From a virus: a DNA stretch of 27,856 nt. The DNA is taken from positions 1 through 27,856 of IMG/VR virus record IMGVR_UViG_3300032223_001836. One strand, 5' to 3'. Position numbers and translations under genes: made by a program. The notes beneath the pieces were generated by a model. That model was not told the DNA's origin. It searched no databases and saw nothing but the letters and a program-made list of their open reading frames with translations. Shown one piece after another: positions 1 through 27,856 of this stretch. Positions within the stretch are counted from its first letter, which is position 1, and every line of letters starts with the position of its first letter.

Positions 1-2
1 TT

Positions 3-2567
3 ACAGATGTAGCCCATAACTTTGCGCCTGGAGAGATAGTTAGAGTAAGAACTCTAAATCCGGCAATCAATGGTGACCACGTAATTGCTACAGTTCCTTC
101 TACAGCAAGTTTTACTTTTAGTGTCTCTAGTGCTATTGTGCTTGCATTAAGTCCATCTGATACAGGTCTTGCTCGAACAATTGTTGATACTTATGACTTA
201 GCAAGAGACCTTATTGGGTTTATGAACGAAGATTTTTCTACTCTTTCATTTCAAAATGACACGGTAAAGCCTGCTAGTGACCTTCAATACTCTATCTCTA
301 ATAAGGTAATGACTTCTGGGATAGCAACACTTACAACTACTACGCCCCATGACTTAATTTTAGGTCAGCAAATTCAAGTTGTTGATGTTGATACTGCAAT
401 TGATGATTACCAAATAATTACTGCTATTCCGTCTGCATCTACTTTTACAGTAAATACTGGAGGAACAGGAAATATTTCAAGTACAGCAGTAACTCCGTAC
501 ACTACATACAATATAACTTCCGCTGGAATTTTACCTACAGCGCTAAAACTTAATTATTTTCAAGCAACAAATAACGTAGTAACTATGACTACTGATACTG
601 CTCATGGGCTAGTGGTGGGAGATTATGTAAAAATTTCAAATGTATCTAATGTTGTTTCTACTGGAAAAACAGGAACGTGGACCGCTGCATCAAATACTAT
701 GACTATAAATAACAATACTAGCGTATTTATTGGTATGAGCGTATATGCCACTGGAATTTCAAATAGTGCAGTCGTAACAGCAATATCTGGAACAACTGTA
801 ACTATGAGTATGCCAGCAGAGGCTACTGGCTCTGGAGCAGTCAACTTTGCTTATCAAGCAACACTAAATGGTGGATTTTATATAAGTGCTATTCCTACTG
901 TATCAAGTTTTAGTTATGAAACTACAGTTGTTGACCTACCACTAACTGCAATAACAGCAACTGCTGGAGATACTGTATACACTTTCACCTCTGGAACTAA
1001 TGGATTTCTTGTTCAAAATACTAGAGTCTCTGATACAATTAATCCATATCTTTTCTTTAATAAAGGCATAACTTACACGATAATTAATAACTCTGGAAAA
1101 CATCTTTGGATTCAAAGTTCTGGTAATGGTTATGGTGCTGGAAAAGTTTATTCCACGGGTGTGACAAACAATGGAGCAGCCAGCGGGACAATAACATTTA
1201 CTGTATCAAGTGGCGCACCTTCTATTTTATATTTTCAGGCACAGGAAGCAAATAATTTTGCTGGCTCAATATCAATTACTGATTTAGGAACTGCTACATA
1301 TCGCTCTATTGTTTGTACAACATCTCTCCCTCACGGGTTGACTGTAGGAAAAAGCGCTGTAATAGAAAACGTAGGGGCTGACTACAACGGGACTTATAGA
1401 GTCTCATCTACACCTACCTCAACAACATTCAAATGTAACTCTACATCTATTCTTAATCAAGAAGTAGAGGCAGTTTTTGGTGGAACTGTTAGTTGGGGTG
1501 CTCGTGCTACTGCTGGAACTTATGGCTCTTATACTGGAAACTCCGACGCTGGAATTCAAGCAACCTCGGATTTAAGTGGAAAATATATTGGTGTATCTCA
1601 ACAAATTTATCGTGGCTCAGACCTGCGTTCTATTGGAGAAGTACTAGAGGAGTTTTCTAAAGACCTTAATGGCTTCGAGTACCGTATTGATTGTGACTTT
1701 GACCAAAACATAGGTCAGTTCAATAGAACATTTACATTTGTTCCTTTTATTGCTCCCACAACAAAAATTCAAGTAATTAATAAAATACTTACATCTAATG
1801 TAGCAACACTAACTACTGCCTCTGCTCACGGGCTTGTAGCGGGAGAAGATACAGTTGTTACAGGAGTTGGTCTTGGTTTTGATGGCACTCAGACAGTTAT
1901 ATCTACACCTACAACAACAACATTTACTTTTAGTTCTTATAATGTAAACGTTCCTTCTACTGCTACAGCAGGATATATTGGCTTAGTTCACTCACTTAAT
2001 ACTCTTGGTGCAGATAAATTTGTATTTGAATACCCTGGTAATGTTCTTGAGTTCAACATCTCTGAGACAGCAGAAAACTCTGCAACTCGTATGTGGGTTG
2101 CTGGAAACTCGGATGGATTAAATAACACTGCAAGCCAGCCATATGCAGCTGCTACTTCTACAGATATGCTCAATAATGGATGGCCGCTTCTTGACCAAGT
2201 AGAGTCTAAAAATGACACGATAACTACTGCATATGGTGAAAGTGCTCTCTACTCTTACGCTAAAGATTTTGCAGGAGAGGCAAGACCACCAGAAGGAATT
2301 TTTACTATTACTGTCAACGGGTCAATTGGACCATACGTTGGAGACTTCCTACCTGGTGACTGGTGCTCAATTATTATTGACGATGAGTTTGTAAAAATGC
2401 GTCTTGCTAATGATTTAGAGCCTCGTAGTGATATTATTGTTCGTAAAATTGTTGGCTATAAAGTTACAGTCCCAGATACTCCCGTGTTTCCTGAAAAGGT
2501 TTCACTAGAGCTTATCAGTGAGTGGAAAGAAGACCAACGTCTATCTACACTCAAGATTACGGTATAG
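3..2567 (+). CDS. Tail-tip/baseplate-like minor tail protein (5' end beyond window)
   Basis: The reading frame is open to the left edge, so the gene starts outside the window; the internal GTG at 138 is not its start. The protein is a string of beta domains. Five modules of about 45 residues share an 'AHGL..G..V.I..V' start and a 'Y.I..IPT.s.F.f' end (near nt 3-122, 312-455, 573-917 split, 1299-1436, 1791-1937). A cupredoxin-like domain lies at 1044-1283. The last ~180 residues (a 'LGDW.SI.IDD' stretch, then a final 'V.LELISEW') resemble the C-termini of actinophage minor tail proteins that follow the tape measure. The likely role is at the virion tail tip, in structure or host recognition. 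An AGGTGGTG ribosome site for the next gene overlaps its stop. Tail assignment is fairly sure; the exact role is inferred. Confidence 0.75.
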   Translation, partial: TDVAHNFAPGEIVRVRTLNPAINGDHVIATVPSTASFTFSVSSAIVLALSPSDTGLARTIVDTYDLARDLIGFMNEDFSTLSFQNDTVKPASDLQYSISNKVMTSGIATLTTTTPHDLILGQQIQVVDVDTAIDDYQIITAIPSASTFTVNTGGTGNISSTAVTPYTTYNITSAGILPTALKLNYFQATNNVVTMTTDTAHGLVVGDYVKISNVSNVVSTGKTGTWTAASNTMTINNNTSVFIGMSVYATGISNSAVVTAISGTTVTMSMPAEATGSGAVNFAYQATLNGGFYISAIPTVSSFSYETTVVDLPLTAITATAGDTVYTFTSGTNGFLVQNTRVSDTINPYLFFNKGITYTIINNSGKHLWIQSSGNGYGAGKVYSTGVTNNGAASGTITFTVSSGAPSILYFQAQEANNFAGSISITDLGTATYRSIVCTTSLPHGLTVGKSAVIENVGADYNGTYRVSSTPTSTTFKCNSTSILNQEVEAVFGGTVSWGARATAGTYGSYTGNSDAGIQATSDLSGKYIGVSQQIYRGSDLRSIGEVLEEFSKDLNGFEYRIDCDFDQNIGQFNRTFTFVPFIAPTTKIQVINKILTSNVATLTTASAHGLVAGEDTVVTGVGLGFDGTQTVISTPTTTTFTFSSYNVNVPSTATAGYIGLVHSLNTLGADKFVFEYPGNVLEFNISETAENSATRMWVAGNSDGLNNTASQPYAAATSTDMLNNGWPLLDQVESKNDTITTAYGESALYSYAKDFAGEARPPEGIFTITVNGSIGPYVGDFLPGDWCSIIIDDEFVKMRLANDLEPRSDIIVRKIVGYKVTVPDTPVFPEKVSLELISEWKEDQRLSTLKITV

Positions 2568-2577
2568 GTGGTGAATA

Positions 2578-3729
2578 ATGCCAAGTAGAAGAAGAACCGC
2601 CAATAAAAATCTAGCAAATAACCTTGCAGAGGTTCAGCGTCGCCTTCGCACCCTTGAGCGTCGCCCTGTCCGCAGTAAATTAGGTAATCGCTCTGTCACT
2701 GGAGCAGCAATTGGACCAAACTCTGTTGATGGGACTCAAGTAAGTTTTGGTATAAATTTAGTAACCTCTGTTGACCAAGTAACTGGCGCAGTTATACCTC
2801 CAACTAATATTTTAGATGGCACAACAAGAACTGACCCCAACACTGGTCTGACAGAGACTTGGTCTGAATCCTTACAAGCATGGATTAAAACTACTGACCC
2901 AAGTGCTCAATTTGATGCTGATATGGCTGCACTTCTTGCTACACAGGCTGCAGAGAGCGCAACACAAGCGGCATCGGATGCTAGTGATGCAATGACATCT
3001 GCCAATGGAAAAAATACAGTATTTAGACAGTCAAGCACTCCCACAGCAAAAGCAAATGGTGATATTTGGTTTGATACTAGTGCTATTCTTAATGACTCTA
3101 CTGGAAGTCGTCCAAAAAGATGGAATGCTACTACCTCCCAATGGGAAGCTTTTGGTCTTAGTTATGCTGCTATAACTAGTCTTGATGCTGACACTATTGT
3201 TGCTGGAACAATTACTGGTAGAACTCTACAAACATCAGCTAATGGTAATAGAATTGTAGTAAGTAATTCTGATGATATTGTTTTTTGGAAAGATGACACA
3301 ACGATTGTTGGGGTAATTACTCCAATTATCGCGGGTTGGGTAGGTAATAAATACAGCTTTACTGGCGGGGTTCAAATGGTCGGTAGTCTCCCTGATACTC
3401 AGGGCGGCGAAGCATATCCTGCTGTAGTTGCTGCTGGAGATGCTGATGCAGGAGTTCCTGGTGCTTATTTGATTGGCTCGGCAGATAGCGAACTAGGTGT
3501 TTATGACATTGGTTTTTACTATAGTGGTCCTACTGGCAGTATTGCTTCTATAAGTTCTGACATAATTTCTATATTAAGTGGTTACGGGACACCTGGAGAC
3601 CAGTATATAGAATTATATGGTCCATTAGTACTTGGAAATAATACCGATGAGGGACCTCTAATGCAGGGAAGTGGTATTCCGACTAAAGCTGGAAATACGT
3701 TTGGTCAGGTAGTTTTTAGATACACTTAA
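2578..3729 (+). CDS. Coiled-coil minor tail protein
   Basis: A 383-residue protein starting at ATG 2578, behind AGGTGGTG that overlaps the previous stop. The N-terminus (residues 1-35) is very basic and helical with repeated Arg-Arg-Leu patterns, suggesting a coiled coil or an attachment to a neighbouring tail protein. A second Ala/Ser-rich heptad stretch lies near residues 118-150. It is followed by a segment common in actinophage and other siphophage tail proteins: 'GDIWFDTS', then 'PKRWN...QWE', then 'LDADTIVAGTITG'. The C-terminal ~150 residues are Gly/Ser-rich, probably a beta-structured fibre tip. It lies between two large tail genes in the same direction, consistent with a fibre or receptor-binding component of the tail tip. 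No enzyme motif was seen. Confidence 0.7.
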   Translation: MPSRRRTANKNLANNLAEVQRRLRTLERRPVRSKLGNRSVTGAAIGPNSVDGTQVSFGINLVTSVDQVTGAVIPPTNILDGTTRTDPNTGLTETWSESLQAWIKTTDPSAQFDADMAALLATQAAESATQAASDASDAMTSANGKNTVFRQSSTPTAKANGDIWFDTSAILNDSTGSRPKRWNATTSQWEAFGLSYAAITSLDADTIVAGTITGRTLQTSANGNRIVVSNSDDIVFWKDDTTIVGVITPIIAGWVGNKYSFTGGVQMVGSLPDTQGGEAYPAVVAAGDADAGVPGAYLIGSADSELGVYDIGFYYSGPTGSIASISSDIISILSGYGTPGDQYIELYGPLVLGNNTDEGPLMQGSGIPTKAGNTFGQVVFRYT

Positions 3730-3757
3730 TACATACTAAATGAAAAGAGACTAAGAG

Positions 3758-6700
3758 ATGGCTGGCGGTTACGTATGGGACAACTCTAGTTGGCGTTCCA
3801 TAAATTCAGCATACTTTTGGAATAACTCTGCTTGGACAAAAATTACTTCTGGTTGGATGTGGGATGGCTCTGTTTGGAAACAAATACTTTCATCTGGAAC
3901 ATTCTTTCCAGAGGTAAGAAACTCTTCTGGCAGTGCTTTTACTACTATAAATGTTGGCATTGGTATGTACGGGTATCGAGGCTCTGACGTTTCAGGAACT
4001 TACGTATATCAATGGCAGTATGCTGCCGATACCCCCACTTCTTGGTATTCTCAGACGGGCACAAACAACTCTGGAACCCTTACAGGAACTACCACAACAA
4101 CACCCTATTATTATACAAGTGCTAGCGATTTAAGTTATATCGCTAGCTCTCTCTATCACTATCAACTTTATATGAGACTGAGAGTTATAAAAGGCACCGA
4201 AACTCAGTTTAGCCAAGTAGTTCAAGTAACTAAGAGACAAGCATCTCTAAAAATTCTTACTGTAAAAGCCGCAACAGCAGGTACAGCAGGTGCATCAACA
4301 GTATTCGTAGCAAGCACAACTGGAATCACCGCTGGTCAGTATATAAATGGAATTGGTATTGGAAATAATGCATACGTCAGCGGTGTAACAAATTCAACTA
4401 CCCTTGCTGTAAGCCCTGCAAATGTTTCCACTGTAACAGGAAATGACCTTATTTTTGATGGTCCACAAGTTAGATTTGTTAGATATCAGTATGTTCCTGG
4501 TGTTGGAGCACTTCCTTTTACATATAGCGCACTTGCCTCGTATAGTTCGGATGGCTCGGACTCAACTCCTGCATATTCTTTTTCTTTTAATAATGCAAAG
4601 GCTCCTCAAGCATACGAAACACTGACAGTATCTAGTAACTGGAATACAACAAAAGTAATTACTAATGACTCTCGACCAGATTATTATATTTATACTTACA
4701 GAGCAGGCTCTGGAACTACTATAAAAGACTCTAGAGTTACAGATAGTAGTGCTCCAGGTACTCCCACTAATGCTTCTCAGTATTCAACTGTTCCAGCAGA
4801 TGTCTACTCTCCCGTAACTATTACTATAGATGCATATACAAGTAATCCTCTTTCACCAAAAACTCTTACTTTAGTTTCAAGAACTGTGAGTAGTGGTGCT
4901 CTTACCCCACCATCAACTCTTACAATTGGCTACAAAAATGGCTCTCTTCAATTTTCTTGGGATTCAGCAGATGGTGGAAATACAAATCCTATTTACTACA
5001 CTGTATATCTAGAACGTTCTGGCTCTCTTGTTTATACTTCTGCTCAAACAACTTCTCTTAGTGCAACATATGCCACATCTGTCAGTGGAAGTTATAGATT
5101 TCAAGTTGGTGTAACTCAGGCTGGGAGCTCGAATGTTGGGTCTGGATATTCTAATTATTTCTTAATAGAAGCGCCTAAAACATTTACTTATGCAATTACT
5201 AACTCAACAAATGACCCTGCTAATCAGCCAGGAGATTTTACTATTAGTGCTCCTGTTGCAAGTACCACTGTACTCAATAGATATGATTGGACATGGTCAG
5301 CATCCTCTACAGCAACATCCTACTCTGATACTATCTATCGTCCAGATGGCACTAGTAGCCCATTTACTAATTCGATACAACCTGCATATACTGATTATTG
5401 GCCAATAACAGTAACTGGCTCCTATAAACTTGCAGTAACTGCCTCACAAAAAACAAATAATTATTTCACACTTACTTGGGATAAACCAACTGATACAACA
5501 GCCATAAGTTATCGAATAAACTATACTTATTATACAAATAACTATGCAACAACTGTAGGGCCAACAAATCTTAATGTGGAAGATATAACTTCCTATACTT
5601 GGACTCTTCCATATAAAACAGATTATATATTTATCAATAGTATTACTGCATACTCCCTATCTGCTCAGAATGTAAGCTCTCTTACTACTACAATCTCAAC
5701 TACTAAATATGCAACAGGATATATAACAGGCTCTAAAACTGTAGAAAGAACAGATACTCTTAATTTCCTTGCTGTCACTCACGGCTCTGCATCTGTCTCT
5801 TTTAGTGGAGGAACACCTACTCCTGAAGTGGGTTGCGTTCTTACGGTAAACAAAGCTGGATATATTCCAGACCCTGCACTGAACTCTAACTGGACATTTA
5901 CTTATCAGTGGTGGCGCTCTGCTGAGCCCTTATATACAGCGTATTCAATATCTGGTGCAACAAATTCTACTTATACAACTGGTATTTCAGACACTGGTTG
6001 TCGAGTTTGGTGCGTAGTAAGTTCTAATTATTTAGGAAATACTGGAACTGCTACCGCTCCTTATGTATTTATTGATGTCCCGCCGCCAACATTTACATTA
6101 ACTGATAATGGATTTAGAAATTATATAATTAGCAGTGTAAGCATAAATGCAACAGGTACTATGACTTATTCTGGAGCTGATAGCTACTCTAACTCTATCC
6201 CGTCCACACTTGCAGGAGTCTCCTACACTAGTCTTACAAAAGTTCCTTCGGGGTACATGACTGTGACTCTTAGTAGTAAAGCAGTTATAGCAAGACAACT
6301 TAGTGTAGGAGGGCTAAGTACAGCAAATTACACGTATAACTCTCCTAGAAGTACTACAAATAACATAACAATACAGCCTGGACCACAGGATACGGGAAGT
6401 ATTAGAAGCGTCTACCTTGGTGGTGGAGTAGTAAATCCTGGTGCAGTTCTGTATGTATCTACTAATGGATACCTTACTTTTAATACTGTTCCGTCTACTT
6501 CTTGGCAAGATTTTCCTGCGACTGGAAGTTTTTTGAATGTGGCAGGCAATGACTTAGTTCAAACAAGCCTAAAAATGTCTGAAGAAATAGAAGGTATTTA
6601 TTTTAGATGGCGCGGATATAGGTATGGAACTACTAACTATTTAGAGTATGAAGTATTCTATCCCTGGGGCGGATACTATGCAACTGTTTATTTTGTACAA

Positions 6701-8773
6701 AATGACCTAGCAAGTTATGTCACTAATAGAGCAAAAATTCTTACAAATGTAACTCAATCAAATTATAATACATCATCAGTTACATCTTATACTCCTTTGT
6801 CTACTTTTAGAATTGATAGAGGTCAAATTGTAGACGTTGGAAGTTATGACGATGGCTATACCTCTATTACAGGTTGGGGAAGATTCCCTAATATAACTGT
6901 AGATACTCCTGTAAAAACAGATGGCGGATTTACTTTTAATGTTACAAATTACAATACTTTGAAATCATATGTATCAAATGGAACATTTGCTTCTTCAGCA
7001 TATTTTAACCCATCTGTTACAGGAGCCTCTGTAACAGTTAGCACGGCTGGTCTTGTGACAGTTACTGGCTTAGCAGTAAGTACATCTGCAACAGTAGTTG
7101 TAACTGTAAGTGCAACATCTTTTTATCCAAAAAGTATATCAGTCACGGGTCAATCTATGGACCCTATTGCTCCGTACTACACGGTTGCCCCTACATATAG
7201 TGGTACTGCTGAAGCAGGAACTAGTATGACCTACACAAGTGGTACTTGGAAAGGTATACCTGCCCCCACCGTTGCTTCGTATCACGAGTATTTTTCTTAT
7301 CCAACTTCTGGTAATACATATTATGCTAACCCAACATCAGCAACATTTACTACAACTAATGTTGTAACAACTACTAACCCTCTTACCGTATCCGCTCTCT
7401 CTGCTAGCAAACCTTCTTTTGTATACAGAGGAGTTGTTATAGCAAAAAACTCTCAGGGAACAACTTACTGGACATCAAATGGTGTAGCGCAAGGAAATCA
7501 AGATACTGGAATTCTTTCTTTTATGACACCTACGGTAAGTACTCCTACTATATCAACTCCTACTAATACAGGGTTTAAGGTAACTTGGACAGCAGGAGTA
7601 AATGGTTCTCCATCAGGATATGCCTCTTATATAACATCTAAAGTAGAAATTTATGACTCTAATAAATCTCTTCTTGCAACAGTAAATCCTGCTACAAGTC
7701 CTTATACATGGACTGGTGGCGCTTCAAATAAAGACTACTATGTAAAAGTATATGTAACAGCAAATGATACTAGTCAGCACGTTGTAGATAGTGGATACAT
7801 TGCTGCTGCTTCTCTAAAGCCAGTTGTCAAAACAGCAAGTCCTACTATCTCTGGTGGAACATCTACTGGAACAGATGTTTCTTTTTCTGCTGGAACATAT
7901 GATAATGCTAAAACAATTACAACTGCTTTAGTAACTACAACAAATGGAAATACCCCCACATCAGGCTCATTTAGTTCAAATAGCGGGACAAAAAGTCCTA
8001 CTGGCACTGGGTACTACACAATTGCAGGTGCTGATGCCGATAATCCTCCATTTATTTTTGCTACTAGAGACACGGTTCTTGGTCTTGATGGGAACACTAC
8101 TTATTTTTATAGTGGCGGTGGCTCGACAACAGCACTTAGCACTGTAACAATCAATAGTGGCTCTGGAGCAATCGTGTCCACCCTTGCAACAGGAACTGCT
8201 CCAACATTCGGAACCTCCTCGGCTGTGTCCACTACAAGTTGGAAAGCACTTATTACTAATTGGAGCTCAACATACAGTTACTCGGTTACAGTTTCCACTG
8301 GTTCAGGTACTGTAAATTCATCTGGAGAAGTAGTTGTTACAGGTCTTACTGCAAGTACCAGCCCTTCCTCAACTACTGCGACTGTTACTGTAAAAGCACC
8401 AGGGTATACATCTAAGTCAGCAACTGCAACTGGAACTCCAAGCGCCGCTGTGGCAACTACTACCATCCCTAATGCTCCAGGGGGGGTATATGGAAGTAAT
8501 GACGTGTCTCCTACTGGAGGTACTTTTTATTGGAATGCTTCTACTGTAGATGCATCTCACAGTGCTGCAGTTAGTTATGAATGGCAAGCTTATTACCTAA
8601 GTGGAACTACAAAAGTGTACTATCCATCTGGAACAACGTCAACTACTTGGACTAGTGCAGGAAGCAATACTTCTCAACAATTCAAAGCAGCTCGTACATT
8701 TTATTTTTCAGTTAGAGCAAGAAACTCTGCTGGAGTAAGTTCAGCAAGTGGTACATCGGGTACATTTACATAA
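3758..8773 (+). CDS. Giant tail fibre/adhesin with fibronectin and Ig-like domains
   Basis: A 1671-residue protein from ATG 3758, behind a weak purine-rich site. Residues 5-46 are three tandem ~14-residue repeats with the pattern W(D/N)(N/G)S.W..I, a Trp-rich motif often seen at the start of actinophage tail proteins. Residues 167-234 hold a copy of the beta module described among the findings. Several fibronectin type III-like units follow, for example the stretches around 'LQFSWDSADGG', 'FTLTWDKPTD', 'FKVTWTAGVNG' and the last ~100 residues ending 'FSVRARNSAGVSSASG'. An Ig-like unit lies near 'FTYQWWRSAEP'. Composition is Ser/Thr/Tyr-rich with few Cys. It should project from the virion and bind the host surface or a glycan. 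A run of seven G at 8480-8486 sits just before the last domain. Domain names are by eye. Confidence 0.72.
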   Translation: MAGGYVWDNSSWRSINSAYFWNNSAWTKITSGWMWDGSVWKQILSSGTFFPEVRNSSGSAFTTINVGIGMYGYRGSDVSGTYVYQWQYAADTPTSWYSQTGTNNSGTLTGTTTTTPYYYTSASDLSYIASSLYHYQLYMRLRVIKGTETQFSQVVQVTKRQASLKILTVKAATAGTAGASTVFVASTTGITAGQYINGIGIGNNAYVSGVTNSTTLAVSPANVSTVTGNDLIFDGPQVRFVRYQYVPGVGALPFTYSALASYSSDGSDSTPAYSFSFNNAKAPQAYETLTVSSNWNTTKVITNDSRPDYYIYTYRAGSGTTIKDSRVTDSSAPGTPTNASQYSTVPADVYSPVTITIDAYTSNPLSPKTLTLVSRTVSSGALTPPSTLTIGYKNGSLQFSWDSADGGNTNPIYYTVYLERSGSLVYTSAQTTSLSATYATSVSGSYRFQVGVTQAGSSNVGSGYSNYFLIEAPKTFTYAITNSTNDPANQPGDFTISAPVASTTVLNRYDWTWSASSTATSYSDTIYRPDGTSSPFTNSIQPAYTDYWPITVTGSYKLAVTASQKTNNYFTLTWDKPTDTTAISYRINYTYYTNNYATTVGPTNLNVEDITSYTWTLPYKTDYIFINSITAYSLSAQNVSSLTTTISTTKYATGYITGSKTVERTDTLNFLAVTHGSASVSFSGGTPTPEVGCVLTVNKAGYIPDPALNSNWTFTYQWWRSAEPLYTAYSISGATNSTYTTGISDTGCRVWCVVSSNYLGNTGTATAPYVFIDVPPPTFTLTDNGFRNYIISSVSINATGTMTYSGADSYSNSIPSTLAGVSYTSLTKVPSGYMTVTLSSKAVIARQLSVGGLSTANYTYNSPRSTTNNITIQPGPQDTGSIRSVYLGGGVVNPGAVLYVSTNGYLTFNTVPSTSWQDFPATGSFLNVAGNDLVQTSLKMSEEIEGIYFRWRGYRYGTTNYLEYEVFYPWGGYYATVYFVQNDLASYVTNRAKILTNVTQSNYNTSSVTSYTPLSTFRIDRGQIVDVGSYDDGYTSITGWGRFPNITVDTPVKTDGGFTFNVTNYNTLKSYVSNGTFASSAYFNPSVTGASVTVSTAGLVTVTGLAVSTSATVVVTVSATSFYPKSISVTGQSMDPIAPYYTVAPTYSGTAEAGTSMTYTSGTWKGIPAPTVASYHEYFSYPTSGNTYYANPTSATFTTTNVVTTTNPLTVSALSASKPSFVYRGVVIAKNSQGTTYWTSNGVAQGNQDTGILSFMTPTVSTPTISTPTNTGFKVTWTAGVNGSPSGYASYITSKVEIYDSNKSLLATVNPATSPYTWTGGASNKDYYVKVYVTANDTSQHVVDSGYIAAASLKPVVKTASPTISGGTSTGTDVSFSAGTYDNAKTITTALVTTTNGNTPTSGSFSSNSGTKSPTGTGYYTIAGADADNPPFIFATRDTVLGLDGNTTYFYSGGGSTTALSTVTINSGSGAIVSTLATGTAPTFGTSSAVSTTSWKALITNWSSTYSYSVTVSTGSGTVNSSGEVVVTGLTASTSPSSTTATVTVKAPGYTSKSATATGTPSAAVATTTIPNAPGGVYGSNDVSPTGGTFYWNASTVDASHSAAVSYEWQAYYLSGTTKVYYPSGTTSTTWTSAGSNTSQQFKAARTFYFSVRARNSAGVSSASGTSGTFT

Positions 8774-8781
8774 AATATCTT

Positions 8782-8800
8782 TGATGGCAAAGTGCTATCA
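8782..8800 (+). other. Short hairpin at tail/replication boundary
   Basis: TGATGGCA and TGCTATCA flank a 3-base loop (AAG), giving an 8-bp stem with one G-U pair. It lies 8 bases after the stop of the giant tail gene and 24 bases before the next start. No T tract follows, so it is not a textbook terminator. It could be a weak terminator, a processing site or an operator. A loose promoter match (TTGATG 8781-8786, TATACC 8803-8808) overlaps it. Confidence 0.35.
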
Positions 8801-8824
8801 TATATACCTACACAAGGAGAAAAA

Positions 8825-9061
8825 ATGGCAGAGACATATCAATACCTCGAAAGTGCGGATAAGAACGCTATTGTCGAGAACCACATCCGTAATCTTGAAT
8901 ACGGTATGTTTAATAACGAAATTTCAATTGCTGAAGCAAGTGCAGTTGAGCCAACAGATGCAATTATGATTGCTACATTTGAAGCAGATATTGCGGAATC
9001 AAAATCTAAAATTGCAGCGCTTAAGGCTCTTTTGGTTGTCATTCCAGATACAAGAAAATAA
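8825..9061 (+). CDS. Small hypothetical phage protein, helical
   Basis: A 78-residue protein. ATG 8825 is chosen because GGAG (8816-8819) lies five bases upstream; the frame is open 33 bases further up but has no ribosome site there. The sequence is acidic and predicted mostly helical, with an Ala/Lys/Ile-rich C-terminal half that could form a coiled coil. There is no signal peptide, membrane segment or Cys pair. It is the first gene after the tail genes and is followed 11 bases later by another small helical protein. No family is recognised. It could be a tail accessory protein or an early regulator. Confidence 0.65.
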   Translation: MAETYQYLESADKNAIVENHIRNLEYGMFNNEISIAEASAVEPTDAIMIATFEADIAESKSKIAALKALLVVIPDTRK

Positions 9062-9072
9062 TTTTCTAAAAA

Positions 9073-9276
9073 ATGACAACACAAAATGACGATAAAGACA
9101 AAGACTTGATTATTGCTGTTCTTAGACAGCGTATAGGAGAGTTAGTATCTGCATACGAGTATCAAGTAGCCTCGATTCGTGTAGAGTTTACAAACTTAAA
9201 AGCAGAGTTTGACCATCTAATCAAAACTCTATCTGATGATGCAGAAGCGGCTAAAAACGCTCCAAAGAAAGGCTGA
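9073..9276 (+). CDS. Small coiled-coil hypothetical protein
   Basis: A 67-residue protein from ATG 9073. The upstream sequence is A-rich with no clear Shine-Dalgarno site, so it may be translated by coupling to the gene ending 11 bases before. It is highly charged. Residues ~10-50 form one amphipathic helix with heptad spacing (I/L/V at positions a and d), followed by a Lys-rich tail. No enzymatic motif is present. The size and shape resemble small oligomerising phage proteins, but no family can be named. Confidence 0.6.
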   Translation: MTTQNDDKDKDLIIAVLRQRIGELVSAYEYQVASIRVEFTNLKAEFDHLIKTLSDDAEAAKNAPKKG

Positions 9277-9279
9277 GAA

Positions 9280-9750
9280 TTGTTTGAAGTAAAAGACGGT
9301 TCTCGTACCCTTCAATTTAATGGTCGTATGCTTGCCGAGTCATCTTCTTGGCGACGTGGCTCAACTCGTTGGATTGAGTTTGCCCTGTATCGAACAGAGA
9401 ATGGCTCTTATATTCTTTCTCGAATTGGCGTGTCTCTAGTTTTTCACGGAGCTGCTTGCCCACTTGTAAAAAGATATAATTTAATTGAAGATTCAATAGA
9501 TGTGTTATCTGAAGATGCTCTTCCTTGCGAAGAGTGCCGTCCTACTAAAAGCCTTCCTATTGTCTTCCCAGAAAAATATCGCCACTGGGCTCAGGTAAGT
9601 GAAGACCCTAAGCCAGTACTAGAAGCTCTATACAAGTATGACCCTAATGGTGCAAGATATCTAACAAATGTTGCACAAAGATTACTAGAAAGTGCAGCAG
9701 AAACAGATGAGAGGATAGACTTACTCTACCGAGTTGAAATGATTCCTTAA
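9280..9750 (+). CDS. Hypothetical protein with possible zinc site, upstream of DNA polymerase
   Basis: A 156-residue protein starting at TTG 9280, three bases after the previous stop, with AAAGG about eight bases upstream; no better in-frame ATG lies nearby. The N-terminal half looks beta-rich. It contains His56-x3-Cys60 and Cys83-x2-Cys86, a plausible four-ligand zinc site. The C-terminal half is helical ('VLEALYKYD', 'VAQRLLESAAE'). It is placed directly before the DNA polymerase with a seven-base gap, suggesting a role in DNA metabolism or its control. The zinc site is inferred from residue spacing only. No family is recognised. Confidence 0.65.
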   Translation: MFEVKDGSRTLQFNGRMLAESSSWRRGSTRWIEFALYRTENGSYILSRIGVSLVFHGAACPLVKRYNLIEDSIDVLSEDALPCEECRPTKSLPIVFPEKYRHWAQVSEDPKPVLEALYKYDPNGARYLTNVAQRLLESAAETDERIDLLYRVEMIP

Positions 9751-9766
9751 ATACAAGTTGGAGAAA

Positions 9767-11596
9767 ATGACACAAACGACGAATGGACTAAGCGGAATCC
9801 AAGTAACTCTTGTTGATTCTGTAGAAAAAGCAACCGAGTTTATTACTTGGCTTGGTGAGCGACGTCCTCATAATGCAATCGCTGTAGATACTGAAACTGG
9901 CGAGCGCCCTGGTATGCCTAGAGACCACGCACTGTCACCTTGGCATGGAGACCTACGTCTTGTTCAAGTTGGAGATGGAATCCACGGATGGTCAATTCCT
10001 TGGCAGGAATGGTCTGGTGTTTTTTATGAAGCAATGGATAAATTTGATGGTCCGCTTGTTTGTCACAACATAGCCTTTGAAGCAAAGTGGTTTGCAGTTA
10101 AATCTAAATGGGACCTACCTTGGCAACGTGCACACGACACAATGATTATGGCTCACCTTATTGACCCGTTGGGTCCTGGAGGCTTGAAGCCACTATCAGC
10201 ACGTCTTGTAGATGGTCACGCTGCACATATGCAAGATAAATTAGATATTGATTTAGCAAAGAACGGTTGGACTTGGGGAACTGTTCCTACAAATTTTGAG
10301 CCTTACTGGGCATATGGAGCCTTAGATACAATCCTTACAATGCGTCTCTGGGAACAATTCTATGAGAAGTGCGGTCCAGGAAAGCCTTATCACAAGGCTT
10401 ATGAGATTGAGATGGCCGCTAGAAAAATTGTTACTCGTATGGAAATCAATGGTGCTCGTGTTGACCTTGAATACTCTAAAAAGAAATATGAAGAACTTCT
10501 TACATATACCGAACAGGTAAAAGAGTGGGCCGCTAAGACATATGCTGGAACAAGTATTACTAGCAATATTCAACTTGTCCGTCTTTTTGAAAAACTTGGC
10601 GCTGAGATTATAGAGACAACACCATCTGGTCAAAAATCTGCAAGCAAAGACCAACTAAAACTTTTAACAATTCAAGGTTCAGAAGAAGTCAAGTATCTTG
10701 CAGAGACTGTTCTCAAGCAACGTAAAGCAGATAAGTTGGCTAATACTTACTTCCTCAACTTCCTTAATAAAAACGTTGACGGAATTCTTCATCCTTCTGT
10801 GAAGACTCTTGGTGCTCGCACATCTCGTATGTCAATTACTGACCCTGCGCTACAGACTCTTCCAAAGGGAGATGACACTGTTCGTCGTGCATTTATTCCT
10901 AGAGATAAAGACCACGTCATCATTACATCTGACCTTGACCAAGTTGAGTTTCGTATGTTTGCTTCTTTATCAAAAGACCCAAACCTCATCACACTATTCA
11001 ATCGTGCTGATGCAACTGGCTCTGACCCTTTCACTGAAATTGGTCGTGAGGTTTATCAAGAACCAGATATGCAAAAATCAGATAAACGCAGAACTCTTAT
11101 CAAGGGAATGGTTTACGGAAGACTCTACGGTGCAGGCGTTGCAAAACAAGCACTCACTGCTGGTGTAGAAGAGTCTCAGATGAAGATTGTTTCTGACGCT
11201 TTTGACCAGAGATATCCTGGAATGATTAAGTTTCAAAAAGAGATTGAACATCTAGGCGCTACTCGTGAACGCAATGAAGGTCAAGGATATGTTTATACGT
11301 GGACTGGTCGTAAGATTCCTTGCGACGAAAACCGTGTATACACACTCATCAACTACCTCATTCAAGGTGGCGCTGCTGAAGTTTTTAAGAGCAATCTTAT
11401 CAAGTTAGACCAAGCAGATTTGACTGAGCACCTAATTGTTCCTGTACACGATGAAATTGTTTTACAGGCTAGTAGAGAAGATGCTGAAGAGATAAAGCAA
11501 ATAGTCAAAGAATGTATGACTACAACAGAAAACTGGGATGTTCCATTGACTGCTGGTGTTGATGGTCCTTTAGAAACTTGGGGAGATAAGTACTAG
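9767..11596 (+). CDS. Family A DNA polymerase with 3'-5' exonuclease domain
   Basis: A 609-residue replicative polymerase. ATG 9767 has GGAG just upstream (9760-9763); the in-frame TTG at 9758 lacks a ribosome site. Residues ~38-200 form the proofreading exonuclease: motif I DTE (Asp41, Glu43), motif II 'HNIAFE' (~100-105), motif III 'YGALD' (Tyr183, Asp187). The polymerase has motif A 'DLDQVEFR' (Asp389), motif B 'RRTLIKGMVYGRLYG' (~441-455) and motif C 'VHDE' (Asp562, Glu563). There is no 5' nuclease domain, as in actinophage L5-type polymerases of about 600 residues. The residue equivalent to E. coli Phe762 is Tyr450. Exo II ends in Glu where Asp is usual. It overlaps the resolvase gene by one base (TAGTG). 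Identification is firm. Confidence 0.95.
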   Translation: MTQTTNGLSGIQVTLVDSVEKATEFITWLGERRPHNAIAVDTETGERPGMPRDHALSPWHGDLRLVQVGDGIHGWSIPWQEWSGVFYEAMDKFDGPLVCHNIAFEAKWFAVKSKWDLPWQRAHDTMIMAHLIDPLGPGGLKPLSARLVDGHAAHMQDKLDIDLAKNGWTWGTVPTNFEPYWAYGALDTILTMRLWEQFYEKCGPGKPYHKAYEIEMAARKIVTRMEINGARVDLEYSKKKYEELLTYTEQVKEWAAKTYAGTSITSNIQLVRLFEKLGAEIIETTPSGQKSASKDQLKLLTIQGSEEVKYLAETVLKQRKADKLANTYFLNFLNKNVDGILHPSVKTLGARTSRMSITDPALQTLPKGDDTVRRAFIPRDKDHVIITSDLDQVEFRMFASLSKDPNLITLFNRADATGSDPFTEIGREVYQEPDMQKSDKRRTLIKGMVYGRLYGAGVAKQALTAGVEESQMKIVSDAFDQRYPGMIKFQKEIEHLGATRERNEGQGYVYTWTGRKIPCDENRVYTLINYLIQGGAAEVFKSNLIKLDQADLTEHLIVPVHDEIVLQASREDAEEIKQIVKECMTTTENWDVPLTAGVDGPLETWGDKY

Positions 11597-12075
11597 TGAG
11601 ATATGTAATTTCAATTGACCCTGGAAAGACAACAGGGGTCTGCCTACTTGAGTGGTCTGGTGCTCAAGAAGATTTACCAACTCTAAAAATGTCAGCAGAG
11701 GTACTTGAAGATGGCTTTGCTGAGTGGTTTGATAGAGCAATGGCTATTGCATCTTCTCTATCTCAATCTTATGCTCTAGTCTCTGTTGTCTGCGAAAAAT
11801 TTACAATCACTCCTCAAACAGGTAAAAATTCTCAAGCCCCTTATAGCCTTGAGCAAATAGGAGTTCTAAAGCACCTCTGCCGTGTCAATGAATATGGTTC
11901 TGAAAACATTGTTTTTCAGGCTCCAGTTGACGCCAAGGCTCTTTTCCCCAATGATGCTCTCAGGAAAGTCGGGACTTGGCATAAGGGAGGGGATGGACAC
12001 GCTAATGACGCCATCAGACACGCCCTACTTAGACTTGCTAAAACAGGATGGAAGCCAAAAGTTCTGCTAGACTAG
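11596..12075 (+). CDS. RuvC-like Holliday junction resolvase
   Basis: A 159-residue protein from GTG 11596, sharing one base with the polymerase stop (TAGTG), so probably translationally coupled. The RNase H-like fold of RuvC is suggested by 'IDPGKTTG' (Asp8), an acidic residue after a hydrophobic strand ('VVCEKF', Glu67) and a C-terminal 'HANDAIRHALL' helix with Asp138. These match the spacing of the metal-binding acids of RuvC-type resolvases. Such proteins cut four-way junctions that form during phage recombination and must be removed before packaging. It lies between polymerase and helicase. A different RNase H-fold nuclease role cannot be excluded. Confidence 0.82.
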   Translation: MRYVISIDPGKTTGVCLLEWSGAQEDLPTLKMSAEVLEDGFAEWFDRAMAIASSLSQSYALVSVVCEKFTITPQTGKNSQAPYSLEQIGVLKHLCRVNEYGSENIVFQAPVDAKALFPNDALRKVGTWHKGGDGHANDAIRHALLRLAKTGWKPKVLLD

Positions 12076-12120
12076 ATACTAGCGATAAAAAATAAAAAAC
12101 TAAATAATCTTTGCTAGTAT
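12076..12120 (+). promoter_or_regulatory. Inverted repeat in gap before helicase gene
   Basis: ATACTAGC (12076-12083) is matched exactly by GCTAGTAT (12113-12120), and the pairing extends to 10 bp if a G-U pair is allowed. The 29-base spacer is A-rich. The dyad begins right after the resolvase stop and fills much of the 75-base gap, the largest break within the DNA module. An AT-rich TATACA box (12124-12129) and an AAGGAG ribosome site (12140-12145) follow. An operator, promoter region or weak transcript end are all possible. Confidence 0.4.
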
Positions 12121-12150
12121 ATGTATACAAAATGACGATAAGGAGTTCTA

Positions 12151-13956
12151 GTGGCGATATCAGTAGATATTGATTCCAGTGGGGAGAATATCCTCATAAG
12201 TGCTGACTGGCGCTTCAAAGAACTCTGTAAAAGCCTTCCAGGGGCTTCCTGGAACGTTTCTGAGGCAGTATGGAGAGTTCCTCTTAGTTGGACAACCTGC
12301 TTAGCCCTACGCTCAACATTCCGTAATGACCTAGTTATTGGCCCAGGGCTTACCGAATGGGCATCTAATCTTGTAGAAACTCGCATCAACCCAGCCCTTG
12401 CTCTAAGAGAGTTAGAGACATATGAAGGCGATGAAGTCCTATTTCCCCACCAGCGAGCAGGCGTCGAGTTCTTGGCAGTTGCAAAGCGTGCTCTTCTTGC
12501 AGATGAGCCTGGTTTAGGTAAAACTGCTCAAGCGATTCGAGCCCTCAAACTCCTCCACGATAGAGGAGAAAATGTATTTCCTATTCTTGTTGTTTGCCCT
12601 AATACCCTAAAGAAAAACTGGGCTAGAGAGTTCAATATTTGGTGGCCAGAAGGCGTTGTTACTCAGGTAATCAAAGGCTCTGCTGTACAACGTAAAGCGC
12701 AGTTTGAAGAAAATGCTCAAGTATTTATTATCAATTGGGAATCACTACGCTCGCACTCACGACTTTCTCCATACGGTTCTATTGCTCTGACTCGTTGTAA
12801 GGCTTGTGGCGGTCAAGATGAAAAAATTACTGAAGCACGTTGCGAAATACATTTACGTGAGCTCAATCATATTGATTTCAAAGCGGTAATTGCAGATGAG
12901 ATTCACCGTTCTAAAGACCCTAAGAGTAAGCAAAGCCGTGCTCTATGGTCAGCCTCTGGTGATGCACAAATTCGTTTTGCTCTTACAGGAACTCCTATTG
13001 CTAATGATGTTGTTGACCTCTGGGCAATTCTTCACTGGCTCTCTCCAAAAGATTGGCCATCAAAGACAAAGTGGATTGACCGAATGGTTGACACGATGCT
13101 CAATGCATTTGGTGGAATGATGGTTCTTGGAGTTAAGGCTCATATGTATGACGAGTTTTACAAAAGCGTCAATCCTTATATGAGACGTATGCTAAAAAAA
13201 GTTGTTCTTCCTTGGCTTCCACCAGTCATCAATGAGCGCCGTGATGTTGAAATGTCTACTAAACAAAAGAAGGCATATGACCAAATGCGAGATTTAATGA
13301 TTGCTGAACTTGGAGATAGCGGTGATGTTGTTACAGCGCCTAGTGTCCTAACTCAAACAATCCGACTATTACAGTTTGCTAGTTCTTATGCAACTATGGT
13401 CTCAGATGAGGCTACAGGAGAGCAGAGAGCAATTCTTGATAGCCCTTCTTGCAAGATTGACGCTCTTATGAATGATATTGATAGTGGAGATTTTGGTGAT
13501 GATTCAATTGCTGTCTCGGCTGTGTCTAAACAACTTATCAATCTGCTTAGCGCAGAGTTGACTAAGAAAAAGATTCCTCACGGTTTGATTACTGGAGACC
13601 AAGACGAAGATGAACGACAGAAGGCTATTGACGATTTTCAATCTGGTGCTATCAAGTGGGTGCTATTTACGGCACAAGCCGGTGGAGTTGGTATTACCTT
13701 GACTGCCGCACGTCGCCTGATTATGCTTCAACGTCCGTGGTCATTGGTTGATTACAAGCAAGTTCTTGACCGAGTTCACCGTATTGGAAGCGAGATTCAC
13801 GACTCGATTGTTATTACCGATTACGTTACTGAAGGAACAATTGAAGAACGAGTAATTCAAGTTTTAGAAACAAAAGCAGGAAACTTTGAACAAATTGTTC
13901 GAGATAAAGACCAACTACTCAAGTTGTTACAAGAAGATAAGGCGGGCAAGTTATGA
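12151..13956 (+). CDS. SNF2-type DNA helicase/translocase
   Basis: A 601-residue protein from GTG 12151 behind a good AAGGAG site. It carries the superfamily 2 set: Walker A 'DEPGLGKT' (118-125), motif II 'DEIH' (249-252), motif III 'LTGTPIAND' (278-286), motif V 'AGGVGITLT' (510-518) and motif VI 'DRVHRIG' (540-546). The arrangement and the 'DEPGLGKT' form are typical of SNF2/HepA-like translocases. The first ~95 residues ('WNVSEAVWRVP') recall the small HARP-like DNA-binding domain of annealing helicases. Cys216, Cys219, Cys231 and His234 between motifs Ia and II may bind zinc. It would move on or remodel DNA during replication or recombination. It overlaps the nuclease gene by four bases (ATGA). 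Confidence 0.92.
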   Translation: MAISVDIDSSGENILISADWRFKELCKSLPGASWNVSEAVWRVPLSWTTCLALRSTFRNDLVIGPGLTEWASNLVETRINPALALRELETYEGDEVLFPHQRAGVEFLAVAKRALLADEPGLGKTAQAIRALKLLHDRGENVFPILVVCPNTLKKNWAREFNIWWPEGVVTQVIKGSAVQRKAQFEENAQVFIINWESLRSHSRLSPYGSIALTRCKACGGQDEKITEARCEIHLRELNHIDFKAVIADEIHRSKDPKSKQSRALWSASGDAQIRFALTGTPIANDVVDLWAILHWLSPKDWPSKTKWIDRMVDTMLNAFGGMMVLGVKAHMYDEFYKSVNPYMRRMLKKVVLPWLPPVINERRDVEMSTKQKKAYDQMRDLMIAELGDSGDVVTAPSVLTQTIRLLQFASSYATMVSDEATGEQRAILDSPSCKIDALMNDIDSGDFGDDSIAVSAVSKQLINLLSAELTKKKIPHGLITGDQDEDERQKAIDDFQSGAIKWVLFTAQAGGVGITLTAARRLIMLQRPWSLVDYKQVLDRVHRIGSEIHDSIVITDYVTEGTIEERVIQVLETKAGNFEQIVRDKDQLLKLLQEDKAGKL

Positions 13957-14879
13957 GTGGAATTGTAAGACTTTCTAACTCCGAACTTCAAACATTCAAA
14001 GACTGCCGACGTCGTTGGTGGTTGACCTACTATCGCTCTCTAAAACCAAAAACAAAAACTGCTACAGGTGCTCTTGCTCTCGGTAGTCGTATTCACCAAG
14101 CACTAGATGACCACTATGCAAAAGGTATCCCTCTTCTTAAGGCTCACGCAGACCTTGTAGAGCAAGAAAAAAGCATTCTTCTTGCAGAATACAGAGATGT
14201 ATTTGAGTTAGAGACAGAGGCAGAACTTGGTCGAATTATGCTTGAAGGCTATGAGCAGTGGGTCGAAGAGAACGGAATTGATGCCGAACTTGAAATGATT
14301 TCTACAGAAGAAATAATTGTTGCACCGCTCTTTGGTGGAGAAGTTGAACTTCAAGGTAAATTAGATATGCGTGTTCGTCGTAAGGCTGATGGAGTTCGTA
14401 TGTTTCGTGACTTCAAAACCGTGGGAGGCTCTCTAGCAGAGTTTTCTAATATGGCTCATATGAATGAGCAAGTTATGACTTATATGCTTTTAGAGTCAAC
14501 TAAACGTGATGAAGCAGAGCGCAGTGAAGGTGGAATTTTTACACTTCTAAAAAAAGTTCGTCGTACTGCTGCAGCTAAACCACCTTTTTATGACCAAGTT
14601 GAGATTAGACACAACATCTTTACTATGCGTTCTTTTTGGAATAGAATCCACGGAACAATTGCAGATTTGATGAGAGTTCGCACAGGACTTGATGCTGGTG
14701 AAGACCACGCATTTCTTGCCTACCCGACGGCAACTCGTGACTGTAAATGGAAGTGCCAATTTTTTGCTATATGTCCAATGTTTGATGACGGAAGCGCCGT
14801 TGAACAAGCACTTAGCGAAATGTATGAGGAAGCAGACCCTTATGCATATTACGAATCAGAGAAAAAAGGAAGCGAGTGA
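13953..14879 (+). CDS. Cas4/RecB-like PD-(D/E)XK nuclease with iron-sulfur cluster
   Basis: A 308-residue protein whose ATG overlaps the helicase stop by four bases. The nuclease core is visible: His48 in 'GSRIHQALD', Asp138 in 'KLDMRV', and 'RDFKT' with Asp153 and Lys155. These are the metal and catalytic positions of RecB/Cas4-type exonucleases. Four cysteines flank the core: Cys18 ('DCRRRW') and Cys264, Cys268, Cys274 ('DCKWKC....C'). This is the pattern that holds a 4Fe-4S cluster in Cas4 and AddB. There is no CRISPR array or other cas gene in the window, so it most likely resects DNA ends for the neighbouring recombination proteins. The family is firm; the in vivo role is inferred. Confidence 0.9.
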   Translation: MSGIVRLSNSELQTFKDCRRRWWLTYYRSLKPKTKTATGALALGSRIHQALDDHYAKGIPLLKAHADLVEQEKSILLAEYRDVFELETEAELGRIMLEGYEQWVEENGIDAELEMISTEEIIVAPLFGGEVELQGKLDMRVRRKADGVRMFRDFKTVGGSLAEFSNMAHMNEQVMTYMLLESTKRDEAERSEGGIFTLLKKVRRTAAAKPPFYDQVEIRHNIFTMRSFWNRIHGTIADLMRVRTGLDAGEDHAFLAYPTATRDCKWKCQFFAICPMFDDGSAVEQALSEMYEEADPYAYYESEKKGSE

Positions 14880-14881
14880 CG

Positions 14882-15658
14882 ATGAGCGAAATTCAACGTT
14901 CTCTTACAGTTATGGTCTACGGAGAATCAAAAGTTGGTAAATCAACTTTTGCTGTAACCGCTCCATACCCACGCCTAATGCTTGACGTAGAAGGTGGGCA
15001 CCGATTCCTACCTATCGTCGTAAAGTATTGGGACCCTCTCCGCGAGGAGCCACCAGTTGCTGATGGTACTTGGGATACGTGTGTTGTCACTGTTCGTGAC
15101 TACGACACAGTCATCAAGACTTATCAGTGGCTACAACTAGGTCGCCATCAGTTCAAGAGCTTGATTATTGACTCAATCTCTGAACTTCAGGTGAAATGTA
15201 TGGATAGCATCGCAGGTAACGACCAAATGAAGATGCAACAGTGGGGCGAATTACTTCGTCACATGGGTGGTCTTCTACGTGACCTACGTGACCTAACCAT
15301 GCACGCAACAAATCCTCTTGAGGCAGTTGTTTTAACTGCAATGTCAAGAACAAGTCAAGATGGTCGTCACAAGCCTTACTTGCAAGGTCAACTTGCAATT
15401 CAGGCTCCGTATTTTTACGACATTCTTGGTGCAATTACAGTTGAACAATTTGCTCATCCAGACCCATTACAGCCTCCTTACAAGGTTCGCCGTATGTATG
15501 TGGAACGCACTAATGAATATGAAGCAGGAGAGCGTGTTCAGGGACGTCTTGGTTCAATTGTTGAACAAGACAAACTCTCCATTGAAGTAATGCTTGACAC
15601 TATTTTTGGTGTAAAGCAACAACCAACAACAGCAACAACTACAAAGAAGGAGGAGTAA
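14882..15658 (+). CDS. Sak4-like RecA-fold ATPase (recombination)
   Basis: A 258-residue single-domain ATPase. Walker A 'GESKVGKST' lies at residues 14-22, and Walker B 'SLIIDS' near 93-98 ends in Asp. Size, motif form and location between a Cas4-like nuclease and a single-strand DNA-binding protein match Sak4-type phage recombinases, which are short RecA/RadA relatives that promote annealing of single strands. The start is ambiguous: ATG 14882 sits nine bases from AGGAAG, while GTG 14876 overlaps the nuclease stop and would add two residues. ATG is preferred for spacing. An alternative reading is a generic AAA ATP-binding phage protein. Confidence 0.82.
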   Translation: MSEIQRSLTVMVYGESKVGKSTFAVTAPYPRLMLDVEGGHRFLPIVVKYWDPLREEPPVADGTWDTCVVTVRDYDTVIKTYQWLQLGRHQFKSLIIDSISELQVKCMDSIAGNDQMKMQQWGELLRHMGGLLRDLRDLTMHATNPLEAVVLTAMSRTSQDGRHKPYLQGQLAIQAPYFYDILGAITVEQFAHPDPLQPPYKVRRMYVERTNEYEAGERVQGRLGSIVEQDKLSIEVMLDTIFGVKQQPTTATTTKKEE

Positions 15659-15662
15659 CTCA

Positions 15663-16211
15663 GTGAGTACTCTCAATTGGGCGGATTTAGTCCGCGATGC
15701 AGGCGAAGCAAATAACTTCGAACCACTACCAGACGGTGATTATGATGTTGTAGTCACAGAAGCAACTGCAAAGACAACGCAGAGTGGTAAAAAGATGTTT
15801 TCAATCAAGGCTCAGGTGGAAGGTGGAGCCCACAATAAGCGTCTTCTATGGGACAACTTAGTTGTTTCTCCTGAAAGCCCTGGTGCAATGGGTATCTTCT
15901 TCAAGAAGATGTTTGCACTTGGTATTGCTCGTGATTTCTTTATTCAGTCTCCATCTGATGCACAGATTGAACAAGCACTCAATGGTCGTCGTTTCCGTGC
16001 ACAAGTTGGTACACGTACTTGGAATGGCGCTAAGAAAAATGAAATTAAGAACTACTTCTCTCTTGCAGGTAACGTGGCTCCAGGAGCACCAGTTCCTCCT
16101 TCCGCACCTGTAGCAGCAGCACCTGCTCCTGCACCAGCACCTGCTCCTGCACCAGCACCAGCACCAGCACCTGCTGCTGCAACAACATCAGCACCAGCAG
16201 CACCCTTTTAA
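15663..16211 (+). CDS. DUF669-like single-stranded DNA-binding protein with Pro-Ala tail
   Basis: A 182-residue protein from GTG 15663, with an exact AAGGAGG (15647-15653) nine bases before it, the best ribosome site in the window. Residues 1-140 resemble DUF669-type phage proteins: 'LNWADL', 'LPDGDYDVVV', 'TKTTQSGKKMF'-like spacing, 'LLWDNLVV'. These are OB-fold single-strand binders that sit beside Sak/Sak4 recombinases. Residues ~143-182 are nearly all Pro and Ala, a flexible linker with no acidic SSB-type tip; the protein ends in Ala-Pro-Phe. High expression is suggested by the strong ribosome site. A terminator follows 24 bases after the stop. Family assignment is by eye. Confidence 0.75.
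   Translation: MSTLNWADLVRDAGEANNFEPLPDGDYDVVVTEATAKTTQSGKKMFSIKAQVEGGAHNKRLLWDNLVVSPESPGAMGIFFKKMFALGIARDFFIQSPSDAQIEQALNGRRFRAQVGTRTWNGAKKNEIKNYFSLAGNVAPGAPVPPSAPVAAAPAPAPAPAPAPAPAPAPAAATTSAPAAPF
16119..16172 (+). repeat. Tandem hexamer repeat encoding Pro-Ala tail
   Basis: Two perfect tandem 18-base units (16119-16136 and 16137-16154) built from GCACCT, GCTCCT and GCACCA hexamers are followed by three more GCACC(A/T) hexamers. Every unit keeps frame and codes Ala-Pro. Such repeats expand and contract by slippage, so tail length may vary between related phages. Confidence 0.85.
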
Positions 16212-16234
16212 TTTAGGGTATCCGTCGCTAGATG

Positions 16235-16264
16235 CCACCCAACGAAAAGCGTTGGGTGGTTTTC
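16235..16264 (+). terminator. Rho-independent terminator after DNA module
   Basis: A perfect 10-bp GC-rich stem (16235-16244 with 16250-16259) with a five-base AAAAG loop is followed directly by TTTTT. It lies 24 bases after the single-strand binding gene and before the glycosyltransferase gene, so it ends the replication/recombination operon. Confidence 0.92.
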
Positions 16265-16290
16265 TAGTACATATTTAAGGAGAGAAAGCT

Positions 16291-17316
16291 ATGAAAATAT
16301 TTCTTACAGGGTGCACTTCGCCTCAAGCATCAAAAACAAATAGTGAGAACTTTCCTTCTTTTGCTGGGATTATATACACAGCGTTTATTGAACTTGGTTA
16401 TGAAGTAACTTGGTCAAACCCAAGTGTAGACATGACAAGAGAGTATCTTTCTCAGTTTGATGCCGTTGTAGTTGGTATGGCATCTCCTCTTGGTCTTACA
16501 TCTCATAGACTCTACGGAGCACTTGCAGTAATTAACGAAGCAATTGAGATAGGCAATCTTTCTCTTTTTATTGACTCTCCAGAGCCACACAAAGTGTGGA
16601 ATGGTATTAGAGGAGTCTACAAACAACCACTAAGTCTTATTAAAGATTTTTATAGCAAGCGTCAAGAGTATGACAAGGTATTAGAAAAAGAAAACTTTGA
16701 AAAAATATACTCTGCAATCTCTAAACTTTATACTGGAATATGGCCAAGAACTATTGTCCCGGGGCACTCTTGGACTAAAGCAGGGTCTGTAACAAAGCAT
16801 ATTCCTAACATTGACCCAACAAATATATTTGCTATATGCCCAGACTCTTTTATTCTCAATACTAAGCGTCACGGGACAAAATCACTAGAAGAAAAATACT
16901 GGTGTGTAGACGATGCTGGTACTGATTGGTCTAAAAAGATTAAAAAGAATCTTTCATATCAAATGCAACCATATCGTCAAGGTCGCTTTGAGGGGTTACA
17001 GGAGATAGCAACAAGACTTGATAAGTCTGTAGGTCTACTTGTGTCTACTTATAAAAACAATGACTCTTGGTGGACTCCTAGCCTCTCTCAAGGGCTACAC
17101 GTAGGAACTCCTGTAGTTACTGACTGGAGACACTCTCAACTTTTAGGCAAAGAGTGGTCAAAACTTCCTTCTCAAATAGAAGAAATGTCTCCGCAAGAAC
17201 GAATATCTTTAGCAAAAAATCAAAAAGAAATATACAAACTAAGCATACCAAGTTGGCAATCTTTCAAAGATAGTATTTCCACTTTGGTTCTCCACAATAT
17301 ATACTCAAATAACTAG
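16291..17316 (+). CDS. Putative GT-B-fold glycosyltransferase
   Basis: A 341-residue protein from ATG 16291 behind AAGGAGAG. The N-terminus is a Rossmann-like strand-loop-helix (residues 1-35), with further alternating strands around 'FDAVVVGMASPLG' (56-68) and 'LSLFIDSPEPH' (90-100). The C-terminal 'PSLSQGLHVGTPVVTDW' (263-279) closely matches the sugar-nucleotide binding loop of GT-B/GT4-type enzymes ('p.l.EGl..GtPVv'). The Glu usual in that loop is Gln here. It could modify phage DNA bases, tail proteins or host surface sugars; the window does not decide. The gene begins a new transcription unit after a terminator, though no clear promoter was found in the short gap. Confidence 0.62.
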   Translation: MKIFLTGCTSPQASKTNSENFPSFAGIIYTAFIELGYEVTWSNPSVDMTREYLSQFDAVVVGMASPLGLTSHRLYGALAVINEAIEIGNLSLFIDSPEPHKVWNGIRGVYKQPLSLIKDFYSKRQEYDKVLEKENFEKIYSAISKLYTGIWPRTIVPGHSWTKAGSVTKHIPNIDPTNIFAICPDSFILNTKRHGTKSLEEKYWCVDDAGTDWSKKIKKNLSYQMQPYRQGRFEGLQEIATRLDKSVGLLVSTYKNNDSWWTPSLSQGLHVGTPVVTDWRHSQLLGKEWSKLPSQIEEMSPQERISLAKNQKEIYKLSIPSWQSFKDSISTLVLHNIYSNN

Positions 17317-17334
17317 AATAGGTAGGAGAAAATA

Positions 17335-17757
17335 ATGGCTAATGTAAATATTGACTGGATAAAAGAACAACTTACAGCCAATAAGACAAAGAGAGTGGTT
17401 GGGGATAATGTTCTAAAACTTATTGAAACATTCCAATCACTTAAAGAAACTACAGAGCAGAACACAAAAGAAATTGTAGATATTTTTTCAAAACTTTCTT
17501 TAGGATATGCTTTAGTAAAAGAAGATAAAAAAGAGACTTGGACTCAGGCGCAGGCTGGATTTCTCAAGGTTGCTGACTATGTAAGAGTAAAGTCAGATGC
17601 TTTTGTTGGAGAAAAAGGAGTTGCTTACAATGGTCGTCGAGGTCGTGTAGTTGCAGTTAGATATGGAGACATTATTATTAAAACAGATGATGGAAAGTCT
17701 CCTGTTTTAGATGGAATTCACTTTGTTCCAGCGGATTTAGAGAAACTAGTTATCTAA
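17335..17757 (+). CDS. Hypothetical protein with C-terminal SH3/KOW-like barrel
   Basis: A 140-residue protein from ATG 17335 with AGGAG about seven bases upstream. Residues ~20-52 are helical and may form a coiled coil. Residues ~80-135 alternate strands and turns ('DYVRVKSDAF', 'NGRRGRVVAVRYGDIIIKTDDG', split here by position ~99-103) in the manner of a small SH3 or KOW-like barrel, with basic residues that could bind nucleic acid. Its stop overlaps the next start (TAATG). No family is recognised; the fold is a guess from the pattern. Confidence 0.6.
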   Translation: MANVNIDWIKEQLTANKTKRVVGDNVLKLIETFQSLKETTEQNTKEIVDIFSKLSLGYALVKEDKKETWTQAQAGFLKVADYVRVKSDAFVGEKGVAYNGRRGRVVAVRYGDIIIKTDDGKSPVLDGIHFVPADLEKLVI

Positions 17758-17951
17758 TGAAATCTGCGACTTATAAATTTACTGTGTATGGTAACACCCA
17801 CGGCGAGTTAGTAGGTATTGCTGAGACTAAGATAAATACATATTCTGAAAAAGACCAGACTCATTTTGTATATGAAATGATTGTGGAAGACTCTCAAGAA
17901 GAGTCTCAAAAACTATACACAGCCCAAGTGATTGCGAGAATTAAAGAATGA
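17757..17951 (+). CDS. Small hypothetical protein
   Basis: A 64-residue protein whose ATG 17757 shares one base with the previous stop (TAATG). There is no separate ribosome site, so it is probably made by translational coupling. The pattern alternates polar and hydrophobic residues in the first half ('YKFTVYG') with an acidic middle, consistent with a small beta-sheet protein. It overlaps the next gene by four bases (ATGA). No function can be assigned. Confidence 0.6.
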   Translation: MKSATYKFTVYGNTHGELVGIAETKINTYSEKDQTHFVYEMIVEDSQEESQKLYTAQVIARIKE

Positions 17952-18268
17952 GCCAAGAAACAGAGCCACAAACACAAACTCCTCTAAGAGTAGAAGCGCT
18001 AAGAGAGGCAGCAGGTATTATTTCTGGTGATAGAAATAAACAATATGGAAACCCTGAAGATAATTTTGAACGTACTGCACAGATATGGTCAGTAATTCTT
18101 GGGATAAAAATTAGTAATGAAGATGTAGCAATGATGATGATTGGTCTTAAGGTTGCACGTTATGCATCTAAGTCAGGATTCCAGCCAGATACCTGGGTGG
18201 ATATTGCGGGTTATGCGGGTTGCGGTTATGAAGTGGGGGCTTTAGAAAACTCTAAACTTAGTAAGTAA
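17948..18268 (+). CDS. DUF6378-like phage protein
   Basis: A 106-residue protein starting in an ATGA overlap with the gene before. The core has the layout seen in the DUF6378 family of phage proteins: 'YGNPEDNFERTAQIWS', then 'DVAMMMIGLKVARYA', then 'DTWVDIAGYAGCGYEV'. The family is helical and widespread in phages of many hosts, with no firm function. The Arg/Asn/Glu-rich helix and conserved 'DxWVDxAGY' are reminiscent of all-alpha NTP-pyrophosphatase-like folds, but that is only a thought. Family match is by memory. Confidence 0.72.
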   Translation: MSQETEPQTQTPLRVEALREAAGIISGDRNKQYGNPEDNFERTAQIWSVILGIKISNEDVAMMMIGLKVARYASKSGFQPDTWVDIAGYAGCGYEVGALENSKLSK

Positions 18269-18294
18269 CCTAACCGATTCAAGAAAGGTATCCC

Positions 18295-18579
18295 GTGTCC
18301 CGCAAACCTTGGGAATTTGAAAATCCTTTGTGCTCTGAGATAGGAACAGAATTGTTCTTTTTAGAGGATAGAGATGAGAAAACAGTATTTTCTCAAGAAG
18401 AATATAAACAAGCCCAGAAAATATGCTTTTCCTGTTCTCATAGAACAGAGTGCGCTGAGTGGGCAATCTATAACGAAGGTTTTGGAGTCTGGGGTGGTCT
18501 AACGGCTAAAGATAGAGCCCAAATAAGACGAGCAAGAAATATTAATTTAACCGTGTCGTTGACACTCTCTACGATGTAA
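18295..18579 (+). CDS. WhiB-like iron-sulfur regulator 1
   Basis: A 94-residue protein from GTG 18295, with AAAGG (18283-18287) as ribosome site. The four cluster cysteines of the Wbl family are present: Cys13, Cys44, Cys47 and Cys53 (C..30..C-x2-C-x5-C). They are followed by the family turn 'GVWGG' (64-68) and a basic 'RRAR' stretch. WhiB proteins bind a 4Fe-4S cluster and the host primary sigma factor. Phage versions, such as TM4 WhiBTM4, can repress host whiB genes and block superinfection. Here it may steer host RNA polymerase or sense redox state. It is one of two Wbl proteins in this window, and the two are not close copies. Confidence 0.93.
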   Translation: MSRKPWEFENPLCSEIGTELFFLEDRDEKTVFSQEEYKQAQKICFSCSHRTECAEWAIYNEGFGVWGGLTAKDRAQIRRARNINLTVSLTLSTM

Positions 18580-18633
18580 AAGGGGTCTAAAATTAAACCA
18601 ATAGATTTACCAATGAAGTGGAGAAACAAACAA

Positions 18634-18927
18634 ATGGCAGCAGAGCCTGTCTTGTTACCAGTAGCACTCTGCGAGTCCTGCTGGCTTCAAGATAATGCCA
18701 AATGGGAGCCCCAGAGCGTTAATGAAGATGGGAATATCCTTATGCGTTTAGTTGGTGTAGAGACTCCAGAGATACTTACTCCTGGCTCTGTAGACATCTG
18801 CTGTATGTGTGGCTCAATAACTATTGCTGGTATCTATGAAATGCGTGACCCAAAAAAAGTTTACTTTTTCAATGACGAGTCGTCAAAAGACTTTGAATTT
18901 GAATTTGGAAATATAGACGACGAATAG
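18634..18927 (+). CDS. Hypothetical small zinc-site protein
   Basis: A 97-residue protein. ATG 18634 is chosen because GTGGAG (18618-18623) lies ten bases before it; ATG 18613 in the same frame has no ribosome site. Cys13-x2-Cys16 near the N-terminus and 'CCMC' (two more usable Cys) in the middle suggest a zinc knuckle or ribbon. The C-terminal third is strongly acidic (Asp/Glu-rich). It sits in the regulatory cluster between the two WhiB genes and its stop abuts the next start. No family is recognised. Confidence 0.6.
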   Translation: MAAEPVLLPVALCESCWLQDNAKWEPQSVNEDGNILMRLVGVETPEILTPGSVDICCMCGSITIAGIYEMRDPKKVYFFNDESSKDFEFEFGNIDDE

Positions 18928-19266
18928 ATGGCAAAAGACAGTCGTTTAGGGGAATCCCTTTGGTGCGAGTGGTCGGGATGTGGGTATGACCAACAAGTTC
19001 CTACTTCTATAGTTTTTTATACTTTTGACCATGTTGATTTAGATAATGAAATTGTCAGAAAGGCTCTTGCCTCCACTCTTCAAAGGGATGGGGTTGCAGA
19101 TGGATTATCAGATGCTTTCAAACTTATTGCAGATGCTCATATTGTTTATGGTTGGGCAGGAACCTTAGAAGAAGAACTTGATTACTATTCTTGCGATGAA
19201 TCTGGTGAAACAGAGTATGGTGATTTTCTAGATAATCTTGAGCCAATTACCTGGATAGAAGTCTAA
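18928..19266 (+). CDS. Acidic hypothetical protein
   Basis: A 112-residue, strongly acidic protein starting at ATG 18928, directly after the previous stop with no spacer. It lacks its own ribosome site and is probably coupled to the gene before. It has a 'WCEWSGCGYD' start, a central helix ('VRKALASTLQRDG') and an Asp/Glu-rich end. The negative charge would suit a DNA-mimic or protein-inhibitor role, as some early phage proteins have, but no direct evidence supports that. Family unknown. Confidence 0.55.
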   Translation: MAKDSRLGESLWCEWSGCGYDQQVPTSIVFYTFDHVDLDNEIVRKALASTLQRDGVADGLSDAFKLIADAHIVYGWAGTLEEELDYYSCDESGETEYGDFLDNLEPITWIEV

Positions 19267-19306
19267 AGACACGGTAACTATAATTATCAAATAATGGCTT
19301 GTTTTT

Positions 19307-19330
19307 TAGTTAATAATGTATTATTAACTA
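19307..19330 (+). promoter_or_regulatory. Palindrome overlapping -10 box of a leaderless promoter
   Basis: TAGTTAATAA and TTATTAACTA form a perfect 10-bp inverted repeat around a TGTA spacer, ending one base before the ATG of the second WhiB gene. TATTAT (19319-19324) within it would place the transcription start at or next to that ATG, and there is no ribosome site upstream. The arrangement suggests a leaderless message whose promoter is also an operator for a dimeric regulator. A second TATAAT lies at 19279-19284 and could give a leadered transcript. Confidence 0.6.
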
Positions 19331-19331
19331 T

Positions 19332-19853
19332 ATGTGGAAACCAGCAGATAGCCTAGAGTGGCAACGTAGTGCTGTATGCGCCAAGCCTCAAAATAAAGAC
19401 AAAATAGACTGGTTCTTTTCTTCAGATTTTCAAGAAAAATATGCTGCTAAAAACCTTTGCTTTACTTGCCCTGTTCGTAAAAATTGTTTGCAGTGGAGCC
19501 TAGAGCATCGTCAAATATGGGGCGTATGGGGTGGTAAAGACGAAGTAGAACTACGTAGAACTCTTTCGGTGTCTTACCTAGGAGATGAAGTCCGTAGACG
19601 TCGTTACCCCAACTGTCCCTATTGCACCGCTCGTCCTGGAAAATTAGAAGTATCTGTAGAAAAACTATCTGCAACTGGAAGATGGACAACAGCAAAAGTT
19701 GTTACCTGTACAGAGTGCGGATTTTGTTGGAGAAGTAGAACAAGTGCTAATGCTGTTGAAGCATATAAAATTGAGCGAGCAGAGAAATTAGAAAAACAAG
19801 AAAAGGCTAAAGCAAAACTCAAGAAGCCTAGAAAATCTAAGACTCCTCTTTAG
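19332..19853 (+). CDS. WhiB-like regulator 2 with extra C-terminal zinc ribbon
   Basis: A 173-residue protein with the Wbl domain in the first ~80 residues: Cys16, Cys43, Cys46, Cys52, then 'GVWGG' (64-68) and 'ELRRTL'. Unlike ordinary WhiB proteins of 80-130 residues it continues with a basic linker ('RRRR') and a zinc ribbon-like unit, Cys95-x2-Cys98 and Cys126-x2-Cys129. It ends in a Lys-rich tail. The extra part may add DNA binding. ATG 19332 lacks a ribosome site and directly follows a palindromic promoter, pointing to leaderless translation. Its 3' end overlaps the convergent glycosyltransferase gene by 17 bases. The WhiB assignment is firm; the ribbon is inferred from Cys spacing. Confidence 0.92.
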   Translation: MWKPADSLEWQRSAVCAKPQNKDKIDWFFSSDFQEKYAAKNLCFTCPVRKNCLQWSLEHRQIWGVWGGKDEVELRRTLSVSYLGDEVRRRRYPNCPYCTARPGKLEVSVEKLSATGRWTTAKVVTCTECGFCWRSRTSANAVEAYKIERAEKLEKQEKAKAKLKKPRKSKTPL

Positions 19854-20925
19854 TTTTCTCTAAATCATATTTTTCTTGATAATACTTTAAGTTTTCAAAT
19901 AGACGAGATGTATGTTCTTCTGACGCGATGGAGAGAGCATCTCTTCCATAAGCAAGTGCATCTTCATACTTACCTGTGTAGTAGGCGCCCATAGCAGCTA
20001 AATCGTGAGGTAAGTATCCCCAAGCAAAATCTTCACATAGGTATTCCATAGGGCGTTCTTTAATTGCTAAAGCCTTTTTTGCAGCCGTTAAGCAGTTAGG
20101 CCAATCTAAATTATCATAGTAGTATTGTGCAAGTTCTACTAAAGCCTCGCGGCGCCCGGGGCACTCTTTTACTGCATTAGTAATCCAAATAAGTTTTTGC
20201 TCATTGTCTTCTTCTGTCTTAGCAATATATCGCATTGATGCTGCTCGTTCTGGCTTCCAAACGGCTGTCTTGAGGCTTAGGTGATGCTTGAATGCTTTAT
20301 TTGCTTCTTTATATCTTCCATGAAAGAAAAGTTCACGAGCATAGTAATAAGCATTTCTATCATCCATAGGGTCTTCTTCTACAGACAACTTAAGAAGTGG
20401 CAGATATTGACCACGAGATTTTGTATTATCAGCCTTGTGATAAAGATTTAGTTGAGACCAATACTGAACTTCAGTGATGCGGTCAGGAGTAATTACTTCA
20501 TGTACTGGATGCTTCCAACGGTAATGATGACGTGCGTGTATTTTATCTCCGCCAAATACAAGCCCGGGGGTACCGTCTGGATTAAAATTCCACGTATAGT
20601 TATATCTAATGCGGGTAGCGTCTTTAGAAGCCTTCTCCATCTCTTGACGCCAACCCTCTCCTAGCAGTTCATCCATATCTAAAGAAATGCACATATCAAT
20701 ATCGTCGGGAAGTAAGGCTAGTGCTGCATTACGAGAGTCATCAAAACGCCAAGGCTTTACTGAAATTGTTGCTACATTGATTCCTAGACTTCTTGCTAAC
20801 TCAACGGTGTTATCTGTTGAGCCAGTATCTGCAATAAACAGATAGTCTGCTTCTTTACAAGAGTCATACCAACGCTGAACAAATTGTTCCTCGTTAAGGG
20901 CAATAGTGTAGACGGCAATCTTCAT
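19837..20925 (-). CDS. GT2-family glycosyltransferase with TPR-like C-terminus
   Basis: A 362-residue protein. The first ~230 residues are a GT-A fold family 2 transferase: 'IALNEE' at the start, 'DTGSTDNT' (33-40) for the nucleotide sugar, 'RFDDSRNAAL' (60-69), and the metal-binding Asp-x-Asp in 'SLDMDELL' (83-85). The rest is helical with repeat-like pairs ('AYYYARELFFHGRYKEANKAF' spacing, 'LVELAQYYYDNLDWPNCLTAAKKAL'-type units, each cut short here), typical of TPR tails. It would add a sugar to a phage protein, DNA or host surface polymer. It follows the terminator of the minus-strand structural operon, has no ribosome site, and seems to use its own leaderless promoter (TAGAAT, 20932-20937). 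Confidence 0.85.
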   Translation of the reverse strand: MKIAVYTIALNEEQFVQRWYDSCKEADYLFIADTGSTDNTVELARSLGINVATISVKPWRFDDSRNAALALLPDDIDMCISLDMDELLGEGWRQEMEKASKDATRIRYNYTWNFNPDGTPGLVFGGDKIHARHHYRWKHPVHEVITPDRITEVQYWSQLNLYHKADNTKSRGQYLPLLKLSVEEDPMDDRNAYYYARELFFHGRYKEANKAFKHHLSLKTAVWKPERAASMRYIAKTEEDNEQKLIWITNAVKECPGRREALVELAQYYYDNLDWPNCLTAAKKALAIKERPMEYLCEDFAWGYLPHDLAAMGAYYTGKYEDALAYGRDALSIASEEHTSRLFENLKYYQEKYDLEKTKEES

Positions 20926-20931
20926 ATAGAT

Positions 20932-20937
20932 ATTCTA
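20932..20937 (-). promoter_or_regulatory. -10 box of probable leaderless promoter for GT2 gene
   Basis: On the minus strand TAGAAT is followed by six bases and then the ATG of the glycosyltransferase gene, so transcription would begin at the start codon. No Shine-Dalgarno site is present. No convincing -35 box was seen; the -35 region falls in the adjacent terminator. Confidence 0.5.
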
Positions 20938-20941
20938 TTAC

Positions 20942-20977
20942 AAAAAAGAAAAAACCCGACTATTTCTAGTCGGGTTT
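20942..20977 (-). terminator. Rho-independent terminator of minus-strand structural operon
   Basis: A perfect 11-bp stem (20952-20962 with 20967-20977) has a four-base loop. Read on the minus strand it is followed by TTTTTTCTTTTTT. It lies 15 bases past the stop of the last structural gene. Read on the plus strand there are only three T, so it acts mainly in the minus direction. Confidence 0.92.
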
Positions 20978-20992
20978 CTTCACTAAAAATTA

Positions 20993-21373
20993 CTATGCAA
21001 TATTTGCAAAGTGTGTTCCGCCGTAGATGGTTGTTCCACCATCTGTTGAGTAGAACTTTAGAACAGTCTTTCCTGAAGCAACGATAGTTGGGGCTGAGCC
21101 ACCGTCCCATGTATCTCCTGAGAATGTAACTGTATTTGAACCACGGCTAACAACTTCAACAAACCACTGGTTTGCATATCCGTTTGGAAGACCTGTAAAG
21201 GTAATTGTTACGTTACCTGCAAGGCTTGACATTCTAGTGAATGCACCGTTGGTTGGGTTGATAGTTACAGCACCTGTGCTTGAGGTTAGTGTCTGTAGAC
21301 GGCTTGTATTACCTGAGTTGATATAAGCATCAGTTGACTGAGTTAGTACCGTTGGTTGTGAGGAGATAGCCAT
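20993..21373 (-). CDS. Small beta-rich tail-fibre-like protein
   Basis: A 126-residue protein from ATG 21373, whose first base is shared with the stop of the upstream gene (TAATG); GGGAGA lies about nine bases before. The sequence is a Gly/Thr/Ser-rich beta domain ('GNVTITFTGLPNGYANQWFVEV', given here as the ~53-74 region, then 'FSGDTWDGGSAPT' and a 'YSTDGGTTIYGG' end). This resembles the C-terminal domains of phage tail fibres. It begins MAISS, like the large adhesin in the same operon. It may be a separate fibre tip or a virion decoration. Last gene before the operon terminator. Confidence 0.65.
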   Translation of the reverse strand: MAISSQPTVLTQSTDAYINSGNTSRLQTLTSSTGAVTINPTNGAFTRMSSLAGNVTITFTGLPNGYANQWFVEVVSRGSNTVTFSGDTWDGGSAPTIVASGKTVLKFYSTDGGTTIYGGTHFANIA

Positions 21374-21684
21374 TATTCGTCATCTCCCTTTTTCTTGACA
21401 GATGTTACAGCCTTAACTTTTTCTTCTTCAGCAGCAGCTGCGGCCTCAGCGTCTTCAACAGTATCAAAGCCTGTTCCTGTCCAAAGAGCCTTTGCAACAT
21501 CGTCAATCTTTGGTGGATAGAACATTGTTCCATCGTAAGACCAACCACGTCCTGGCTGAGGTTCATTTGATGTCACGTCTACGATGTGCTCGTAGATAAA
21601 TGCCATCTCTCCAAGTGCTGCTTCTGAATCAGCAACAACAAAGTTCTCGACTTTTCCATTTAGAACTAGAGCGTATTGAGCCAT
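21373..21684 (-). CDS. Small hypothetical structural/assembly protein
   Basis: A 103-residue protein from ATG 21684 with AGGAGA about eight bases upstream on the minus strand. A central 'PQPGRGWSYDGTMFYPP' resembles the short motif of small proteins encoded beside phage tail fibres, some of which act in fibre assembly. The last third is an Ala/Glu helix ending in Lys and Asp/Glu. It follows the large adhesin gene by 27 bases and overlaps the next gene by one base. Fibre chaperone or accessory protein is a plausible but unproven role. Confidence 0.62.
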   Translation of the reverse strand: MAQYALVLNGKVENFVVADSEAALGEMAFIYEHIVDVTSNEPQPGRGWSYDGTMFYPPKIDDVAKALWTGTGFDTVEDAEAAAAAEEEKVKAVTSVKKKGDDE

Positions 21685-21711
21685 TTTTTATTCTCCTATT
21701 CTCAATCCCTC

Positions 21712-24700
21712 TTAGAGGACTGCCTTATCGAACCAGCGAATGATAGCAAGCCCGTCTGCACCGTTACCACCTGTTGAAAGGTTAGGGAAGTACTGAACTC
21801 CACCAAAGTCAACGTCAACAACATCGCCAGCATCTAGGTAATTGAACTCCCAGCATACATCAAAGTATGCAGCATTTGACGGAGCAGAAAGTGTCTGCCA
21901 AGGAGAAGGCACTGTTGTTGAACCATTCAAATATGTAGTTGTGTTAGTTGACGAGAAGAGGATGTCATATGGAGGACGGTCTTCACGAATAATCTGTCCA
22001 TCGTAAGTCTTCCAGCGAACTGTTGGACGAGCACGCTTTGACAAACCAACAAACTGTGTTGATGTTGCGCCAGCAGGTGCTGTTGTTAGACGAGCAGCGA
22101 TGTTAGTAAAGAACAATGGTGTACGAGGCAGGATTGAGAATTCTGTAAAGGTTGTTTGAACCTTTGCATTTCCTACATCCTGAATTGTTACACGAAGTCC
22201 GTTTGTAGCAATCAAACCAGCAGCTGAAGTAATTGCTGTTGTTGCATTGAAAATTGGTGACCACTTGTACTGCTCTGCGTTAGCAGTATCATAGTTGATA
22301 GCATTGTTAGCAGCATGGTTCTGAGGTGTAAATGGAGCGTTGTTCTGGTTTGTAGAACCACCTCCACCACCACCACCTGTATTAGCAATCGCATCAAGAC
22401 CACGAGCGTAGTAGTTAGTGTTGTTAGCAAGGTCAACAAGGTAGTTTCCGCCACCCTTACCTCCGCCACCATTTCCACGACCTGGAACTGTTGCAAACTG
22501 AGAGTTAGTTAAGAAGCCTGCGCCTCCGCCTCCACCACCAAGTGTGAGACCTAGAGGTGAACCGCTATTGAGACCTGAAGGGTTAGTTCCAAGTCCACCT
22601 TCACCAGCAGTTGCTGGGATAACTGTGTTAGAAGAACCTGTATTCCACATAGCGTATCCACCGTTATTACCACGCATTGGGAATGTCTGCTGAGTTGAGC
22701 CAGCAGATGAACCAAAGCCTGCTGAATATGAGAATGTTGTTGAACCAGAAGATGTTGGTGTAAACATCATTGGGTTTCCGCCAGCCTGGAATGAACCGCC
22801 TCCACCACCAGCAAGAGTCATATTCTGGTAAGTTCCACCAGATACCCAAGCAGCGTGTCCGCCGTTATTTCCGCCTTCAATACCCCACTGCCATACTGGA
22901 GTGTTGGAGTTATAAGTACCTCCACCTCCACCGCCTTCTGCCATAACAGATGCGGCTGTGATGATTTGTGAAGCACCAGCCTGACCACCGTATGCATAAG
23001 TTCCATCATTAGGACGCTTGAATACAGTTGATGTTGCGCCTGCTTCTAGCTGAGGAGCAACGATTGAAAATTCAACTACACCACCTGTAGCAGATGTTGC
23101 GCCTTGGTAGTAAGACACACCAAAGCGAGCATATGCTGCTGTTGCAGGTGCTGTTGCAACTACACCAACACGAACAGGATATGTTGTTCCTGCAATGCTG
23201 TTTGTCTGAGTTGAGTTAGCAAGACCTGTAATAGGTAAGAATGTATTTGTTCCATATGTACGTGTAAGGGAGTTATAGTCCTTATCAAAGTACTCAAGGA
23301 AAGCGTTCATTGGGCGGTAAGTATTTGATGTACCTCCACCAATTACGAATGCAGTTCCTGTGTATGAAATATTTGGAGAAATTTTTGAGAAGCGGTGTGC
23401 TGCTTCTAAGTTACCACCAGCAGTTGAGTTACCTGTCAAAAGAACAGCTGCATCATTGTAGTAAAGAGGTGGTAGCCAAGTTGTTGCTTGTGAGCCAACC
23501 TCTAACTGTACGTTATCAACCCATACGTTTGTAGATGGCTGACCAAATACAAGTGTTGGGTAAATAAACTGTGGTGTTGAACCATAAGCATAGATACCGT
23601 TAGCAAGTGCTGCAGCAATTGTAGGAGTTGTCACTGTACCTGAGATACGGCGCCATCCTGTCTGTCCTACAGTTACTGTAGAACCAAGAACTTGAACACC
23701 TGAAGGCACCTGAGCTGTTACTGTTGTTGCAGATAAAGGTGCAGAAGTTACTGCGCTAAGTGTAATTGTTGTTCCAGCAATACCAGCAATTGTTGTAGAT
23801 GACTGAATACCAGCACCTGTAATTGCCTGACCAACTAGCAACTGTGAAGCATCAGTAACTGTAATTGTTAAAGATGCGCTTGAGCCTGTTGCTGTTGTTG
23901 TAACAGTTCCACCGTAGCCAGCAAGAGATGTTGGGATAACTTGACGAACAAAGAATCCGTTTGATGTAGCAGCATCAATAGAGTTTGCTGTACCAGAGTT
24001 AGTTCCACCAAGGTAGTTTGCTGCTGTATCAGCACCATATGTAGCACCAGTTGAGCGCAACTGGAACTTGATTGGTGTTGTTGAAGCAATGTTTACTGTT
24101 GAAGAAACATATGCAGAAATTGTATAAGTCTGACCTGGCTGATATGGAATTCCACTATAACCAGCAGATGTTGTAAGAACACCAGAAGTTGTTGATGCTG
24201 TACCTGTTAGGTTAGACATATTTACCCAAGTTGGGTTTGAGTCTGTAACAGATGAGCCAATTGATACTAGAAGTGCATACTGCCCGACGCTACCTGTATA
24301 AGAAAACGATAGAGACGCTGCAGAGATAGGTCCAGTTGTAGGGTTAGAGATAGTTACCTGAGTTGTGCTGTCTACGCTAACAACAACAGTTCCTGAAGTA
24401 ATACCAGAACCTGTAACAAACATATCTGTTTGAATATTTGTTGTATCAGAGCAGGTAAGTGTGTAAGAAGATGATGCTGCAGTGACTGTCTTTGTATAAG
24501 GAACAATCATTTCAGTCAACTTGGTTGGAAGACCTGCGTTTGTAATAGCAAGTGTAGCTGGGTTATTTCCCTTTACAACAAGGAATCCACCAGAATATAG
24601 TGTTGGGTCTTCAAACTGTGCAAGACGTGGTGGAAGCAAATTGTTTGATAACAAAGTTGTGTAAGGCGCTGATGCCGAACCAATTGTTTGTGTATTTGAA

Positions 24701-25389
24701 GTTGGAGTGCTTCCTGAAACAGCATTGTAAGTTGTCTGTACTGGACGAAGAATTGATGAACCAGTATTGAATGACACCATTGTGTTTACAGCACCAGCGT
24801 TTACAACGCTAAGACCAACTACGTTTCCAGAGATAGAAAGAATCTGTGTGCTAGTTCCAAGGTTTGTACCTGTTGCATACATACCAACAGCGAGACCATT
24901 TGAGTTAGGAAATACGGTAATAGAACCGCCACCTGAAACACCAGATGCAGCACGGAACAAGTAATCTTGGTCCCAAGCAACTGCACCGTACTCAAAGAGT
25001 GCGTTTGTTAGATAGTTAGCAATATTCATTGTTCCAAATGCAGTGTTTCCACCATTTGAACCAGGAAGAGTGTTTACAACGTCAGATGCGGATGTCTGAG
25101 AACCCTGACCACCTTGTCCACCTGCACCAATTGTTACAGAGTAAGTTGTTCCAGGAACGACTGTGAGGTTTTTGGTGATTACTTGACCACCACCACCACC
25201 GCCACCTGCTACAGCGGATGAACCGCCACCTCCGCCTCCGCCTGCACCAACAAGAATTACCTGTGCGCTTGTTACGCCAGTTGGGACAGTCCATGTACCG
25301 CTGGCAGTGTAAGTTGCCTCATTGACGTATACGCGACCTGAGTTGTCATTAGGGAAGACAATAAAGTCTTTACTTGATGAAATAGCCAT
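21712..25389 (-). CDS. Large glycine-rich adhesin/tail fibre with nested domains
   Basis: A 1225-residue protein from ATG 25389. Residues ~28-120 begin a glycine-rich fibre domain ('GTWTVPTGVTSAQVILVGAGG', 20-base rule respected by reading ~31-50, then a Gly-rich stretch and 'TTYSVTIGAGGQGG'). The matching second half of that domain appears only at ~830-1060. In between lie three copies of a ~60-residue beta module (152-210, 302-366, 497-560). Two jelly-roll units also lie there, ending 'DNVQLEVGSQATTW' (~625-638) and 'PQLEAGATSTVF', typical of carbohydrate-binding domains in phage proteins. The C-terminal ~150 residues are another beta domain. It probably binds host surface glycans. Composition is Gly/Thr/Ser-rich with almost no Cys. 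Confidence 0.75.
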   Translation of the reverse strand: MAISSSKDFIVFPNDNSGRVYVNEATYTASGTWTVPTGVTSAQVILVGAGGGGGGGSSAVAGGGGGGGQVITKNLTVVPGTTYSVTIGAGGQGGQGSQTSASDVVNTLPGSNGGNTAFGTMNIANYLTNALFEYGAVAWDQDYLFRAASGVSGGGSITVFPNSNGLAVGMYATGTNLGTSTQILSISGNVVGLSVVNAGAVNTMVSFNTGSSILRPVQTTYNAVSGSTPTSNTQTIGSASAPYTTLLSNNLLPPRLAQFEDPTLYSGGFLVVKGNNPATLAITNAGLPTKLTEMIVPYTKTVTAASSSYTLTCSDTTNIQTDMFVTGSGITSGTVVVSVDSTTQVTISNPTTGPISAASLSFSYTGSVGQYALLVSIGSSVTDSNPTWVNMSNLTGTASTTSGVLTTSAGYSGIPYQPGQTYTISAYVSSTVNIASTTPIKFQLRSTGATYGADTAANYLGGTNSGTANSIDAATSNGFFVRQVIPTSLAGYGGTVTTTATGSSASLTITVTDASQLLVGQAITGAGIQSSTTIAGIAGTTITLSAVTSAPLSATTVTAQVPSGVQVLGSTVTVGQTGWRRISGTVTTPTIAAALANGIYAYGSTPQFIYPTLVFGQPSTNVWVDNVQLEVGSQATTWLPPLYYNDAAVLLTGNSTAGGNLEAAHRFSKISPNISYTGTAFVIGGGTSNTYRPMNAFLEYFDKDYNSLTRTYGTNTFLPITGLANSTQTNSIAGTTYPVRVGVVATAPATAAYARFGVSYYQGATSATGGVVEFSIVAPQLEAGATSTVFKRPNDGTYAYGGQAGASQIITAASVMAEGGGGGGTYNSNTPVWQWGIEGGNNGGHAAWVSGGTYQNMTLAGGGGGSFQAGGNPMMFTPTSSGSTTFSYSAGFGSSAGSTQQTFPMRGNNGGYAMWNTGSSNTVIPATAGEGGLGTNPSGLNSGSPLGLTLGGGGGGAGFLTNSQFATVPGRGNGGGGKGGGNYLVDLANNTNYYARGLDAIANTGGGGGGGSTNQNNAPFTPQNHAANNAINYDTANAEQYKWSPIFNATTAITSAAGLIATNGLRVTIQDVGNAKVQTTFTEFSILPRTPLFFTNIAARLTTAPAGATSTQFVGLSKRARPTVRWKTYDGQIIREDRPPYDILFSSTNTTTYLNGSTTVPSPWQTLSAPSNAAYFDVCWEFNYLDAGDVVDVDFGGVQYFPNLSTGGNGADGLAIIRWFDKAVL

Positions 25390-25417
25390 TGATGGTTACC
25401 TGTCCTTTTTCTATTCT

Positions 25418-25723
25418 TTAGGAGACGAGAACGCCAGAAATTAAGAAATCTACTGCTGACCCAAGGTCTGCAACAACAGTGATTGTCTCTCCTGCATTTG
25501 CTACGGTACGAGCGTCAAAGTTGACCGTTCCGTTTCCTGGTACTTGAAGACCAGTGCAGAATGAGAACCCTCCAACAGTGATTGTTGCGGTTCGGGTATT
25601 TCCTGTCTTGTTAGACAGAATAATATTTGTGATAATTGCTTGGTTAAGCGCAGGTACAGTGTACGCTGATGAATCAGACGTAGCGGCGGTACCAGCGCGG
25701 AATCGAGTTACTGTAGTTGCCAT
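25418..25723 (-). CDS. Small beta-sandwich structural protein
   Basis: A 101-residue protein from ATG 25723, overlapping the upstream stop by one base (TAATG), with GGGAG about ten bases before the start. Alternating strands ('AIITNIILSNKTGNTRTATITV', read as ~29-50, and 'ITVVADLGSAVDFLISGVLV') suggest an eight-strand sandwich. This is like small phage proteins that decorate virions or cap fibres. It lies between a coiled-coil protein and the giant adhesin. No enzymatic residues are visible. Confidence 0.62.
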   Translation of the reverse strand: MATTVTRFRAGTAATSDSSAYTVPALNQAIITNIILSNKTGNTRTATITVGGFSFCTGLQVPGNGTVNFDARTVANAGETITVVADLGSAVDFLISGVLVS

Positions 25724-26061
25724 TATGCTAGTACTCCCATGTACGCTAGGACGGTTAGATTGGTTGCGGTTGTGTTAACTGCTGCGACTGCCGTTGTTTG
25801 AGCATTTGTAATAGCAGTTGTTGCAGTTGATTGTGCATTTGTAATTGCTGTTGTTGCTGTTGTTCCCGCTGAAGTAACAGATGTTACCTGAGCAGCGGTT
25901 GCTGCTACGATGTCGTTGACACCAAGCAAATTTCCAAGTGTTTCTAAGGCCTTGGCAACAAACACCAAATCTTGAGCACTATACGTGCTAGCAGCTAAAC
26001 TGTCGGTAATCTCAGTCTTGAGAGCCGTAATTTGGGTGCTTAAGGATGAATAATCAGGCAC
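25723..26061 (-). CDS. Coiled-coil structural protein with Ala/Thr repeats
   Basis: A 112-residue protein from GTG 26061, with AGGTAGG about nine bases upstream. Residues ~1-25 form one helix. Residues ~68-100 contain tandem ~11-residue repeats of the type ATTAITNAQST, a long Ala/Thr-rich helix seen in trimeric fibre stalks. It sits after the right-edge tail gene and before two fibre-like genes, so a stalk or linker for the minus-strand fibre is likely. No other domain is visible. Confidence 0.62.
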   Translation of the reverse strand: MPDYSSLSTQITALKTEITDSLAASTYSAQDLVFVAKALETLGNLLGVNDIVAATAAQVTSVTSAGTTATTAITNAQSTATTAITNAQTTAVAAVNTTATNLTVLAYMGVLA

Positions 26062-26129
26062 TGTTTGTTACCTACCTTCCGAGGTTACTAGTCTAACAGA
26101 TTTTTTACTAATTAACTTGGAGAAACTCA

Positions 26130-27856
26130 TTATGCCTGAGCCTCGTTCCAAGAGATACGTGCTGAAATATTGGCTGTTGCTGTACCGATATTAGTAGCGG
26201 CAATAACCAAGATATCTGGGGCATTTGGGTATCCAGGAGTAGAGACGTTTCCATCACCACTAAGGATTGAGTTTCCTAGGTCTCGGATTGAGAGCAAGGA
26301 GAACGTTGATGAGTTGTATGCAGTTGTAGAACCGTTTTCTGTATAGAACGAGAATACGGAGTCTCCACCTAATACAAGACCTGAAGCAGCCTTAGCAATA
26401 CCTCCACCAGGACCTGTATTATCAAAATAAAGAACCTGAGCCAAAGAACCTGAACCTACAAGGTCGCGACCCCAGTCTAACGGGATACCTGAATATCCAG
26501 CCTTGGGAGTAAATGAAACAGTATCTGATGTGGTGATGGCTCCAGTAAGAGTTGTGCTTAGGTTTACTTGGTTACCAACAATTGAAGTAACTGTAGTTCC
26601 AGTTGCAATACGAGTTGTTACGTTATTTACAGTAACTACCATACCAACAGCAATACCAAGAACACCAGCAGTGTCCGATGTGCTGATAGTTAGAGATGGA
26701 GTTCCATTATTTCCAGTTGCATATGTTGTAGTTCTAATCAACTGTGATGCAGTCCACTTAGTGTAAGAGATATTGAGTGGATTCAAAAGACCATCAAGAC
26801 GGAACGAACCGTTTGTCTGTACTCCAATAGCGTTCATCTGAAGTTGCATTCGATTGATAAGCTCACGAACACCAAACCCACGGGCAATTGCGTTATCTAC
26901 AGAAGGTGCTAGACGTACAGCAAGAAGCGGACGCTGAACACCTGGTTCAACGGCAAGGTAACGAATCATACCTCCAGTAAAGATAAAGTTTTGGTCATTA
27001 TCAAAACGACCATCCATAATGACAGATGAGCCCCAGTGGGAAATCATAGGGGCGCAGTTTTGAGTAATTGATTGAACTGATACCTGAGCAGAGCCACCAG
27101 CACCTGTAATTGATGAATCTGGTGTAAATACAACACGGTCTGTTGTCCCAGAGAATACAAATGGTTGGTCAGGATAGACAATACTTACTGAAGCGCGACG
27201 TTGAGAAACATAGATTGGTGCCGCACCCTTGGTTGCGTCAAAAACTCCAAGTGATGAGTACTTCATAATTTCGCAGTAGTTATCATCACGAACATAGATA
27301 TAACCTGTTGCTGGCCAGTCGTGAGTATTTTCAATCCAGAGCACGGTGTCATCTGCTGAAAGAGCTGTTCCCTTAACTCCAGATGCTCCACCTGCAAGCA
27401 TACGTGAAAAATATAGAGGGTCATTGGCTACTTCATAACGAGCAGGTAAGTTACCTGAGCGCTGATATGCAGTGTTGTTAGCATTGTTTTGTGGCATACG
27501 ATGACACCAAGTGACTTTACCATTTGGCCCACGCATACCAAAACGAACTGTTCCAGCTCCATACCAAGTATAGTCAATATAAATCATCTGCATACGAGAA
27601 ACATCAAGTTTATAGCCTGAAGGACCTGTTCCATCAAACTTATCAATATTCCATTCATCTTGAGCAAAACGGTCTACTTGAGTCATTAAGTAGCGCATAC
27701 CTGAAGCGTTTGGTCCACGATAAGCAGGAGATACGTTCATAGAAGTATCAGAGTTAATTTGAATTACACGGTATGTAGAGCCTTTGATAACAATTGTCTG
27801 ACCCGCGTTGATTTGCTTACGGAAGTTTGTATTTGTTCCTGTAATCAAACTTGAAA
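26130..27856 (-). CDS. Large virion protein resembling cyanophage structural proteins (5' end beyond window)
   Basis: The frame is open to the right edge, so the true start lies outside; the TTG at 27848 is internal. At least 574 residues are in the window. The N-terminal part has 'GTNTNF', 'SDTSMNVSPAYRG', then 'IDYTWYGAGTVRFGMRG' and 'YQRSGNLPARYEV'. These are motifs I recall from structural proteins of T4-like cyanophages. A copy of the shared ~60-residue beta module lies at 26505-26723, inside what looks like a C-terminal domain. Few Cys. It is the most upstream gene of the minus operon seen here and probably a baseplate, neck or fibre-base protein. The cyanophage link is from memory. Confidence 0.68.
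   Translation of the reverse strand, partial: SSLITGTNTNFRKQINAGQTIVIKGSTYRVIQINSDTSMNVSPAYRGPNASGMRYLMTQVDRFAQDEWNIDKFDGTGPSGYKLDVSRMQMIYIDYTWYGAGTVRFGMRGPNGKVTWCHRMPQNNANNTAYQRSGNLPARYEVANDPLYFSRMLAGGASGVKGTALSADDTVLWIENTHDWPATGYIYVRDDNYCEIMKYSSLGVFDATKGAAPIYVSQRRASVSIVYPDQPFVFSGTTDRVVFTPDSSITGAGGSAQVSVQSITQNCAPMISHWGSSVIMDGRFDNDQNFIFTGGMIRYLAVEPGVQRPLLAVRLAPSVDNAIARGFGVRELINRMQLQMNAIGVQTNGSFRLDGLLNPLNISYTKWTASQLIRTTTYATGNNGTPSLTISTSDTAGVLGIAVGMVVTVNNVTTRIATGTTVTSIVGNQVNLSTTLTGAITTSDTVSFTPKAGYSGIPLDWGRDLVGSGSLAQVLYFDNTGPGGGIAKAASGLVLGGDSVFSFYTENGSTTAYNSSTFSLLSIRDLGNSILSGDGNVSTPGYPNAPDILVIAATNIGTATANISARISWNEAQA

Follow-up and report, generated by a model that had tools for sequence, protein, structure and literature searches.

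The stretch of viral DNA analysed here comprises positions 1 to 27,856 of IMG/VR record IMGVR_UViG_3300032223_001836 (27,856 nucleotides; the window). An ORF running from ATG to stop was identified on its minus strand (21712..25389) from the ORF list and its translation, encoding a protein of 1225 aa that is a probable adhesin. The plus strand of this interval contains many stops when read in frame 1, and the minus-strand ORF is real. Features described below lie on the minus strand unless stated otherwise. The most conserved block of the protein's family is residues 1-20 (mean frequency of the commonest residue 0.93), and the conserved N-terminal segment (residues 1-25; 25315..25389) presumably serves in tail attachment. 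Among PHROGs, the N-terminal part matches phrog_863, 'tail fiber assembly', best (E 8.1e-17), and a host-binding role is probable by analogy with relatives such as the Pam3 fibre gp24. A tblastn search of the protein against 50,697 phage records gave no match at 1e-5 with low-complexity filtering enabled, a setting that masks glycine runs. A scan of GTDB genomes with family patterns matched 597 stretches, none of which was confirmed; this is a weak test, as the patterns were glycine-run patterns. The sole match of the whole protein among PDB sequences (phmmer) was an antibody chain (E 0.6), which was rejected. No Dit family was present among its Pfam matches up to E 1, an absence that is weak evidence.

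The protein contains one glycine-rich domain that is split into a start (residues ~26-121; 25027..25314), a middle (~807-1015; 22345..22971) and a closing strand (~1205-1225; 21715..21777). Pfam profile PF21722 (Gly_rich_2) matched residues 31-192 (profile 6-133 of 226, E 9.8e-15), a stretch extending into the portable module M1 described below, and the whole protein scored 55.6 bits, above the gathering cut-off of 24.3. Searching with the last 31 residues alone, residues 1197-1219 gave a weak match to profile positions 202-225 of 226 (E 0.026). The two ends of the profile thus lie ~1000 residues apart, the second end being placed weakly; longer C-terminal pieces (794-1225 and 1050-1225) gave no PF21722 match up to E 10, and the Pfam scan left 794-1060 without a match. 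PF21722 was matched at E <= 0.01 by 36 of the 37 aligned members. Two motifs in residues ~26-121 scored 44.1 and 49.8 (shuffled maxima 14.1 and 5.7), and the motif IANTGGGGGGGS in the middle part (1001-1012) scored 23.1 (shuffled maximum 15.3), the remainder of the middle being assigned by eye from alignment to uninterrupted relatives. Two of the six motifs, closing (9.2) and hairpin (8.6), stayed below their shuffled maxima of 11.4 and 15.9; in each of 53 proteins the closing motif was best placed within the final 25 residues. The motif scan did not place the strand expected after insert 1 in the window protein, and found it best at its place in relatives L085 and L102; the last-glycine-loop motif ranked only third in L085 among the five proteins displayed. 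As the hairpin motif fell in the shuffled range and this strand was missed, insertion site 1 was placed by eye. A profile of the short relatives (hmmsearch) gave the closing strand only 1.3 bits (E 0.68) and the glycine-rich middle, which it did not find, a negative score.

Fifteen natural relatives of 246-306 aa possess no inserts and have the glycine-rich parts in the same order; alignment showed them to share the start, the glycine motifs and the closing strand. One of these, L098, was modelled as a single domain (pTM 0.82) in which the N-terminal strands lie together with the last strand (262-268). VIA analysis of L098 gave the Pam3 fibre (7ypx; Z 18.2, rmsd 2.4, 189 aligned), the Bxb1 tail tip (9d93_Qa; Z 16.7, rmsd 3.4, 189 aligned, 31% identity) and the glycine-rich domains of ALK/LTK (Z 7.1-9.3), the Pam3-type match being one of L098. 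S16 gp38 was absent among the 50 VIA rows listed. The initial annotation had proposed one glycine-rich fibre fold in two halves (~28-120 and ~830-1060), split at a single site by several hundred residues of jelly rolls and portable modules. The split is supported by the PF21722 ends and by the comparison with insert-free relatives that it had suggested; its boundaries give way to the three pieces above, the insertion sites number two, and 'TNF-like plus glycine-lattice tip domain' describes the structure better than 'fibre fold'.

Three jelly rolls, here A, B and C, are predicted in the protein. The model of the whole chain, which the annotation had called for, predicts jelly rolls and nesting at only moderate confidence (pLDDT 75.6, pTM 0.55), pLDDT falling below 50 over 106-122 and over stretches of the 801-989 region. 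On this model jelly roll B (~123 to ~785) seems to enclose module M1 and the whole of jelly roll A. The first strands of B would be residues 122-150 (24940..25026; VIA rows on the model) and its main part residues 641-790 (23020..23469; VIA 8iq9 and 1dyo, CBM_4_9 in relative L049), and a strand predicted at residues 213-226 (24712..24753; model 187-197) probably belongs to it as well. Jelly roll A, holding modules M2 and M3, is predicted in three parts: residues ~240-301 (24487..24672; predicted strands, approximate boundaries), 367-494 (23908..24291; sub-threshold CBM_4_9 similarity) and 567-640 (23470..23691; predicted strands). Jelly roll C (~1018-1204; 21778..22338) would precede the closing strand. 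A CBM-type (CBM4/16/22-like) fold was found for predicted C (2zey, CBM16; Z 12.8, rmsd 3.1, 141 of 144 residues aligned, model 998..1176) and B (8iq9; Z 12.7, rmsd 2.7, 142 aligned, model 98..760; and 1dyo; Z 12.2, 153 of 156 residues, model 96..764). In 14 of the 50 VIA rows listed, the alignment begins at model residue 89-100 and finishes at 760-777 (132-172 residues, rmsd 2.7-5.6), these ranges giving the first and last aligned residue only, and no PDB row covered A alone. The annotation's two jelly rolls were one too few, C having been missed, and A and B do not look like a row: B seems to surround A, a deeper nesting than it described.

Sequence comparisons of the jelly rolls were less definite. 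CBM_4_9 (PF02018, gathering cut-off 25.9) scored 12.7 bits on the window protein (residues 414-451, E 0.17), just below the cut-off on relative L088 (331-366, E 1.6e-5, 25.7 bits) and below it on L049 (658-727, E 7.3e-4); six of 37 members matched at E <= 0.01, remaining below the cut-off in the proteins listed. Profile-profile probabilities were 1.6% for A-B, 0.3% for A-C and 30% for C-B (E 5e-4, one template). Including the presumed first strands in the profile of B made its matches to A or C no better, so that the nesting of A in B is without sequence support.

Three portable modules lie between the glycine-rich parts: M1 (residues ~151-212; 24754..24939), M2 (~302-366; 24292..24486) and M3 (~495-566; 23692..23907). 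They are mutually related by hhalign profile-profile comparison (E 1.4e-10, 1.5e-15 and 5.3e-18, each for one template). The initial annotation's view that the third interrupts a jelly roll stands, giving an insertion within an insertion (module 3 inside a jelly roll inside the glycine-rich domain); its restriction of this to the third does not, as the model places all three within jelly rolls. The Pfam scan did not recognise this small recurrent module, and its profile matched no PDB sequence up to E 5.

The layout is old: 45 full-length close relatives of 1215-1292 aa were identified among 62 starts and their 31 representatives (97% cut) cover every insert and part, with a mean gap share of <=0.13 in any 20-residue block. 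A second clade of 10 loci is without exactly module M2, which is also a gap in the alignment. In the main clade, inter-domain distances are correlated (r 0.57-0.93), giving no clear sign of domain swapping. One pattern scan matched at least 600 stretches, with 55 confirmed among the matches listed; a further scan was swamped by glycine patterns (at least 600 stretches, two confirmed among the matches listed) and was repeated without them. Among the literature matches listed, titles and abstract starts contained nothing on this family, and the phrase 'nested domain insertion' was absent.

Taken together, the protein is likely to be an adhesin of the tail tip, built on a single discontinuous glycine-rich domain that serves as scaffold and carries binding-type domains at two insertion points. 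What the sequences themselves show for this is the position of the profile ends at the chain ends (the second weakly), the conserved layout and the presence or absence of M2. Like Pam3 gp24, the scaffold would combine TNF-like strands and glycine loops with a closing strand at the C-terminus. We infer the exact insertion points to be a short hairpin after residue ~119, taking jelly roll B with M1 and jelly roll A (with M2 and M3), and the last glycine loop at its tip (~1012-1206), taking jelly roll C. The N-terminus would dock on the tail, and the glycine domain would fold from its distant pieces and probably trimerise as Pam3 gp24 does. Each chain could then display as many as three jelly rolls of carbohydrate-binding type to a host-surface glycan, C facing from the distal tip and A and B from the opposite, tail-facing or lateral side, with the small modules acting as spacers or extra contacts. 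The ends of such a scaffold would stay together despite ~670-690 and ~190 residues of inserted sequence, which suggests how much a phage tip domain can carry without losing its fold. The natural series of uninterrupted proteins and those without and with M2 lets the effect of single inserts be tested.

An arrangement as beads on a string, in which the N- and C-terminal glycine-rich parts fold independently and are separated by a row of jelly rolls, would suit the low model confidence in the glycine-rich middle, its lack of a Pfam match and the weak match of the closing strand. It is nevertheless quite improbable: both ends form one fold in the uninterrupted relative, the final 31 residues match the closing part of the profile begun by the N-terminus, and a lone strand after jelly roll C would hardly fold by itself. 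Independent folding is the outcome that the initial annotation had said would speak against it, and the 15 uninterrupted relatives and the single-domain model of L098 make it unlikely. Rather doubtful, though a stronger contender, is a split glycine domain with A and B consecutive and residues 123-150 as a linker or part of A. The missing profile-profile support for these residues as part of B and the moderate confidence of the full model are compatible with it, but the 14 VIA rows described above align one jelly roll across the whole interval, and the relatives' sequence here (NYLTNPDFDLNVLGWD in L050, NLLMNPSFSKGVSLWE in L085) resembles a jelly-roll start, which we take to be the usual start motif of such domains.

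The glycine-rich domain could also be a folding or trimerisation scaffold only, within a virion decoration protein. The closest family of the neighbouring gene, phrog_5838, is filed under head and packaging, and binding by the adhesin is deduced from its relatives. This reading is unlikely in view of the tail fiber assembly PHROG of the N-terminal part, the best solved relatives being a tail fibre and a tail tip, and the described use of CBM-type folds by phage adhesion devices.

The components of the adhesin are of familiar types; what is new is how deeply they are nested, together with the recurrent module. Pam3 gp24 (PDB 7ypx/7yfw), the best structural match of the uninterrupted L098, shares the TNF-like strands, the glycine-motif lattice and the closing C-terminal strand, and the relatives' profile matched its chains by sequence (E 8.4e-4 and 9.9e-4). 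Its deposited chains have 280-289 residues, whereas the window protein has ~870 residues of inserts, and the available part of its description gives three domains, the N-terminal one helical, and describes no inserted jelly rolls. The tail-tip protein of Bxb1 (PDB 9d93 chain Qa), a phage of an actinobacterium (counted here as a likeness), has the same fold as the uninterrupted relative; with 230 residues modelled and 189 aligned, it has no room for comparable inserts. In Salmonella phage S16 and coliphage PP01, gp38 bears receptor-binding variable loops at a glycine-helix-lattice tip (PMC12892980), but on a beta-helix base that is not TNF-like, and with loops instead of whole domains. In lactococcal and related phages, evolved Dit proteins likewise accommodate a CBM within a loop of a structural domain of the tail, but the host is the Dit galectin domain and the two cases described carry a single CBM at one loop; the word 'nested' is absent from that paper (PMC9692632). 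The ALK/LTK glycine-rich domains have the TNF-like plus glycine-lattice architecture but belong to animal receptor tyrosine kinases, the similarity being one of fold only.

These results point to a small recurrent module missed by the Pfam scan and the PDB sequence search. It is possible, and proposed here only tentatively, that this ~62-residue beta module is a mobile insert. It would settle in loops of folds unrelated to one another (those of jelly rolls, of an FCCH-like unit and of a virion structural protein) and leave them intact, be present or absent at fixed positions from one related phage to another, and so allow these phages to build nested adhesins stepwise, reaching four levels here (glycine domain > jelly roll B > A > module). 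Of the 51 inner branches in a tree built from 54 module copies over 71 columns, 10 were well supported, and M1 and M3 of the two clades were not grouped by site, which may reflect turnover or only noise. Three further copies were identified in the window with the module profile. One lies in the virion structural protein at 26130-27854 (26511..26723; E 1.7e-9), which matches phrog_5838 (E 6e-109), and another on the plus strand in ORF 3758-8773 (4277..4459; E 1.7e-9). The third, in plus-strand ORF 3-2567 (666..860; E 1.3e-13), interrupts an unrelated FCCH-like unit (about 603-911; E1_FCCH at residues 190-216, E 4.6e-4, below cut-off), whose halves are 73 residues apart as against 3-7 in uninterrupted copies.

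The glycine-rich domain of the 1225-residue probable adhesin appears to be a single domain, present in separate pieces. Residues 31-192 match positions 6-133 of the 226-position Pfam profile Gly_rich_2 (PF21722, E 9.8e-15) and the final 31 residues, scanned alone, match positions 202-225 (E 0.026); longer C-terminal pieces gave no match to this profile. The two ends of the profile thus fall at the two ends of the chain, the second by a weak match, in agreement with the essential point of the initial annotation, namely that a glycine-rich domain is split and carries an insertion within an insertion. A scan with conserved N-terminal stretches identified at least fifteen uninterrupted relatives (246-306 aa), whose alignment shows N-terminal strands, NSSFGSLL, glycine runs and loops, NTGGGGGGG, a short tip and GGSGYC.ITYWS. 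When mapped by eye, the window protein has a similar order, with a first insert of ~670-690 residues following NTAFG (115-119) and a second of ~190 residues separating ANTGGGGGGG (1002-1011) from GGNGADGLAIIRWF (1207-1220). A motif test strongly supported the two N-terminal blocks and clearly supported the last glycine run; the hairpin motif did not score above shuffles. In each of 53 proteins (the window protein, 45 relatives and seven others, a partly redundant set), the closing motif had its best position within the final 25 residues, but its score in the window protein (9.2) lay inside the range of 200 shuffles (maximum 11.4). Of the five proteins listed for the strand expected past the first insert, two relatives, L085 and L102, were the only ones in which it scored best where expected. 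Tandem pairs of glycine-rich domains within one protein (566 or 561 aa) were also seen (L110:1823-3520 and L118:4890-6572).

Comparison with relatives lacking the inserts, as had been suggested, also supported the split: the uninterrupted relative L098 (269 aa) was predicted to fold as one domain that includes its closing strand (pTM 0.82, pLDDT 77.3), eight strands lying within residues 1-106 and a single closing strand at 262-268. In VIA, this model resembles the Pam3 fibre (7ypx; Z 18.2, rmsd 2.4, 189 aligned residues, 28% identity), the Bxb1 tail tip (9d93_Qa; Z 16.7, rmsd 3.4) and, at Z 7.1-9.3, the glycine-rich domains of ALK/LTK. The geometry of the solved fibre relatives would place the second insertion site, in the last glycine loop, at the distal tip; the first, a hairpin linking two strands, would lie at the opposite end. 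The window protein represents a known type of tip domain in a new form with deep nesting, and it likely functions as an adhesin.

The window protein was modelled from residue 26 to 1225 using an alignment including 36 relatives (pLDDT 75.6, pTM 0.55). In addition to the two jelly rolls originally proposed, there is a third, C (~1018-1204), that had been missed; its predicted model aligns with CBM16 2zey in VIA (Z 12.8, 141/144 residues). Jelly roll B resembles a K2-2 tailspike domain (8iq9, residues 424-577; Z 12.7, rmsd 2.7, 142 residues) in an alignment spanning model residues 98..760 (protein 123-785), and CBM22 1dyo aligns over 153/156 residues across model 96..764. Fourteen of the 50 VIA rows start at model 89-100 and end at 760-777, these ranges giving the first and last aligned residue only. 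As portable module M1 and the entire A region separate the first strands of B (123-150) from its main part (641-785), jelly roll B appears in the model to enclose jelly roll A. None of the 50 rows listed covers A (~240-640), which is interpreted as a jelly roll on the basis of predicted strands and sub-threshold CBM_4_9 matches (window protein 414-451, E 0.17; related locus L088 331-366, E 1.6e-5). At E <= 0.01, a CBM_4_9 match is present in six of 37 members.

The three portable modules, M1 (~151-212), M2 (~302-366) and M3 (~495-566), are mutually related, and their profile finds one extra copy apiece in three further proteins of the window, encoded by ORFs 3-2567 (E 1.3e-13), 3758-8773 (E 1.7e-9) and 26130-27854 (E 1.7e-9). 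In ORF 3-2567, the module (residues 222-286) splits an FCCH-like unit (window 603-911, plus strand), the halves of which are 73 residues apart, compared with 3 in another copy of the unit within this ORF and with 7 in five such copies from phage DSL-LC01. The FCCH-like pattern was made for this analysis and paired three further heads without their own tail with a distant one; since the module match sits between the halves, the window genome probably contains here another nested insertion, its second. Among 66 loci of one scan, the fibre ORF carries three modules in 53, two in 11 and one in two, both of the latter being cut at the 5' end. M2 is absent from ten of the 11 two-module loci (ten contigs), the alignment there showing a gap plus smaller differences close by; the remaining one, L170, is cut off ahead of M3.

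An N-terminus search returned 62 starts, 45 of them full-length (1215-1292 aa). Clustering these at 97% identity left 31 representatives, which span the window protein from end to end; the mean gap share does not exceed 0.13 in any 20-residue block, and so none lacks an insert. Further scans gave 66, 74 and 57 loci, of which all 66 of the first were checked by module count and 8 of the 74 were read; no third architecture was seen among the loci checked. The domains also diverge together within the main clade and, given this full coverage, the nesting therefore predates the spread of the family. Of nine parts compared within the clade, conservation is highest in the closing strand (77.9%) and the glycine-rich start (74.8%) and lowest in M2 (45.8%).

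The adhesin ORF (21712-25389, minus strand) is preceded in a minus-strand run by two small genes (25418-26061) and a structural protein reaching past the window edge (26130-27854; phrog_5838, E 6e-109). The window comprises the entire IMG/VR virus record of 27,856 bases, which is possibly a fragment. Its helicase shares 74% identity with the counterpart in Actinomycetia phage DSL-LC01, described as a metagenome-assembled lake phage (PMC10611076). Both share the order DNA polymerase, RuvC, helicase, nuclease, RecA, WhiB and glycosyltransferase, window genes being paired by eye and only the helicase searched by sequence. This identity and shared order indicate that the host is probably an actinobacterium. 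The structural protein at 26130-27854 is matched in 171 phage records, most of them from Synechococcus phages and cyanophages, in contrast to the actinobacterial-looking helicase. Two small cysteine-containing ORFs (18295-18579 and 19332-19853, plus strand) resemble WhiB regulators by motif; a WhiB is annotated at a comparable position in DSL-LC01. A probable glycosyltransferase (19837-20925, minus strand) lies downstream of the adhesin beyond two small genes, and DSL-LC01 has one annotated at a comparable position.

DSL-LC01 also encodes a 2853-aa protein (L319:3225-11783, minus strand; OQ999401.1 108221-116782) annotated as 'ALK tyrosine kinase receptor'. It possesses many FCCH-like units (E1_FCCH, E 6.6e-7) besides an ALK-like glycine-rich stretch close to the N-terminus, and its C-terminal part is similar, by eye, to the 26130-27854 protein of the window. 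It looks like a virion protein, and its annotation is misleading.
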